From positions 62,001 to 126,000 of the forward strand of contig JAOASC010000015.1 of assembly GCA_025210295.1 (NCBI GenBank): 64,000 nucleotides of DNA. The letters run 5' to 3'. Shown here piece by piece: positions 1-64,000 of the stretch (positions are counted from its first letter, which is position 1; every line of letters starts with the position of its first letter). The position numbers were made by a program, and so were the translations under genes. A model generated the notes under the pieces. That model saw only the letters and a list, made by a program, of their open reading frames with translations. It searched no databases and was not told where the DNA came from. This stretch comes from Flavobacteriales bacterium. GTDB taxonomy: Bacteria > Bacteroidota > Bacteroidia > Flavobacteriales_D > Parvicellaceae.

Positions 1-82
1 TTTTTTTATAAATGTAGTAATATTTTTAAATGTTCTCTTCTATTTTTCTATGAATCTCCAAAATTTAATGACCATAATGTAC

Positions 83-325
83 TTATAAGGCTAAATGTGC
101 TCCATCACAATATGGAGGGTTTGCTGTTAATTTACAAGTACACAAATTAGCTTGTTGCCTAAATTTTGATTGAAAAACAAGTGGTTTAATTGTCGTTTCT
201 CGATGTTCCCCATCACAGAATGGTTGAGCCTTAGACCTTCCACAAGAACACCATACGTATTGTTTCTGTCTTTCTAGCATAACTGTTTCAGGAATTTTCC
301 CAGCAATAAGTGTTTTACTCTTCAT
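83..325 (-). CDS. CDGSH iron-sulfur domain protein (two CDGSH motifs)
   Basis: This small soluble protein of about 80 residues carries two tandem CDGSH-type [2Fe-2S] sites. The first reads CSCGRSKAQPFCDGEH and the second CTCKLTANPPYCDGAH, each matching C-x-C-x2-(S/T)-x3-P-x-C-D-G-x-H with its three cysteines and one histidine. Family members bind redox-active clusters; the physiological partner here is unknown. An ATG at 325 lies one base after the stop of the upstream kinase gene. An alternative ATG at 340 would overlap that gene, and longer in-frame starts run into the kinase's Tyr-Gly repeat, so I prefer 325. No clear Shine-Dalgarno is seen. It is probably cotranscribed with the kinase gene. 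Family assignment is firm and the start is uncertain. Confidence 0.85.
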   Translation of the reverse strand: MKSKTLIAGKIPETVMLERQKQYVWCSCGRSKAQPFCDGEHRETTIKPLVFQSKFRQQANLCTCKLTANPPYCDGAHLAL

Positions 326-326
326 C

Positions 327-2657
327 TTACTTTTCTTCATAACCATAACCGTAACCATAGCCATACCCGTAGCCGTAACCATACTTACCGTAATACGTTT
401 TCCATTTCCCTTGCTTCACTCCATTTAATACGAGCCCAATATGCTGCCCATCCACTTGTTCTATAATATCCTCTAGGAAATCAACTCCTTTTTTATTTGC
501 TTTCTGAGTATTCATTACAAACACAGAAGTATCTACTTTTTTCAATAAAACTACGCCATCACTCACTAAACCTATAGGTGGGGTATCAATAAACACATAA
601 TCATAATGTTCTTTAACATAGGTCAGCAAATCATCCATAATTGGTGACAATATCAATTCAGACGCATTGGGAGGAACAGGTCCACTAGATATAATATCCA
701 TGTTTTCTTTAAAAGGTTGAATAGCCTCTTTTATTCCGCTATTCCCACTTAATATTGTTGACGCCCCCTTTTGGTTACCTATGCTTAAATATTTATGAAT
801 TTTAGGTTTATGCATATCAAAGTCGATCAACAATACTTTTTTACCCGAACGCGCATAAATCATTGCTAATCTTGAAGAAGTAAACGTTTTTCCTTCTCCT
901 GGATGAATTGAAGTTACTAACAACAAATTCGACTGCTCTTTTTGATTCAAGTAACTCAGTGATGTTCTAATCCCTCTTAAAGCCTCAGTTATATTCGCTT
1001 TGGCTGGAATATCTATTGTTACATCTTTTACAAAAGGTAAGCTTCCCAAAATTGGGATTGATGTATTCTCAGACAGTTCTTTAATATTCTCATAACGACT
1101 ATAAAATACTCCCCTAATAAACGTTAAAAACACAGCAAAACAGACTCCAATAAAAACATACATCAAAATCACACTATTTGCACTAGTTCCAACTGTACCT
1201 AACACACGAGATTTTTCAATTACTTTTGTTTGAGGCACTATCCCTGATTTAGCAATAAAAGTATTTGCTCTTTTTTCCAATAAGAAAACATATAATTTTT
1301 CATTTACTTCTAGTTTTCGATTTACAGATAAGATATCTCTTTTTGTCTTCGGAATACGCTTCACTAACGTCTCAAAATGCTGAATTTCCTTATCTAAATC
1401 AACTATCTTCTCTTCAATTGCATTTCTTGTATTTGAAACATAAATCAAAATATCTTTTTTCTGAGAGACAATTGATTCTTGTAGTTTTTCTAATTCTTGG
1501 TGATTACTTTTCACCTTATACGACAAATCAATCTTTTTGGTTTGAGTTTCGTAAAACTTAGTCAACGCTATTTTCAAATAAGGGTCACTTTCCAATACAT
1601 AAAATGATGGAGGCATTAATTTATCTTCATTAGCTTCAATGACATATTTTTTTAAATTATCCAATGAATTAATATCCAATTCCAATTGTCTTCTTTGCGT
1701 TTCATAGGTAATCAATTGGTCAAAATAAACTTGCGATTCTCTATTTAAATCTAATATTCCTTTTTGGTCTCTCATCAACTCCAGTTCACTACTGATAGAA
1801 TCTAACACTTCTATTACATTGTCTAACTGTTTCTGTATATAATTCTGGGTATTATCATTAATAAACAACTGGTTTTCTAGGGTGTATTGAATATAAACCG
1901 AACTCAAAGTATCCAAGAACATCTTTGCTCGAATAGCAACAGGATCTTTTAATGAAATCGTTAATATAGAGGTATAATCAATGTTTTTAATCTCCATATT
2001 TTGAATCACACGGCTAACCCAATATTGCTTCGAATGAGGTATAAACTGATATTTTGTTTGTGACCTCAGCTCTTTATTTTTCGGTGTAATTAACGATTTA
2101 TTGTGTGCGGTTAGAATATACTCATTTGTAATTGCTTCTTCATCAAATTTATGTTCATAGACCTTTAACTCTCCATCCACTTCTATTTCGACTCTATAAC
2201 TAGCACTATCAATGTAATAAAAGTCAAATTTACGTTCATATAAAGACTGGTTTAACAAAGTAACATCTACCCTAAATGGGCTGCTATTAAACATCTCATC
2301 TGTTCTAATTCGACCTACGATAAAATAGGAGACATCAAAGTTAAGTTTGGAAAGAGATTGTTCGACTAAATCATAAGATTTTAAAATTCTCATTTGATTT
2401 AATATATCTCCATAGACGTTATACAGTCCAATATTACTATTAATTGAGTTTTGATAATCATAAACATCATTAGACTTCAATAAAATCTGAACTTGAGCAC
2501 TATAATCTTTTACTGATTTGTAACTCATAAATTTACCTACTACACAAAAAAACAATGGAAAAACGATAAAAAGATACCAGTTTTTTGCCATTATCTTCAT
2601 CACCCACCTCAAATCCTTGAGGGATACTAATGTTTCTTGTTGTTGATTATTATTCAA
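327..2657 (-). CDS. Wzc-like polysaccharide co-polymerase / tyrosine-protein kinase
   Basis: This inner-membrane protein of 776 residues combines a Wzz-type chain-length domain with a cytoplasmic BY-kinase (CpsD/CapB family) and should control capsule or exopolysaccharide export. Transmembrane segments lie near residues 27-44 and 494-513, with a long coiled-coil-rich periplasmic region between. The kinase shows Walker A (HPGEGKT, about 583-589), Walker A' (LLIDFDMHKP, about 605) and Walker B (FIDTPPIG, about 687). The C-terminus is a tyrosine cluster: two tyrosines, then seven Tyr-Gly pairs and a final Tyr, then EEK. Such tails are autophosphorylation sites in this family. It is divergent from the XrtF/PID-CTERM locus, which suits the known association of exosortases with exopolysaccharide genes. 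The polymer it handles cannot be told. Confidence 0.9.
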   Translation of the reverse strand: MNNNQQQETLVSLKDLRWVMKIMAKNWYLFIVFPLFFCVVGKFMSYKSVKDYSAQVQILLKSNDVYDYQNSINSNIGLYNVYGDILNQMRILKSYDLVEQSLSKLNFDVSYFIVGRIRTDEMFNSSPFRVDVTLLNQSLYERKFDFYYIDSASYRVEIEVDGELKVYEHKFDEEAITNEYILTAHNKSLITPKNKELRSQTKYQFIPHSKQYWVSRVIQNMEIKNIDYTSILTISLKDPVAIRAKMFLDTLSSVYIQYTLENQLFINDNTQNYIQKQLDNVIEVLDSISSELELMRDQKGILDLNRESQVYFDQLITYETQRRQLELDINSLDNLKKYVIEANEDKLMPPSFYVLESDPYLKIALTKFYETQTKKIDLSYKVKSNHQELEKLQESIVSQKKDILIYVSNTRNAIEEKIVDLDKEIQHFETLVKRIPKTKRDILSVNRKLEVNEKLYVFLLEKRANTFIAKSGIVPQTKVIEKSRVLGTVGTSANSVILMYVFIGVCFAVFLTFIRGVFYSRYENIKELSENTSIPILGSLPFVKDVTIDIPAKANITEALRGIRTSLSYLNQKEQSNLLLVTSIHPGEGKTFTSSRLAMIYARSGKKVLLIDFDMHKPKIHKYLSIGNQKGASTILSGNSGIKEAIQPFKENMDIISSGPVPPNASELILSPIMDDLLTYVKEHYDYVFIDTPPIGLVSDGVVLLKKVDTSVFVMNTQKANKKGVDFLEDIIEQVDGQHIGLVLNGVKQGKWKTYYGKYGYGYGYGYGYGYGYEEK
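339..383 (-). repeat. Tyr-Gly codon repeat in kinase tail
   Basis: Fifteen consecutive codons alternate Tyr and Gly (seven TAY-GGN pairs plus one Tyr), an imperfect 6-bp tandem repeat at the 3' end of the kinase gene. Third positions vary (GGT, GGC, GGG, TAT, TAC). This argues either for selection on the peptide or for an old repeat, rather than a freshly slipped microsatellite. Confidence 0.85.
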
Positions 2658-2683
2658 GCTTCAATTTTTTAATTCAATTATGA

Positions 2684-2691
2684 CAAATATA
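2684..2691 (-). promoter_or_regulatory. Candidate -7 box for the kinase gene
   Basis: On the minus strand this reads TATATTTG, an exact fit to the Bacteroidota -7 consensus TAnnTTTG. It lies 26 bases before the kinase start codon. No convincing -33 TTG element is seen at the usual distance, so it is a motif match only. Confidence 0.35.
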
Positions 2692-2788
2692 AGACAACCC
2701 ACTAAAAGGTTGATATATTTTATGAATAATTCTATTTAATAATAACTAATTCTTAACAACTTATGCTTTTCAATAAAAAAATTATGTC

Positions 2789-2796
2789 TATATTTG
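2789..2796 (+). promoter_or_regulatory. Candidate -7 box for the PID-CTERM gene
   Basis: TATATTTG fits TAnnTTTG and ends ten bases before the ATG at 2807. Transcription from it would start almost at the start codon, giving a very short leader (TAGGAA precedes the ATG). No clear -33 element is visible. Confidence 0.4.
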
Positions 2797-2806
2797 TTCT
2801 TAGGAA

Positions 2807-3034
2807 ATGAAATTTTTCAAATACATATCTCTACTAATTTTATTACTATCATTAGTATCCATTGTGTATGGACAACCGGCAGGTGGAGGACCACCTGGAG
2901 GTCCTGCAGGTGGTGGCCCTCCTTGTTGGCCTCCTCCATGTATACCTGTTGATGGGGGAATTAGTTTTTTGCTTGCAATTGGTGCTGCTTATGGTGCTAA
3001 AAAAGCTTATCAAAACATAAAAGAAGAATCATAA
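2807..3034 (+). CDS. PID-CTERM-like exosortase substrate, small surface peptide
   Basis: This 75-residue protein has an N-terminal signal peptide (hydrophobic 8-21, likely cut near VYG-Q). A Gly/Pro-rich stretch with two cysteines (C40, C45) follows. The C-terminus has the tripartite form of a protein-sorting tail: PVDGG at 47-51, a hydrophobic segment about 52-63, then a basic KK at 65-66. In flavobacteria the tail PIDGG-hydrophobic-KK is the PID-CTERM sorting signal, as I recall the family. The XrtF gene lies 58 bases downstream, supporting an enzyme-substrate link. If both ends are removed, only some 25 residues remain. A hairpin terminator follows the gene, so it may be transcribed alone and strongly. 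The function of the mature peptide is unknown. Confidence 0.75.
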   Translation: MKFFKYISLLILLLSLVSIVYGQPAGGGPPGGPAGGGPPCWPPPCIPVDGGISFLLAIGAAYGAKKAYQNIKEES

Positions 3035-3039
3035 AATAC

Positions 3040-3068
3040 AAAAAGTTGAACTTTGGTTCAACTTTTTT
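3040..3068 (+). terminator. Intrinsic terminator after PID-CTERM gene
   Basis: An 11-bp perfect stem (AAAAAGTTGAA at 3040-3050 with TTCAACTTTTT at 3057-3067) with a six-base loop ends in a run of six T. It separates the small peptide gene from xrtF. Confidence 0.75.
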
Positions 3069-3092
3069 AGTTTAAATAAAAATTAAACCTTA

Positions 3093-3611
3093 ATGCTCAA
3101 AAATCCATTTTTGAAATTTATTATCACATTTGCAGTATTAGTTATTTTGTGGTTTAGTTTTTATGAAAACATATATAGTTTATTTGAAGGCGATATTCAA
3201 AGGATTATCTCTATTGAATTAGCTCATCAATCCACTTTTTTCATCCAACTGTTAGGTTATTCACCAATCATTGATACCTCAACAGATTATGTTATCACCT
3301 CAGTTGAGGGAGATTATATCAACCATGGAGTTTGGATTGGAGAACCTTGTAATGGGCTTAAAGTCTTTGGTTTATTTGCGATATTCATCCTAGCATTTCA
3401 AGGGAAGTGGATTCATAAATTATGGTACATTCCTCTAGGAATATTTATTTTACACCTCGCAAATGCTATTAGAATAGCTGTTTTAACTATTATTTCTGCT
3501 GAAAACCCTACTTTACTGGATTTTAACCACAATATTACTTTCCAAGTACTCGTCTATTCAATCGTATTTGGACTATGGTATTTTTGGGTCAATAAATTTT
3601 CTAAAAAATAG
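3093..3611 (+). CDS. xrtF: Exosortase family protein XrtF
   Basis: This integral membrane protein of 172 residues has about five hydrophobic segments. The exosortase/archaeosortase catalytic residues are recognisable: Cys86 in EPCNGLK, Arg127 in NAIRIA and His146 in DFNHN. The family is thought to be a membrane transpeptidase that cuts C-terminal sorting tails and anchors the product at the cell surface. The short length is usual for the flavobacterial XrtF subgroup. A probable substrate lies upstream and the usual accessory membrane protein follows within a few bases. A Wzc-like gene is divergent nearby, in keeping with coupling to exopolysaccharide. The family call is strong; the substrate link is inferred from position and tail sequence. 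Confidence 0.88.
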   Translation: MLKNPFLKFIITFAVLVILWFSFYENIYSLFEGDIQRIISIELAHQSTFFIQLLGYSPIIDTSTDYVITSVEGDYINHGVWIGEPCNGLKVFGLFAIFILAFQGKWIHKLWYIPLGIFILHLANAIRIAVLTIISAENPTLLDFNHNITFQVLVYSIVFGLWYFWVNKFSKK

Positions 3612-3615
3612 AACG

Positions 3616-4119
3616 TTGAATCGTTTTTTAAAATATGGAATTGTCGGTTTGGGAATATGTTTTATTTTCTATCTAGATTTTGTACGCGACTATATTTTTA
3701 AAAACATTGGTTTTCAAATTTACTACCTACAGCATCTTTCACCTGATGGAACAGCATCAATAGATAGTTACACAGACTCCTTTATTGAAAGTTTTATTAA
3801 AGACTACTCTATTAAAGAGTTGAATAATTTAAAGTGGCTATTTACCGCTATTTTTAGTTTCTTATTTGGGGCACTGGGCGCCATCATCAATGGTATTTTT
3901 TACCAAACAAGTAAAGTTTCTTATTATTTCTTTATACTCTACACTATTCTTTTCTTAAGCGCTTTTATTATTTATACTAGCTCTTATTTAAGCGCCAACT
4001 ATACATTTCAAAACAAAGCATATTTAATTGCTATGGAAATTGCTCATTTTTTGCAATCATCACTTCCTACGCTATTCTTTTTAGTTAGCTTTAAGCTATT
4101 CTATTTAGATAAAAAATAG
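3616..4119 (+). CDS. Exosortase F system-associated membrane protein
   Basis: This membrane protein of about 167 residues has roughly four hydrophobic segments and follows xrtF directly. Its position and N-terminal form ([12 protein letters not shown] followed by FVRDYIFK) match the small protein that regularly accompanies XrtF in flavobacteria. Its biochemical role is unknown. I favour a TTG start at 3616, four bases after the xrtF stop, because the family begins at this NRFLKY stretch. An ATG at 3568 would add 16 residues and overlap xrtF by 44 bases. It is likely cotranscribed with xrtF, and perhaps assists or stabilises the sortase (inference). Confidence 0.72.
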
Positions 4120-4229
4120 CTTTATTTTTCCTCATCTATTCAACACTTTTGATTATTTTTGTTACGGTAGTTGTTGGAACAAAACAAGTACCCTTAATAC
4201 TAAAACACACAATAATAAATACGCTACGT

Positions 4230-5507
4230 ATGACTCAAGACAATCAAGTATTTGACTTAATCGAACACGAAAGAGTTCGTCAAACAGAAGGAATAGAATT
4301 AATAGCATCTGAAAATTATGTGAGTGATAATGTAATGAAAGCTGCAGGTTCAATTCTAACCAATAAATATGCTGAAGGGTTACCTAACAAAAGGTATTAT
4401 GGAGGTTGCGAAGTTGTTGACCAAATAGAATTGTTAGCTATTGAAAGGCTAAAGCAACTATTTGGAGCTGAATGGGTAAATGTTCAACCACATTCAGGGT
4501 CACAAGCTAATGCCGCAGTTTACCTTGCCTGTTTAAAACCAGGAGACAAAGTCTTAGGTTTTGACTTATCTCATGGGGGACATCTTACACATGGTTCACC
4601 TGTGAATTTTTCTGGAAAACTTTACACTCCTGTTTTCTATGGAGTGGAAAAGGAAACTGGATTAATAGACTATGATAAAGTAGAAGCTAAAGCAATTGAA
4701 GAGCAGCCTAAAATGATTATTTGTGGGGCCTCAGCTTATTCTAGAGATTGGGACTATAAAAGATTAAGAGCAATTGCCGACAAAGTAGGTGCGATATTAT
4801 TCGGAGATATTTCACATCCTGCAGGATTAATTGCTGCTAAATTGCTTAACAACCCTTTACCGTATTGTCATGTTGTTACTACTACTACTCACAAAACACT
4901 AAGAGGGCCTCGTGGTGGTGTAATAATGGTAGGTAAAGACATGGAAAACCCTTGGGGAATTACTACTGCTAAAGGAACTGTAAGAAAACTATCATCACTA
5001 TTAGACTCTGCTGTTTTTCCTGGAATTCAAGGAGGGCCATTGGAACATGTTATAGCAGCTAAAGCTGTAGCATTTGGAGAGGCATTATCTCCTGAATTTA
5101 TTACTTATGGTAAACAAGTGATTACTAATGCAAAAGTAATGGCTGATGAATTAGTAAAAAGAGGTTATCAAGTAATTTCAGGAGGGACAGAAAACCATTC
5201 AATGTTGATCGATTTACGTTCGAAAAACATTACAGGAAAAGAAGCTGAAAATGCACTTGTCAAAGCCCATATCACAGTAAATAAGAACATGGTTCCATTT
5301 GACACTCAATCTCCTTTTGTGACTTCTGGTATTCGTTTAGGAACACCTGCTGTAACCTCAAGAGGAATGAAAGAAACTGAAATGATTCAAATTGTTGATT
5401 TTGTAGATCGAGTAATTATGAACCATGAAAATGAACAAGAATTAGAAAACATTAAAGAAGAAGTTAAAAATTTCATGACTGAGAGACCTCTTTTTACATG
5501 GAAGTAA
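4230..5507 (+). CDS. glyA: Serine hydroxymethyltransferase
   Basis: This PLP enzyme converts serine and tetrahydrofolate to glycine and 5,10-methylene-tetrahydrofolate in the cytoplasm. The 425-residue length and sequence are typical. Visible motifs include [12 protein letters not shown] near the N-terminus, [15 protein letters not shown] and the PLP-lysine motif [14 protein letters not shown] with Lys222. The reading frame is open upstream to a TTG at 4149, but homologues begin at [15 protein letters not shown], so the ATG at 4230 is chosen. The fumarylacetoacetase gene follows after 22 bases, so the two form a likely operon. Confidence 0.97.
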
Positions 5508-5529
5508 AACCACACAATATAAAAACAAG

Positions 5530-6804
5530 ATGAATATAAAAGCAAACGACCCTACTTTAAAATCTTGGATAACTGTTCCAAAAAACAGTGATTTCCCTAT
5601 TCAGAATTTACCATTCGGGATTTTTTCATTAGAAGGAGACACCCCTAGAGTAGGAGTTGCCATAGGTACGAAAATAGTGGATTTAAAAAACCTTTTTGAA
5701 TTAGGCTATCTGGGTGATACACCTTTTGAATTAGCCGATTTTGATGCAGCGGTTTTAAATCCTATGATGCTAAGAGGTAAACAAGCGACTAGAATGCTTA
5801 GAAATAGAATTTCTGAATTATTAACTATTGATAACTCAGAGCTTCAAAACAACCCTGAAGAAGCTAAACAGATCATCGTAGAAATGTCTGACGCTCAAAT
5901 GCATTTACCTGTATACATTGGAGATTATACGGATTTTTACTCTAGTGAACAACATGCTTATAATGTTGGATGTTTGTTCAGAGACCCCAAAAATGCATTA
6001 ATGCCTAACTGGAAACATATACCTGTTGGTTACCATGGTCGCTCTTCATCCATCATTGTTTCTGGAGAACCTATCCACAGGCCAAAGGGTCAAAAAAGAC
6101 CAAATCCAGAAGAACCTCCAGTATTTGGTACATCAAACTTACTTGACTTTGAATTAGAAATGGCTTTTGTTACTTATCAAGGTAAACCACTTGGAGACCA
6201 TATTACAACAGCTGAAGCTGATGATTATATATTCGGTATGTGTTTATTTAATGATTGGAGCGCTAGAGATATTCAAGGTTGGGAATATGTTCCACTAGGG
6301 CCTTTCCTTGGAAAAAACTTTGCTTCATCAATAAGCCCTTGGATCGTTACTTTAGACGCTTTAGAGCCTTTTAGAGTTCCTGGACCAATTCAAGATCCAA
6401 AAGTTTTACCATATTTAGAGTATGAAGGTGATAAGCACATTGCTATTAACTTAGAAATGGCTATACAACCTGAGAACGCTGAGGCTACAGTAGTATCTGA
6501 CAGTAACTATAAATATATGTACTGGAATATGAATCAACAGTTGGCGCACCATACCATTAATGGTTGTAATATCAATTGTGGTGATATGATGGCATCAGGA
6601 ACAATATCAGGACCTGAAGAACATGAATATGGATCTATGCTTGAGATTTCATGGAAAGGAAGTAAAAGTGTTGAAATGAAAGATGGATCTCAACGAAAAT
6701 TCATTCAAGATAACGATACTGTTATTATGAAAGGATATGCTGAAAATAGCCAAGTTAGAATTGGTTTTGGAGAGGTCAGCACAAAAGTTCTTCCCGCTAA
6801 ATAA
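5530..6804 (+). CDS. fahA: Fumarylacetoacetase
   Basis: The last enzyme of tyrosine degradation (homogentisate branch) hydrolyses 4-fumarylacetoacetate to fumarate and acetoacetate. At 424 residues it is full length for the eukaryote-like FAH family. The N-terminal small domain begins with FGIFS. The metal and catalytic region contains DYTDFYSSEQHAYNVG, in which the histidine corresponds to the catalytic base of the mouse enzyme. FELEMAF and DWSARDIQGWEYVPLGPFLGKNF are also diagnostic. It is cotranscribed with glyA. A strong hairpin terminator follows. No other tyrosine-pathway genes lie in the window. Confidence 0.96.
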   Translation: MNIKANDPTLKSWITVPKNSDFPIQNLPFGIFSLEGDTPRVGVAIGTKIVDLKNLFELGYLGDTPFELADFDAAVLNPMMLRGKQATRMLRNRISELLTIDNSELQNNPEEAKQIIVEMSDAQMHLPVYIGDYTDFYSSEQHAYNVGCLFRDPKNALMPNWKHIPVGYHGRSSSIIVSGEPIHRPKGQKRPNPEEPPVFGTSNLLDFELEMAFVTYQGKPLGDHITTAEADDYIFGMCLFNDWSARDIQGWEYVPLGPFLGKNFASSISPWIVTLDALEPFRVPGPIQDPKVLPYLEYEGDKHIAINLEMAIQPENAEATVVSDSNYKYMYWNMNQQLAHHTINGCNINCGDMMASGTISGPEEHEYGSMLEISWKGSKSVEMKDGSQRKFIQDNDTVIMKGYAENSQVRIGFGEVSTKVLPAK

Positions 6805-6824
6805 TTAATCTATTGATTTAAAAT

Positions 6825-6861
6825 AAGCTCTATAAATCTATTTATAGAGCTTTCTTTTTTT
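6825..6861 (+). terminator. Intrinsic terminator after fahA, touching the next start codon
   Basis: A perfect 12-bp stem (6825-6836 with 6841-6852), a TCTA loop and a T-rich tail form a strong terminator. The T run ends at 6861, immediately before the ATG of the next gene at 6862. Confidence 0.8.
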
Positions 6862-7761
6862 ATGGATATCCAACACGAAAAATATTTTTTAAAAATAACT
6901 GAGAACGACACGATTTGTCTACATCGGTTTTACACTCAAAAAGAAAATAACAATCCAGTATTTATGTTACATGGAGCAATGGAAAATAGTAAAATTTTTC
7001 ATAGTAAGTCCCAAAAAGGATTTGCTCCATTCTTAGCTAAAAATGGGTATGATGTTTTTGCTGTAGACATGAGAGGAAAAGGTGAAAGTTTCCCAAAAGT
7101 TTCTAAACTAAATAAACAGACTCAAACAGATCAAATTCTTCAAGATATTCCTTTGTGTTTATCAAAAATCACCGAACTTACTGGCAAAGAGACTTTCCAT
7201 TTTGTAGGCCATTCATGGGGAGGTGTTTTACTACTTTCTTTTTTAGCTAGATTTCCAGATACCAAGGTTAAGTCAGCTGTTTTCTTTGGTAGTAAGAGGC
7301 GAGTATCCGTCTTTACACTTCGACGAGTATTTTATATAGACCTTATGTGGAATGTCGTTGGAAATCTATGGGGTAATTTAAAAGGTTACGTTCCTTTTAC
7401 CAAGATGAAAGCAGGTTCTGACGATGAACCTCTAGCTTTTTATCGGGAAATGAATCACTGGGTTTATAGCCGATCATGGAAAGATAAAAATGATGCTTTT
7501 GATTACAAAGCCCAATTACATCAAATAGACCTCCCTCCTATTTTATACTACACAGGAATAAAAGACCATACGCTTGGAAATCAAAAAGATGTACGCTTAC
7601 TCATAAAAGAAACAGGTATAAGACAAGCTTCAAAATTTGTTTTATTAAGTCAATCAAACAACAATTTGGTTGATTATGATCATATCAATATTTTGACACA
7701 CCCCAAAGCAGAAAAGGATCATTTTATTGAAGCTCTTGAATGGATTAATGATCATTCTTGA
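6862..7761 (+). CDS. Alpha/beta hydrolase
   Basis: This 299-residue alpha/beta-hydrolase-fold enzyme has no signal peptide. MLHGAMENS near residue 35-43 is the oxyanion-hole HG motif. GHSWGG places the nucleophile at Ser118. DMRGKGES is the family's conserved DxRGxGxS strand-turn. A C-terminal histidine in DYDHINIL is the likely catalytic base. The substrate cannot be told; it may be a serine esterase, lipase or peptidase-like enzyme. The start codon abuts the T run of the preceding terminator and leaves no room for a ribosome-binding site. The start or its transcription is therefore unusual, though the next in-frame ATG (residue 35, inside MLHGAMENS) would remove conserved sequence. It may be read through into relA, 41 bases on. 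Confidence 0.85.
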   Translation: MDIQHEKYFLKITENDTICLHRFYTQKENNNPVFMLHGAMENSKIFHSKSQKGFAPFLAKNGYDVFAVDMRGKGESFPKVSKLNKQTQTDQILQDIPLCLSKITELTGKETFHFVGHSWGGVLLLSFLARFPDTKVKSAVFFGSKRRVSVFTLRRVFYIDLMWNVVGNLWGNLKGYVPFTKMKAGSDDEPLAFYREMNHWVYSRSWKDKNDAFDYKAQLHQIDLPPILYYTGIKDHTLGNQKDVRLLIKETGIRQASKFVLLSQSNNNLVDYDHINILTHPKAEKDHFIEALEWINDHS

Positions 7762-7802
7762 ATTAGAATTATTATATTTAGATTAAATTATAAACTTTTG
7801 CG

Positions 7803-10007
7803 ATGGAGATAGATTACGAAAAGGAAAAAATAGATATAGAAAATGCCTACCAGGATTTAATAGCTTCTGTTAAGGTTCAATTAGATGAAGAAGACGTAAA
7901 ATTTATAAGAAAAGCATTTGATGTTGCGGTTGATGCACACAAAGAAATGCGAAGAAAATCTGGTGAACCTTACATCTTTCACCCTATAGCTGTTGCAAAA
8001 ATTTGTGCAGAAGAAATAGGCCTTGGGGCGACATCTATAGCTTGTGCATTACTTCATGACACGGTAGAAGATACAGATATTACCCTTGATGATATAGAGG
8101 CTTTATTTGGATTAAAATCACGAAAAATAATCGATGGTTTAACCAAAATGTATGGAATTTTCGATTTATCAAAGTCTGCTCAAGCTGAAAATTTCAGAAA
8201 AATGCTCTTAACTATTCCTGAGGATATTCGTGTTATTTTAGTTAAGCTCGCCGACCGACTACATAACATGAGAACGTTAGGTTCTATGCGTAAAGATAAG
8301 CAATTAAAAATTGCCTCTGAAACCTCATACCTATACGCTCCTTTAGCGCATCGTTTAGGGTTATATGGAATCAAATCTGCACTAGAGGATTTAGCTTTAA
8401 AATACACACATCCAGAAGAATATAAAGAGATAGAAGAAAAGCTTGAAAAATCGAAAGAAGTTAGAGAGCGTTTTATTAGACAGTTTTCAGTTCCTATTAT
8501 AGAGGCATTGGATAAGCATGGAATAAAGTACTCCATTAAAGGCCGTACTAAATCGATACATTCTATCTGGAATAAAATACACAACAAGAATGTTGCTTTT
8601 GAAGAAATATACGATGTTTTTGCCATTCGAATAATCATTGATGCTGAACCAGATTTAGAAAAGTCTGAATGTTGGAAAACCTACTCCTTAGTCACTGATT
8701 TTTATCGTCCCAACCCAGATCGTTTAAGAGACTGGGTCTCTCACCCTAAACAAAATGGTTATGAATCACTTCATACAACTGTTATGAGTCCAACAGGTAA
8801 ATGGGTTGAAGTTCAAATTCGAACAGTGAGGATGGATGAAATTGCTGAAAAAGGATTAGCTGCTCATTGGAAATACAAAGAAAATAAAGATCAAAAGAGT
8901 GGGTTCGATCAGTGGATCTCTCAAATAAGAGAATTAATTGAAAGTAAGGATAGTGATGCGCTTGACTTTATTGATGATTTTAAATTGAACCTTTTCTCTG
9001 ATGAAATCTTTGTATTTACTCCTAACGGAGAACTTAAAAACTTACCGAGTAATGCTACTGCTTTAGACTTTGCTTTTGAGATTCATTCAGAAGTAGGAGC
9101 AAAATGTATTGGAGCAAAAGTTAACCACAAGTTAGTACCTCTTAGCTATAGATTAAAAAGCGGGGATCAAATAGAAATACTTACATCAGCAAAACAAAAG
9201 CCTAAAAAAGATTGGCTCAATTATGTTGTTACATCCAAAGCCAAGTCTAAGATTAAATCTTCATTAAAAGAAGAAAAGAAATTAATTGCTGCTGATGGGA
9301 AAGAAATTCTTCAACGTAAATTTAACAGTTTAAAAGTTGAATTTAATGAAGCCAATTTAGGGGAACTCTTAAAACTTTATGAGCTATCTGAACATACAGA
9401 AATGTATTTCCAAATTGCAAAAGGTAAATTAGACCTCTCAAAGATAAAGCCTCTAATTCAAAAAGGAGGAGCCTTAAAATACGGTTCAGTTAGGCAAACC
9501 ATAAAAGAATCTTTTGAAAACCTTTATAAAAAAGTAACCAGTAAAAAAGAAGAGCTTGTTATTGGAGATAGTAATACTAAATTAGATTATAAGTTAGCAC
9601 CTTGTTGTAACCCTATTATGGGTGACGATGTCTTTGGTTTTATTACCATTAATGATGGCATCAAAATACACCGAAGTAATTGTCCAAATGCTAAGCAGTT
9701 AAGAGCTAATTATGCATACAGAATTATTAATGCTACCTGGAAAAAAGAAGAAGCTACTGAATTCTTAACAGGTGTAAAATTCTCTGGTTTAGATAATGTA
9801 GGACTGGTAAATGAAATCACAGGGTTTATTTCTAAAGAAAAAAATGTCAACATGAAATCAATAAGTTTTGACTCCAATGACGGAATTTTCGAGGGGAAAA
9901 TCATGCTTTATGTTGATGATAAACAGCATCTTTATGATTTAATTGAACACTTAAAAGAGCTAGAAGGTATTGAAAAAGTAGAGCGTATTGATTTACAAAA
10001 AGATTAA
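7803..10007 (+). CDS. Bifunctional (p)ppGpp synthetase/hydrolase (Rel/SpoT family)
   Basis: This 734-residue stringent-response enzyme makes and degrades (p)ppGpp. An intact HD hydrolase domain is seen (His60, then LLHDTVEDT with the His85-Asp86 pair, and KLADRLHNMRTL). The synthetase domain follows (GRTKSIHSIWNKI, YDVFAIRII, NGYESLHTTV, VEVQIRT, HWKYK). A TGS domain begins at IFVFTPNGELKNLP. A conserved CCNPIMGDDVFGFI segment and a C-terminal ACT domain complete it. Both active sites look complete, so it should be bifunctional, as expected for the single long RSH of Bacteroidota. No clear terminator separates it from the hydrolase gene upstream. Confidence 0.95.
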   Translation: MEIDYEKEKIDIENAYQDLIASVKVQLDEEDVKFIRKAFDVAVDAHKEMRRKSGEPYIFHPIAVAKICAEEIGLGATSIACALLHDTVEDTDITLDDIEALFGLKSRKIIDGLTKMYGIFDLSKSAQAENFRKMLLTIPEDIRVILVKLADRLHNMRTLGSMRKDKQLKIASETSYLYAPLAHRLGLYGIKSALEDLALKYTHPEEYKEIEEKLEKSKEVRERFIRQFSVPIIEALDKHGIKYSIKGRTKSIHSIWNKIHNKNVAFEEIYDVFAIRIIIDAEPDLEKSECWKTYSLVTDFYRPNPDRLRDWVSHPKQNGYESLHTTVMSPTGKWVEVQIRTVRMDEIAEKGLAAHWKYKENKDQKSGFDQWISQIRELIESKDSDALDFIDDFKLNLFSDEIFVFTPNGELKNLPSNATALDFAFEIHSEVGAKCIGAKVNHKLVPLSYRLKSGDQIEILTSAKQKPKKDWLNYVVTSKAKSKIKSSLKEEKKLIAADGKEILQRKFNSLKVEFNEANLGELLKLYELSEHTEMYFQIAKGKLDLSKIKPLIQKGGALKYGSVRQTIKESFENLYKKVTSKKEELVIGDSNTKLDYKLAPCCNPIMGDDVFGFITINDGIKIHRSNCPNAKQLRANYAYRIINATWKKEEATEFLTGVKFSGLDNVGLVNEITGFISKEKNVNMKSISFDSNDGIFEGKIMLYVDDKQHLYDLIEHLKELEGIEKVERIDLQKD

Positions 10008-10091
10008 TAAAAGCAACACTTTAACGAACTTTTACGTCTTTAACTAAAGTTGACTCTTATGGTCAACTCTAACACTTATTCACCCACACCT

Positions 10092-13001
10092 ATGAAAAAT
10101 TGGATTTTAACTCTTATCCTAGTTTTTGTTACAATGTTACTTAAAGCCCAATGTGTAACAAATGTCAATTTAAATACTTGGTCAAAACGCGGCCCATCTT
10201 CTGCAGGAAACTGGGCTGTTTCTAGTGGAGGTACTTCGGTATCACAATCGATCAATGGTTCACCTACATTTTTTGTGAATCCTCAGGATTTAATTAATGT
10301 TGAAATCACAGGTCGTTTTGGCGTTTCTTCAAGTGCTGGAGATGATGATTTTATAGGCTTTGTTGTTGGCTATAAAGAACCTTCAGGAACTGGATCAAAC
10401 TACGATTTTATCTTATTCGATTGGAAGAAAAACATCAATCAAAACGCACCTGCGCGTACCATGTTGTATGATGTGAATGGGAATTCAACAAATACCAACT
10501 TTTGGGCGCATACAGCGACTGCTCCAGGTGTTTTCAACCTTTTACAAAATAATTCATCTTATCCTGGATGGGTTCACGGTGTGACTTATAACTTCACTTG
10601 TTTATATACTTCCTCTAGAATCGTTGTTAAAATAGAAAACGATACCGTAGCTGATGTTAGTGGATGCTTTGAGCCAGGGAAATTTGGCTTCTACAACCTA
10701 TCACAAGGTGGTGTAAACTACTCTAACTTTTCTTATCGATCTGTAAGTGATTTCTCTATCGCTAATGACTCTATTTGTATTGGAAACTCTATCGCTCAAA
10801 ATGAAGTTGATTTAGATATTTTTTGTTATGACAATAGTGTAAGCAATCCATACAATACAATTAGATGGGAAATGGGAGATGGAACTGTTTTCAATGATAG
10901 TACTGAATTTTCGTATAGTTATACAACAGCAGGTAGTTACAACATCGAATTATATACTGAAGATTTAGGTGGATGTATTGACTCCATTACTAAAACAATC
11001 AACGTATTTGACCCTAATGTTTCTGCTGGGCAAGACATCACGATTTGTACTAATGGCACAGTTCCTATTAGTGCCACACCTACCGCTATTGCTCCATTAA
11101 GCTATTCGTGGAATTCAGGAGAAACAACCAATGCGATCGCACCTAACACAAGTGGTCAATATATTGTAGAAATTACTGATGCAGCTGGTTGTACCAATAC
11201 CGACACTATGAACTTAACGATACACGAAGTGCCTCAAGCTGCTCCAGCTGCCCTTGCTGTATGTTTAAACGATCAAACAAGTATGACAGACAATAGTACT
11301 ATTGGTACAGGAAGTATTACAGGATGGCAGTGGGATTTTGGAGATGGTAACAACTCCAATTCACAAAACCCAACACATACTTATGCTAATGATGGTACTT
11401 ATACAGTACAATTGACTGTGACCTCTGACCAGAACTGTACAAATACACAATCTATAGCATATACCGTTAATGAATTACCAGTCAGTAACGCTGGACTGGA
11501 TTCCTTGTTAAACTGCTCTAGAACTTCAATTATTTTAGATGGTTCAGCATCAGATAATGGAGCCAATTATAGCCATCAATGGAGTACTTCTAATGGAAAT
11601 ATTGTATCTGGAGGAACGACATTAACGCCTACAATTGATTTAACAGGAACCTATGTGATTACTACCACGAATACTACAACAAATTGTGTTACATCGGATA
11701 GCCTTATGATTACAATAGATTCGATAGCTCCTATTAGTAATGCTGGACTAGACACGGTTATTACTTGTATTCCAAATGTTAACTTAGATGGATCTGGATC
11801 TTCTACAGGTAGTAATTATCAATACCTTTGGTCGACTACAAATGGAGCAATTAATACGGGAAGTACCTCTACAACTCCAAATGTGACAGCAGTTGGAAAA
11901 TATTACCTATTAGTTACAGACAATAATAATGGATGTACGACTATGGATTCTGTTAATGTTGGCATTGATACCATTGCTCCAAATTCAAATGCAGGCTTGG
12001 ATACCCTTCTAACGTGTAGTTACCCTACAATTAACCTTATGGGGGAAAATTCTTCTACAGGAAGTCAATACACTTATTCTTGGACAACCTCTGATGGAAA
12101 CATTGTTTCAGGAGGAACAACTCAAGCCCCATCAATAGATGCTGTAGGAACCTATTTTATTACAGTATTAAATACGATTAATAATTGCTCTTCTACAGAT
12201 TCTGTAAATATTGGAATTGATACTATTGTTCCTGTAAGTAATGCTGGTACTGACTCTATTGTAACTTGCTTGATTCCTGAAATAGTACTAGATGGAAGTC
12301 AATCATCTTCTGGGAACTATAGCTATCTTTGGAATACAGTTGATGGCCAAATTGTAAATAATGCTACAACAACAGCTCCTACAATTGGGCTTGGAGGTTA
12401 TTATTACCTTACAGTAACCAATAATTACAATGGCTGTACAGCAATAGATAGTGTACTTATCTTAGAAGACTTAACTGCTAATGTTTCCATTTTATCATCA
12501 AACACACCAGTTGATACCATTATTGGTGAACCGATTTTACCTGTTGATTTTTCTTGGATTGGAGATCCTGGAACTGTAGAATGGACATTAGGAGATAATA
12601 ACTATTCAACTGATAGTTCATTTACACATAACTATACTTTAAGAGGCAATTACACTGCTTACATTAAACTTACAGACAATGAGGGATGTATCGCTTATGA
12701 TACTGTTTATGTACAAGTTGGTGCAAGAGACATTATTTTCCCTAATGTTTTTACGCCTAATGGAGATGGGGTAAACGAAATTTTTTCGTTTAGAGGTGAG
12801 AAAATCAAAACTTTTGAATGTTTAATTTATAATCGATGGGGACAAGTTATTTATCAATGGGACGCTCCTGTTGGCGGCTGGGATGGTAGAAGTTTTTCAG
12901 GGAAAGAACATCCTAATGGAACTTATTACTATTTCTTAAAAGCTATCAATAATGATGGTACAAAAATAGAACAGCAAGGTAATTTTATGCTAATGAGATA
13001 G
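10092..13001 (+). CDS. T9SS type B sorting domain surface protein with PKD and SNAG repeats
   Basis: This secreted protein has about 969 residues counted from the ATG at 10092. An upstream ATG at 10050 would put extra residues before the signal peptide MKNWILTLILVFVTMLLKAQ, so the inner start is preferred. A lectin/TSP-C-like globular region of about 200 residues comes first. Two PKD-type domains follow (WEMGDGT and WDFGDGN). Four Ig-like repeats of about 82 residues then each begin with a form of SNAGLDS and end near DSVNIGIDT. The C-terminal 90 residues are a gliding-motility-associated type B domain: FPNVFTPNGDGVNE, YNRWGQVIY, WDGR, GTYYYF, and a final LMR. It should be exported by the T9SS and kept at the surface. 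Its ligand is unknown. Confidence 0.9.
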   Translation: MKNWILTLILVFVTMLLKAQCVTNVNLNTWSKRGPSSAGNWAVSSGGTSVSQSINGSPTFFVNPQDLINVEITGRFGVSSSAGDDDFIGFVVGYKEPSGTGSNYDFILFDWKKNINQNAPARTMLYDVNGNSTNTNFWAHTATAPGVFNLLQNNSSYPGWVHGVTYNFTCLYTSSRIVVKIENDTVADVSGCFEPGKFGFYNLSQGGVNYSNFSYRSVSDFSIANDSICIGNSIAQNEVDLDIFCYDNSVSNPYNTIRWEMGDGTVFNDSTEFSYSYTTAGSYNIELYTEDLGGCIDSITKTINVFDPNVSAGQDITICTNGTVPISATPTAIAPLSYSWNSGETTNAIAPNTSGQYIVEITDAAGCTNTDTMNLTIHEVPQAAPAALAVCLNDQTSMTDNSTIGTGSITGWQWDFGDGNNSNSQNPTHTYANDGTYTVQLTVTSDQNCTNTQSIAYTVNELPVSNAGLDSLLNCSRTSIILDGSASDNGANYSHQWSTSNGNIVSGGTTLTPTIDLTGTYVITTTNTTTNCVTSDSLMITIDSIAPISNAGLDTVITCIPNVNLDGSGSSTGSNYQYLWSTTNGAINTGSTSTTPNVTAVGKYYLLVTDNNNGCTTMDSVNVGIDTIAPNSNAGLDTLLTCSYPTINLMGENSSTGSQYTYSWTTSDGNIVSGGTTQAPSIDAVGTYFITVLNTINNCSSTDSVNIGIDTIVPVSNAGTDSIVTCLIPEIVLDGSQSSSGNYSYLWNTVDGQIVNNATTTAPTIGLGGYYYLTVTNNYNGCTAIDSVLILEDLTANVSILSSNTPVDTIIGEPILPVDFSWIGDPGTVEWTLGDNNYSTDSSFTHNYTLRGNYTAYIKLTDNEGCIAYDTVYVQVGARDIIFPNVFTPNGDGVNEIFSFRGEKIKTFECLIYNRWGQVIYQWDAPVGGWDGRSFSGKEHPNGTYYYFLKAINNDGTKIEQQGNFMLMR
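11479..12470 (+). repeat. Four tandem Ig-like coding repeats of about 250 bp
   Basis: Four units start near 11479, 11731, 11980 and 12233. Each encodes (V/I)SNAGLDS or a variant, a cysteine six or seven residues on, an LDGS-type strand, a SYxWxT strand and an SxDS end. The DNA has diverged clearly between units, so this is an old domain duplication. Confidence 0.8.
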
Positions 13002-13005
13002 GGAC

Positions 13006-13584
13006 TTAATGCCCTATCTCTATAAAAAGCTCTCTTCCCAGTCTTTCTTTGATCGACTCTTGAGTAATTTCCATTTCTACTGAGGAAAAATGAGGTGTGA
13101 ATAACTTCAAATAATCTTCTTTATATCCTCCAAAAGGGGGATGTTCCTTATAGAGTTCATCGTGAAACATTAAACCTACTAATTTCCCTTTTTCACCCAG
13201 TAACTCTTTCACCTTCATCACATAATCATTCCTTAAACTTGGATTTAAAGCGCAAAAGAATGTTTGTTCGATGATGTAATCAAATTCTCCTTTATATTCA
13301 AAAAACCCTCCCACATGAAAGTTTTTAAATTCAGGAACACGATTTAAGAAACTTTTTTTTGTTTCCTCAGCTAAATCAAGTAATGTGATATTTTTAAATC
13401 CTTTATTGAACAGGTATTCCCCCTCATAAGCACTTCCACAACCTGGAATAAGTATTCGTATTTCTTTATCTTCTATTTGATCAAAATAATTCGTAATGGC
13501 TGGAGCAGGATAACCAATATCCCAACGATGGGTTTTATCAATGTATCTGTTGTTCCAATATTCTGCATTTAAATTTATTTTCAT
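13006..13584 (-). CDS. TPMT-like SAM-dependent methyltransferase
   Basis: This cytoplasmic Rossmann-fold methyltransferase of 192 residues resembles the thiopurine S-methyltransferase family. Visible marks are YWNNRY followed by RWDIGYPAPAI at the N-terminus, the SAM-binding motif ILIPGCGSAYEGEYL, the acidic strand-2 end LLDLAEE, and DYIIEQTFFCALNP at motif IV. Bacterial members methylate small thiols, selenium or other soft nucleophiles; the substrate here is not known. It lies between two plus-strand genes and converges with the type B gene with four bases between coding ends. Confidence 0.85.
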   Translation of the reverse strand: MKINLNAEYWNNRYIDKTHRWDIGYPAPAITNYFDQIEDKEIRILIPGCGSAYEGEYLFNKGFKNITLLDLAEETKKSFLNRVPEFKNFHVGGFFEYKGEFDYIIEQTFFCALNPSLRNDYVMKVKELLGEKGKLVGLMFHDELYKEHPPFGGYKEDYLKLFTPHFSSVEMEITQESIKERLGRELFIEIGH

Positions 13585-13662
13585 TTTTTTTTTTCGACTT
13601 GATGCAACATTTAATTTTTTCGTTGTCTACTAATAACAAGAAACCAAAATTAATAAACCTAA

Positions 13663-14370
13663 ATGATGAAAAAAATAGTTTTTATAATATCTACAACTTT
13701 ACTTGTAGCCAGCTGTTCAAAAATCAAAAAAGAATCTTCAGGAAGTATCGTTACTGAAGAGCGAATAATAGGAAATTTCAATACGGTTGAATTAATTGAT
13801 AATATTGATGTTTTTTACACTCAAGATTCTATCCAATCATTGAAAGTTGAAGCTGGCGAGCATCTTATAGATTATATCAAAACAGATATTGTCAATAATA
13901 AACTTGTAATTTACGAAGCGAATAATGATATCTTAAATACGAAAAGAATAAGAGTTTATATCTCTAATGATAGTATTAACGCTGCTAAAATTGAAGGAAG
14001 TGGCAACTTTAATGGAAACGACATGAATTGTTCTCATTTTGATCTCGCTTTAATTGGCTCTGGAGACGTTAACATTAATGCTACTTTATCTAATTATAAC
14101 ATTACGCTCTCGGGCTCTGGAAATATAAACTCTACAGGAAGCAGTCACCATCAACAAATAGAAGTTAAGGGAAGTGGAAATGTAGGAGGGAAACATTTTT
14201 ATACGAATAACGCTACTGTTCTATTAAGTGGGAGTGGTAACATCACCTTACAAACAGGTATCAGCCTAATTGCCACTCTTACTGGTTCTGGAAACATATA
14301 CTATTATGGAAATCCATCTTCTGTAACCACCTCTGTTACGGGGAGTGGAACTATTGTTCACCAAAATTAA
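13663..14370 (+). CDS. GIN-domain (DUF2807) lipoprotein
   Basis: This 235-residue lipoprotein has a lipobox ending at Cys18 (LLVASC). The rest is a right-handed beta-helix of the GIN/DUF2807 type, visible as repeated SGSGNF, GSGDV, SGSGNI, GSGNV and SGSGNI turns. The family is described as a putative autotransporter-adhesin head domain but is of unknown function. It heads a plus-strand group of five genes (13663-17225) with a barrel-like protein, an ECF sigma factor, an anti-sigma-like protein and another beta-helix-like protein. A role in envelope-stress sensing or surface attachment is plausible but inferred. The start may be either of two consecutive ATGs. Confidence 0.85.
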   Translation: MMKKIVFIISTTLLVASCSKIKKESSGSIVTEERIIGNFNTVELIDNIDVFYTQDSIQSLKVEAGEHLIDYIKTDIVNNKLVIYEANNDILNTKRIRVYISNDSINAAKIEGSGNFNGNDMNCSHFDLALIGSGDVNINATLSNYNITLSGSGNINSTGSSHHQQIEVKGSGNVGGKHFYTNNATVLLSGSGNITLQTGISLIATLTGSGNIYYYGNPSSVTTSVTGSGTIVHQN

Positions 14371-14381
14371 AACATACAGCC

Positions 14382-15002
14382 ATGAAACAATTATTTATTA
14401 CAACTCTATTTTTTTTATGTATTGGAGCTTCAGCACAAGACATCGTCAATGAACAACAAACACTTTTCGGTAGTCATAAAAAAAGTGTGAGGGGGTATAT
14501 TGCTCTTAATCACAAAGCAATAACGCTAAACAATCAAATTGGTTTATTAACAGGAGGAGAACTCTCGTTAGTTTTTAACCATAAATTAAATGTGGGGGTA
14601 TTTGGATACGGTATGTACAACGATGTACAGAGTAACTACATTGATCACTACAATCATAGTTATTTCTTTGAATATGGAGCAGGAGGATTAAAACTAGAGC
14701 CTGTTTTCTTTAGTAACGCTGTTATTCATTTTACGCTTCCTATTGAGGCTGGTATTGGAGGTGCAGCTCTTAACAGAAGTAGGTTTTATCATGAAGATTT
14801 TGAATGGAATGTTGACCATAATTATGATATATTTGGCTTTGTTGAGCCAGGTATAAAAGCTGAGGTTAACTTATTTAAAAATTTAAGATTTGCTGGAGGA
14901 ATAGGCTATCAATTTACAGATGTTATTAATTTAGCAAACACAGAAAATTACCCACTGAATGGTTGGACAATTAATGCAGCATTAAAATTAGGGTGGTTTT
15001 AA
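14382..15002 (+). CDS. Probable outer-membrane beta-barrel protein
   Basis: This 206-residue exported protein has a signal peptide (MKQLFITTLFFLCIGASAQ). The rest alternates short amphipathic strands with glycine turns (GELSLVFNHKLNVGVFGYGMY, EPGIKAEVNLFKNLRFAGGIGYQF) and ends in an aromatic-terminated strand (AALKLGWF), as in small outer-membrane barrels. I do not recognise a named family. It lies 11 bases after the GIN lipoprotein gene and 18 bases before the sigma factor gene, so it is probably part of the same operon. Confidence 0.7.
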   Translation: MKQLFITTLFFLCIGASAQDIVNEQQTLFGSHKKSVRGYIALNHKAITLNNQIGLLTGGELSLVFNHKLNVGVFGYGMYNDVQSNYIDHYNHSYFFEYGAGGLKLEPVFFSNAVIHFTLPIEAGIGGAALNRSRFYHEDFEWNVDHNYDIFGFVEPGIKAEVNLFKNLRFAGGIGYQFTDVINLANTENYPLNGWTINAALKLGWF

Positions 15003-15020
15003 AGAATTGGTAATAACGAA

Positions 15021-15566
15021 GTGAACTCCTTTATCAAAATAACACCTGAATTAATCGAAGATTGCAAATCAGGGAATCAGTATGCCTATAATCAAGTTTA
15101 TTATGGCTGCGCAAAAGGAGTATTCAATTCCATTATCCGAATTGTTAATCACAGAGAGGAAGCTGAAGATATTTTACAAGAAACCTTTATAAGTGCCTTT
15201 AAAAATATCGAAAACTTCAGAAATGAATCTTCTCTTTTTGGTTGGATCAAAAAAATAGCGATCAATAAATCTTTAAACAGCCTGAAAAAAAAGCAATTAC
15301 AATGGTCTGAAACTTCTATTGAAAACTTAAATATTGAGGAGGAAGAAGATGAATGGGACCATGTAAAACTTAGTGTAAATGAAATCGCCCAGCAATTAAA
15401 CAACTTACCCAATGGCTATCGTTTAATTATATCCTTATATCTATTTGAAGGTTATAGTCATAAAGAAATAGCTCAAGAGCTTGGAATTAGTGAATCTACA
15501 TCAAGAACTCAATATGTGAGAGGAAAAAAGAAATTAAGAGCACTCTTAAATACTGTTGCACTATGA
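15021..15566 (+). CDS. ECF RNA polymerase sigma factor
   Basis: This sigma-70-family factor of 181 residues has region 2 (AYNQVYYGCAKGVFNSI, then EEAEDILQETFISAFKNI) and region 4 (LPNGYRLIISLYLFEGYSHKEIAQELGISESTSRTQYVRGKKKLR, a helix-turn-helix). No anti-sigma or extra C-terminal domain is present. The start is a GTG at 15021. The stop overlaps the start of the next gene by four bases (ATGA), typical of a translationally coupled sigma/anti-sigma pair. It probably directs its own operon and other envelope genes. Confidence 0.93.
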   Translation: MNSFIKITPELIEDCKSGNQYAYNQVYYGCAKGVFNSIIRIVNHREEAEDILQETFISAFKNIENFRNESSLFGWIKKIAINKSLNSLKKKQLQWSETSIENLNIEEEEDEWDHVKLSVNEIAQQLNNLPNGYRLIISLYLFEGYSHKEIAQELGISESTSRTQYVRGKKKLRALLNTVAL

Positions 15567-16168
15567 AAGAAAAAGATCAATTAAAAGAATTTATAGAAGC
15601 TAATCGAGAGGCATTTGACACTGCCACTCCTCCTAGCATAGATTTTTCAAACTTAGCTGATGAAAAGCCAATTATTGAAACGTCTAAGCCCATAAAACGA
15701 ATGAACTGGGGCTTTATTATGAATATTGCTGCTACGGCTCTTATTTTAATTGGCCTAGGAACGATGACTTATCACCTAGTTAAACCTAACAATAATACGG
15801 CTCTTCCTATGGTAGAAAAGCAAGCAACAAATAATAATGTAGCGTTTAGTTTTTCACTCGTTTCTCAAGAAATGGCTGAAGTTGAAAGCTACTATATTCA
15901 ACAGGTTAATCATAAGCAACAACAGGTTTCTCAATTAGGTTATTCCGATGAAATCAAAGAAGAACTAATCCTTCTTGATGAAGAGTTTAATGCACTCAAA
16001 AAAGAATTAGGAAATGGAGTAGACGATCAACTAATTGTAGAGGAAATGATCATGAACTACCAATTAAAATTAGACCTTTTAGAAACGGTCTTGAATAATA
16101 GCAATACAGCAGAAAGTAAATCATCAAAAAATGAGCACCATGACACGAATTATACTATTTATTATTAA
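15563..16168 (+). CDS. Putative membrane anti-sigma factor
   Basis: This 201-residue protein has one transmembrane helix near residues 49-70 (FIMNIAATALILIGLGTMTYHLV). A cytoplasmic segment of about 48 residues precedes it and a charged, helical, Glu/Gln-rich outer part follows. It begins in the four-base overlap with the ECF sigma gene. The topology and coupling are those of anti-sigma factors, but I see no zinc-binding HxxxCxxC motif, so the call rests on context. The end overlaps the next gene by 38 bases. Confidence 0.65.
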   Translation: MKEKDQLKEFIEANREAFDTATPPSIDFSNLADEKPIIETSKPIKRMNWGFIMNIAATALILIGLGTMTYHLVKPNNNTALPMVEKQATNNNVAFSFSLVSQEMAEVESYYIQQVNHKQQQVSQLGYSDEIKEELILLDEEFNALKKELGNGVDDQLIVEEMIMNYQLKLDLLETVLNNSNTAESKSSKNEHHDTNYTIYY

Positions 16169-17225
16169 TTGTTTGCTATTCGCTAACATTTTGGCCAATA
16201 CCAAAGACGATTTTGAAGATTCCAAAACAATCAAAAAAGTGGTTAAATCTAGTGAAGATTTTGAGCTGGAAATAGAAAATAAACATGGGAATATCAAAAT
16301 TGAAAACTGGGATAAAGACAGTGTTTCAGTTGAGGTCTATATCAAAGTAGAATCCTCAAACCTAGATCGACTTTCAACTATTTTAGACAATATTGATATT
16401 GATTTCAATGCTTTTAATGATTACTTAGGGGTCTCAACCGAATGGAATGATATTGGTAAAGGATTTAAAAACGATGTATTAAAGCTGTTTGGAGAACAGT
16501 CTGTAAAAGTAGCTTATACAATAAAAGCTCCTGATTATATCTCTGTTGACATAACCAATAAATATGGGAATGTTTCTTTTGGTAATTTTAATGGAAAAAT
16601 AAAACTTAATGTTTCTCATGGAGATATTAATCTTAGAACTGTTTCTAAACTAAAATCTATTAAATTAAAGTACGGAAAATTAAAAGCCAAAAAAATAGAA
16701 AAAGGTGATATTTATGCACGTTTTGCTAAAATTAGAATTGATGAAGTAGATCATGTTGACTTTGATTGTGCATCCAGTGAACTTGAAATTGAAAAAGCAG
16801 ATCGAGTACTCATCAAATCTGTTTCTGATGATATTGAAATTGAAAAAGCAAACAGCGTTCAAATCAATGCCTCTTTTACAGATATCGAAATTGAAGAACT
16901 AAATACTTTACTGAAAGGTAATATTAAGCATGGTAACTTGGATGTGGATCTATTAAACAGCGCTTTTACTGAAGTTACGCTAAACGGTCAAAGTACTGAT
17001 ATTGAGCTCAACTTTAATGAAGACGTTTCTTTTGATTATTTTGTTCAACTAGAAAAAGGAGAAGCATTTATTATTCCCTCAGCTGGAAACAAGCTAAAAG
17101 CTGATAATTTATTTGATCATATTCATCAATACGAGGGCTCCTTTGCTAAAACCAATTATAAGGATAACGCACCTAAGATTAGAGTAATCGCAAAAAATAG
17201 CTATATACAATTTGACATTGAATAA
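16131..17225 (+). CDS. Exported beta-helix-like protein (DUF4097-like)
   Basis: This 364-residue protein has a signal peptide (MTRIILFIINCLLFANILAN). A repetitive beta-rich body follows with strands such as FELEIENKHGNIKIENW, ISVDITNKYGNVSFGNF, LNVSHGDINLR and DIEIEKANSVQINAS. The pattern NKYGNVxxxN recalls DUF4097/adhesin-like beta-helix proteins. It closes the sigma-factor operon and overlaps the anti-sigma gene by 38 bases. An ATG at 16140 would shorten both the overlap and the N-terminus. A bidirectional terminator follows. Function is unknown; a surface or periplasmic role with the GIN lipoprotein is inferred. Confidence 0.75.
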   Translation: MSTMTRIILFIINCLLFANILANTKDDFEDSKTIKKVVKSSEDFELEIENKHGNIKIENWDKDSVSVEVYIKVESSNLDRLSTILDNIDIDFNAFNDYLGVSTEWNDIGKGFKNDVLKLFGEQSVKVAYTIKAPDYISVDITNKYGNVSFGNFNGKIKLNVSHGDINLRTVSKLKSIKLKYGKLKAKKIEKGDIYARFAKIRIDEVDHVDFDCASSELEIEKADRVLIKSVSDDIEIEKANSVQINASFTDIEIEELNTLLKGNIKHGNLDVDLLNSAFTEVTLNGQSTDIELNFNEDVSFDYFVQLEKGEAFIIPSAGNKLKADNLFDHIHQYEGSFAKTNYKDNAPKIRVIAKNSYIQFDIE

Positions 17226-17228
17226 TAA

Positions 17229-17262
17229 AAAAAGGCTGTATTCATATAAATACAGCCTTTTT
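17229..17262. terminator. Bidirectional terminator between the sigma operon and recA
   Basis: A 13-bp stem (17229-17241 with 17250-17262) with an eight-base loop has A-rich and T-rich flanks on both strands. It serves the convergent plus-strand operon and recA. Confidence 0.85.
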
Positions 17263-17280
17263 ATTTTGATCTAACTTAGA

Positions 17281-18291
17281 TTAATTTTCTTTTAAAGCCT
17301 CAACAACTTTAGCCTCTAACTCCTCTAACAATTCAGGGTTATCTTCCAATAATTCTTTAACAGAATCTTTTCCTTGCCCTAATTTAACATCTCCATAGCT
17401 ATACCAAGAACCACTTTTCTTAACAATTTCAAATTCTACCCCTAAATCAATAATTTCTCCTACTTTAGAAATTCCTTTCCCATACATGATTTCAAATTCC
17501 GCGGTTTGGAATGGCGGAGCAACCTTGTTTTTTACAACCTTTACTCTCGTTTTATTTCCTATTACCTGATCTCCACTTTTCAATTGGCTACTACGTCTAA
17601 TATCAACACGAATTGAAGCATAAAATTTTAAAGCGTTTCCTCCAGTTGTTGTTTCTGGGTTACCAAACATTACCCCTATTTTTTCTCTCAATTGATTGAT
17701 AAAAATACAGCAAGTATTGGCTTTATTGATCGAAGCTGTTAACTTTCTTAAAGCTTTAGACATCAAACGAGCTTGTAATCCCATCTGACTGTCCCCCATT
17801 TCTCCTTCAATTTCTGCTTTAGGAGTTAGGGCTGCTACTGAATCGACAATTAAAATATCAATCGCTCCTGAACGAATTAAGTTATCTGCAATTTCTAATG
17901 CTTGTTCTCCATTATCTGGTTGAGAGATTAGCAAATTATCGACGTCTACTCCTAATGCTTTTGCATAATATGGATCAAACGCATGTTCAGCATCAACGAT
18001 TGCTGCAATTCCCCCTTGTTTCTGAGCTTCTGCAATGGCGTGAATGGCTAATGTTGTTTTCCCTGAAGACTCAGGTCCATAAATTTCAACGATTCTTCCT
18101 TTTGGAAACCCTTGAACCCCCAAAGCTCTATTTAATGTTATTGAACCACTAGAAATAACTTCCATTTCCTCTGTAGTACGATCTCCCATACGCATAACAG
18201 CTCCTTTTCCATAACTTTTATCTAAGCGATCTAAAGTTGCCTGTAATGCTTTTAATTTATTATTATCTAATGTATCTGCTTTCTTTGCCAT
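17281..18291 (-). CDS. recA: Recombinase RecA
   Basis: This 336-residue RecA binds ssDNA and ATP and drives strand exchange and SOS induction. The Walker A motif GPESSGKTT, the Walker B strand [14 protein letters not shown], the L1 region ([19 protein letters not shown]) and the L2 region ([21 protein letters not shown]) are intact. The C-terminal tail is short and acidic. It lies downstream of bcp on the same strand with 62 bases between and has its own candidate promoter box. Confidence 0.98.
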
Positions 18292-18311
18292 TGTGTTTTG
18301 TTTTGTTTATC

Positions 18312-18319
18312 CAAAAGTA
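18312..18319 (-). promoter_or_regulatory. Candidate -7 box for recA
   Basis: The minus strand reads TACTTTTG, fitting TAnnTTTG, 20 bases before the recA start. The same octamer precedes the ABC-F gene. No LexA-type palindrome is evident. Confidence 0.35.
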
Positions 18320-18353
18320 TAACCTCACAACGTATTTTTTTTACGTTCTAAAA

Positions 18354-18800
18354 TTAAGCTTCTAAAATTTGTTCTGTGTGTACTTTAGTTTTAACTTTTT
18401 CAATGAGTTTAATAATGATCCCATTTTCAATTACAAAAGTTTTTCGGTAAATCCCCTCAAACTCTCTTCCCATAAACTTTTTGGGTCCCCAACATTCATA
18501 AGCATTAATCACTGCTTTTTCTTCGTCAGCTATTAACTTAAATGGTAAACATTGCTTTGCAATAAAGTTCTGGTGTCTTTTCTGACTATCGGCACTTACA
18601 CCTACGACCTCATACCCTTTGCTTTTTAATAGCTCATAATTATCTCTTAAATTTTGAGCCTCAAGTGTGCAACCAGGAGTACTGTCCTTTGGATAAAAAT
18701 ATAAAATTAATTTTTTATCCGAATAATCAGCTAATTGAATAGGTTCTCCGTTTTCATCAACACTAATAAAATTAGGGGCTTTATCTCCAACTTTTAACAT
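18354..18800 (-). CDS. bcp: Thioredoxin-dependent thiol peroxidase (Bcp/PrxQ)
   Basis: This 148-residue peroxiredoxin of the Bcp/PrxQ class reduces hydrogen and organic peroxides. The peroxidatic cysteine is Cys44 in STPGCTLEAQNLRD. The resolving cysteine that many Bcp proteins carry five residues on is replaced (Gln49). Cys84 is the likely resolving residue if this is the alternative PrxQ type, in which it lies some 35-40 residues downstream. It lies between the second gldN and recA. Confidence 0.93.
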   Translation of the reverse strand: MLKVGDKAPNFISVDENGEPIQLADYSDKKLILYFYPKDSTPGCTLEAQNLRDNYELLKSKGYEVVGVSADSQKRHQNFIAKQCLPFKLIADEEKAVINAYECWGPKKFMGREFEGIYRKTFVIENGIIIKLIEKVKTKVHTEQILEA

Positions 18801-18894
18801 AGTTTCTTCTTATTTTAACTGCTATCAAAGTTAAAAAAACAGAGCTGGAAAAAGGTATATTGTTTTAGAAGTTTATTAACAATACTAAACTAAT

Positions 18895-19812
18895 TTAAAA
18901 GTTCCATAAATCATGTTCTATTTGAAATATTTGCTTTTTTAATCGCTCAGCTTCCAACAAAGCATCTATTCCATCATATGGTTGATCAACAAATCGATCA
19001 TACACATTGCTTTCCTTATGGATATATGAAGCAAAGCGTCTTTTTGTAAATAGATCATCGAATGACATTCGCATCGCATCATTATTTGAATTGTACACCC
19101 ATGCATTTTGGAATAAATAACGACATTCAGGATAATATAACCAGAATAAATTCTTTTTTCCCATAACATCTCCTGTCTCAGAATTAGTAAAATAAACCAC
19201 AGGAGAGATTCCTACAATTCTCACATCCATTACCGATCTTTGCTTATCAAAAAACCAATCTTCTTTAATTTCGTAACGGATAATATCCTTTGCTGTGTAT
19301 TCATTTACTACCGTTTTAAATAATTGATCTCCTGTATTTTCATCGTAAACAAACTCATCATTTTCATCCATTACAGGAACTTCTTCAGTTGAACCAAAAA
19401 AGCTTTCTAGTTCTTTTTGAAATTCTGGGTCTTGTGCATTACCATTTTGAGCTTTTACAGGATATTTAAATTGATCATCTAATTCTGATTTAGTTGCATA
19501 AATGGTTAAACCTCCTTCGATTAATGCTCCACATTTGATAACATCCCATAAAGACATTCGATCGGAAATGGGTACTAAAGGATAAAACAAGGGGTGATTC
19601 AATTTTTCTCTTAAATCAATGGTTCTCCATATTCTTTTAGACCAAATAACATCTGCCGCTCTCAAACTAGCGTATTGAACAACTCTTTTGGTTGGAACAT
19701 GCTCTTGAAGGTATGCTCCATCTAAAACATTATTTTCAGACCAACCTCCACATTGAGAATAGCCTACATAATGTACTATTATAAACAATAACCAAACAGA
19801 CCTACGCATCAC
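18895..19812 (-). CDS. gldN: Second GldN-family gliding/T9SS protein
   Basis: This 305-residue paralogue of GldN has a signal peptide (MMRRSVWLLFIIVHYVGYS). The body matches the 318-residue GldN encoded at 21873-22829 over almost its full length (NVLDGxYxQEHxPTKRVVQYASLR, WSKRxWRTIDLREK, EDWFFDKQRSVMDVRI, ILGISPV-type strands and MRMSFDDLF). GldN is a periplasmic partner of the GldK ring. Flavobacterium johnsoniae also has two copies (GldN and GldO) that are partly redundant. Here the copy lies behind an ABC-F gene, 33 bases after its end, outside the gldKLMN group. A tract of 73 bp is identical to the first copy. Confidence 0.88.
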   Translation of the reverse strand: MMRRSVWLLFIIVHYVGYSQCGGWSENNVLDGAYLQEHVPTKRVVQYASLRAADVIWSKRIWRTIDLREKLNHPLFYPLVPISDRMSLWDVIKCGALIEGGLTIYATKSELDDQFKYPVKAQNGNAQDPEFQKELESFFGSTEEVPVMDENDEFVYDENTGDQLFKTVVNEYTAKDIIRYEIKEDWFFDKQRSVMDVRIVGISPVVYFTNSETGDVMGKKNLFWLYYPECRYLFQNAWVYNSNNDAMRMSFDDLFTKRRFASYIHKESNVYDRFVDQPYDGIDALLEAERLKKQIFQIEHDLWNF

Positions 19813-19845
19813 AACTTAATGGTACGCAAACAGTTAGTTTATGTT

Positions 19846-21774
19846 TCACCCCTCATTCAACAAACTTAATAGAGACTCCTTTTGCTCTTCTAATTCTTCC
19901 CAGTCTGACATTTCTGAATTAAGCTTAGTTTTTAATCCCTCTAAGTCATCAAAAAGAGTGTTCTCAGCATTCGCTGTAAAATCAAAAGCGCTTATTTCTT
20001 TTTCCTTCTCTTCTATTTTTAATTCTAATTGATTTATTTTCTTCTCAACATTTGCAATTTGAGAGTTAGTCTTATTGAGCTGCCCATTTATTTTTTTAAG
20101 ATCTTTATCTCCAACAGGCTTTTCTTTCTTTATTTTTTTTGTTTTAGTTGCTCCTTTTTCAGCATTTTCTTTAGCAACTTTTGCTAAACGGTCTTTAACT
20201 GATTCAAAATAAATACTAATGTTATTTTCTTTGATATAATACAAACGATCGCTTAAACCATCTAGAAAATCCCTATCGTGAGAGACTATCAATAACGTTC
20301 CTGTGTATTCTTGCAATGCATTTTTTAATACCTCTTTAGAGATAATATCTAAATGGTTAGTTGGCTCATCTAATATTAAAAAGTTATAGGGCTCTAACAA
20401 TAGTTTACATAACGCTAATCTAGTTTTTTCACCACCAGAAAGTACTTTGACTTTCTTGTCTATATCATCTCCTTGGAAAAGGAAAGATCCCAGTATCTCT
20501 CGTATTCTTTTTCTGACTTCACCTGTAGCTACATCATCAATGGTTTCAAAAATAGTTTTATCAACATCCAATTTGCTAGCTTCATCTTGGGCAAAATATC
20601 CAATCTTTACATTATGCCCTAACTTTATAGCCCCCTCATAATTAGTTTGGTTGACCATCATTTTAATAAATGTTGACTTCCCTACACCATTTTTACCAAT
20701 AAGCGCAATTTTTTCTCCTTTAGCAATATTGAATGTTAGTCGTTCAAATATTACTTTTTCAGAAAATGATTTTGAAGCCCCTTCAATTTCTGCTACCAAT
20801 TTTCCAGATGGAGAGGGTTCAGGAAATCTAAATCTTAAACTAGATGCATCAGTTTCATCTACTTCTATGATTTCCATTTTGTCAATTTGTTTAATCAAAC
20901 TTTGAGCAAATGCAGCTTTATTAGCTTTAGCACGATATTTATCAATCAATTTCTGCTTATGTTCAATTTCTTTTTGTTGGTTTTTCATTGCAGCTAGTTG
21001 CAATGCTCTTTCTTCCTCCCGTCTTACTAAATAGGTAGAATAATTGCAATTATAGTCATATACTTTTCCACTATTAATCTCAAGTGTACGATTGGTAATA
21101 TTATCTAAGAATTGTTTATCATGAGAAATCAATAAAACAGCTCCAGGATAACGTTTCAGGTAATTTTCTAGCCAATCTATTGATTCAATATCGAGGTGAT
21201 TCGTTGGCTCATCCAATAGTAATACATCAGGCATTTGTACCAATAGTTTTGCTAATTCTACACGCATTTGCCATCCACCACTAAACTCATTCATCGGACG
21301 ATTTAAGTCTGCTTCAGAAAACCCCAAACCTTTTAGAATCACTTCTGATTGCTCAGCCACATCATTTCCGCCTCGCATATTAAATGCATCATTTAATTCA
21401 GCTAATTCATCTAAAAGAGCGAGAAAAGAATCAGATTCATAATCTGTTCTTGTTTCTAATTCCACATTAATTTCTTCCAGTCTAGATGTAATCTTCTGAA
21501 TTTCGGAATTAGCCGTCTTCACTTCATCAATGATAGGTTGAACAGAATCGGTAAACAACTCTTGAGGTAAATAACATAATTTGAGATCTTTTGCTATGGC
21601 TACACTACCCTCAGTTGGTTTATGATAACCCGTCAACAATTTTAACATGGTAGACTTTCCAGCTCCGTTTTTACCGGATAGCCCAATTTTATCAACTTTA
21701 GTTATACGAAACGATACATCTTTGTATAATTCTTTTCCTCCTAAAAAGAGTGATAATTTGTTAACTGAAATCAT
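19846..21774 (-). CDS. ABC-F family ATPase
   Basis: This 642-residue soluble protein has two ABC ATPase domains and no membrane segment. The first has GKNGAGKST, FSGGWQMRVELA and LLLDEPTNHLDIES. The second has GKNGVGKST, LSGGEKTRLAL and LILDEPTNHLDI. A linker between them is charged, and the C-terminus is a Lys/Glu-rich coiled coil of about 100 residues like that of Uup. ABC-F proteins act on ribosomes or on DNA repair; which applies here cannot be told. It is preceded by the gldN terminator and its own promoter box, and is probably cotranscribed with the second gldN. Confidence 0.93.
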   Translation of the reverse strand: MISVNKLSLFLGGKELYKDVSFRITKVDKIGLSGKNGAGKSTMLKLLTGYHKPTEGSVAIAKDLKLCYLPQELFTDSVQPIIDEVKTANSEIQKITSRLEEINVELETRTDYESDSFLALLDELAELNDAFNMRGGNDVAEQSEVILKGLGFSEADLNRPMNEFSGGWQMRVELAKLLVQMPDVLLLDEPTNHLDIESIDWLENYLKRYPGAVLLISHDKQFLDNITNRTLEINSGKVYDYNCNYSTYLVRREEERALQLAAMKNQQKEIEHKQKLIDKYRAKANKAAFAQSLIKQIDKMEIIEVDETDASSLRFRFPEPSPSGKLVAEIEGASKSFSEKVIFERLTFNIAKGEKIALIGKNGVGKSTFIKMMVNQTNYEGAIKLGHNVKIGYFAQDEASKLDVDKTIFETIDDVATGEVRKRIREILGSFLFQGDDIDKKVKVLSGGEKTRLALCKLLLEPYNFLILDEPTNHLDIISKEVLKNALQEYTGTLLIVSHDRDFLDGLSDRLYYIKENNISIYFESVKDRLAKVAKENAEKGATKTKKIKKEKPVGDKDLKKINGQLNKTNSQIANVEKKINQLELKIEEKEKEISAFDFTANAENTLFDDLEGLKTKLNSEMSDWEELEEQKESLLSLLNEG

Positions 21775-21799
21775 AAAGTGATTGATTAAATATTAGGTA

Positions 21800-21807
21800 C
21801 AAAAGTA
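21800..21807 (-). promoter_or_regulatory. Candidate -7 box for the ABC-F/gldN2 operon
   Basis: TACTTTTG on the minus strand fits TAnnTTTG. It lies between the gldN terminator and the ABC-F start codon, 25 bases before the ATG, so a fresh start of transcription here is plausible. Confidence 0.4.
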
Positions 21808-21812
21808 ATATT

Positions 21813-21848
21813 AAAAAACAAAAAAGCTCACTATTACTAGTGAGCTTT
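21813..21848 (-). terminator. Terminator of the gldKLMN operon
   Basis: A perfect 11-bp stem (AAAGCTCACTA at 21823-21833 with its complement at 21838-21848) has a TTAC loop. A run of T on the minus strand follows it. It ends the gld operon after gldN. Confidence 0.85.
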
Positions 21849-21872
21849 CAAAATAATAATATAAAGTTGTAT

Positions 21873-22829
21873 TTATAGATTCCAAACATCATGTTCTATT
21901 AAGAACATTTCTTTTTTGATACGTTCAGACTCTAATAAAGCATCTACACCATCATAAGGTTGGCTAATGTTTCTGTCAAACACGTTACTTTCTTTATGAA
22001 TAAATGAAGAAAATCTTCTTTTCCAAAACAAATCGTCAAAAGACATTCTCATAGCATCGTTATCTCCATTGTAAACAAAGAAGTTTTGGAAAGTATAACG
22101 ACATTCTGGGAAATATAACCAAAATAAGTTTTTCTTCCCCATGATATCACCTGTTTCCTGATTGGTATAATGAACTACAGGAGAGATTCCAATAATTCTA
22201 ACATCCATTACAGAACGTTGCTTATCAAAAAACCAATCTTCCTTGATTTCATAACGAATAATCTGTGATGAAGTATATGGTACTGCTTCTGTTCTAAACA
22301 ACTGATCTCCTGTTTCTTCGTCATATACAAACTCATCATTTTCATCCATAACGGGAACTTCTTCAGTTGAACCAAAAAAGCTTTCTAGTTCTTTTTGAAA
22401 TTCTGGGTCTTGTGCATTACCATTTTTAGGTTTAACAGGAAATTTGAATTGATCATCTAAATCTGCTCCTAATTTATAAACTGTCATAGCCCCTTCTTCC
22501 AACACTCCATATCGAATCACATCCCAAAGAGATCTTCTATCAGATAATGGTTCTAATGGATAAAATAGTGGATGATTGATCTTCTCTCTAAGATCAATCG
22601 TTCTCCAAACTCGTTTTGACCATAATACATCAGCTTCTCTTAGCGAAGCATACTGAACCACTCGCTTGGTTGGAATATGTTCTTGCACATACACCCCATC
22701 CAAAACATTTGACTCTACAGTAACACCTGAACTTGGCAATACTTGTTGAGCAGAAATAGTATTGAATAAAATTCCCTGTGTGGTTAATACAGTAAGTAAG
22801 GCGGATATTTTAATACAATTTTTTAACAT
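21873..22829 (-). CDS. gldN: Gliding motility / T9SS protein GldN
   Basis: This 318-residue exported protein is the last gene of the gldK-L-M-N group. An N-terminal signal peptide ends near ISAQ. The conserved body includes NVLDGVYVQEHIPTKRVVQY, WRTIDLREKINHPLFYPL and EDWFFDKQRSVMDVRIIGIS. In the T9SS, GldN (PorN) joins the lipoprotein GldK in a large periplasmic ring that couples the GldL/GldM motor to the outer-membrane translocon. It starts 17 bases after the gldM stop. Confidence 0.95.
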   Translation of the reverse strand: MLKNCIKISALLTVLTTQGILFNTISAQQVLPSSGVTVESNVLDGVYVQEHIPTKRVVQYASLREADVLWSKRVWRTIDLREKINHPLFYPLEPLSDRRSLWDVIRYGVLEEGAMTVYKLGADLDDQFKFPVKPKNGNAQDPEFQKELESFFGSTEEVPVMDENDEFVYDEETGDQLFRTEAVPYTSSQIIRYEIKEDWFFDKQRSVMDVRIIGISPVVHYTNQETGDIMGKKNLFWLYFPECRYTFQNFFVYNGDNDAMRMSFDDLFWKRRFSSFIHKESNVFDRNISQPYDGVDALLESERIKKEMFLIEHDVWNL

Positions 22830-22846
22830 AATTCCATCTATTTTAA

Positions 22847-24634
22847 TTACTTCAGTTTAAACGATAAACCTCCAATAGGTTGAGCTCTACCACTAGGTCC
22901 TTTAGCTTTTATATTCGTAAAAGTTAACATTGACTTCGCTGGCATCTTTTTGATAGCGTTTTTCATTTCTCCAGATAATTTACTACTCTTAGAAGAAATT
23001 GATACAGGTTGACCTTTTTTCATTACAACCATATCAAAAGATACTACCTCGTATTTTACATCTAAAGGACTATCTCCAATTTTAGCTGTCAATTTTGATG
23101 CCGCTTTTGCCAAACCTCTACTTAATAATGGTTTATCAAAAGTTTGATTAGCAAAATAAGCTTGTGGTTTAGGTAAAGCAAAGATTCTAAACTCTTTATC
23201 TACAATCTTTACAGATTTTCCATCTTTATCCTTAGCAGTGATACTTAATGTAGCTTTTTTTGCACTACCAGATACTTTTGCAATAAATCCATCTTTACTT
23301 TTCGAGATTTTAACACCTCCAGAAGCAGATAAGTTTACAGTTGATGGATCATAACCAGAAGCTGACACTTCAATTTTGTTATCCCATCCTCTATATAATA
23401 CATTCATTTCTGAATTTGCAACAGCTCCATTAGGTGCTCCAACGCTATATTTAAATTTCCAAGGTTTCCATTTCTTTACACCTTTTTCTTTTACTGCAAT
23501 AGATCCTACTACATTGTGCTCTCCTACACCACCACTTAAAGCTAAAGAAGCTCCTGCTTGACCTTTAAACTCTTTCATCGTCCCTTCAGCTCTAGTAGTA
23601 TCATCAATCCAATACTTTAATTCCATTTTTTCAGTAGAATCATAAGCTGCAATCATCACTTTTAATCCTAAAGAATCACCTTGGTTAATATAACTTGTAC
23701 TAGAGAATGCCAATGGTTCAATTTTGTTGAACTTAAATGTTGGAGCAGAAACTCTACCCGATACACATTCTATAGCAATTGCTTCGGCCATTTTTACGTC
23801 ATTCTTTAAAGATGTAAAAATTGTTGCTGCTGCTACAATTACAGCGTGATCGAATTGATAAGCAACCCAAGGATACTCCTTATGGTGGTTATGAACTACT
23901 TCAGGTACTGTAAGTAAATCAATAATTCTTTTAATTCTAGCTCTATCCTCAACATGAACAGTAGCTAAAGCTTCTTCAACACTCTTTTCATACTCCTCTA
24001 CACCGTGGTGATCATCATGAGGCCTTTTAATTTTTGAAGGATCAATGAAGTATTTTTGAATTTTACCACCTTTCTCTTCTTCAAATTGAGCAGTCATTTG
24101 AATAAGACTATCTCTAAAACTGAACAATCTAGATTCAATAGCAGCTCCTCTCTCATTAGGTTCTAAAGTACCTTCTTTCATAAATAAGTGTGGTGCTGTA
24201 TCATAATCATCTTTTTTAGATATAGTATCCATGTTCATTAACTTTAGATATCCTGCTTCATCCTCTACATAGAATGGAACTGGAACAAGCGGGTCACATA
24301 CATTAATCATACTTCCAGCTTCTGAAACATAGAAATTAGATGTACTTTTAGCTAATTCTCTAATTTCGCTTGCTTTAGCCTGAATAAGCTCTACTTGTTT
24401 GATATCTTCTTTCGCGGCCTTTGTTGACTTCATCTCTGTCAACTTATTATCTATCTTAGCCATCATACCTTCAGTTGTACCATTTGTCAACTCTGCGGCA
24501 TGCTCAAACTTCTCATTAATTGTTAAAAATGCACTAAGAATAGACTTAGATACGTTCATCGCTAACAGGGCCATCAGTACTAAGTACATCAGACCAATAA
24601 GTTTCTGTCTAGGGGTTTCTTTTCCTCCTCCCAT
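22847..24634 (-). CDS. gldM: Gliding motility / T9SS motor protein GldM
   Basis: This 595-residue protein has one N-terminal transmembrane helix (LIGLMYLVLMALLAMNVS, about 12-29) and a long periplasmic part of several beta domains. Arg9 lies just before the helix (KETPRQKL); in F. johnsoniae the equivalent Arg9 is needed for the proton-driven motor. GldM dimers rotate within the GldL ring and transmit energy across the periplasm to GldK/GldN. The length is slightly above the usual 510-520 residues. The extra sequence seems to lie in the first periplasmic region, which has an acidic/His stretch (DDHHGVEEYE). Confidence 0.95.
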   Translation of the reverse strand: MGGGKETPRQKLIGLMYLVLMALLAMNVSKSILSAFLTINEKFEHAAELTNGTTEGMMAKIDNKLTEMKSTKAAKEDIKQVELIQAKASEIRELAKSTSNFYVSEAGSMINVCDPLVPVPFYVEDEAGYLKLMNMDTISKKDDYDTAPHLFMKEGTLEPNERGAAIESRLFSFRDSLIQMTAQFEEEKGGKIQKYFIDPSKIKRPHDDHHGVEEYEKSVEEALATVHVEDRARIKRIIDLLTVPEVVHNHHKEYPWVAYQFDHAVIVAAATIFTSLKNDVKMAEAIAIECVSGRVSAPTFKFNKIEPLAFSSTSYINQGDSLGLKVMIAAYDSTEKMELKYWIDDTTRAEGTMKEFKGQAGASLALSGGVGEHNVVGSIAVKEKGVKKWKPWKFKYSVGAPNGAVANSEMNVLYRGWDNKIEVSASGYDPSTVNLSASGGVKISKSKDGFIAKVSGSAKKATLSITAKDKDGKSVKIVDKEFRIFALPKPQAYFANQTFDKPLLSRGLAKAASKLTAKIGDSPLDVKYEVVSFDMVVMKKGQPVSISSKSSKLSGEMKNAIKKMPAKSMLTFTNIKAKGPSGRAQPIGGLSFKLK

Positions 24635-24704
24635 AATTTTAGTTTTTTAATAGGTTAATACTTTCTTAAAATTGAATTTTGAATTAATAACAATCTAATT
24701 GGTA

Positions 24705-25550
24705 TTAAGCTCTATTACCACCACTCATAGCAGATAACATATTTCCATAAACTGAGTTTAACTCTGTTAAGTTCTTACTTAACTCAGCCATCGTTTCTTT
24801 ATATTTCTTAGTATCATCTAATGATGCGTGTAAATTCGTCATCAATTCATTGATACCTCCATACATCTTCTCAGTAGTTTCTAAGTGTTCAGAAGCTCCT
24901 TTTAATTGCATTTCATAAACATTATTTAATGCTGATAAGTTTCCTGAAACTTTTTGCATTGCTTCTCCAAAGTTAGCTCCTTCTTCTTCTGTAGAAGTTA
25001 ACCCCATTAATGAAGTTGCAGCTTCTTCATAAGCTTCAGATAATTTTCCAACTCTAGATGATGCTGATTTAATATTACCAACAAATTCTTCTGTTGCTGC
25101 TGAAGCATCAGAAATGCTTCCTAATTGATTTGCACTAGTGCTTAAGTTTCTTAATCCATCTCCTAAACTAGCAATTAATTCTGGTTCTATTTTAGCTTCA
25201 GCTAACATACCATCTAATTGCTCTACAACAGACCCATTATCTTCAGTACTTTCTTCAATAGCTTCCATTACTTCTTCTTCTTCAGCTACTGGTAAAGCAT
25301 GCTCTCCATCTGCATGACCTAAAGCTAACTCAGGGTAAACAAGTGTCCAATCTGGATCTTCATGTAATGGTTCAAATGCAGATAACACGAATATTCCTGC
25401 CTCCACTAACAGTCCAATAGTAAGCATGGGACCTGGGATGTGAAGAATTTTAAATAGTGCTCCTACAATTACAACAGCTCCTCCCCATCCGTAAACGAAT
25501 TTCATTACTGTTTTAAACTTTCTACTTTCAAAAAAACTACTTCCACTCAT
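24705..25550 (-). CDS. gldL: Gliding motility / T9SS motor protein GldL
   Basis: This 281-residue inner-membrane protein has two N-terminal transmembrane helices (about 17-36 and 41-58). A long cytoplasmic helical domain follows. The second helix carries Glu50 (LLVEAGIF), which matches the essential membrane-embedded Glu49 of F. johnsoniae GldL. The conserved KILHIPGP turn is present. It forms the pentameric stator round two GldM helices. The gene lies 51 bases after gldK and 70 before gldM. Confidence 0.95.
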   Translation of the reverse strand: MSGSSFFESRKFKTVMKFVYGWGGAVVIVGALFKILHIPGPMLTIGLLVEAGIFVLSAFEPLHEDPDWTLVYPELALGHADGEHALPVAEEEEVMEAIEESTEDNGSVVEQLDGMLAEAKIEPELIASLGDGLRNLSTSANQLGSISDASAATEEFVGNIKSASSRVGKLSEAYEEAATSLMGLTSTEEEGANFGEAMQKVSGNLSALNNVYEMQLKGASEHLETTEKMYGGINELMTNLHASLDDTKKYKETMAELSKNLTELNSVYGNMLSAMSGGNRA

Positions 25551-25601
25551 TTTTCCTTGTTTTATTTGTTTGACTTTATATTATTTCTAATTATTGCTTA
25601 T

Positions 25602-27077
25602 TTATTGATCTCCCTCTTTATTTGCTCCTCCTCTACCTAAATAAGACATGACATTTCTAAATCCAATGTATGACTTAGCAGTATCTTGATACTCATATGA
25701 TCGAGATCCTGTTTGTAAGAAATATCCTATATCTTTCCATGAACCTCCTCTAATAACTTTTCTTTTCATTGATGGAGGATCATGATCTAATGCATGATAT
25801 TTATATTCAGGATTCAAATCATGAGAATACTCATAAACTGATTCATCATAAGCAGTACTACACCACTCAGCTACGTTACCTGCCATACAGTATAATCCAT
25901 AATCGTTAGGATGGTACCTATCTGTTCTAACTGTATGAAAACCACCATCTTCCATATACCTCCCTCTCATTGGTTTAAAGTTTCCTAAGAAACAACCACT
26001 AGAGTTTCTGATATAAGGTCCTCCCCATGGATAAGGGCTTCCATCTAATCCTCCTCTAGATGCATATTCCCACTCCGCTTCTGTAGGCAATCTAAAGTCT
26101 TGTACATAAGATTCCCAATTTGCATGTCTATAGCTATTCATTAATTGGGTTCTCCATACCCCAAAAGCATTAGCTTGTTGCCAAGTAACTCCTACAACAG
26201 GATAACCATCGTAAGCAGGATGCCAAAAATACATATTGGTTTGTGGTTCATTGTAGCTATAAGTAAAATCTCTTACCCAACATAAGGTATCAGGATAAAC
26301 ATTAATGATTTCATGAATAATAAACTTAGAACGATCTTCGTGCCCTCTTATAGCATTATTTTGACCTTTGCTATTTCTATATCCTAAATCTAAATCTTGA
26401 CCTCTTTTGACTCCTGGTTCATAAGGGAAAGGCTGATCTGGATTATTCATATCCTTTCTATGCTCAGTATCCTCTTCATATTCTGCATTCGATAGCTTTT
26501 TAACTTTAGGACGCCCCTTAATAGCAGCCTCCTTTAAATCGATCCAATAGTATTCGAATTTTAACTTTCTGACATCTAACTCTAAACGGTTATAAAAACG
26601 CTCATTTTCAGGCAAAAAGAGCTCCGCCAACAACGGATATTGCTCATTACCAGCATACTTAGCAAAATCTAAATTTTCTCGCCAATTTAAATTCCAATCT
26701 TCTGCGTCTTTTTCTTCCAATTCATCATCTAAAGTAGGAACTAACCAAGTTGTCTCATCTTCTTGACCTAAAATTCTTCGTGCGATTGAATCCCTAACCC
26801 AAAAAACAAATTGACGATACTCATTATTATCAATTTCCATTTGATCCATATAGAAAGCAGCTACAGAAACTGTTTTTGTTCTTGTGTAGTGAACAAAAGG
26901 AACATCTTCATCACTTTGTCCCATTTCATAACTACCAGCAGGAATATATAACATTCCATAAGGGTCATTATGATACCAAGTTTGTCTACCTAAAACACCA
27001 ACTAACTCTCCTCTACTTCCACTCCCACAGCTAATAAGTGTTACTGCGATGATTGCGAAATACAATAATTTTTTCAT
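25602..27077 (-). CDS. gldK: Gliding motility / T9SS ring lipoprotein GldK
   Basis: This 491-residue lipoprotein has a lipobox ending at Cys17 (TLISC). The body has the formylglycine-generating-enzyme (SUMF1) fold: AGSYEMGQSDED, FYMDQMEIDNNEYRQF, PVVGVTWQQANAFGVWR, RLPTEAEWEYASRGG, YGLYCMAGNVAEWC and RKVIRGGSWKD. In the T9SS this fold is structural, forming the periplasmic ring with GldN. It heads the gldKLMN group. The porP-like gene lies 118 bases upstream on the same strand. Confidence 0.95.
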   Translation of the reverse strand: MKKLLYFAIIAVTLISCGSGSRGELVGVLGRQTWYHNDPYGMLYIPAGSYEMGQSDEDVPFVHYTRTKTVSVAAFYMDQMEIDNNEYRQFVFWVRDSIARRILGQEDETTWLVPTLDDELEEKDAEDWNLNWRENLDFAKYAGNEQYPLLAELFLPENERFYNRLELDVRKLKFEYYWIDLKEAAIKGRPKVKKLSNAEYEEDTEHRKDMNNPDQPFPYEPGVKRGQDLDLGYRNSKGQNNAIRGHEDRSKFIIHEIINVYPDTLCWVRDFTYSYNEPQTNMYFWHPAYDGYPVVGVTWQQANAFGVWRTQLMNSYRHANWESYVQDFRLPTEAEWEYASRGGLDGSPYPWGGPYIRNSSGCFLGNFKPMRGRYMEDGGFHTVRTDRYHPNDYGLYCMAGNVAEWCSTAYDESVYEYSHDLNPEYKYHALDHDPPSMKRKVIRGGSWKDIGYFLQTGSRSYEYQDTAKSYIGFRNVMSYLGRGGANKEGDQ

Positions 27078-27195
27078 ATTACCTCTTTTGTTAATTTAGC
27101 TTCACTTTGTTTTCAACCTCAAAATGTTAATAAATTAATGTTTTGAGTAGCTGTTAACGAAGTGCAGCAAATAAAGTTACAATAATCTTATTTTT

Positions 27196-28149
27196 TTATA
27201 AGAATCTTGGGTTTTTTGATTTCTGTAAGACTGGTGGTTTCTCTAAATTAAAGCAGAAGTTCAACATAAAGTCGTGTGTACCACTACTATAATTTTTAAT
27301 TTGTGAAGTTGTAATTCCATACGAGTATCCTGCTCGTAAGGTTGCATTTTCTGAAAATTTGTGTTGATATCCTAACATAGGTGCAATAGCATCGCCCAAT
27401 CTATATGTTAAACCTCCCCAAATCATATCTTTGTATAAAGCATTTACATTTAAGTCGATTTGAGTAGAAGCAATATCAGATTTTACCAATACGTTTGGTC
27501 TTAATTTCAAAGTTGGATTTATATCATGTGTATAACCAGCTGTTAACCAGTAGTGGTGTACATTTTGAACATTTAAATCTAACATTTCTGCTTGTCCAAT
27601 ATGGGTTGCAGACAAACCGAAATACATATTAGGGGCATAGTAAAACGCTCCAATATTAAAGTCTGAAACCAACTCACTAATATTAGACACATCTCCCAAT
27701 ACTCCTCCTGTATTAATTGTTGGATCTGAAGAAGCTGGAGTTCCATCTGGGGTTACCCATGTTGCTTCTATACTTTTCTGAACAATACCTCCAGAAACAC
27801 CAATTCCTAAAATACCTGTTCCAATACCACCTAAGTGATAAGAGTAAGATAATCTAGCGATATTATTTTTCTCAAAACCTAACCGATCGTTTAAGTAAGT
27901 AAGTCCTACTCCCCCTCTTAACAATTTAACAGGAGCATGAACATTTACTAAAGCAGTAGTTGGATTCCCCTCGAATCCTGCCCACTGTTCTCTTCCCATA
28001 ACAGTTCCACAGATAGAATTCGTAATCCCTGCATAACCAGGGTTAAACGATAGATTATCAAACATGTAGTGTGTAAATTGATAATCTTGTTGAGCTGTTC
28101 CTGCTAAAGCAGCAACGAAAACAGATAATGCTGTAATTATTTTTTTCAT
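27196..28149 (-). CDS. porP: PorP/SprF family T9SS outer-membrane protein
   Basis: This 317-residue outer-membrane barrel of the PorP/SprF family starts with a signal peptide (KIITALSVFVAALAGTAQQ). The family opening FTHYMFDNLSFNPGYAG and closing strands (HDFMLNFCFNL) are present. The order porP-gldKLMN reproduces the porPKLMN arrangement of Porphyromonas gingivalis, which supports calling it the PorP component rather than a substrate-specific SprF. PorP links the GldK/N ring to the outer membrane and helps attach type B substrates. Confidence 0.88.
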   Translation of the reverse strand: MKKIITALSVFVAALAGTAQQDYQFTHYMFDNLSFNPGYAGITNSICGTVMGREQWAGFEGNPTTALVNVHAPVKLLRGGVGLTYLNDRLGFEKNNIARLSYSYHLGGIGTGILGIGVSGGIVQKSIEATWVTPDGTPASSDPTINTGGVLGDVSNISELVSDFNIGAFYYAPNMYFGLSATHIGQAEMLDLNVQNVHHYWLTAGYTHDINPTLKLRPNVLVKSDIASTQIDLNVNALYKDMIWGGLTYRLGDAIAPMLGYQHKFSENATLRAGYSYGITTSQIKNYSSGTHDFMLNFCFNLEKPPVLQKSKNPRFL

Positions 28150-28292
28150 AAACTTCTGATAATTAATCAGTTAAATTAAACATGCAGTTTTACCACTAAA
28201 CTACAAGTTCGCTAAAGTATATATTTTTTATTAGTATTCAAAAAATTAAACGAGTTTTCTATGTGTACATCACAAAGAATTGTTAATAACTT

Positions 28293-28649
28293 TTATGGAG
28301 CATCAAACTTCCCTGTTGACTTAATTACCCCCATTTTTTCTCCAAAAAACTCAGCAAAATCTCTCATCGCTTCCCCAATACCATCTTCGCTTGTTGCCCT
28401 TTGAAATGTATCCGCCATTGTGATGTATGTTTGAAAGAAAAACTTATTCATTTCTTCAACAGACATTTCTTTGGTCCACAAATCCATTCTCAAAGTATTC
28501 TTCTCCTTTTCATCCCATACAGAAAGCAAAAATGCTTTAGCTTGTTTAACTTCTTCTGAAGCATCGCTTGCAGACCAAACTATTTTTTCTGGTACATTAT
28601 TGACATCCAATTCAACTGTCAAATTGATTTCACTTGTTTTTTTACTCAT
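28293..28649 (-). CDS. gldC: Gliding motility protein GldC
   Basis: This soluble 118-residue protein matches GldC in size and in SEINLTVELDVNNVPEKI, IVWSASDA and LRMDLWTKEMSVEEMNKFFFQTY. GldC is a cytoplasmic protein that aids gliding in F. johnsoniae and whose biochemical role is unknown. Its start overlaps the gldB stop by four bases (ATGA), so the two are translationally coupled. Confidence 0.93.
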   Translation of the reverse strand: MSKKTSEINLTVELDVNNVPEKIVWSASDASEEVKQAKAFLLSVWDEKEKNTLRMDLWTKEMSVEEMNKFFFQTYITMADTFQRATSEDGIGEAMRDFAEFFGEKMGVIKSTGKFDAP

Positions 28650-29671
28650 CGATTTCCGTGCTTATATGCTCTTAATATTTTTAGACTATTTTTTTCTTTC
28701 AGCAAAGATAAAACATCTACGTCATTTTCATCGACATAATCTCTAACTATTTGCCAACCTACCCAAATACCAACTTTTGATGGAGATTCATTAGGCAGAC
28801 CTTTAGTAAAAGGTCCATCAACAATATACTGATTGATCGTCATAGGATTTTTAGTATAAAGTACTTCATCATCTACCAATGTTTTCCATATATTATTTTC
28901 ATTGTTTTGTACCCAATTTAGCTCTTCAGGGGTATAATTTATTTTTACATCATCAGAAACATCTGGTAAAACAGCATCTAACAAATACATAATTTTCCCT
29001 AACTCGATTATCTTTGAAACGAAATCATCTCCTGCTTTTTCATCATAAAAACGGTTCAGCAACCAATACTTCATCCCATCTGCCACCATATACCTTTTAT
29101 CCATATCATTTTTAATAAACTGTGGCAAAACATCTATTGGAATTCTTTTAACACTCCTATTTTCAGGACCTAAATACATATCCAAGCCTATAGCTAATGT
29201 ATTTTCCATAGGAAATATTTTAGCATTAAAGTTGGAGTAAAACGTCACTAAATCTGGCAAAGAACTATCTGGAAAATAATAATGATAATAAGCAAAAGCC
29301 TTTTCAAAGCGCTTTTCATACGCACTAAAATCCTTAAATTCTGCATCTATATCTCTATATATACTTCTAATGACTGAATCTTTTCTGAATTGACTTAACC
29401 GAACTCCTATAGCAGGATCGTGAGCAGATCCCTCAACAATCATCTTAGCAATAAATGATTCATATAAAAAGCCATACTTCTCTAATAACTTCCTATTCAA
29501 CCCATCAATATCAGTTAACCCATCCTGAAAAAGCTCTTGCTCCATTCTATGACACTCTATATCAACATCACTTCCAGACACATCAACAGCTAAAGGGTCA
29601 GAACTACAAGTGACTAAACTCAACGTTATTACAACTATAAATACTACAAAACCTATTTTATACATATTCAA
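28646..29671 (-). CDS. gldB: Gliding motility lipoprotein GldB
   Basis: This 341-residue lipoprotein has a lipobox ending at Cys22 (LSLVTC). The body carries the family stretches GFLYESFIAKMI, YYHYYFPDSSLPDLVTFYSNFNAK and YMVADGMKYWLLNRFYDE. The WVGWQIVRDYV motif near the C-terminus recalls zinc-metallopeptidase-like folds noted for this family, without a clear HExxH. It is needed for gliding and T9SS function in F. johnsoniae. The pair gldB-gldC is divergent from a beta-barrel gene, with nadE next beyond. Start may be ATG 29671 or 29665. Confidence 0.93.
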   Translation of the reverse strand: MNMYKIGFVVFIVVITLSLVTCSSDPLAVDVSGSDVDIECHRMEQELFQDGLTDIDGLNRKLLEKYGFLYESFIAKMIVEGSAHDPAIGVRLSQFRKDSVIRSIYRDIDAEFKDFSAYEKRFEKAFAYYHYYFPDSSLPDLVTFYSNFNAKIFPMENTLAIGLDMYLGPENRSVKRIPIDVLPQFIKNDMDKRYMVADGMKYWLLNRFYDEKAGDDFVSKIIELGKIMYLLDAVLPDVSDDVKINYTPEELNWVQNNENNIWKTLVDDEVLYTKNPMTINQYIVDGPFTKGLPNESPSKVGIWVGWQIVRDYVDENDVDVLSLLKEKNSLKILRAYKHGNR

Positions 29672-29763
29672 AAAAGATGTTTTAAAAGTGTTAAAGATAA
29701 AATTTTATTAGATTTGCAACCAACTAAAAACTATTTTAGCTAAATACATTTATTATTTAAACT

Positions 29764-30570
29764 ATGAAAAAGATATTATTACTAAGTATCGCTTATCTAA
29801 TTGGAAATCTTTCTTTTGCTCAATTAGACAACAACGAAAATAATGTTAAAAACTTTAGGTTTGGTTTAAAAATCGACCTTTCTGTTGATTGGATGAAACC
29901 TGAGGACCAAAGAAATTTCAAAAGCAACGGTAGTAGTGTAGGCTATGGATGGGGAGCACAACTAGAGTATAGGCTAAATAAAACAGCTTCTATTGTTACT
30001 GGCTTTGGATTACAAACTGCTAGAGGTAAAATTGATTACATTGGAGCAACCTCTTTTGACAGTACTTATTACATACTTAATAACGATCAAGAATTTGTTG
30101 ACTTTGACACCACTAATTTTTCTGGGAACAATTTATACTGGTTACAGAATAGGAACTACAAAATCAACTATGTAACCATTCCAATCGCTTTAAAAATGAA
30201 AACCAAAGAAATTGGTTATTTCACCTATTATGGTACTTTTGGTTTAAATCTAGGAATAAAAACCAAATCAACGGTAAATGATGAAGTAGTTTTAAATACT
30301 AGTACCAATAAGACCAACATTGAAAACCTTGACATCAGCAGTGAAACATCGTTCGCTAGAACTGGTTTAATCATTGGCGGAGGTGCTGAGTACACTATAT
30401 CAGGAAATACAGCTCTATTTTTTGATGTAACCTACAACTACTTCTTTTCTAATGCTGTAAAGAAAAACGATAAGTATTTAGGAGTTTATAAAAATGGTGA
30501 CTTTAAAAACGACATCAATCAAAAATTTATACCAGGAAGTGTTGCTCTTACAGTAGGCGTTCTATTTTAA
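29764..30570 (+). CDS. PorT-like outer-membrane beta-barrel protein
   Basis: This 268-residue protein has a signal peptide (MKKILLLSIAYLIGNLSFAQ). The barrel-like body has alternating strands (RFGLKIDLSVDWM, GYGWGAQLEYRLNKTASIVTGFGLQ, YVTIPIALKMKT, SVALTVGVLF at the end). The sequence GFGLQTARGKIDY followed by a YVTIPIALK strand is typical of the PorT/outer-membrane-barrel superfamily. A specific role in T9SS cannot be claimed. It lies between gldB and nadE and has its own terminator. Confidence 0.78.
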   Translation: MKKILLLSIAYLIGNLSFAQLDNNENNVKNFRFGLKIDLSVDWMKPEDQRNFKSNGSSVGYGWGAQLEYRLNKTASIVTGFGLQTARGKIDYIGATSFDSTYYILNNDQEFVDFDTTNFSGNNLYWLQNRNYKINYVTIPIALKMKTKEIGYFTYYGTFGLNLGIKTKSTVNDEVVLNTSTNKTNIENLDISSETSFARTGLIIGGGAEYTISGNTALFFDVTYNYFFSNAVKKNDKYLGVYKNGDFKNDINQKFIPGSVALTVGVLF

Positions 30571-30589
30571 TCAACATTAACAATACTTT

Positions 30590-30620
30590 AAAAGCCTGAA
30601 CTTTATTCAGGCTTTTTTTT
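30590..30620 (+). terminator. Intrinsic terminator after the beta-barrel gene
   Basis: A perfect 11-bp stem (AAAAGCCTGAA at 30590-30600 with 30606-30616), a CTTTA loop and eight T form a strong terminator 23 bases before nadE. Confidence 0.88.
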
Positions 30621-30643
30621 ATTCACTTATCTCGTATAAAATA

Positions 30644-31414
30644 ATGACAGCTAAATCTAAAATTGACTTTATCGTAAACTGGTTAAACAACTATGCAAAC
30701 AAAGCTAATATTAAAGGGTTTGTTATTGGTGTTTCTGGCGGAATTGACTCAGCAGTAACCTCTACACTTTGCGCTTTAACTGGAAAAAAAATTATTGTTT
30801 TAAACATGCCCATTCTTCAACCTCCATCTCAATTTGACAGGAGTAACGAACACATAGCATGGCTAAAGTCAAACTTTAACTCCATTACATCTTATACTAC
30901 TGATTTAACAACTACTTTTGAACAAATCAGCAAAGACTTACCTCACACTATTCAAGACCACTTAACAATGGCTAATGTCAGAGCTCGATTAAGAATGACC
31001 ACACTCTATGCTTATGCAGGCCATCATGGATATCTTGTAGCTGGAACTGGCAATAAAATTGAAGATTTTGGAGTTGGTTTCTTCACAAAATATGGTGATG
31101 GAGGTGTCGATTTGTCTCCTATTGCTGACTTAACCAAGACTGAAGTCTATGAGCTTGCAAAAGAACTCAAAATCATTGATAGCATACAAAAAGCTAAACC
31201 TACTGATGGTCTATGGGATGATGACAGGAGCGATGAAGATCAAATTGGCGCTACATACCCAGAATTAGAATGGGCAATGGAATATATTGACAACAATAAA
31301 ACAACTGAACTTTCTGAAAGGGAGCAAGAAGTACTGTCAATATACACTAAATTAAATAAAGCGAATCAGCATAAAATGCAGCCAATACCTGTGTGTATAT
31401 TACCCAAAAACTAA
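30644..31414 (+). CDS. nadE: NAD(+) synthase
   Basis: This 256-residue enzyme amidates deamido-NAD with ATP, the last step of NAD synthesis. The PP-loop GVSGGIDSAVTS is near residue 28. GTGNKIEDFGVGFFTKYGDGGVDLSPIADLTKTEVY is the diagnostic second block. No glutaminase domain is present, so it should use ammonia, as expected for the short form. It follows the gldBC region, a neighbourhood I recall from other flavobacteria. Its stop overlaps the convergent DUF4294 gene. Confidence 0.96.
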   Translation: MTAKSKIDFIVNWLNNYANKANIKGFVIGVSGGIDSAVTSTLCALTGKKIIVLNMPILQPPSQFDRSNEHIAWLKSNFNSITSYTTDLTTTFEQISKDLPHTIQDHLTMANVRARLRMTTLYAYAGHHGYLVAGTGNKIEDFGVGFFTKYGDGGVDLSPIADLTKTEVYELAKELKIIDSIQKAKPTDGLWDDDRSDEDQIGATYPELEWAMEYIDNNKTTELSEREQEVLSIYTKLNKANQHKMQPIPVCILPKN

Positions 31415-32073
31415 GTTTTATTGCGTTTTTTCTTACGTAACAACTTTTTCTTGGCCTTGAGTTTTTTTCGTTGTGCTCTTTTTCGTTTCCTCGCAGCTTT
31501 CTTCCCCCTTTCAGTTACAGGAGGACGAGGTTTAGGTATTATTTTACCAGCTTCTATTTCTTTCAACACCCTATCTAATACTACGTCTTCTATTTCAGGC
31601 GAATAATATTTTTTTAATGTTGTATTATTTAATTTTAAAACAGCTTCCCATGACTTTGCTTTAACTTTACCTCGGTATTTCTCTACAATTTCATAAGCAG
31701 TCATACCTGTTTCTTTATGTAAGATCTTCATTAAAAAATGTCCCCTAGTTATTGTCATCTGACTGATTTCATAACCAAACTCTTTTTTCAATTCTTTATA
31801 AGCTTTTTTTATATATTTTTTCTTTTGCTTCTTTGAATCAATCAACTTTAGGGTATCCTCTACCTCATTAAACATATCGGCAGCCAATACGGAATACACA
31901 TAGATTTCTTTAACAAAATATTTCGTTCGACTATATTTTCTTAGATAAGCTGAATCATCAGCAACAACATCTACGCCCTCTAAAAAATACGAAAGGGAAT
32001 CATCCTGAATCTGCGCAAAAGTAAATTGCACTCCCAACAAAAGAATAATATTTAAACTATACCACTTCTTCAT
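31411..32073 (-). CDS. DUF4294 domain protein
   Basis: This 220-residue exported protein has a signal peptide (MKKWYSLNIILLLGVQFTFAQ). The DUF4294 region includes EGVDVVADDSAYLRKYSRTKYFVKEIYVYSVLAADM and LKKEFGYEISQMTITRGHFLMKILHKETGMTAYEI. The last 40 residues are extremely rich in Lys and Arg. The family is common in Bacteroidota and has no known function. A basic tail on a periplasmic protein might bind peptidoglycan or nucleic acid (speculative). The gene converges on nadE and their stop codons share three bases. Confidence 0.85.
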   Translation of the reverse strand: MKKWYSLNIILLLGVQFTFAQIQDDSLSYFLEGVDVVADDSAYLRKYSRTKYFVKEIYVYSVLAADMFNEVEDTLKLIDSKKQKKKYIKKAYKELKKEFGYEISQMTITRGHFLMKILHKETGMTAYEIVEKYRGKVKAKSWEAVLKLNNTTLKKYYSPEIEDVVLDRVLKEIEAGKIIPKPRPPVTERGKKAARKRKRAQRKKLKAKKKLLRKKKRNKT

Positions 32074-32134
32074 CTTACAACACTATCCATCGTTTTTTTA
32101 AGTTTATAAAACAAAACATATACCAATTATTGTT

Positions 32135-32148
32135 CAAATATACCTTTG
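32135..32148. promoter_or_regulatory. Candidate overlapping divergent -7 boxes
   Basis: CAAATATACCTTTG holds TACCTTTG on the plus strand and TATATTTG on the minus strand, both fitting TAnnTTTG and sharing a TA step. It lies between the divergent DUF4294 and GWxTD genes. A further plus-strand TATATTTG sits at 32196-32203, eight bases before the GWxTD start. Confidence 0.4.
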
Positions 32149-32210
32149 GCTAAATAATTGTAATACGATATAAAAATAAACTTATTTTTGTTCTTTATAT
32201 TTGATTCTGT

Positions 32211-33632
32211 ATGAATAAATTATTACTAATAACATTTACGCTCTTTACATACACTTTGGTAACAAGTCAAGTAGATGCCGTACTTACCGTTAAACGTTTC
32301 AACTCCCCAACTCAACCCTACATCGAGAACTACATCAAAATCTATGCTAATAGTATAGCCTTTAGAAAAGAACCTTTTGACGGAGTACAATACAACATAC
32401 AGATCACTCAATTAATCAGGCAAGACACCAATATTATTGATTATAAAAAGTACACCCTCAAAAACTTAGACAGTTCCAAAAACATTATTTTAGATGATTT
32501 GATTGACCAACAACGATTTTACGTTCTCAACAATCAAACATACACCATAGAGGTTATAATAGAAGACTTATTAACCTCTGCGATGATCCCTCTAACAATT
32601 GAAAAGGATATCAAAATTGACTTTCCAGAAACCCAAATTTCTATTGCCGACATTGAACTTATTGAAAGTTATGCCAAAGCTGGCTCAGAAAATATTCTGA
32701 CAAAATCTGGATACAATATCTTACCCATGGTAGAGGACTTTTTTGGAAATGATTTTGATAAAATAGCTTATTACACGGAGATATACAACACCTTAACCCA
32801 GCTTGACAGCAATGGAAAGTACATTGTCACTCAGTTTATCGAAAATTATGACAACAAAAGAATTGTAGGTGACTTTAATAAGATCAAAAGGTATACATCT
32901 ACTACTATACAACCTATATTAAAAATCTGGGACATTGAGAGTTTACCAACAGGAAACTACCATCTCGTTGTTCAAGTCCGTGACAAAAACAATACTGTAT
33001 TAGCAGAAAAAAAACAACGTTTTCAAAGGTTAAACCTAAGGGAGAGTGTACAAATAAAAGACCTTAACAAACAAGAATACATTAACACATTTGTCGATAA
33101 CATTCCCAAAGACTCTTTGAATGATTATATAAAATGTCTATCTCCTATTGCAAGTGAACTTGAGCGAAATACGATTAATAATCAACTTGAAGAGTTAAGT
33201 GAAAACATGAAAAGAGAGTTTATTTTTCAATTTTGGAAAAATAAAAATGCTGAAAATCCTTTAAGAGAATGGGTGATGTATCAAAAAAGAGTGAGATATG
33301 TTCAAAAACAATTTAGCACTAGAAACAATCTTGGCTATGAAACCGACAGAGGAAGAATATACCTACAATATGGAATGCCCAACAGTATCAACGACAAGCC
33401 TAATTCGAACTACTCCTATCCATACCAAGTATGGCACTACTATAGAGCTGGTAAATTCAATAATAAAACCTGCATCTTTTATTCTCCCAACATGATTGGT
33501 AATGAATACATTCTATTACACAGCGATATTCCTGGTGAAAATAAAGATATCAATTGGCAACGTACATTAAAAAAACGTTCTTCTGGAATAGATAATGAAG
33601 AGCTAAAACATCAAAGTTGGGAACAGTATTAA
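32211..33632 (+). CDS. GWxTD domain-containing protein
   Basis: This 473-residue exported protein has a signal peptide (MNKLLLITFTLFTYTLVTSQ). The C-terminal third is the GWxTD domain, here FSTRNNLGYETDRGRIYLQYGMPN followed by PYQVWHYY, with Tyr for the Trp of the motif name. A FWKNKNAENPLREWVMYQKRVRYV segment precedes it as in other members. Function is unknown. The gene is followed by about 117 bases before fcl. Confidence 0.85.
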   Translation: MNKLLLITFTLFTYTLVTSQVDAVLTVKRFNSPTQPYIENYIKIYANSIAFRKEPFDGVQYNIQITQLIRQDTNIIDYKKYTLKNLDSSKNIILDDLIDQQRFYVLNNQTYTIEVIIEDLLTSAMIPLTIEKDIKIDFPETQISIADIELIESYAKAGSENILTKSGYNILPMVEDFFGNDFDKIAYYTEIYNTLTQLDSNGKYIVTQFIENYDNKRIVGDFNKIKRYTSTTIQPILKIWDIESLPTGNYHLVVQVRDKNNTVLAEKKQRFQRLNLRESVQIKDLNKQEYINTFVDNIPKDSLNDYIKCLSPIASELERNTINNQLEELSENMKREFIFQFWKNKNAENPLREWVMYQKRVRYVQKQFSTRNNLGYETDRGRIYLQYGMPNSINDKPNSNYSYPYQVWHYYRAGKFNNKTCIFYSPNMIGNEYILLHSDIPGENKDINWQRTLKKRSSGIDNEELKHQSWEQY

Positions 33633-33716
33633 CCTCAATCAGCCCCCTTTTACTTCAAAAGATCAATTCTTTCAAAGGATCTATCATCTTGATGAGCATT
33701 TCTTAAATGATATGTT

Positions 33717-33724
33717 TATCTTTG
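33717..33724 (+). promoter_or_regulatory. Candidate -7 box for fcl
   Basis: TATCTTTG fits TAnnTTTG and ends 25 bases before the fcl start. A TTG at 33689-33691 is a little too far upstream (25 bases between) to be a good -33 element. Confidence 0.35.
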
Positions 33725-33749
33725 GAAGATCCACTAGAAATAGATTTCG

Positions 33750-34682
33750 ATGCAAAAAAATAGCAAAATATATGTTGCAGGCCACAGAGGGATGGTTGGG
33801 TCAGCTTTGGTAAGAATATTAAAAGAAAACGGATATACTAATATTATCTGTAAAACGTCTAGTGAATTAGATCTGAGAAATCAAAAAGCTGTCAATGATT
33901 TTTTTGAATTAGAACAACCTGAGTATGTTTTTTTAGCCGCTGCTAAAGTAGGGGGAATTCATGCAAACAATTGTTACAGAGCCGAGTTTTTATATGATAA
34001 TCTAATGATAGAAACTAACATTATCCACAGTGCTTATCTGAATAATGTTACTCGTTTACTATTTTTAGGCTCTTCTTGTATCTACCCCAAAATGGCTCCA
34101 CAACCTTTGAAAGAAGCGTACCTACTTACTGGAACATTAGAGCCTACCAACGAGCCTTATGCTATCGCAAAAATCGCTGGAATTAAACTTTGCGAAACTT
34201 ATAAAAGTCAATATGGTTGTGACTTCTTTTCTGCAATGCCTACTAACCTTTATGGACCTAATGACAATTATGACTTAGAAAACTCCCATGTATTACCTGC
34301 TTTAATACGTAAATTTCACACTGCAAAAATTAACAATGAAGAAAGTGTCGAAATATGGGGAACGGGTGCTCCAAAAAGAGAGTTTCTACATGTAGATGAC
34401 CTTGCAAAAGCATGTTTATTTTTAATGCTTCACCCAAGCCCTCCATCTTTATCAAACATTGGTTGTGGTGAAGATATCAGCATTAAAGATTTAGCCTTGA
34501 CCGTGAAAAAGGTTACCGGTTTTGAAGGTTCTTTAACTTTTGACACTTCTAAGCCAGACGGCACGCCTAGAAAACTATTAGACATGTCTATATTACACCA
34601 ACTAGGGTGGAAACACGAAATAAACTTAGAAGAGGGTATTCAAAATGTTTACCAAGACGTTCTTGACAAAAATATATTTTAA
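33750..34682 (+). CDS. fcl: GDP-L-fucose synthase
   Basis: This 310-residue SDR enzyme epimerises and reduces GDP-4-keto-6-deoxy-mannose to GDP-L-fucose, a sugar donor for surface polysaccharides. The dinucleotide motif [11 protein letters not shown], the stretch [12 protein letters not shown], the catalytic Ser in GSSCIYPK and the YxxxK pair in PYAIAKIAG are all present, as is [25 protein letters not shown]. The partner GDP-mannose dehydratase (gmd) is not in the window. It opens the capsule-related stretch that includes two Wzi-like proteins and a WecA-type transferase. Confidence 0.95.
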
Positions 34683-34687
34683 CCCAA

Positions 34688-36301
34688 TTGAACAACGTCA
34701 CAAACATATTAGTTAAAATCAAAAAGATCCTGCTTCTTTTTGGGGGAATATTTTCTACTGTTTTTTCTTTTTCCCAACACCAAAATCTACCGATAAACTT
34801 TGGGCTATCTCAACAACTTGAATACAATAAAACAACCCATACTAAGGAAAAGCAAAGGTTATTTCATTCGGCAACCAAACCCTATATTACCACCTTTACA
34901 CCATTAGCGTATTCTCAAAAAATATACAACGACACGGGAAAATACTATTATGCTTTTACTGAAAAACTATTTCAGAAAAATCTTTTATCTGTAGCGGAAG
35001 ATGACCTAAAATTGGTTGCTGATCCTTTATTTAACTTCTCCTATGGTAAAACCACTGCAAATGATTCTCTTTATAAAATATCTAACAATACCAGAGGTAT
35101 TAGAGTAGCAGGAGACATTACTAAGAAGTTTTCATTTGAGACTCAAGTTTATGAGACTCAAGTCTTTTATCCCCATTACATAGACAGTATTGCTAACATC
35201 AAAGGAACTGCTTTAGGTATTGGTCGATCAAAAAAGTTTAAAGAAACAGGACATGATGTTGCCATGTCAACTGGTTATGCTAGTTACTCTCCCAACCAAG
35301 ATATTAATATACAATTTGGACAAGGCAAACACTTTATTGGAAATGGGTATCGCTCTTTGTTACTATCAGACAATGCAAGTCCTGCTCCTTATTTAGGGAT
35401 AACGTTACAGTTTCTGAAAGACAAATTCCAATATAGAAGCATTAATAGTTGGATGCAAAGTTTAACGAGGTTGCCTGCTACAAATTCAGCAGAAGCCCTA
35501 TTCAAAAGAAAAGGAGCTTCTTTTAAGTATCTATCCTTTATTCCCTCCTCTAATCTTCAAGTAGGGCTATTTGAGGGAGTGATCTACCAGAACTACATCG
35601 ACTCTATTGGACATGTTGCTCTTCCCTCTTTGTTTTACATACCTGTTATTGGACTTAATTCTTCAATTAATGGACTTTCAAACCCACATAACTCTATCGT
35701 TGGAATTAATATTAATTACCAAATCAAAAATAGCTTCTCTATTTATGGGCAACTGATGATGGATGATGTCAAAAAAAATGGAATACAAATAGGAGCTAAA
35801 TGGTTTAATTGTTTTAATAGTCTTAATAGCTGGGTTCAGGTCGAATATAACTCTGCTTCAGCAAACGCTTATTCAACTATCAATGCACAAATACTTCAAT
35901 CATATACACATACCAACCAAGAATTAGCGCATCCATTGGGTGCCAATTTTAATGAATTCTTAGTTATGGGACATTTTGAAAAAGATCGGTTATTAGCTAC
36001 AGGAAAATTTGTTTATTATCATCAAAAAAGCTTTTCTTCTCAAGGATTATCTTCTAGTCCATTAATAGCTACGGATTTAAACTCTAATCAATCTATACTT
36101 TACAACAAAAATGTCTCTTTTTCTGCAATAGAAGTGAGTTATTTATTAAATAGAAAAACAAACATGCAACTATTTGGCAGTTATAACTATAGGAACGAAC
36201 ATTACAGCTCTTCAGATTTTCAAATCAACACTAATAATTTTGAATCTTTTTGGATGCTTGGTTTTAGGACTACTCTACTTAATTTCTATCACGATATATA
36301 A
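34688..36301 (+). CDS. Wzi-like capsule assembly outer-membrane protein (copy 1)
   Basis: This 537-residue protein has a signal peptide (IKKILLLFGGIFSTVFSFSQ) and a barrel-type body. The motif GQGKHFIGNGYRSLLLSDNASPAPYLGI is shared with the paralogue two genes on (GKGNHFWGDGYRSFLLSDNASSYPF). So is the late stretch NQELAHPLGANFNEFL. These resemble the Wzi/CapW capsule-assembly family, whose E. coli member is an outer-membrane lectin that attaches capsule to the cell. The only good start is a TTG at 34688, five bases after the fcl stop. Bacteroidota members often lack a named role; the polysaccharide context supports the call. Confidence 0.8.
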   Translation: MNNVTNILVKIKKILLLFGGIFSTVFSFSQHQNLPINFGLSQQLEYNKTTHTKEKQRLFHSATKPYITTFTPLAYSQKIYNDTGKYYYAFTEKLFQKNLLSVAEDDLKLVADPLFNFSYGKTTANDSLYKISNNTRGIRVAGDITKKFSFETQVYETQVFYPHYIDSIANIKGTALGIGRSKKFKETGHDVAMSTGYASYSPNQDINIQFGQGKHFIGNGYRSLLLSDNASPAPYLGITLQFLKDKFQYRSINSWMQSLTRLPATNSAEALFKRKGASFKYLSFIPSSNLQVGLFEGVIYQNYIDSIGHVALPSLFYIPVIGLNSSINGLSNPHNSIVGININYQIKNSFSIYGQLMMDDVKKNGIQIGAKWFNCFNSLNSWVQVEYNSASANAYSTINAQILQSYTHTNQELAHPLGANFNEFLVMGHFEKDRLLATGKFVYYHQKSFSSQGLSSSPLIATDLNSNQSILYNKNVSFSAIEVSYLLNRKTNMQLFGSYNYRNEHYSSSDFQINTNNFESFWMLGFRTTLLNFYHDI

Positions 36302-36343
36302 GAGAGATAACAAAAACTATTACAAACTTCAATTAAAAAGACT

Positions 36344-36351
36344 TATTTTTG
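36344..36351 (+). promoter_or_regulatory. Candidate -7 box for the WecA-type gene
   Basis: TATTTTTG fits TAnnTTTG and ends 23 bases before the ATG at 36375. No clear -33 element is seen. Confidence 0.3.
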
Positions 36352-36374
36352 TTAATTGATTTAATTATAATTAC

Positions 36375-37448
36375 ATGGCAGGAGAACACATTTTGTGGCT
36401 TGGTTTTTTAACCGCTTTTTTTGTTGTTTTATTAGCAACTCCCTCGTTGATTAAAGTTGCGAAATTGAAACACTTAGTAGATGAGCCAAGTGAAGAACGA
36501 AAATTGCACACTCGTAGTGTCCCTACTATTGGTGGAATAACCATATTTGGAGCTATTGTTTTCTCCTATTCTTTATGGTTTCCTGATGAGTTCTCATACA
36601 TAGAAAATGCTTTAATTAATTTTAAAACCATTGTTGCTTCATTGATACTACTTTTCTTTGTTGGCGTTAAAGATGATATTATTGGAACTGCCCCAATGAA
36701 AAAATTAGCGGCCCATTTTATCGTAGGGTTTATCATTGTTATTATGGCTAACATAAGAATAGAGAGTATGCATAATATTTTTGGTATTAACGAACTCGAT
36801 TTATGGCAAAGCTACATTATTTCCATCTTTACCTATATCGTAATTGTGAATGCCTACAACTTAATTGATGGATTAGACGGACTAGCTGGTGGAATTGGAT
36901 TTATATCCTCAGTTTCATTTGGGTTACTATTTGCTTTTTCAGACAATATACCTTTGGCATTACTTAGCTTTGTTTTATCTGGAGCGCTATTAGGCTTTTT
37001 AATCTTTAATTTTTCTCCCGCCAGAATTTTCATGGGAGATTCTGGCTCGCTAACTATTGGAGCCATTATTAGTGTATTGGTTTTTAACGCTATTAATATC
37101 CCACACTCAAAGTTACCCGAACTCATTCAAGATGTTAACCTCCCTATTCTTGTAATTAGTATTTTAGTATATCCTTTAGCAGATACCATAAGAGCTTTTA
37201 CGTTAAGAGCTTTTAAAGGAACCTCTCCCTTTACTGCGGACAAAAATCATATCCACCATAAATTTATTGGTATTGGATTTAACCATGCAAAGACTGTAAT
37301 TACTTTATACATCTATAACTTAGTCATTATTGCTTTTGCTGTTTTTATTAGGATTCCAAACGCTACGTTAAATTTATTTATACTTATTGGAATAGCCTTG
37401 TCTATTTCTATTATACCATCTATTATAGGAAAAATAAGTAAAAAATGA
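36375..37448 (+). CDS. WecA/MraY-family undecaprenyl-phosphate sugar-1-phosphate transferase
   Basis: This polytopic inner-membrane protein of 357 residues has about ten helices. It belongs to the family that loads a HexNAc-1-phosphate on undecaprenyl phosphate and so starts O-antigen, capsule or teichoic-acid-like glycans. Motifs are VDEPSEERKLHTRSVPTIGG, GVKDDIIG (the DD pair), NAYNLIDGLDGLAGG, FMGDSGSLTIGA and DKNHIHHKFI. The HIHH motif fits the WecA branch rather than MraY. It lies between two Wzi-like genes and overlaps the second by four bases (ATGA). Confidence 0.92.
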   Translation: MAGEHILWLGFLTAFFVVLLATPSLIKVAKLKHLVDEPSEERKLHTRSVPTIGGITIFGAIVFSYSLWFPDEFSYIENALINFKTIVASLILLFFVGVKDDIIGTAPMKKLAAHFIVGFIIVIMANIRIESMHNIFGINELDLWQSYIISIFTYIVIVNAYNLIDGLDGLAGGIGFISSVSFGLLFAFSDNIPLALLSFVLSGALLGFLIFNFSPARIFMGDSGSLTIGAIISVLVFNAINIPHSKLPELIQDVNLPILVISILVYPLADTIRAFTLRAFKGTSPFTADKNHIHHKFIGIGFNHAKTVITLYIYNLVIIAFAVFIRIPNATLNLFILIGIALSISIIPSIIGKISKK

Positions 37449-38980
37449 AGCTTACGATTTTCATAGCACTTCTGACATCGATCTTTTATAATCATATAAG
37501 AGGGCAACAAGAAATCCTGCCAATATACAATGGTTTAAACAATAGGTATACTGCTCAAATCAATGAGATAGAAAATTTTCACACAGCAATCCAACCTTAC
37601 AACTTTAACCAAATACAAACTACCTATAGTGACAGCAATTCTACTAACAATAAACTTGATTTATTGAAAAAAAAATATAGAACTAACGCCTCTAAGTATT
37701 TTATATCACCAATAGGTGTTGGTAATTTTGGACTAAATAGCTCCAATGGCAACATCAATTACAACACTGCTATTGGAGCACTTTTTCAATATAGTTTTTC
37801 TTCCAAATTTGCTACTGAAATCAATTACAAATATTGGGTATCCGAACAACCCAATTATATTGACACCTCGATTTTTTCTAGCAAGATTCTCCCATCAGTT
37901 GGTAGATATGGATTAATCCCGTCCCAAACCAATGGTATACATGATTTACAAGGGCATTTATCTTATACTCCTAATCGTTTTTTTAGTTTTTTATTAGGTA
38001 AGGGGAACCATTTTTGGGGAGATGGATATCGCTCTTTTTTATTATCTGACAATGCCAGTTCCTACCCTTTTTTTAGAATTGAAAGTACTTTTTGGAAAGT
38101 CAAGTACACAAATCTATATGCTTGGCACACGGACATCTCTAGCGGTTCAAGCCAACAAAAGTTTTCCGCATCCCATCACTTAAGCTGGAACATTATTGAG
38201 GGACTTAACTTTGGATTATTTGAGACCGTTATATGGGCCGGACAAGATACTTTAATTAATAGAGGCTTTGACATCAATTATATTAATCCCGTAATTTTTT
38301 ACAGACCTGTTGAATACGCCCAAGGATCTAATGACAACTCTATATTAGGAATCAACTTAAAAGGACGAATAAAAGGTCGACACCTATTATATGGACAACT
38401 ATTGCTGGATGAGTTTTTACTGGCTGAAATTAGAAGTGATCAAAACTGGTGGGGAAATAAATATGCCATCCAATTGGGGTACAAAAACTATAAATTGTTT
38501 AACAACCCCAATCTTTCTTTTTTAATTGAACGAAACATCGCTCGCCCTTTTACCTACTCTCATATTACCTCTACTTTAAATTATGGACATTTAAACCAAT
38601 CGCTAGCCCATCCTTTAGGCGCTAACTTTAAAGAAACTGTAGAAATGCTTTCATATAAACACAAAAAATGGACCTTTAGTCAACAAGCGAATTTTATCAG
38701 TTATGGCGCCGACTCTTCGAATGTTAACCATGGCGGGAATATCTTTTTAAGTTACAAAACTAGAAATGGGGAATATGGTCATAAATTATTACAAGGAGAT
38801 AAACATCGAATATTTTTTAATAAGATAACAGCCAACTATCGTTTAATTGACGCCATTAATCTTAATGCTTTTGCTTCCGTAACTATCAGAAGTGAAAACA
38901 CCCCATACCAGAATCAAACAGACTTTTTTATTAACCTGGGGCTAAAAACTCAATTATGGAATAGCTATACAGACTATTAA
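37445..38980 (+). CDS. Wzi-like capsule assembly outer-membrane protein (copy 2)
   Basis: This 511-residue exported protein has a short signal peptide (MKLTIFIALLTSIFYNHIRG-Q). The barrel body parallels copy 1, with GKGNHFWGDGYRSFLLSDNASSYPF, HLLYGQLLLDEF and LNQSLAHPLGANFKETVEM. Translation is coupled to the WecA-type gene. The presence of two diverged Wzi-like proteins flanking one initiating transferase suggests that both belong to the same polysaccharide pathway. The stop overlaps the convergent exonuclease gene by four bases. Confidence 0.8.
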   Translation: MKLTIFIALLTSIFYNHIRGQQEILPIYNGLNNRYTAQINEIENFHTAIQPYNFNQIQTTYSDSNSTNNKLDLLKKKYRTNASKYFISPIGVGNFGLNSSNGNINYNTAIGALFQYSFSSKFATEINYKYWVSEQPNYIDTSIFSSKILPSVGRYGLIPSQTNGIHDLQGHLSYTPNRFFSFLLGKGNHFWGDGYRSFLLSDNASSYPFFRIESTFWKVKYTNLYAWHTDISSGSSQQKFSASHHLSWNIIEGLNFGLFETVIWAGQDTLINRGFDINYINPVIFYRPVEYAQGSNDNSILGINLKGRIKGRHLLYGQLLLDEFLLAEIRSDQNWWGNKYAIQLGYKNYKLFNNPNLSFLIERNIARPFTYSHITSTLNYGHLNQSLAHPLGANFKETVEMLSYKHKKWTFSQQANFISYGADSSNVNHGGNIFLSYKTRNGEYGHKLLQGDKHRIFFNKITANYRLIDAINLNAFASVTIRSENTPYQNQTDFFINLGLKTQLWNSYTDY

Positions 38981-39723
38981 GTACTAATCACAAAATCATC
39001 ATCAATTAAAGGTAATCCTTGGTATCTTAAAAACAGTTGGATAGTAGCAATCACATCTTTTTCACAGTAAATAATTATCCTATCCAAATCTTTCTCTTCA
39101 TAAAAAACATGAGCAACTTGACTCCCATCAATATCATCTTTAGGTGTTGGGATATTAAAGACATAAGTTAGTAACTCTAGCGAAGTATAGTGTTTATAGT
39201 CACCAAACTTCCATAACTCCATTGTATCTAGATGCTTGACCTCCCATGGCTTTTTACCTCCCGTATTTAATATATTAGGCAACTTCAACCCATTAATCAG
39301 TATTCTTCTTGCTAAAAATGGATAATCAAACTCTTTTCCATTGTGCGCACACAACAAATATTCGTACGAATTAAATTTTGAATTAATTAGATCGATAAAC
39401 TCCTGTAATAATTGGTGTTCATTTTCATGTGCAAAAGATTTTAAACGAATTTGCTGCTCTCCCCCTTTTTGAACAATTAATCCTATTGAAATACATGCTA
39501 CCTTAGCAAATTCAGAATAAATCCCAGCCCTTTCATAAATTTCCTCTGCTGTCTTCTCTTCACGTTCCTGCAAAAATCTTGTTTTTTTATCCCAGAGTTC
39601 TTGACCTCTTTCATCTAACTCTTGATAATCGTATACAACGGGTACTGTTTCGATATCAATAAAAATAATTTTGGATAAATCTTGAATTGGGAGCATTGCG
39701 TTCGGTTTAAAATTCCATTCCAA
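38977..39723 (-). CDS. Predicted 3'-5' exonuclease, PolB-proofreading-like
   Basis: This 248-residue cytoplasmic protein has the RNase-H-like DEDDy exonuclease motifs. Exo I is FIDIETVPV, Exo II is CAHNGKEFDYPFLARR and Exo III is YCEKDVIAT, with the Tyr-x3-Asp spacing of the DEDDy class. It resembles the stand-alone PolB-type exonucleases common in Bacteroidota. The substrate is unknown. The start at 39723 gives eight residues before MLPIQDLSK, an alternative start at 39699. Confidence 0.85.
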   Translation of the reverse strand: MEWNFKPNAMLPIQDLSKIIFIDIETVPVVYDYQELDERGQELWDKKTRFLQEREEKTAEEIYERAGIYSEFAKVACISIGLIVQKGGEQQIRLKSFAHENEHQLLQEFIDLINSKFNSYEYLLCAHNGKEFDYPFLARRILINGLKLPNILNTGGKKPWEVKHLDTMELWKFGDYKHYTSLELLTYVFNIPTPKDDIDGSQVAHVFYEEKDLDRIIIYCEKDVIATIQLFLRYQGLPLIDDDFVIST

Positions 39724-39735
39724 GATAACAAATTA

Positions 39736-40866
39736 TTATTGACTGCTTAGTTCCTCGGCTAATTTTATTGCTTGATCATGGTAGAAATCATTTCTCTTAA
39801 TAATTTTCTGAAGCACAATATATGCCTCTTTATTCCTCTTTAAATCGAACAAAGCTAAGGCAGAGTACCACTCTCCCTCTTGTCGAAAAGTATCATATTG
39901 ATGTTCGTTAACCACTTTTAAATGCTCTAAAGCTTTTTCCGATTGATTGATATTATAGTAACACAATGCTGAGTAAAAGTGAGCATTTAAATCAGAAGGA
40001 TGTTGTTTTAAAATCTCTTTATATCCTTTTAGTGCCTTTTTAAATTTATTTTTCCTAAAATAAAACTGGATATCCTCTAAATAAGAAGAATAAGCTACTT
40101 TTTTCACTACTAATTCATGAGATGGCTCATCAATAGCACTTGAACCATTCTCTCTATTTGCGGGGGTTCCAGTCAATACAAAAACATTTTTTTGAATTGT
40201 ATACCCTGATTTTATTTTAGAATAATTGACATTAATTAGCCCATTCAACGAAATTAACGGCACTGACTCTGTGGAGACTTCTTCATTTTTTTTAACCTCT
40301 ATTGCTTTCAATTCTGGACCGTCAACTTTTTCTAATGTAACGATTTTCGCAACAGTATCCATTTCAACAGCTATTAAATTCTTTTTATTTTGCTGTTCCT
40401 CTGTTACTTTATGATAATCAACTTGAGCGTTGCTTTCCTTTAGTTCAGACACTTCTATAGCACTATCTGATAATTCTAAAATTGGAGTTGGAGTTGGAGC
40501 TTTAATATTTGGGGACTCTTCTAACTTTGGTTGGGGTAAATCAGTAACACTATTCAATACGATTAACCCTTCTTTTTTAGTTGGGTACAATTGATAAACA
40601 GCAATGCTAATACCAGTTAGTAAGCTTAATAAAACACCCCATTTAAAAACTAAACTATTGGAAAAAACTTGAGGTTGTTTATTCGCTAACTTATGAAGAC
40701 TGGTAAAAGCTTTTGGGTTTTGCTTATAACCATCTAATGCATCGCGATAAAAAGAATTCTCATTTAATTCACGTTCAACTATCACTCGATCTTCTTTGGA
40801 AAGGTTTCCATCCAAATAATCCTTAAACAATTGTTTATTGAACAATATTTGATTTTCTTTTTTCAT
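39736..40866 (-). CDS. Anti-sigma-like membrane protein with TPR repeats
   Basis: This 376-residue protein has an N-terminal cytoplasmic part (DYLDGNLSKEDRVIVERELNE, like the anti-sigma zinc-finger-type helical segment but without Cys/His ligands). One transmembrane helix follows at about 71-90 (LVFKWGVLLSLLTGISIAVYQLY). A low-complexity Pro/Glu/Lys linker leads to C-terminal tetratricopeptide repeats (FRKNKFKKALKGYKEILKQHPSDLNAHFYSALCYYNINQSEKAL as key part). Its gene overlaps the ECF sigma gene by four bases, which fits a regulator of that factor with a periplasmic TPR sensor. That role is inferred. Confidence 0.78.
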   Translation of the reverse strand: MKKENQILFNKQLFKDYLDGNLSKEDRVIVERELNENSFYRDALDGYKQNPKAFTSLHKLANKQPQVFSNSLVFKWGVLLSLLTGISIAVYQLYPTKKEGLIVLNSVTDLPQPKLEESPNIKAPTPTPILELSDSAIEVSELKESNAQVDYHKVTEEQQNKKNLIAVEMDTVAKIVTLEKVDGPELKAIEVKKNEEVSTESVPLISLNGLINVNYSKIKSGYTIQKNVFVLTGTPANRENGSSAIDEPSHELVVKKVAYSSYLEDIQFYFRKNKFKKALKGYKEILKQHPSDLNAHFYSALCYYNINQSEKALEHLKVVNEHQYDTFRQEGEWYSALALFDLKRNKEAYIVLQKIIKRNDFYHDQAIKLAEELSSQ

Positions 40867-41453
40867 TGCTCTTCCCTTATTAATGTTTGGTAATCATTTT
40901 TCAATAATAGCCCTAATTTTCTTTTTCCATTCTGAATATAGCTTTTTACTTTCTTCAGTTCAAATCCAGTCAATGCAGTTACTTCTGCATAGCTATTTTT
41001 TTGTAAATAAAATAGTTGTATACAAATACGTTGCTCTTCTTTCAACTCTTCTATTTTTTGTTCTAACAGTTGGTACATTGTTTCTTCATTTTGCTTCTGA
41101 AAAGCAATGCCCTCTTCGCTTTTTAAGACCTCTTCAAATACTGAATAATCTACTGTATAGTAACTTTTTTTCCGAAGTTGCTGCAAACAATAATTTTTAG
41201 TCACCATATACAACCATCCATTAAAATTAGAAAGTTGAGCAGTTTTTAAATCCTCCATGAGTTTTTCAAAAATAAGTATAACAGCATCTTCACTATTCTC
41301 CACAGATTTTAAGTACTTTAAGCATACACCGAAGACGATATGATAATACCTTTCATATAGCACTCCGATGTATTTATTGTTATACTTTTTTTGATACTCA
41401 ATCACAAGCTGCTCATCAGATAATTTCTCGATATGTTTTTTCCTTAAAAACAA
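40863..41453 (-). CDS. ECF RNA polymerase sigma factor
   Basis: This 196-residue sigma-70-family protein has region 2 (YERYYHIVFGVCLKYLKSVENSEDAVILIFEKLMEDL) and region 4 (KEEQRICIQLFYLQKNSYAEVTALTGFELKKVKSYIQNGKRKL). The DNA-recognition helix is atypical, with GFELKKVKSY where most have a Ser/Thr-rich turn. It sits six bases after the plug-only TonB protein gene and overlaps the TPR gene. The three probably form one operon. Confidence 0.9.
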   Translation of the reverse strand: MFLRKKHIEKLSDEQLVIEYQKKYNNKYIGVLYERYYHIVFGVCLKYLKSVENSEDAVILIFEKLMEDLKTAQLSNFNGWLYMVTKNYCLQQLRKKSYYTVDYSVFEEVLKSEEGIAFQKQNEETMYQLLEQKIEELKEEQRICIQLFYLQKNSYAEVTALTGFELKKVKSYIQNGKRKLGLLLKNDYQTLIREEQ

Positions 41454-41459
41454 TAGGTT

Positions 41460-42191
41460 TTATTGATTTTGTTGTTGTTTAGCTTTATGTGCATTATATA
41501 AATCGAAATAGCTTACAGTTTCAACGATAATAACTCCTCCTGTAACATCTCCATACTGAGCTGGCACACCTCCTGTATACACCGACATATTCCCGATAGC
41601 TCTACCTGGTATTCCTGCTAGGCTGGTTGATTTAACGCCATCGATATAATACCCTACATCTCCTGTTCTTGCTCCCCTAATATTTACTCCTCCCTCGCTA
41701 TCTACAGTAACACCAGGTACTGTTACACTAATTAACTCCACAGGACTTCTCATCAACGGACTTTGCTGAATTTGTTTCATCCCTATACTTTGAATAGAAG
41801 GGTTTCCTATATCGATAATTGGGGTAGTCCAAGTTTCGATAACAACTTCTGGAAATAATGTACTATTTTTCAGGTAACAATCTTTTATAAAGCTTATTTT
41901 CTCTGGTCTTACCTCTACTCCTGCTATTTCTGCGTTGGTCATTCCCACAAAAGAAATTGTAACATTGTATACTCCTGGCTTAAGCGGTTTTAGCTTAAAC
42001 TTTCCATCAAAATCGGTTGTTGCTCCAACTAATTGCTCTCCAACTTTTACGTAAACATTGGCGAAAGCTAACGGGTCACCAGTCTCTTCTTCAAAGACTT
42101 TCCCATGTATTTCTCCAGTATTGTTTTGTGCCTGTATACCTACTGCTAACAGTAGTAGTACTCCTAATAATATTTTTTGAATTGTTTTCAT
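41460..42191 (-). CDS. TonB-receptor plug-only protein with carboxypeptidase-like domain
   Basis: This 243-residue exported protein has a signal peptide (TIQKILLGVLLLLAVGIQAQ). A carboxypeptidase-regulatory-like domain follows (GEIHGKVFEEETGDPLAFANVYV, about 27-110). A TonB-dependent-receptor plug follows that (MRSPVELISVTVPGVT, GGVNIRGARTGDVGYYIDGVK, YTGGVPAQYGDVTGGVIIVET). It stops where the beta-barrel would start, with a short YNAHKAKQQQNQ tail. No barrel remnant follows: the ECF sigma gene begins six bases on. So it looks like a genuine stand-alone plug. It might act as a signalling or assembly factor in the outer membrane (inference). Confidence 0.85.
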   Translation of the reverse strand: MKTIQKILLGVLLLLAVGIQAQNNTGEIHGKVFEEETGDPLAFANVYVKVGEQLVGATTDFDGKFKLKPLKPGVYNVTISFVGMTNAEIAGVEVRPEKISFIKDCYLKNSTLFPEVVIETWTTPIIDIGNPSIQSIGMKQIQQSPLMRSPVELISVTVPGVTVDSEGGVNIRGARTGDVGYYIDGVKSTSLAGIPGRAIGNMSVYTGGVPAQYGDVTGGVIIVETVSYFDLYNAHKAKQQQNQ

Positions 42192-42278
42192 ATCTATATT
42201 TTTTAAATGATTTTTCTTCTTTATTAAACGACGTTCATTTATATAGATACCATTACATTCAATATTCCATAAAAAAAA

Positions 42279-43301
42279 TTATGTTTTTCTTAATTTTGTT
42301 CGATTATCAGCTAAGAAGCCTTTATAAGTTAGCGAAACTTCTATTCCTCCTCTCGATCTTGTTGCTGTTTTAAACTTAGAAACATTAGTATCATAACTCA
42401 ACCCCAGTCTAAAATTTCTGTAATCAATTCCTGCTACAACAATTAATGCATCATTAACACGGTAATAAGCTCCAAAATCAATATAAGATTCATCTGCATA
42501 AGTTGTATGTGAAGATGATTCTTTCATAACACTTCTATACAAAGCTCCTAATAATACTTCATTGTGCTTACCTTGTTTTACATACATTAACTTAGGAACG
42601 ATTCTTCTCATAGAAAGCGAATTCCCTATAGGCGTTTCATAAGTTGCATGCACAACGAGTTTAGAAGGTAATCGATCTCCTGAAAACAAAGTATAATTCG
42701 GTTTATTCACATGAAAGTAAGCTATACCACCAGTAAAGATTTCATCATCTTTAATTCGACTTTCTACAAGCACTCCTCCTGATAAATCGATGTATGCTTT
42801 AGCTGAATTGGCAAAACTCTCTCGTGTTGGCAATGTCGAATTATACTCATGATTCACAAACTGATTATCCCATGATAATTCATCAACCATAACACTATTT
42901 TGAGCATAGCCTCCTTGTAACCCCAAAGACATTTTTGTATCTCGACCGACTTCTTGGATTGCAGACAATGATAGGTTAAATTGGTTTTGTGTCCATTTGG
43001 AAGTTCCAGCTCTGTCTTGAGCAAAACTCAGTCCTACACCAATATCACTCAAGCCTTTTTTAAATGGTCTTTGCTTTAAGAGATTCATATCATAAGCAAC
43101 AGAAAATGTAGTATAAGGCAAACCAATACTTCCCCATTGATTTTTATAGTTATTAGCTATTCTAAAATCTTTTTGTAAAACACCTGCATAAGCTGGATTT
43201 AAGGCAGTAACATTCACATCAAATTGAGAAAAGTGTATGTCTTGCCCATAACTATAACCTCCAATAACTATTAAACAAATTATATAATAATATCTTTTCA
43301 T
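42279..43301 (-). CDS. PorP/SprF family T9SS membrane protein (type B partner)
   Basis: This 340-residue outer-membrane protein has a signal peptide and the PorP/SprF family start (DIHFSQFDVNVTALNPAYAG). Barrel strands such as WTQNQFNLSLSAIQEVGR and FRLGLSYDTNVSKF follow. It lies nine bases after the gene for a giant type B T9SS protein. In F. johnsoniae, SprF lies next to sprB and helps export or attach that type B substrate, so a dedicated partner role is likely here. Confidence 0.88.
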   Translation of the reverse strand: MKRYYYIICLIVIGGYSYGQDIHFSQFDVNVTALNPAYAGVLQKDFRIANNYKNQWGSIGLPYTTFSVAYDMNLLKQRPFKKGLSDIGVGLSFAQDRAGTSKWTQNQFNLSLSAIQEVGRDTKMSLGLQGGYAQNSVMVDELSWDNQFVNHEYNSTLPTRESFANSAKAYIDLSGGVLVESRIKDDEIFTGGIAYFHVNKPNYTLFSGDRLPSKLVVHATYETPIGNSLSMRRIVPKLMYVKQGKHNEVLLGALYRSVMKESSSHTTYADESYIDFGAYYRVNDALIVVAGIDYRNFRLGLSYDTNVSKFKTATRSRGGIEVSLTYKGFLADNRTKLRKT

Positions 43302-43310
43302 ATCTCTTTT

Positions 43311-46300
43311 TTATCGCATTAACGAAACATCTCCTTTAAACTTTTTCCCCTCTCCATTTATTGCAGTTTGTAAATACCACATATAAACACCTTCGTTTGC
43401 TGGTTTACCATTTATTGTCCCATCCCATCCTATCGACTCATCATTAGATTCAAACACTTTTTTCCCCCATCTGTCATATACAGAAAAGTAGATTCCATTT
43501 AGATACCCCCTTACATACAAGACATCATTTTCTCCATCTCCATTAGGCGAAAATGCAGTAGGGACAAAAACATTCTCAATAGGAACTATAATTACTTGTC
43601 GATAAGCTGTACTCGAGCAACCATTGGCATTATACACTGTTAATTCCACTAAATAACTCCCTGTATCGGCATAGGTATGCAATGGATCAAAATTAACACT
43701 ATCCAAAGCGCCATCATCAAAATTCCACATCCAGATTACAGCATCAGTACTTGTGTTAACGAAAGTTATTTCTGAAGCTGTTACAGGAGTATTATCTGGT
43801 GTTAGACTAAAATCAGCAATTGGATAATCGAAAGTGGTAATTAATCCTGGCGACTCAACGGTATCTTTACATCCTACAGTATTCGTTACAATTAAATTCA
43901 CATCATAAGTCCCGGCATTTTCATAACAATAGCCTTCATACTTATTACTTCCCTCTCCATAACCATTTTCAAAACTCCAATTCCAACTAGAAATTCCAGT
44001 ACTATCTTCCGACTGGCTAGCAAAATTAACGCATATAGGAGCACACCCACCCGTAGTGTCTTGTGTAAAAATAGCAATGGGCTGATGTTTTACTTTTATA
44101 GTATCTGTGTTTAAATTGACACACCCCATATCTGAAACCACTTCAAGTGTTACTACATAATCTCCATGCAAACCATAATTGAAAACAGGACTCTCTTGAG
44201 TTGAAGTTGTTCCACCTACATCTCCAAAATTCCATTGGTACGTAATATTTGATCCACTTGAAATAACAGATGTATTCGTAAATACCGTTGGTGGCTCATT
44301 CACACATACTTCTGATGCTACAAAACTTACTTGGGGTAAAGGATGAATCGTTACACTCTGTTGCAGATTACTTGAACAATTCTCATTTGAGATTGCTGTC
44401 AAAGTGACATCATAAGTCCCCGGAGCTTGGTAAGTATAAGTAGGATTTTGACTATTAGACGGATTAGATAGATCCCCAAAGTCCCAGACATAATTAGTAA
44501 TTGCCCCAGGAAGGTTGATAATGCTATTATCTGTAAAAGTCACTGCATCTTCTAAACATTCATCCTGCATTGAGAAAGCTACTTGTGGCATAGGATAAAT
44601 AGTTACACTTCCTACTGCTGTGTCTTTACAGTTTTCATTAGTTGTTACAATTAATTCTATAGGGTAAGTTCCTTCTGAAAAATATCCATGCGTTTCGTTC
44701 TGGTTTGTCCCATAATTTAAATCACCAAAATCCCATTCCCATCCTATAATCGTCCCTGAATTGATTGTCGACTGATCTGTAAATTCAGCAGCTACATCTT
44801 GACACACATTAGCTGTAGAAAAATTAGCGATAGGAGCTTCAAAAGCTTCAACTATTCTAGACACTGTATCTAAACACCCATTGGCTGTCGCTACGATTTC
44901 AGAGACGGTATAACTTCCTGCCATTGTATAAGTATGATAGGGATTTGCAATTGTAGACTGAATTGGAGGTGTTGTGGTCTCACCAAAATTCCATCCGTAT
45001 GAAACAATAGCATCTCCAACAACATTCGATGCATCAACAAATGATAAAGAATCATACCAGCACTCAGAAGTATAGGTAAAATTAGCAGTTGGTTTTGGAA
45101 AAATTTGAACAGGCATTGTTGTATCTTTAGTACAACCTAAAGCACTTGTAATGGTTAATCTTGTAGTATAAGAGCCAGCTGTAAAGGTATGATTTGGGTG
45201 TTGAGTTGTGTAATCAACAACACCATCATCTTCTATATCCCAACTCCAAGCATTTATAATTTCAGGAGCTGATATTGTACTAAGATCATTATAATTCACC
45301 TCTAAATATTCACAACTATCTACCAAACTAAAATTAGCCACAGGAATCTCTCCCACTACAACATTAATGGTATCCTCAGTACTACATAAAGGAGCAAAAA
45401 AGATATCATCTATAGCAAAATCAGCCCCTGAGCAAATCATCGTTAACTCTCTAACACAAATATCAACTGAGGTATTAGTTCCTGAATTCCAAATTTGATT
45501 GAGTTCCTGCCAATCACAAGGTGTTGTTGATGTTTGTATTGTCCCTCCTATTTGAGTTCCATTAACAAAAAAGCCAATATTTGCTGTTGATGGCGTTGCA
45601 TTAGCATTCGTAGCCCAAGCAGAAAATATATAATCGGTATTGGGAGAAACATCTATCGTTTGGCACCATAAATCAGATCCTCCTGCAACTCCATTTGTTC
45701 CACATGCTGCATCAACCAACATTAAATTACCAGTTCCTGTTGTATGATCATTACAATTAGCCCCCCAAAGTGTAGCTGTTGTAACAAAGGAATATCCACC
45801 TTGCTGCATTCCTGTAGGAAAATAATTATACTGACTTGTAAAGCCAACATTTCCAGCTTCAAAGTCTCCATTCTCCACAAGATTTTCTCCTACATTAGAA
45901 ACTTTTACAACATATACACCTGTAGTATCAGCCAAAAAAGTTTGACCAGCATCTCCATTATGCCATTCATAGTAATCATATCCTGCACCTGCATCAAGTG
46001 TCAGTGTAGCTCCATCACAGAGCGTTGTATCATTCCCTAAATTAACTTCATTAACAGCTGTTATCGTTATTGTATCATAAATACTATCAATAAAACACGG
46101 ATAATGAGCCACAGATAACACGGTATAATCACCTGGTACTGCATACTGTATCGTAGGCTCCCATGCTGTTGAATTTGGAGTTGATGGTAAAGGAGTTCCT
46201 GTTTGCTCCCAAAACCAATCAACATTCAACATACCTGTAGTATCGGATAACTTAAAGTTTGTTGTTTCATTATAACACAAATAAGAGGATTTTATCCTTA

Positions 46301-47474
46301 CTGGTTCAGCGACAAAAAATGCTGGAAAAGCTGGTAGCCCCAATATAGAATACATATTTGTACCACTAAAAGTATTTACTCCAGCAATAGAAATTCCATT
46401 ATCATCATAGTTTGCTCCAACTCCTAAGATATTAGGATTATTAATTACTCCCAACCTGGTTTGACTCTGTAGCGCAGCATATATTTTCCCATTTGGAGCT
46501 AATTGCAACCCACACATTCGATAACCTACTGTATTTGCTGTGGTTCCTACAATTGTTTGTGAAGCAACAAATGCAGCTTGATTAGGAGCTAATAAATCAT
46601 ACTGATAAATATTAGGATTATTTAATCCCGTAAAATAAACAACATTGTTATTAGGTGAAAATTCAGAGCTGTAAGAATTCCCCCCTAAGGTTTGTGTAAA
46701 CTTAGTGGTTAAAACTCCAGTAGCATTATTAAAATCAAAGACCTCCAAATTAGGAGCTGATCCATTGGCCACACTTACCAATTTACTATTGGGTGAGACT
46801 TTAATAGAACCCGTTGCATTTACCCCAGTAGATACTGAAGCACTAATCACCGGTGTTAAATCAACTCCAGTAGGTTTAACATGATATGCTCTCATATTCG
46901 TATTTCCTACCTCTTTCCCAATTATCCAATAATCGCAACCGTTAGCATGTTTAGCTACATTTGCCCCCTCTATAGTTGTAGTTCCAAACAAATGAATATT
47001 TTTATTGGCCGCCACAACATCTCCCATACCTCCATTTAGGGTCATATCTACTTCTGTATATCGAACTCCAGCATTAACCCCACCAGCTGAGGTTCCATTA
47101 CTTACTTCTATGGTAACAATATAATACCCATCATATCGTTTAGTCGTATAATTATATGTTGCAGGTTTAGGGCAAATAACTGCTGACTGTGTTGAACTTG
47201 GATTACCAAAAAGACCTGTTCCATTTGGCATCAAATTATGATTCTCATCCCATACATTTCTTCCATCGGTATAAAATACTAAACGGCCATCTTTTCCACT
47301 AACAGCAGCACTCCCCTCTGATGTAGTTAACCTCCCATTATTTAATACTGTTGGAGGTGTAGTAGAAAAACTTAACCCCGCATAACTACCAAAATACCAA
47401 TTATTCCCCTCACTTTGAGTATACGCATACTGAACCAGCACGACCAATAAGAATAACACACACTTTTTCACCAT
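43311..47474 (-). CDS. Giant PKD-repeat T9SS type B surface protein
   Basis: This secreted protein of 1387 residues has a signal peptide (CVLFLLVVLVQYAYTQ). A beta-propeller-like N-terminal third follows (NNWYFGSYAGLSFSTTPP). A jelly-roll-like domain begins at NLVENGDFEAGNVGF and ends at DFAIDDIFFAPLC. About seven PKD domains follow, marked by WSWDIEDDG, YGWNFGE, WEWDFGDLN, YVWDFGDLS, YQWNFGDVG, WNWSFENG and WMWNFDDG. The last 90 residues are the type B sorting domain (FVPTAFSPNGDGENDVLYV, YDRWGKKVFES, GVYMWYLQT, DVSLMR). It is likely an adhesin or mobile surface filament and sits upstream of its SprF-like partner in one operon. Confidence 0.92.
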   Translation of the reverse strand: MVKKCVLFLLVVLVQYAYTQSEGNNWYFGSYAGLSFSTTPPTVLNNGRLTTSEGSAAVSGKDGRLVFYTDGRNVWDENHNLMPNGTGLFGNPSSTQSAVICPKPATYNYTTKRYDGYYIVTIEVSNGTSAGGVNAGVRYTEVDMTLNGGMGDVVAANKNIHLFGTTTIEGANVAKHANGCDYWIIGKEVGNTNMRAYHVKPTGVDLTPVISASVSTGVNATGSIKVSPNSKLVSVANGSAPNLEVFDFNNATGVLTTKFTQTLGGNSYSSEFSPNNNVVYFTGLNNPNIYQYDLLAPNQAAFVASQTIVGTTANTVGYRMCGLQLAPNGKIYAALQSQTRLGVINNPNILGVGANYDDNGISIAGVNTFSGTNMYSILGLPAFPAFFVAEPVRIKSSYLCYNETTNFKLSDTTGMLNVDWFWEQTGTPLPSTPNSTAWEPTIQYAVPGDYTVLSVAHYPCFIDSIYDTITITAVNEVNLGNDTTLCDGATLTLDAGAGYDYYEWHNGDAGQTFLADTTGVYVVKVSNVGENLVENGDFEAGNVGFTSQYNYFPTGMQQGGYSFVTTATLWGANCNDHTTGTGNLMLVDAACGTNGVAGGSDLWCQTIDVSPNTDYIFSAWATNANATPSTANIGFFVNGTQIGGTIQTSTTPCDWQELNQIWNSGTNTSVDICVRELTMICSGADFAIDDIFFAPLCSTEDTINVVVGEIPVANFSLVDSCEYLEVNYNDLSTISAPEIINAWSWDIEDDGVVDYTTQHPNHTFTAGSYTTRLTITSALGCTKDTTMPVQIFPKPTANFTYTSECWYDSLSFVDASNVVGDAIVSYGWNFGETTTPPIQSTIANPYHTYTMAGSYTVSEIVATANGCLDTVSRIVEAFEAPIANFSTANVCQDVAAEFTDQSTINSGTIIGWEWDFGDLNYGTNQNETHGYFSEGTYPIELIVTTNENCKDTAVGSVTIYPMPQVAFSMQDECLEDAVTFTDNSIINLPGAITNYVWDFGDLSNPSNSQNPTYTYQAPGTYDVTLTAISNENCSSNLQQSVTIHPLPQVSFVASEVCVNEPPTVFTNTSVISSGSNITYQWNFGDVGGTTSTQESPVFNYGLHGDYVVTLEVVSDMGCVNLNTDTIKVKHQPIAIFTQDTTGGCAPICVNFASQSEDSTGISSWNWSFENGYGEGSNKYEGYCYENAGTYDVNLIVTNTVGCKDTVESPGLITTFDYPIADFSLTPDNTPVTASEITFVNTSTDAVIWMWNFDDGALDSVNFDPLHTYADTGSYLVELTVYNANGCSSTAYRQVIIVPIENVFVPTAFSPNGDGENDVLYVRGYLNGIYFSVYDRWGKKVFESNDESIGWDGTINGKPANEGVYMWYLQTAINGEGKKFKGDVSLMR

Positions 47475-47525
47475 ATATTCTAGACGTTTATGACCCCTTT
47501 ATAGTTGCCACTACCAAAATTAAGA

Positions 47526-48290
47526 TTAAAAATGAGACAAAACAAACGTTTTAAGAACACCTTTGTAAAATTGCCATTTAGTTAGCTTCTGTTCTTTGAT
47601 TGCTCCATGATCCCAATACTTAACATTTACTATATTGTTTCCCATATAACAAATATCTTTTAACACAATATAGTGCCATGGATTTCTAAACCACTTTCCT
47701 TTACTCTCCCAACTTATTGTACGGTATAACAAAATTATTTGTTGCTTTTGTTTTAAGAGCATTCGAATTTGTTTGACATTCCACCCTAAAAACATAGAAT
47801 TTACAACGTTAAGCTTCAGCATATTCTGCAGTAAATTCAAAATCTCAGATGGCCAAGTCATTCCCTCCATCGTACCCTTTTCGAATCCTAAGCTTGTATT
47901 TTCCTTGAATCGTATTGCTCCAATTAACACCAAACTAACCCCATTAAATCCTTTAGTAGGTTTAACATAACGAGCCCAAAATTCAACTCGATCTTTTTCC
48001 TGAATTTTATACGCATTGATTTCTCCTACGCCTTCACAATATAAGTGTATCGCGAATTTAACTAATTGAAGTAATTCAGACTGAGCAACCACATGAATTA
48101 CTGCAGCAACTCCACAAGTATTTTTAGATTGAAACAAAAGTTCGCCCTGTGAAAGAATAAACTTTTTTAAACTCTTAATAAACTCCTCTTTGTGAACATG
48201 TGTAAAAATAGTTTTTGAAGAGGTTTTATTTTCAAACTCATCACATAAGATTAATGCTTTTTCTATAATATCTTCGTTTATTAGATTCAA
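47526..48290 (-). CDS. Uncharacterised protein with a cysteine-peptidase-like triad
   Basis: I do not recognise a named family for this 254-residue protein. It has no signal peptide. A Cys in KNTCGVAAVIHVVAQ (Cys59) opens a hydrophobic helix, as in papain-like folds. The pattern QQIILLYRT, then NPWHYIVLKDI (His206), then VNVKYWDHG (Asp227) matches the strand-His-strand-Asp layout of C39-like and papain-like peptidases. The order Cys-His-Asp and spacing are compatible with such an enzyme, but this is an inference from pattern only. The gene is alone on the minus strand, divergent from kynU, and follows no operon partner. Confidence 0.6.
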   Translation of the reverse strand: MNLINEDIIEKALILCDEFENKTSSKTIFTHVHKEEFIKSLKKFILSQGELLFQSKNTCGVAAVIHVVAQSELLQLVKFAIHLYCEGVGEINAYKIQEKDRVEFWARYVKPTKGFNGVSLVLIGAIRFKENTSLGFEKGTMEGMTWPSEILNLLQNMLKLNVVNSMFLGWNVKQIRMLLKQKQQIILLYRTISWESKGKWFRNPWHYIVLKDICYMGNNIVNVKYWDHGAIKEQKLTKWQFYKGVLKTFVLSHF

Positions 48291-48324
48291 TTTTACACTC
48301 CTTACTTAAATTAATATATTCTCG

Positions 48325-48332
48325 TATATTTG
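48325..48332 (+). promoter_or_regulatory. Candidate -7 box upstream of kynU
   Basis: TATATTTG fits TAnnTTTG and would give a leader of about 85 bases before the kynU start at 48423. No -33 element is seen at the usual distance. Confidence 0.3.
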
Positions 48333-48422
48333 TGAGAGCTTCAACTACTACACATGAAAACAATCATTTAAGTAAAATGTTTAGTTCCATGTGAAAGATA
48401 AAAGTACAACAAAAAAGAACAC

Positions 48423-49697
48423 ATGAAATATACTAATTCGTTAGCTTTTGCCAAAGAACTTGACGCAAAAGACCCTCTAAAAGACTATAGAAAGGCATTT
48501 ATTTTTCCCTCTTTCACCGATAAACCAGTTGTTTACTTCACTGGAAACTCTCTTGGTTTACAGCCTAAATCTGTTAAAGCCGCTATTAATACCGAATTAG
48601 ATGATTGGGGAAAATGGGGAGTAGAAGGGCATTTTGAAGCACAAAACCCTTGGGTATCCTATCATGAACTCTTGACAGAAAAAACAGCTCGTTTAGTTGG
48701 AGCTCTACCAAAGGAAGTTGTTGTTACTCATAGTTTAACAACTAACTTACATTTACTCATGATTTCTTTTTATCAACCCCAAGGGAAAAGGAATAAAATA
48801 ATTTGTGAGAAAAAAGCTTTTCCTAGTGATCAATATGCTATACAATCTCAAGCAAAGTTACATGGTTTTCAACCAGAAGAGGTCATTATTGAGGTAGGGC
48901 CAAGAGCTGGTGAACATCTCATTCGTGAAGAAGACATCCTTGCTAAAATAAAGGAAACTGGTGATGAACTTGCCATGATTATGATTGGAGGGGTAAACTA
49001 TTATAGTGGTCAGGTTTTCGATATGAAAGCCATAACAGAAGCAGGACATAAAGTAGGGGCAAAAGTTGGTTTTGATCTTGCTCATGCAGCAGGAAACATC
49101 AAATTAGAGTTAAATAACTGGGGGGTTGATTTTGCTACTTGGTGTTCGTATAAATATTTAAATTCTAGCCCAGGTGGCGTTAGCGGTCTATACATTAACG
49201 AAAAACATGTAGACGACGAAAACCTCCTACGCTTAGCAGGATGGTGGGGACACAACAAAGAACAACGTTTCTTAATGGCCGATGAATTTCAACCAATACC
49301 AACAGCTGAATCTTGGCAATTAAGCAATGCCCCAGTCATAGCTATGGCAATTCACAATGCCTCACTTTCTATTTTTGATGAAGTTGGTATGGATGCATTA
49401 ATAGAAAAAAGAGACCAACTTACTGGTTATCTAGAGTTTATTATCAATGACATTTCAAGTAGATACGAAAATGTAAACTTTGAAATAATAACACCTAGAG
49501 CCCCCTTAAAAAGAGGAGCTCAGCTTTCTATTCTAGCTCATGGTAAGGGTAAAGAATTATTCAACTTTATAGCTAAAGAGGGAGTTGTCGCTGACTGGAG
49601 AGAACCCAATGTTATTCGAATTGCACCAGCCCCACTTTACAACAATTATGAAGACGTCTATCGATTTGGAAAAATTCTTGAAGAGGCGCTTAGATGA
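48423..49697 (+). CDS. kynU: Kynureninase
   Basis: This 424-residue PLP enzyme cleaves kynurenine or 3-hydroxykynurenine to anthranilate or 3-hydroxyanthranilate and alanine. VYFTGNSLGLQPKSV, DDWGKWGVEGHF, THSLTTNLH, FPSDQYAIQSQ and FDLAHAAGN are family hallmarks. The PLP-binding lysine is Lys244 in WCSYKYLNSSPGG. The last codons and the TGA lie inside the first unit of an 8-bp tandem repeat. The kmo gene follows after that repeat and a small ORF, so the two form a kynurenine-pathway pair. The other genes of the path to quinolinate are not in the window. Confidence 0.96.
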   Translation: MKYTNSLAFAKELDAKDPLKDYRKAFIFPSFTDKPVVYFTGNSLGLQPKSVKAAINTELDDWGKWGVEGHFEAQNPWVSYHELLTEKTARLVGALPKEVVVTHSLTTNLHLLMISFYQPQGKRNKIICEKKAFPSDQYAIQSQAKLHGFQPEEVIIEVGPRAGEHLIREEDILAKIKETGDELAMIMIGGVNYYSGQVFDMKAITEAGHKVGAKVGFDLAHAAGNIKLELNNWGVDFATWCSYKYLNSSPGGVSGLYINEKHVDDENLLRLAGWWGHNKEQRFLMADEFQPIPTAESWQLSNAPVIAMAIHNASLSIFDEVGMDALIEKRDQLTGYLEFIINDISSRYENVNFEIITPRAPLKRGAQLSILAHGKGKELFNFIAKEGVVADWREPNVIRIAPAPLYNNYEDVYRFGKILEEALR

Positions 49698-49780
49698 TTA
49701 GATGATTAGATGATTAGATGATTAGATGATTAGATGATTAGATGATTAGATGATTAGATGATTAGATGATTAGATGATTA
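49693..49780. repeat. 8-bp tandem repeat GATGATTA, 11 copies
   Basis: Eleven exact head-to-tail copies of GATGATTA begin in the last codons of kynU. The kynU stop codon lies in the first unit, so changes in copy number would not alter kynU. The array sits between kynU and the small membrane ORF before kmo. A related array of GATGATGA units is found at 52100-52131. Confidence 0.97.
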
Positions 49781-49795
49781 AAGTTTAAAAATAAA

Positions 49796-49966
49796 ATGGA
49801 AATAACCAATACACATATCACACAATTAACTTTACAAGCATTCGTAATACTGATATTGGGATTGGTTTTGTGGCGTTTAATGGTTGCTTATTCAAAAAAA
49901 TCATCTAAACCTAAAGGAAGCACTTATTTTGACACAAAATATAGAGATAAATGGAAAAGGAAGTAA
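49796..49966 (+). CDS. Small single-helix membrane protein between kynU and kmo
   Basis: This ORF of 56 codons encodes MEITNTHITQ, then a hydrophobic helix (LTLQAFVILILGLVLW) and a very basic, tyrosine-containing tail (YSKKSSKPKG to KWKRK). The tail is positive-inside in character, which suggests an N-out single-span inner-membrane protein. It begins 15 bases after the 8-bp repeat array and overlaps the kmo start by 16 bases in another frame. I know no family for it. The membrane-like composition and tight coupling to kmo argue that it is real; conservation would settle it. Confidence 0.55.
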   Translation: MEITNTHITQLTLQAFVILILGLVLWRLMVAYSKKSSKPKGSTYFDTKYRDKWKRK

Positions 49967-51303
49967 TAATAGTCGGAGCTGGACTTGTAGGATCATTATG
50001 GGCAGTTTACTTGACTAACGCAGGGTATAAAGTTCGTATTTATGAAAGTCGTTCTGACATCAGAAAAGCTGAAATTAAAGCTGGAAAATCAATTAATTTA
50101 GCATTATCTGATAGAGGATGGAATGCTCTAGAACACGCTGGTATTTCGGGGGAGATACAACCAATAGCCATTCCCATGTCTGGAAGAATCATGCATAGCC
50201 TAAAAGGTGACTTAACCTATCAGCCTTACGGAAAAGAAAACCAAGCTATTTATTCAGTTTCTAGAGGTGACTTAAATAAAAAAATGGTTGAAATTGCCAC
50301 TCAAAAAGGCGCTGAAATTTATTACAATGAAAAGTGTATTGACTTAGACTCCCATAAAGGGACGATCACTTTCGAAAACACACAAACTAAAGAGCTACAA
50401 ACGATACATTCTAAATTAATTTTTGGTGCTGATGGAGCTTTTTCAAAAGTAAGGTATGCTGGTTTACAAAAGTTACCTCGATTTAACTATAGCCAAAAAT
50501 ACATTGAAGATGGTTACAAGGAACTGTTACTACCAGCCAATGAAGACGGCAGTTATAAATTAGACAAAAATGCTCTACATATCTGGCCTAGAGGTCGTTT
50601 TATGCTAATTGCTCTACCTAATGATGATGGCTCTTTCACGTGCACGTTGTTTATGCCTTATGAAGGAGATAAAAATGCTTTCGAGTCATTAGATACTGAT
50701 GAAAAAGTAATTGAGTTCTTTAAAACAACTTTTCCCGACTTTTACGAAATTATGCCTAATCTATTAGAGGATTGGCATCAGCACCCACTTTCAGGTTTAG
50801 CAATTATTCGATGCTTCCCATGGACCAACCATACAACGGCTTTAATTGGTGATGCAGCCCATGCTACCGTTCCTTTCTATGGACAAGGTATGAATTCAGG
50901 CTTTGAGGATTGTTACGTATTAAACACTTTAATGGAAGAACATAACCATAATTGGGATACCATATTTAAAAGCTATGAAAAATTAAGAAAACCTGATGGA
51001 GATGCGATTCAAGATTTATCGCTACATAATTACTACGTTATGCGTGACTATGTAGCTGATCCTAAATTCTTACTGCAAAAGAAAATTGAAGCTCATATTT
51101 TTGAAAAACATCCAGAAAAATGGATGCCACTCTACAGCCAAGTAACTTTTAGTCATATCCGCTACTCTAAAGCATGGAAAGTTGGTATGCAGCAAGAGGC
51201 AATCATGAAAGAAATTATTGAACTTCCAGAGATTGAAGAAAAATGGAATAGCAAAGAAATAGAACAAATCATTTTAGAAAAATTAGATAACATATCTGAA
51301 TAA
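49951..51303 (+). CDS. kmo: Kynurenine 3-monooxygenase
   Basis: This 450-residue FAD-dependent aromatic hydroxylase converts L-kynurenine to 3-hydroxykynurenine with NADPH. The FAD motif is VGAGLVGSLWAVYLTNAGYKV near the N-terminus. GKSINLALSDRGW is a kmo mark. FGADGAFSKVR and LIGDAAHATVPFYGQGMNSGFEDC are the second and third flavin motifs. It follows kynU and the small membrane ORF. Its stop shares a base with the ATG of the next gene. Confidence 0.96.
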   Translation: MEKEVIIVGAGLVGSLWAVYLTNAGYKVRIYESRSDIRKAEIKAGKSINLALSDRGWNALEHAGISGEIQPIAIPMSGRIMHSLKGDLTYQPYGKENQAIYSVSRGDLNKKMVEIATQKGAEIYYNEKCIDLDSHKGTITFENTQTKELQTIHSKLIFGADGAFSKVRYAGLQKLPRFNYSQKYIEDGYKELLLPANEDGSYKLDKNALHIWPRGRFMLIALPNDDGSFTCTLFMPYEGDKNAFESLDTDEKVIEFFKTTFPDFYEIMPNLLEDWHQHPLSGLAIIRCFPWTNHTTALIGDAAHATVPFYGQGMNSGFEDCYVLNTLMEEHNHNWDTIFKSYEKLRKPDGDAIQDLSLHNYYVMRDYVADPKFLLQKKIEAHIFEKHPEKWMPLYSQVTFSHIRYSKAWKVGMQQEAIMKEIIELPEIEEKWNSKEIEQIILEKLDNISE

Positions 51304-52070
51304 TGAACAAAGCTCAAATATTCATATTACTCCTTACCTTTTTTACAACTTTCTCTGGGAATGCTCAAGATATTTTTGGGAGACGTAAAAAAGACCTTAT
51401 TGAATACCGTTCCTATCGTATGGGAGGATGGTTATTTGCTCCTGGACTTACCTACACACCATCTTGGGTACCAAAAGATGATAAAAGGGACATTAATCCA
51501 AATGGACGATTAGCTGTTTATGGAGAAATAGGACGTTTCCAAATTTTCTATGAAGGAGGAAACTTCTTTAACTACCTTGATTATAGCCTAGCTTATAAAA
51601 GATTGAGCGGTTCCGAAAAGTACAATGATTTAAAATCTGTTTTTAAACAAAATTTTGTTTTAGGAAACTTTAATTTAAATAACATTATTCAATTAAGTGA
51701 CTACACCTTTATTCAAAATAGTTTAGGTGTAAACTTAGATTATAAGTTTTCCGAAAAATATGATAACGTAAATGGTTCTGGTAACGAAAACACCAATAAT
51801 CTTTTATTTTCCCTACACTACAAAATAGGCTACGGAATTAAAGCCAAAAACAACTTGTTTATCATCCCAAGTATTGAGGTTCCGATTTTAAATGGATTAG
51901 AATGGGAAAATGGAAAATCCACTTATGGCATATTTAGCAGTAGGTATAAGCCTGTTATTTTTTCTGTTCGCTTTGCATTCCTAAGAAAACGAGGAAGAGA
52001 CGCTTGCCCTGACAATGGATTAAGCCCTGAAGACAAAAAGAAACAAGAAATGCACATGATGGGGCAATGA
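51303..52070 (+). CDS. Exported beta-barrel-like protein
   Basis: This 255-residue protein has a signal peptide (KAQIFILLLTFFTTFSGNAQ). The body has strands spaced by turns (MGGWLFAPGLTYTPSW, GRLAVYGEIGRFQIFYEGG, NSLGVNLDYKFSE, LFSLHYKIGYGIKAKN, PVIFSVRFAFLRKRGR), which suggests an outer-membrane barrel. The C-terminus is charged (SPEDKKKQEMHMMGQ). No named family is recognised. Its start overlaps the kmo stop by one base, so it may be translated with kmo, though a functional link to kynurenine is not evident. Confidence 0.68.
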   Translation: MNKAQIFILLLTFFTTFSGNAQDIFGRRKKDLIEYRSYRMGGWLFAPGLTYTPSWVPKDDKRDINPNGRLAVYGEIGRFQIFYEGGNFFNYLDYSLAYKRLSGSEKYNDLKSVFKQNFVLGNFNLNNIIQLSDYTFIQNSLGVNLDYKFSEKYDNVNGSGNENTNNLLFSLHYKIGYGIKAKNNLFIIPSIEVPILNGLEWENGKSTYGIFSSRYKPVIFSVRFAFLRKRGRDACPDNGLSPEDKKKQEMHMMGQ

Positions 52071-52099
52071 TAACTAATAATTAGATAATGAGCGAATTA

Positions 52100-52131
52100 G
52101 ATGATGAGATGATGAGATGATGAGATGATGA
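52100..52131. repeat. 8-bp tandem repeat GATGATGA, 4 copies
   Basis: Four exact copies of GATGATGA lie between the barrel-like gene and the following lipoprotein gene. The unit differs from GATGATTA downstream of kynU at one base. ATGAGCGAAT occurs on both sides of the array (52088-52097 and 52128-52137). Confidence 0.9.
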
Positions 52132-52146
52132 GCGAATGGAATAATT
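52127..52146 (+). repeat. Left arm of a 20-bp imperfect inverted repeat
   Basis: GATGAGCGAATGGAATAATT matches the reverse complement of 52787-52806 at 18 of 20 positions, the first 12 exactly. The pair brackets the lipoprotein gene 52160-52762. Direct copies of the ATGAGCGAAT core also occur at 52088. Confidence 0.75.
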
Positions 52147-52159
52147 ATCGGCATAGAGA

Positions 52160-52762
52160 ATGCAGCAGTTTTTTGATTTTTTATTAAAAGCATTCCTAAT
52201 CTTTTTTATTTTTTCGTCGTTTGCATGTACCAATGTAAAGCACAGAAAGATTCATCATACGAGATTTAACGCTTCCGATTTTGACAGCAAAAATTTCCTC
52301 TATGACACAATCAGAATTAGTGTTTTTAAAAAAGGTTATGACGGATCCATCAATATTTACGATGATACCGAATACAACAGCTTAGAACACAAACTTCATT
52401 TTATTAAAGAAGATGGCCCTCCACATCATCTCTTATTAAACAACTTCGAAAACAGTATAGATACATTATATTATAAATCAAATTCCAACTATTACATCAT
52501 CTACAGTTTTGATTCAATAAATGCTACGCTTAATAGAACATCGTATTACAAAGAAAAAATCATTAGTAAAGGAACATACAACATCGATAGTTCTTTCTTT
52601 TATACCGAAAGAATTTACAATAACATTAACGGAGCCTGGCTTGATTCTCTGCACTTAATGAAAGCTGTAAAAGCAACTAGACACGGTGAATGGTTTTATT
52701 TTGATTCTTCGGGCAATATTGAAACAACTAAGAAATACTATTTTGGTAAAATTTTAAAATAG
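52160..52762 (+). CDS. Putative lipoprotein with a MORN-like C-terminus
   Basis: This 200-residue protein has a strongly hydrophobic start and a lipobox-like site ending at Cys23 (FSSFAC). The middle is Tyr/Asp/Asn-rich and without a recognised domain. The end, RHGEWFYFDSSGNIETTKKYYFGKIL, resembles a MORN-variant repeat (GxWxxYxxxGxxxxxxxYxxG) of the kind found in YwqK-like antitoxins and surface proteins. It lies between a pair of 20-bp inverted repeats and beside an 8-bp repeat array, so it may have arrived as a small insert. Function is unknown. Confidence 0.62.
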   Translation: MQQFFDFLLKAFLIFFIFSSFACTNVKHRKIHHTRFNASDFDSKNFLYDTIRISVFKKGYDGSINIYDDTEYNSLEHKLHFIKEDGPPHHLLLNNFENSIDTLYYKSNSNYYIIYSFDSINATLNRTSYYKEKIISKGTYNIDSSFFYTERIYNNINGAWLDSLHLMKAVKATRHGEWFYFDSSGNIETTKKYYFGKILK

Positions 52763-52786
52763 TTAAGAGCTTTATTCAACAAAACT

Positions 52787-52806
52787 AATTATCTCATTCG
52801 CTCATC
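52787..52806 (-). repeat. Right arm of the 20-bp imperfect inverted repeat
   Basis: Its reverse complement, GATGAGCGAATGAGATAATT, pairs with the arm at 52127-52146 (18 of 20). It lies 24 bases after the lipoprotein stop. Confidence 0.75.
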
Positions 52807-52911
52807 ACCTATCCCCAATATCTTAACGGCATTGTGTTTGTATCTATTTAAAAGAATTATCGCCTAAAACAAATTTTAGTTTAGTTTTAGCTTTCTAAAA
52901 AATAGTGAAAC

Positions 52912-54618
52912 ATGCACAAATTACTCATCATAATTTTTAACCTATTTATACTGGGCTTAGCTTTTGGGCAAGTCCCTTATGACTCGACCAATTTTAGAGC
53001 ACCTTTAAACATTCCTTTAGTTCTTGCAGGGAATTTTGCTGAATTGCGTTCTAACCATTTTCATACTGGTCTAGACATTAAGACCAACCATAAAGAGGGG
53101 TATCGAATTTATGCCATTGACTCTGGCTATATCTCTAGAATAAATATTTCACACTGGGGGTACGGAAAAGCTATTTATGTTACCCATCCAAATGGCTATA
53201 CTTCTGTTTACGCGCACTTAAGAAATTTCCCCAAAAAAGTAGAGAAATTTCTACGTAAAAAACAATTTGAGCAAGAAACAGAGACGCTAGACATACAATT
53301 AACTCCAAACGATCTTCCAGTAAAAAAAGGAGAAGTCATTGCCTATTCTGGAAACACAGGAAGTTCTTCAGCACCCCATTTACATTTTGAAATTAGAGAA
53401 ACCGCATCTGAGTTTCCTGTCAACCCGTTATTATTCAACTTTGATATTCAAGACAATGTTAAGCCCGATATTTTTAACATTAAAATCTATCCAATAAATG
53501 GCTCTATTAACAATCGGTTTTCCGAAAAAGTATATTCAACTACAGGCAGCAACGGCAAATACACTCTTAAAGAAAATCCTACAATCACCTTAAATGGTGC
53601 TATTGGTTTTGGTGTTCATACTATTGATAGACTAAATGCAGCACGTAACAAATGTGGAATTTACACTATAGAATTAGAATTAGATGGTCAAAAAGTATAT
53701 CAGCAAACAATGGAAAAATTAGATTTCTCCACCAACAGATATATCAATGCCCATAAAGACTATTATGAGTATCACAAAAGAAGAAGAAGTTTTCATAAAT
53801 CTTTTAAAACAGCAAACAATGACTTAGAAATTTATTCTAATTTAAATAACAATGGAATTCTCCGTTTTACTAAAGACACTACTCATCAATTAAAATATAT
53901 CATCAAAGACACATACGGCAACACATCAACTTTGGAATTTAAAGTAAAATCAACCAGTCAATCAATCCCACGACCAACCACTAAAGAAAATGCCACTGCA
54001 ACCCAAGCTTTTTCTATGGAAAAAGATGGTTTTATTGCTAAACTAGAAGATAAAACACTTTATGAAAACACTCAAATCAGCTACAGCACTGATAAAACCT
54101 TATATTCTTCTGCTCCTCTACACAAATTTGGAAATAGTGAAATTCCTCTCCAAAAATATTTTGTCATGAAAATTAAAACGCAAGGAATTTCTAAAGACAA
54201 AGAAGAGAAAGCTGTTGTTGTAAAAATTAGCGACGACAAAAGAAAAGCTTTTGCTAAGGGAGGAACATTCAAAGATGGATGGGTTGAAACGAAAGTAAGA
54301 GACTTTGGGAATTACACTGTAAAAGTTGATAGCACAGCTCCAGTTGTAACACCTGTAAACATTAGTAAAAACAAAGTTATCACCACACAAAATAACATTC
54401 AATTTAAAATCAGCGATAACTTAAGTGGTATCAAATCCTACAAAATATACATTGACAAGAATTTTAAGCTGGCTAATTATATTCCTAAACGAGGGACACT
54501 TACACTTCACTTTAATGAATACAATAAATTATCAAAAGGAGCTCATAACCTCAGAATCATTGTGGTAGACGAAAGAGGCAATAAAACGGTAAAAGATTAT
54601 CCTTTTAAAAAGCAATAA
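52912..54618 (+). CDS. M23 family metallopeptidase (LytM-like), exported
   Basis: This 568-residue protein has a signal peptide (HKLLIIIFNLFILGLAFGQ). An N-terminal M23 domain carries the zinc-site motifs HFHTGLDIK (His51 and Asp55) and SSAPHLHFEIR (His156, His158). The remaining 400 residues are beta-rich, with an Ig-like region ending in KQ. The family cuts peptide crossbridges in peptidoglycan or activates amidases. The ligand set HxxxD and HxH appears complete, so an active enzyme is likely. It is a single-gene unit with no close operon partner. Confidence 0.9.
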   Translation: MHKLLIIIFNLFILGLAFGQVPYDSTNFRAPLNIPLVLAGNFAELRSNHFHTGLDIKTNHKEGYRIYAIDSGYISRINISHWGYGKAIYVTHPNGYTSVYAHLRNFPKKVEKFLRKKQFEQETETLDIQLTPNDLPVKKGEVIAYSGNTGSSSAPHLHFEIRETASEFPVNPLLFNFDIQDNVKPDIFNIKIYPINGSINNRFSEKVYSTTGSNGKYTLKENPTITLNGAIGFGVHTIDRLNAARNKCGIYTIELELDGQKVYQQTMEKLDFSTNRYINAHKDYYEYHKRRRSFHKSFKTANNDLEIYSNLNNNGILRFTKDTTHQLKYIIKDTYGNTSTLEFKVKSTSQSIPRPTTKENATATQAFSMEKDGFIAKLEDKTLYENTQISYSTDKTLYSSAPLHKFGNSEIPLQKYFVMKIKTQGISKDKEEKAVVVKISDDKRKAFAKGGTFKDGWVETKVRDFGNYTVKVDSTAPVVTPVNISKNKVITTQNNIQFKISDNLSGIKSYKIYIDKNFKLANYIPKRGTLTLHFNEYNKLSKGAHNLRIIVVDERGNKTVKDYPFKKQ

Positions 54619-54661
54619 CAGTCTTTATCCTTTTAGACTGGATTTTAAAATTTAAATAGTA

Positions 54662-54669
54662 TATTTTTG
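54662..54669 (+). promoter_or_regulatory. Candidate -7 box for the collar genes
   Basis: TATTTTTG fits TAnnTTTG and ends seven bases before the ATG at 54677, implying an almost leaderless transcript. No clear -33 TTG is visible. Confidence 0.35.
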
Positions 54670-54676
54670 TTCTGTT

Positions 54677-56302
54677 ATGAATAGATTTATACTTTCTTTG
54701 CTGTGTTTGATTGCCATCAAACTTTCGGCTCAAAACGTGGGAATTAACCAACCCTCACCAACACATTCTTTACATATTTCTCCAATCAATAATGGAGACG
54801 ATCCAATCCGAATAGATGGCTTACAATCTTATAGTATTGGCGACACTTCACTTTTAATCATTAATAACTCAACTGGAGTTGTAAAGTATATTACTTCAAG
54901 TGATTTTGTTAACTTAATTAGTAATAATTCTGGTCTCGGGACAGATGATCAACAATTGGATAGTTTAATTTTAAACAACTACATTCTTACAGCTTACCTT
55001 GAAGATGGGGGAAATGCTTCTGTTGATTTAACTGCTATACGTGATAGTGCGATAAACTACTTAATTAATAACTCTGACACCTTATTCTCTACATCTTTTA
55101 CTGACAGTATCATTAGCACTTTATACAATAACGCTGATACTTTGCTTTATAACAGTAATTTCATTAACAACCTGAGAGATTCTATTGATACCGATGTGGA
55201 TAGTATAAGACTGAATGGCACAATACTTCATGTTTATGAAAATGGAAATGACCTCACAGCTGATTTAAGCTCCTTATCTGACAATGATAATGATCCAACT
55301 AATGAACACAATACCAATGCATCTTTAAGTGGAAATATTTTGAGCATTACCGACGCAGGCGGAAGTATTACTGTTGATTTAACACCGCTTATCAATACAG
55401 CTGTGGCTAATGCTATTCCCGCTGGTTCAGTAACTGCTTTTGCAGGCTCATCTGCTCCAAGTGGATACTTAGTTTGTGATGGAAGTGCTGTAAATAGAAG
55501 TACCTATCCTGATCTCTTCTCTGCCATTGGGACAATGTATGGAGCAGGCGATGGTTCTACGACATTTAATTTACCCAACTATAGTGGTCAGTTTTTAAGA
55601 GGAGTCGATAATGGAGCCGGAATTGACCCAGATGCTGCCACAAGAACAGACAGAGGTGATGGGACAACAGGAGATGCTGTAGGGACTAAACAAGGGAATG
55701 AACTACTTGCTCATAACCACACTGTAAACCCTCCATCTACTAATACCAGTACTGATGGAGCACACACTCATACTGTTGACCCACCTGTTACCAACACCAG
55801 TACTGATGGAGCTCACTTTCATACTGTAAATCCCCCAGCAACGAACACTAATTCAACTGGAGCACACACCCACTCTATTGATCCTCCAGCAACAACTACT
55901 AGCACTAATGGGAATCATTCTCATTCAACTGTTACTCAACTCGGGAACAACACTAATGGAGGACCTGACAACTGGGGAGTGCAACATTCCGATCCTGGAG
56001 GAGGAAACTGGGGAACCTATACTGGCTCAACATCTGCAGCTGGTAATCATGCTCATACGGTTAACATACCTGTCTTTAATTCAGCGGCCTCTGGAAACCA
56101 TTCTCATTCAGTTGATATCTCTCAATTTAACTCTGGAAATAGTGGCAATCACTCACACACAGTAAATATTGCTCAATTCAACTCAGGAAATAATGGAAAC
56201 CACACCCACAGCGTAGATATTGCTCAATTTAATTCTGGAAATGTCGGAGGAGCAGAAACGAGACCTACAAATGTTTCTGTTCTGTGGTGTATTAAATTTT
56301 AA
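54677..56302 (+). CDS. Exported phage tail-collar-domain protein (copy 1)
   Basis: This 541-residue protein has a signal peptide (RFILSLLCLIAIKLSAQ). An elongated N-terminal region has fibre-like repeats (DSLILNNYILTAYLEDGG, DSIRLNGTILHVYENGND). A phage Tail Collar domain follows (AFAGSSAPSGYLVCDGSAVNRSTYPDLFSAIGTMYGAGDGSTTFNLPNYSGQFLRG). A His/Gly-rich tail of about ten repeated GxHTHxV units precedes the end GGAETRPTNVSVLWCIKF. The end motif and HxH units are like the tip of phage short tail fibres (T4 gp12), where histidines bind metal along a trimer. No T9SS sorting domain is present. It is probably a surface fibre. A close paralogue follows after 11 bases. Confidence 0.85.
   Translation: MNRFILSLLCLIAIKLSAQNVGINQPSPTHSLHISPINNGDDPIRIDGLQSYSIGDTSLLIINNSTGVVKYITSSDFVNLISNNSGLGTDDQQLDSLILNNYILTAYLEDGGNASVDLTAIRDSAINYLINNSDTLFSTSFTDSIISTLYNNADTLLYNSNFINNLRDSIDTDVDSIRLNGTILHVYENGNDLTADLSSLSDNDNDPTNEHNTNASLSGNILSITDAGGSITVDLTPLINTAVANAIPAGSVTAFAGSSAPSGYLVCDGSAVNRSTYPDLFSAIGTMYGAGDGSTTFNLPNYSGQFLRGVDNGAGIDPDAATRTDRGDGTTGDAVGTKQGNELLAHNHTVNPPSTNTSTDGAHTHTVDPPVTNTSTDGAHFHTVNPPATNTNSTGAHTHSIDPPATTTSTNGNHSHSTVTQLGNNTNGGPDNWGVQHSDPGGGNWGTYTGSTSAAGNHAHTVNIPVFNSAASGNHSHSVDISQFNSGNSGNHSHTVNIAQFNSGNNGNHTHSVDIAQFNSGNVGGAETRPTNVSVLWCIKF
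55700..56250 (+). repeat. His/Gly coding repeats in collar protein 1
   Basis: About ten units encode GAHTHTVDPPxTNTSTD at first and GNHSHSVDIAQFNSGN towards the end. The unit is about 17 codons, with HxH conserved. The second collar gene has the same repeat type with fewer and partly different units. Confidence 0.8.
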
Positions 56303-56313
56303 AACCAACAACT

Positions 56314-57918
56314 ATGTACCAATTAAAACTTATAATACTAACCCTTTGTATAAGCACACTAGGGTATGCGCAAAATGTAGGAATCAACCAACCTTCTCCT
56401 ACGCATTCATTGCATGTTTCACCAATCAACAATGGAGATAATCCTATTAGAATTGATGGTTTACAATCTTACAGTATTGGAGACACCTCTCTCTTAATTA
56501 TCAATAATAACACAGGGGTTGTTAAATACATCTCTTCAACTGATTTTGTAAATTTAATCAGCAACGGTTCAGGTCTTGGAACAGATGACCAGCAACTAGA
56601 TAGCTTAACTTTAAACAATTATATCCTCACAACTTATTTAGAAGATGGAGGTAACGCCTCTGTGGACCTAGTTGCTATTCGCGATAGCGCCATTAGCTAC
56701 TTAATCAATAACTCAGATACGCTATTCTCCCCTTCTTTTACCGACAGTATTATTAGTACACTGTATCATAATGCTGACACCTTACTTTACAACAACAATT
56801 TTATTAGTAGCCTTAGAGATTCTATTGATACAGATGTTGATAGTATAGTCCTTAACGGAACAACATTGCATATTTATGAAAATGGCAATGACCTTACTGC
56901 TAACCTTAGCACTTTATCTGATAATGATAGTGACCCTACGAATGAATATAACAATAGCTTTTCTTTATCAGGGTCTGTTTTACAAATTTCTGATGGCGGA
57001 GGAACTATAACTGCCGACCTTGCTCCTTTAATTTATTCTGTTCAAACTCCCGTTGGAGCTATTTTTGCTTTTCCTACTGCTACTCCACCTTCGGGGTATT
57101 TAGTATGTAATGGACAAGCAGTAAGTAGAACAACCTACAACAATTTATTTTCTCTTATAGGAACAATGTACGGAGCAGGGGATGGTTCCACAACATTTAA
57201 CCTACCGAACTATAATGGGCAATTCTTAAGAGGTTTTGATAATGGAGCTGGAATTGATCCTGATGCTGCCACAAGAACAGATAGAGGAGATGGGACAACA
57301 GGAGATGCTGTAGGGACTAAACAAGGGAATGAACTACTTACTCATAACCACACTGTAAACCCTCCATCTACTAATACCAGTTCTGCCGGAGCTCATACAC
57401 ACACAGTAAATCCACCGGCTACCAACACCAGTTCTGCTGGTGCGCACACACACAGCATTGACCCTCCTAATACCAATACTTCAACCAATGGTGGACACAA
57501 CCACAGCGGACGAACAGGAGGAGTTTCTACATTTGATGCTGGAGCTTGGATACCATACGACGATAACTTATCAAGTAATACAGTAAATGAAACAAGCGTA
57601 GCGCCAACTACTTGTGGAAATCCTTGGAATGGACATGGGACTGTTGGAAATTTTCTTGGAACAATGGGATGCTCTAGGCTAAACCACACGCACACCATTG
57701 CTACTGACGGTAGCCATGCCCATAGTGTTAACATTCCTGCATTTACCTCTTCTTCTTCAGGAAATCATACACACAGTGTTGACATTCCTCAATTTAACTC
57801 AGGAAATAATGGTAATCATACACACAGTGTTGACATCGCTCAATTCAATTCAGGGAATGTCGGAGGTGCAGAAACGAGACCTACGAATGTTTCTGTTTTA
57901 TGGTGTATCAAGTTTTAA
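56314..57918 (+). CDS. Exported phage tail-collar-domain protein (copy 2)
   Basis: This 534-residue paralogue of the preceding protein shares signal peptide, fibre-like N-terminus, collar domain (AFPTATPPSGYLVCNGQAV, GTMYGAGDGSTTFNLPNYNGQFLRG) and the end GGAETRPTNVSVLWCIKF. The His/Gly repeat part differs: an insertion of about 70 residues (GGVSTFDAGAWIPYDD to GTMGCSRLNHTHTIATD) replaces several HTH units and holds two extra cysteines. This suggests a fibre tip with changed ligand. The two genes are separated by 11 bases and surely cotranscribed. A strong terminator follows. Confidence 0.85.
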   Translation: MYQLKLIILTLCISTLGYAQNVGINQPSPTHSLHVSPINNGDNPIRIDGLQSYSIGDTSLLIINNNTGVVKYISSTDFVNLISNGSGLGTDDQQLDSLTLNNYILTTYLEDGGNASVDLVAIRDSAISYLINNSDTLFSPSFTDSIISTLYHNADTLLYNNNFISSLRDSIDTDVDSIVLNGTTLHIYENGNDLTANLSTLSDNDSDPTNEYNNSFSLSGSVLQISDGGGTITADLAPLIYSVQTPVGAIFAFPTATPPSGYLVCNGQAVSRTTYNNLFSLIGTMYGAGDGSTTFNLPNYNGQFLRGFDNGAGIDPDAATRTDRGDGTTGDAVGTKQGNELLTHNHTVNPPSTNTSSAGAHTHTVNPPATNTSSAGAHTHSIDPPNTNTSTNGGHNHSGRTGGVSTFDAGAWIPYDDNLSSNTVNETSVAPTTCGNPWNGHGTVGNFLGTMGCSRLNHTHTIATDGSHAHSVNIPAFTSSSSGNHTHSVDIPQFNSGNNGNHTHSVDIAQFNSGNVGGAETRPTNVSVLWCIKF

Positions 57919-57920
57919 TA

Positions 57921-57951
57921 AAAAAAGCGCATTAAATAATGCGCTTTTTTT
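57921..57951. terminator. Bidirectional terminator after the collar genes
   Basis: A perfect 13-bp stem (AAAAAAGCGCATT at 57921-57933 with 57938-57950) with an AAAT loop has T runs on both strands. It serves the collar pair and the convergent arginase-like gene, whose stop begins at 57951. Confidence 0.9.
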
Positions 57952-59111
57952 TATTGTAATTTCTGGTAGGTCTTCCACCAAAGATCAGGAATCTGTTGTT
58001 GGCTAGCATCAATATAGTCTTGGTAATTACAAGGAACTAAATGGTGCCTTTCAAACCGAACTCTCTCATGAGGTGGATAAGGAATTTCCATCCACCATCG
58101 ATCAGATAAGTCACTTTTATAAAAAACCAGCTCATGCTCGGTATTTTCAATATGAATTCGATATTTAGTATAACTTTTCTTAGACCCAACTGGAAAATCT
58201 TTCTTACGATTGATAAAACCATCTAAAATACACCAAATCATCTGCCCCATTAATTGTGATGACATTGCATTTTCAACATCTAAAGTAGAGTTGTATTCAT
58301 ACAAACCAATACTAGTTAACTTATCACTCATTCCAGCATAACGCAAGATCTGACACATTTGCTCTGCATAAAACCCATTGGGAGTTGCTGCTTTATTAGC
58401 TTTAAAGTCAGAAGCCCTTATCGCTGAGACATCAACACTAATCATATCAGCATTTCTAACAATAGGTTCTGTTTTCGAGATGTCTGATTGTAATTCTCCT
58501 AAGCGATAGATATCAAAATACAAATCCTCCATTAACTTTTTGTCAATAGGAGACACAAAGTAAGTCTGATAGCCTAAAATACTTGCATTAAACAAATAAT
58601 TAGGCTGGTGTAAAATAATTTTATTTAAAAAAGCTTTAGAAGAAAGCTCTTGATTAGCCTCCCCAATATCAAATTGATTATCGATGATGGCTAAATTTAC
58701 TGTTTGCTCTAACTTCTCATAAGCTTTATAATTGGCATAAGTCAGTTCTTGACTTCCTCCAATTATAATAACAAACACATCTTTTTTTATTAATTGCTCT
58801 ACTACTTCGCTTAAAGCAAAATAAGTATCTTCTTTGGATGCTCCAGCTTTTATATTTCCTAAATCAACAATAGGTAAATCTTCTCCTTGTATATACAATT
58901 GATACAGCTCTCTTCTTACCTCATCAGGTGACTGCGCGCATCCTTTATTATGCTCCCCTCCTCTATCTTCCTGAACTCCTACAATAGCAAGCTTAGCCTG
59001 CTCTATATCAGGAAAACTATCTTCGGTATTGAAATCGGTGTAATCCCCTATTGTTCCTTTTTTAAAATCATCAGGCGGAACTACACTTTCAAAGTAAATA
59101 CTAATATCCAT
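57951..59111 (-). CDS. Arginase/formimidoylglutamase-fold protein with altered metal site
   Basis: This 386-residue protein of the ureohydrolase superfamily is usually labelled formimidoylglutamase or arginase in Bacteroidota. The fold marks are present: VGVQEDRGGEHNKGC, FVIIIGGSQELTYANYKAYE, LAIIDNQFDIGE and MISVDVSAIRASDF. The metal ligands are not intact. The family GGDH is GGSQ (Gln121), the DAHxD motif is DNQFD (Gln146) and the second Asp of DxD is Ser (Ser229). So half the manganese ligands are lost, and catalysis by the normal two-metal mechanism is unlikely. It follows topA on the same strand by 56 bases, a neighbourhood I recall from related genomes. A non-enzymatic or changed role is inferred. 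Confidence 0.85.
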   Translation of the reverse strand: MDISIYFESVVPPDDFKKGTIGDYTDFNTEDSFPDIEQAKLAIVGVQEDRGGEHNKGCAQSPDEVRRELYQLYIQGEDLPIVDLGNIKAGASKEDTYFALSEVVEQLIKKDVFVIIIGGSQELTYANYKAYEKLEQTVNLAIIDNQFDIGEANQELSSKAFLNKIILHQPNYLFNASILGYQTYFVSPIDKKLMEDLYFDIYRLGELQSDISKTEPIVRNADMISVDVSAIRASDFKANKAATPNGFYAEQMCQILRYAGMSDKLTSIGLYEYNSTLDVENAMSSQLMGQMIWCILDGFINRKKDFPVGSKKSYTKYRIHIENTEHELVFYKSDLSDRWWMEIPYPPHERVRFERHHLVPCNYQDYIDASQQQIPDLWWKTYQKLQ

Positions 59112-59167
59112 CTTTTATTTCTTGCGAAACTCGTATCGCTCTTTATGTAAGACGAACCAAAGGTTTC

Positions 59168-61651
59168 TTATTTTTTCTTTTTAGCTGTTGTCTTTCTTGT
59201 CTTTTTCTTTGGAGCATTCTCTTCAATAATTGCTTTCACTTGCTCTAAAGTTAATTTTGCTGCATCAGTCGTTTTAGGCATTTCTATTTTAGTCTTGCCT
59301 TTTATTATATTAAATCGACCCCATCTTGCTTTCTCAACTCTTATTCCTTCTGACTCCCAATTATGAATAACCTTCTCTATCTCTTTCTTTTTCTTCGTTT
59401 CAATTAATTCAACAATATCATCATGAGATAGGTTATCAAAATCATACTTCTTATTGACATTGATAAACATTCCATTCCATTTAATAAATGGACCGAAACG
59501 GCCTTTTCCTTTTTGAACTGGCAACCCTTCATATTCATCAACTGGAGCATCTGCTTTTTGCTTTGCTACAATGAGCTCAACTGCTCGATTGAAGTCTACA
59601 TCTAATGGGTTTTCCCCTTTTGGCAATGATACATAAGCTTTTCCATATTTAACATAAGGTCCAAATCTACCATTAGAGACTATTACTCCCTCGCCCTCAT
59701 ATTTACCTAAATCCTTTGGCAATAAAAATAAATCTAATGCTTCCGCTAATGTTATACTTGATAAAGATTGGTTGGCTTGTAAACTCGCATACTGTTTCTC
59801 TTCATCATCCTGACTTCCTATTTGAGCCATAGGACCAAATTTCCCTATTCTAACACTAACCTGTTTTCCTGATTCTGGATGCGTTCCTAAAATACGTTCT
59901 CCACTAGCTCTATCAGAATGCTCTAAAGTGTGTTCTATATTTTTATGAAATGGGGAATAAAACTTCTCCAACATTTGAGTCCACTCCATTAAACCTTGAG
60001 CGATATCATCAAATTCTTTTTCGACATTAGCTGTAAAGTTATAATCCAATACTTTACCAAAATGCTCGATTAAGAAATCATTCACCACAAAACCAATATC
60101 AGTTGGCATCAGCTTATTTCTATCGGCTCCATAGACCTCTTTTTTGACCTTTCTGTCAACAGTCCCACTTTCCAATACAAATTGAGTATAATTTCTTTCT
60201 TTCCCCTCTTTTTCTTTTCTTTCTACATATCCTCTTTTTTGTATTGTACTAATAGTTGGAGCATAAGTAGACGGTCTTCCAATACCTAATTCTTCTAATT
60301 TTTTAACTAAAGATGCTTCCGTATATCTAGCTGGAGGCCTAGTAAACCTTTCTGTTGCAGTGATAATTTTGGAAGTTAAAGCTTCTCCAATTTTTACAGC
60401 AGGTAACATTCCTTTTTGTTCATCATCATTTTCATCATCTGTTCCCTCCAAATAAACTTTTAAGAACCCATCAAATTTAATGACCTCACCATTAGCGACA
60501 AACTGCTCAGAAGCTCCACTAACATCTATCGTAATTTTAGTCTTTTCTAATTCAGCCTCAGCCATTTGAGAAGCAATGGTTCTCTTCCAGATTAACTGAT
60601 ACAATCTTTGCTGTTGTGCATCAGCACCTGCACTATGCACTGCAAAATTAGTTGGTCGAATGGCCTCGTGCGCTTCTTGTGCACCAGCCTTGTTTGTTTT
60701 AAATTTTCTTGTTTTAGAATAAGCTTTTCCGTAAGCAGAAACTACCTCTTCTGCAGCGTTTTTAACAGCAAAATCAGATAAATTCAAAGAATCTGTTCTC
60801 ATGTACGTTATTAACCCTGCTTCATATAAACGTTGTGCAAGATTCATAGTTCTTGCCACATTATACCCCAACTTTCTACTTGCCTCTTGTTGTAAAGTAG
60901 ATGTTGTAAAAGGAGGTGCTGGTTTTCTGACAGCAGGCTTCTTTTCTAAATTATTGATCGTAAAAGTAGCATCAGCACATTTATGAATAAATGCTTCAGC
61001 TTCTTTTTCTGTTTTGAAATTTTTTGATATTTCAGCTTTAAAAACCTTTCCATTAACGACAAAGTCTCCTACAACTTTGTACGAACTGGTGGAATCAAAG
61101 CTTTCTATTTCGCGTTCCCTTTCAGCAATAATTCTTACAGTTACAGACTGAACTCTTCCAGCTGACAATGATGGTCTTACTTTTTTCCACAATACAGGAG
61201 ATAATTCAAAACCTACGATACGGTCAAGAATTCTTCTTGCCTGTTGTGCATTTACCAAATCAATATCAATCGTTCTTGGAGTAGCAATTGCTTTTTGAAC
61301 TGCCTGTTTAGTAATTTCATTAAAAGTAATACGTTTTACTTTCTCTTCTTTTAACTTTAACGTTTCCTGTAAATGCCAAGAAATCGCTTCCCCCTCACGG
61401 TCCTCATCCGTTGCTAACCAAACAATCTCAGCAGCTTTCGACAATTTCCTTAACTCTGCTACCACTTTCTTTTTATCATCAGAAACTTCATAATTTGGAG
61501 CAAAATTATTTTCAATATCTATCGCTTCTCCTTTCTTAGCCAAATCTCTTACATGACCAAAACTAGATTTAACAATAAAATCTTTTCCTAAATAGCCTTC
61601 AATAGTCTTGGCTTTAGCAGGAGACTCAACAATTACTAAGTTTTGCGCCAT
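59168..61651 (-). CDS. topA: DNA topoisomerase I
   Basis: This 827-residue type IA topoisomerase relaxes negative supercoils. The Toprim domain starts at NLVIVESPAKAKTIEGYLG and holds LATDEDREGEAISWHL. The catalytic tyrosine is in GLITYMRTDS (about residue 300), and GRPSTYAPTISTIQKRGYV is intact. The C-terminus has repeated GRFGPYVKYGKAYVSLPK-type blocks instead of zinc-ribbons, as is common in Bacteroidota. It ends in a Lys-rich tail. The arginase-like gene follows on the same strand. Confidence 0.97.
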   Translation of the reverse strand: MAQNLVIVESPAKAKTIEGYLGKDFIVKSSFGHVRDLAKKGEAIDIENNFAPNYEVSDDKKKVVAELRKLSKAAEIVWLATDEDREGEAISWHLQETLKLKEEKVKRITFNEITKQAVQKAIATPRTIDIDLVNAQQARRILDRIVGFELSPVLWKKVRPSLSAGRVQSVTVRIIAEREREIESFDSTSSYKVVGDFVVNGKVFKAEISKNFKTEKEAEAFIHKCADATFTINNLEKKPAVRKPAPPFTTSTLQQEASRKLGYNVARTMNLAQRLYEAGLITYMRTDSLNLSDFAVKNAAEEVVSAYGKAYSKTRKFKTNKAGAQEAHEAIRPTNFAVHSAGADAQQQRLYQLIWKRTIASQMAEAELEKTKITIDVSGASEQFVANGEVIKFDGFLKVYLEGTDDENDDEQKGMLPAVKIGEALTSKIITATERFTRPPARYTEASLVKKLEELGIGRPSTYAPTISTIQKRGYVERKEKEGKERNYTQFVLESGTVDRKVKKEVYGADRNKLMPTDIGFVVNDFLIEHFGKVLDYNFTANVEKEFDDIAQGLMEWTQMLEKFYSPFHKNIEHTLEHSDRASGERILGTHPESGKQVSVRIGKFGPMAQIGSQDDEEKQYASLQANQSLSSITLAEALDLFLLPKDLGKYEGEGVIVSNGRFGPYVKYGKAYVSLPKGENPLDVDFNRAVELIVAKQKADAPVDEYEGLPVQKGKGRFGPFIKWNGMFINVNKKYDFDNLSHDDIVELIETKKKKEIEKVIHNWESEGIRVEKARWGRFNIIKGKTKIEMPKTTDAAKLTLEQVKAIIEENAPKKKTRKTTAKKKK

Positions 61652-61811
61652 ATTAATTTTTCTTTTTCTGATGTAGTTAAAGCAATTTCAATCTGCAAAG
61701 GAATAAAAATAAATCGCATTGTTCAAATCTTAATTTAAAAAATGTAATTTCAAGTACAATAAAACGTTACGATATCAAGACATTGAAATACTTCACGTCA
61801 TTTTGTCAGTA

Positions 61812-61845
61812 TTTGAATAATAACTACCTTTGGATTTTAAATTTG
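61812..61845 (+). promoter_or_regulatory. Candidate promoter of miaB
   Basis: TTTG at 61812-61815 and TAAATTTG at 61838-61845 fit the Bacteroidota -33 and -7 elements with 22 bases between them, within the usual range. A GATAGGAG sequence six bases before the ATG at 61857 is a plausible ribosome-binding site. This is the best two-part promoter in the window. Confidence 0.5.
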
Positions 61846-61856
61846 ATAGGAGATAA

Positions 61857-63275
61857 ATGAGTAAAGAGATAGATGAATCACTTCAGGGCACAGCTACTGT
61901 ATTGTCTAGTATAGATAATGAAAATGCTAAAAAGTTATACTTGGAAAGTTATGGGTGTGCCATGAACTTCTCTGACAGTGAAGTAGTAGCATCGATACTA
62001 AAAAAAGAAGGATATACCACAACTCGAGACTTTGAAGAAGCAGATGTTGTTTTTGTAAACACTTGTTCAATTAGAGATAAGGCTGAACAAACTGTAAGAC
62101 AACGCTTACACATTTTTAAGAAACGTAAACGACAAAAACCAGGTTTGGTTATCGGCGTTTTAGGTTGTATGGCAGAACGATTAAAAGACAGTTTATTAGA
62201 AGAGGAAAAATTAGTCGACTTAGTTGTTGGACCAGATGCATATCGTGATTTACCTAATCTATTAGAAAATGTTCAAGGAGGGCAAAGGGCTGTTAATGTT
62301 CTTTTGTCTCGAGAAGAAACCTATGCTGACATCAGTCCTATTCGTCTTTCTGAAAATGGGGTGACTGCATTTATTTCGATTACAAGAGGATGTGATAATA
62401 TGTGCTCTTTCTGTGTAGTGCCTTTTACTAGAGGTAGAGAAAGAAGTCGAAATCCATTATCAATTGTAGCCGAAGCTAGAGAATTAGTTGAAAATGGTTA
62501 TAAAGAAGTGACCTTATTGGGTCAAAATGTAGATAGCTACAGATGGAATATTAATAAAAAAGGGGAAATTGAAAATCCAGCTATTCCTACCACTTCTTTT
62601 GCTGAGCTATTAGAAATGGTGGCTAAAGTATCCCCAGAATTACGTGTTCGTTTTTCGACTTCCCACCCTAAAGACATGACTGATGAAGTTTTGTACACAA
62701 TGGCTAAGTACAAGAACATCTGTAATTACATCCATTTACCTATTCAGTCGGGAAGTAATGAGATGTTGAAAAAGATGAATAGGAACCATACTGTAGAATG
62801 GTATTTAGAACGTATTCAACGAATTTTTGAGATCATTCCTGATTGTGGAATATCCACTGATATCATTACTGGATTCTGTGATGAGACAGAAGAGAATCAC
62901 CAGGATACTATAAAATTATTTGAGCAAGTTAAGTTTAATTTGGCTTATATGTATTTCTATTCTGAGCGTCCTAAAACGTTGGCAGAACGAAAGTTTGAAG
63001 ACAATGTTCCAATAGAAATCAAAAAACGACGTTTAAATGAAGTCGTGGCTATTCATAGAAACAATGCTTTAGAGCAAAACAAAAAACAAATTGGAAAAAC
63101 CTTTGAAGTATTGATTGAAGGAGCGCCTAAAAAGAATAAAGAACAATTTAGTGGAAGAACTTCGGAAAACTTCTATGTTGTATTTCCAAAAGCAGGGCTT
63201 AAAAAAGGAGAATATATCAATGTTAAAATAACTGATTGCTCTTCAGCTACACTAATTGGTGAAGTAGTCAACTAA
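61857..63275 (+). CDS. miaB: tRNA-2-methylthio-N6-dimethylallyladenosine synthase MiaB
   Basis: This 472-residue radical-SAM methylthiotransferase converts i6A37 to ms2i6A37 in tRNAs. The N-terminal [4Fe-4S] cluster cysteines are in [23 protein letters not shown] and [11 protein letters not shown]. The radical-SAM triad is in [22 protein letters not shown]. The C-terminal TRAM domain is recognisable ([13 protein letters not shown] to [17 protein letters not shown]). It is followed by a sigma-54 activator gene after 12 bases, an arrangement I recall from other Bacteroidota. Confidence 0.97.
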
Positions 63276-63287
63276 AACGCAACAACT

Positions 63288-64000
63288 ATGAACAGTACAA
63301 TACAACAAGTTAAACAACGTTTTGGAATCATTGGTAACTCTCCTGGATTAAATAGGGCGTTAGATGTAGCTCTACAAGTTGCCCCAACAGACATCTCTGT
63401 TTTAATTACTGGAGAAAGTGGTGTTGGTAAAGAAATTATTCCTCAAATTATTCATCATTATAGTGCTAGAAAACATAACGAATATATTGCTGTAAACTGT
63501 GGTGCTATACCTGAGGGGACTATAGATTCAGAGCTATTTGGACATGAAAAAGGTGCTTTTACTGGTGCTCAAGGTAGTAGAAAAGGTTATTTTGAAGTAG
63601 CTAATGGAGGGACTATTTTCTTGGATGAAACAGGTGAGCTTCCACTTCAAACGCAAGTCCGCTTATTAAGAGTTTTAGAAACAGGTGAATTTATCAAAGT
63701 AGGTTCCTCTAAAGTCATCAAGACGGATGTTAGAATTATTGCTGCGACCAATGAGAATTTGGGTTTAGCGATACAGAACAATAAGTTTAGAGAAGATTTA
63801 TTCTACCGTTTAAGTACTGTTCCTATAACCCTTCCTCCACTTAGAGAGCGACGTGAGGATATCCACTTGTTGTTTAGAAAATTTGCCTCTACTTTTGCTG
63901 ATAAATACAGGATGCCTACTATACGTTTAACAGATGAAGCTATTCCAGTATTAAACGGTTATAGATGGCCAGGAAACATTAGACAACTAAGAAATTTAAC
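63288..64000 (+). CDS. Sigma-54-dependent transcriptional activator (partial, runs off the window)
   Basis: The visible 237 codons encode an AAA+ sigma-54 interaction domain. Walker A is GESGVGKE, the sigma-54-contact loop is GAFTGA (GHEKGAFTGAQ), Walker B is GGTIFLDETGELP, and arginine fingers lie in FYRLSTVPITLPPLRERRED. RWPGNIRQLRNL near the edge precedes the usual Fis-type DNA-binding domain, which lies beyond the window. Only about 15 residues precede the AAA+ domain, so there is no receiver or GAF sensor. Activity is then likely constitutive or controlled by expression or a partner protein. Confidence 0.9.
   Translation, partial: MNSTIQQVKQRFGIIGNSPGLNRALDVALQVAPTDISVLITGESGVGKEIIPQIIHHYSARKHNEYIAVNCGAIPEGTIDSELFGHEKGAFTGAQGSRKGYFEVANGGTIFLDETGELPLQTQVRLLRVLETGEFIKVGSSKVIKTDVRIIAATNENLGLAIQNNKFREDLFYRLSTVPITLPPLRERREDIHLLFRKFASTFADKYRMPTIRLTDEAIPVLNGYRWPGNIRQLRNL

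Follow-up and report, generated by a model that had tools for sequence, protein, structure and literature searches.

The closest described counterpart of the locus analysed here is a set of three families that have already been named in NCBIfam, namely exosortase X, the PID-CTERM tail and the XrtX-associated protein (NF046081, NF046080 and NF046082), which stand side by side in the same fashion; the open literature yielded no paper on either XrtX or PID-CTERM. A second relative is XrtF with the exosortase F-associated protein (TIGR04128 and TIGR04127; Fjoh_1448/1449), a small exosortase that is homologous and shares the invariant residues. In F. johnsoniae, sand colonization, biofilm and zorbs require xrtF and its neighbour, deletion of either xrtF or the partner abolishing zorbs and strongly reducing biofilm (PMC10936215), while a paper from 2025 states that the targets of XrtF are not yet known (PMC12188702). 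A further comparison may be made with XrtA/EpsH and PEP-CTERM, which share with our locus a tripartite tail, a Cys/Arg/His exosortase and an EPS-type gene nearby; however, PEP-CTERM proteins usually number several to many per genome, with a median of eight (PMC1569441), as against one PID protein in the genome studied here, and EpsH, unlike the enzyme considered below, is built of eight or more helices and is encoded within a large EPS locus (PMC1569441). The pairs MrtJ/JDVT-CTERM and myxosortase/MYXO-CTERM offer an earlier example of two genes that pair a single sorting enzyme with a single target, again with a Cys close to the processing site (PMC11980579), but their enzymes come from an unrelated family (CPBP) and their cargo is a full protein. 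For Haloferax ArtA (Cys173/Arg214/Arg253), C-terminal cleavage has been reported and the substrates are lipid-anchored (PMC9263693); no demonstration of cleavage or transfer by any XrtX or XrtF was found in the literature.

The window, i.e., the whole stretch of 64,000 nucleotides from a Flavobacteriales genome that was analysed, carries the three families as three open reading frames in a row (Table 1), in the positions and on the strand given by an earlier, preliminary description of this DNA. We consider it probable that they constitute an exosortase X system dedicated to one minimal substrate. It departs from the NCBIfam system in having a single mini-protein, whose mature end carries CWPPPC, and in the divergent gene for a Wzc kinase. 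The frame of the membrane partner is listed from 3568 without an ATG, its likely start being a TTG at about 3616. The hairpin between the mini-protein and exosortase genes (−12.8 kcal/mol, z −5.5) is the same in two congeners, and its scan score falls on the minus strand only, with a T run also lying 3′ of the hairpin on the plus strand; it may allow more substrate than enzyme to be made. The Wzc kinase scores 167 bits with TIGR01007 against a cut-off of 108, and its C-terminal tail is a (GY)n run, YGKYGYGYGYGYGYGYGYGYEEK. On the 3′ side of the locus lies glyA, which is also found downstream in five of the comparable loci, a recurrence suggesting that the neighbourhood is old and fixed.

Table 1. 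Features of the locus and of comparable loci; coordinates refer to the window unless a locus label precedes them, and lengths of six-frame open frames are upper bounds, not protein lengths
Feature	Position	Strand	Basis
Wzc-type tyrosine autokinase / chain-length protein, 776 aa	327..2657	−	TIGR01007; divergent neighbour conserved
PID-CTERM mini-protein, 75 aa	2807..3034	+	NF046080 match, family alignment, selection
Terminator-like hairpin between mini-protein and exosortase genes	3040..3067	+	12-pair stem
XrtX-clade exosortase, 172 aa, Cys86/Arg127/His146	3093..3611	+	NF046081, tree, invariant residues
XrtX-associated membrane protein, divergent member	3616..4119	+	NF046082 and conserved position
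glyA	4149-5507		
Large secreted protein, 790-1065 aa, between Wzc kinase and mini-protein gene	L279:4524-7721; L285:5440-8607; L288:4464-7559; L291:2201-4570	that of the mini-protein	
Protein of ~970 aa with PID-like C-terminal tail, a rare case of a long protein bearing the signal	L181:1615-4536		

The mini-protein matches the PID_CTERM model NF046080 with 40.2 bits (cut-off 26) over residues 47-70 of its 75. From a reading of the sequence and the family alignment, it runs from a signal peptide through a mature part to PVDGG, a hydrophobic helix and KK. The signal peptide is predicted to be cut between ...SIVYG and QPAGG..., with Q at +1, leaving a Gly/Pro-rich mature part of 24 residues that ends in CWPPPCI before PVDGG. 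Family members have 15-35 residues between the predicted cut and the PID motif; XrtF species have 13-41, and XrtX species from another class about 11 (10-41 overall). As the cuts were placed by a simple rule, any single mature length may be off by several residues. The mature part is 29-35% proline. Most XrtX members have Gln after the predicted cut, a residue which in this position means pyroglutamate as a rule in Bacteroidetes (PMC5837995). A Cys pair, typically CWPPPC, lies just before P(I/V)DGG in the order of the window and in many other families; the members sampled from other classes lack it. Purifying selection acts on the gene, with pN at 0.14-0.36 against pS at 0.53-0.70 in pairwise comparisons. 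Weak PID matches of the form QCAMCRAAL...NDGIVYLMVIPYILVAG in four loci were set aside as an unrelated conserved protein.

The enzyme is placed in the exosortase/archaeosortase superfamily by TIGR04178 (52 bits, cut-off 23) and by Pfam PF09721 (29 bits, cut-off 25.7), and the Cys86/Arg127/His146 set that the preliminary description had picked out is borne out as invariant in 20 aligned exosortases sampled throughout the class and phylum. The same description took the enzyme for XrtF and its neighbour for the XrtF accessory protein, and neither assignment stood. A score of 84 bits with the XrtF model TIGR04128, close to the cut-off of 90, speaks for it; however, the same enzyme reaches 147.6 bits with the exosortase X model NF046081 (cut-off 170), full-length exosortases in its family scoring 113-153 bits. 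In a maximum-likelihood tree of 89 exosortases that took in the window enzyme together with 20 relatives from its family, their sisters are members of the order that score above the XrtX cut-off (99/98), whereas the XrtF sequences form a fully supported clade of their own (100/98) with the window enzyme outside it. The partner, likewise, has NF046082 and not TIGR04127 as its best model, with 21 bits against a cut-off of 75 over nearly the full model. Taken together, these comparisons leave the XrtF assignment very improbable, and on sequence grounds we class the enzyme as XrtX-type, although both it and the partner, as against the tail, score below the curated cut-offs. An AlphaFold model of the enzyme from four close sequences reached a pLDDT of 63.5, too low for interpretation, and no solved structure of a relative was found by sequence. 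A search of contigs with the enzyme returned three close relatives only, and the comparisons presented here were made on sampled whole genomes.

The co-occurrence of tail and enzyme was followed in the source genome, the phylum and the family. In the source genome (48 contigs, 95% complete), the sole PID-CTERM gene adjoins the sole exosortase match, which supports the earlier proposal of a dedicated pair of an enzyme and a PID-CTERM-tailed substrate. Across 392 Bacteroidota genomes searched with the PID and exosortase models, an exosortase-family match was present in all 62 PID-positive genomes (E<=1e-4), and at the same threshold PID was present in 0/271 exosortase-free genomes (Fisher p ~1.6e-38); related genomes are not independent and such p-values therefore overstate the strength of the association, but the pattern nonetheless holds over many families. 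On relaxing the threshold to E<=0.01, two exosortase-free genomes with a PID match appear, which is about the chance level. Thus, the wide occurrence of PID-CTERM proteins without any exosortase, which the preliminary description had named as speaking against the pairing, was not what the phylum displayed. Within the family of the window, PID was detected by the model in 20 of the 26 exosortase-positive genomes and in none of the 12 exosortase-negative ones, with three further carriers recognized by eye; this comparison is weaker than that across the phylum because some of the exosortase-negative genomes are incomplete. The family has one mini-protein copy per genome, and other XrtX genomes have up to nine tail paralogues scattered over the genome.

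The order of the genes is equally constant. All 20 sampled family loci present the divergent Wzc kinase, the mini-protein, the exosortase and the membrane partner in this order, the partner homologue being directly downstream of the exosortase in each and the kinase reading as two pieces in one. In 296 genomes of the class, 61 tail/enzyme pairs lie less than 2 kb apart; the tail gene is upstream on the same strand in 57 of these, and the gap is, as in the window, at most 250 bp in 57. The divergent Wzc gene, to which the preliminary description had drawn attention, is no local accident, since it recurs in numerous further families of the class as well as in the 20 family loci. The kinase is 2.8-3.8 kb away in eight loci of other families and is absent near the pair in some families, represented by six loci, and thus is not obligatory. 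A divergent Wzc gene accompanies 41 of the 47 mini-protein loci with the Cys pair and none of the six without it, in counts that were tallied by hand over relatives that are not independent. In each of the four loci inspected among the eight with a distant kinase, the gene for a large secreted protein lies between the kinase and the mini-protein (Table 1); a T9SS type A tail scores above its cut-off in three of these proteins, the match in that of L291 being below it.

A parallel can be drawn with XrtF genomes, in which mini-proteins bearing diverged PI(D/N) tails also turned up. Their weak PID matches fall in secreted open reading frames of 60-100 aa. A profile of 16 such tails from XrtF genomes was tested on genomes outside the building set. 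It matches each of the 17 XrtF genomes held out from a single genus, probably Flavobacterium, with E<=4e-4 throughout and E<=2.5e-8 in 15, and 0/14 exosortase-free genomes of the class at E<0.05. Independently of the profile, the mini-protein gene lies tail-to-tail with ribE-pdxA in 21 XrtF genomes, and at this site it is absent in six of six exosortase-free relatives, one of which is congeneric with two carriers. XrtF differs from the enzyme of the window in that its candidate substrate gene, beside ribE, is usually unlinked to xrtF. The preliminary description had suggested looking for a PID-CTERM protein within a few genes of XrtF; in the genomes examined here the co-occurrence is seen with diverged PI(D/N) tails, and close linkage is unusual. 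The NCBIfam library detects 11 of 30 mini-proteins of XrtF genomes, via PID_CTERM at E<=0.01, most of these tails being below the cut-off of that model. In another family, XrtF genomes gave weak tail matches (E 0.002-0.05) or none and are not counted as support, though four have the right architecture. Two genomes match the profile without an exosortase match; both are fragmented and congeneric with an exosortase carrier. In a further genome, tandem small peptides with MKKSI...NINGG-type leaders, bacteriocin-like in appearance, occupy the site where relatives have the mini-protein, ~300-1250 bp downstream of ribE. Judged by these matches, the same arrangement appears to hold for XrtF with diverged PI(D/N)-CTERM mini-proteins, and since the targets of XrtF have been described as unknown, these mini-proteins become testable candidates.

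In the mechanism that we propose, the 75-aa precursor would be exported by Sec and cut by signal peptidase I before Gln23, which would probably be converted to pyroglutamate under the Bacteroidetes Q-rule, while the PVDGG-helix-KK tail would hold the precursor in the inner membrane until XrtX acts. The enzyme, using Cys86/Arg127/His146 and helped by its membrane partner, would then cleave at or near PVDGG and transfer the ~24-residue Gly/Pro peptide QPAGGGPPGGPAGGGPPCWPPPCI to an acceptor in the membrane or at the surface. The product would be a blocked, Pro-rich peptide on the cell envelope, with the conserved Cys pair at its anchored end, and would be made in step with a surface layer under the control of Wzc. 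A wider proposal, for and against which we see the balance as even, is that the small exosortases of Bacteroidota (XrtX and XrtF) form one system, whose cargo would be a ~10-40-residue Pro-rich, N-terminally blocked peptide, often with a Cys pair, covalently anchored on the envelope by its C-terminus; the mini-proteins adjacent to ribE would then be the missing targets of XrtF that account for the defects of xrtF mutants in adhesion and biofilm.

With a mature peptide so short, the mini-protein could also be a membrane peptide with a role of its own rather than cargo, perhaps regulating the exosortase or the Wzc kinase or forming a small membrane subunit of one of them, its tail serving to bind the enzyme. 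The fixed place of the gene beside the exosortase and divergent to Wzc would suit such a role, as would the single copy per genome in the family of the window. Against this stand the scattered paralogues of the tail in other XrtX genomes and its presence, in at least one case, at the C-terminus of a ~970-aa protein, both of which are expected of a portable sorting tag, as well as the usual separation of the mini-protein gene from the enzyme in XrtF genomes. We thus find a subunit or regulator improbable. The preliminary description had gone further in the direction of cargo, suggesting that the peptide is linked to, or lies within, an exopolysaccharide whose assembly would be under Wzc; this would make a special case of the dedicated XrtX system that we favour. 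The conservation of the divergent Wzc gene beside the mini-proteins with a Cys pair agrees with this, and PEP-CTERM/EpsH genes are themselves located in EPS loci (PMC1569441). However, the source genome has a second Wzc kinase on a different contig, number 4, where a glycosyltransferase and a Wza-type exporter (Poly_export) stand next to it, indicating that the XrtX locus is not itself an EPS operon; the extra gene in four loci encodes a large secreted protein and not an EPS enzyme; and the substrates of archaeosortases are anchored to lipid (PMC9263693). Attachment of the peptide to EPS is accordingly possible, but as a specific account of this locus we think it rather unlikely.

No description of the mini-cargo with a Cys pair, of the synteny with Wzc or of the PI(D/N) mini-proteins as candidate XrtF targets was found in the open literature, though subscription papers or the notes to NCBIfam models may hold one. 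The rule by which tail and enzyme are paired names a few candidate substrates per genome for XrtF, an enzyme that F. johnsoniae needs for colonization and biofilm. A sorting system with almost no cargo beyond the tag raises the matter of what role a surface-anchored, Pro-rich mini-peptide would have, and the frequent presence of Wzc as a neighbour ties that question to the control of the surface polysaccharide.
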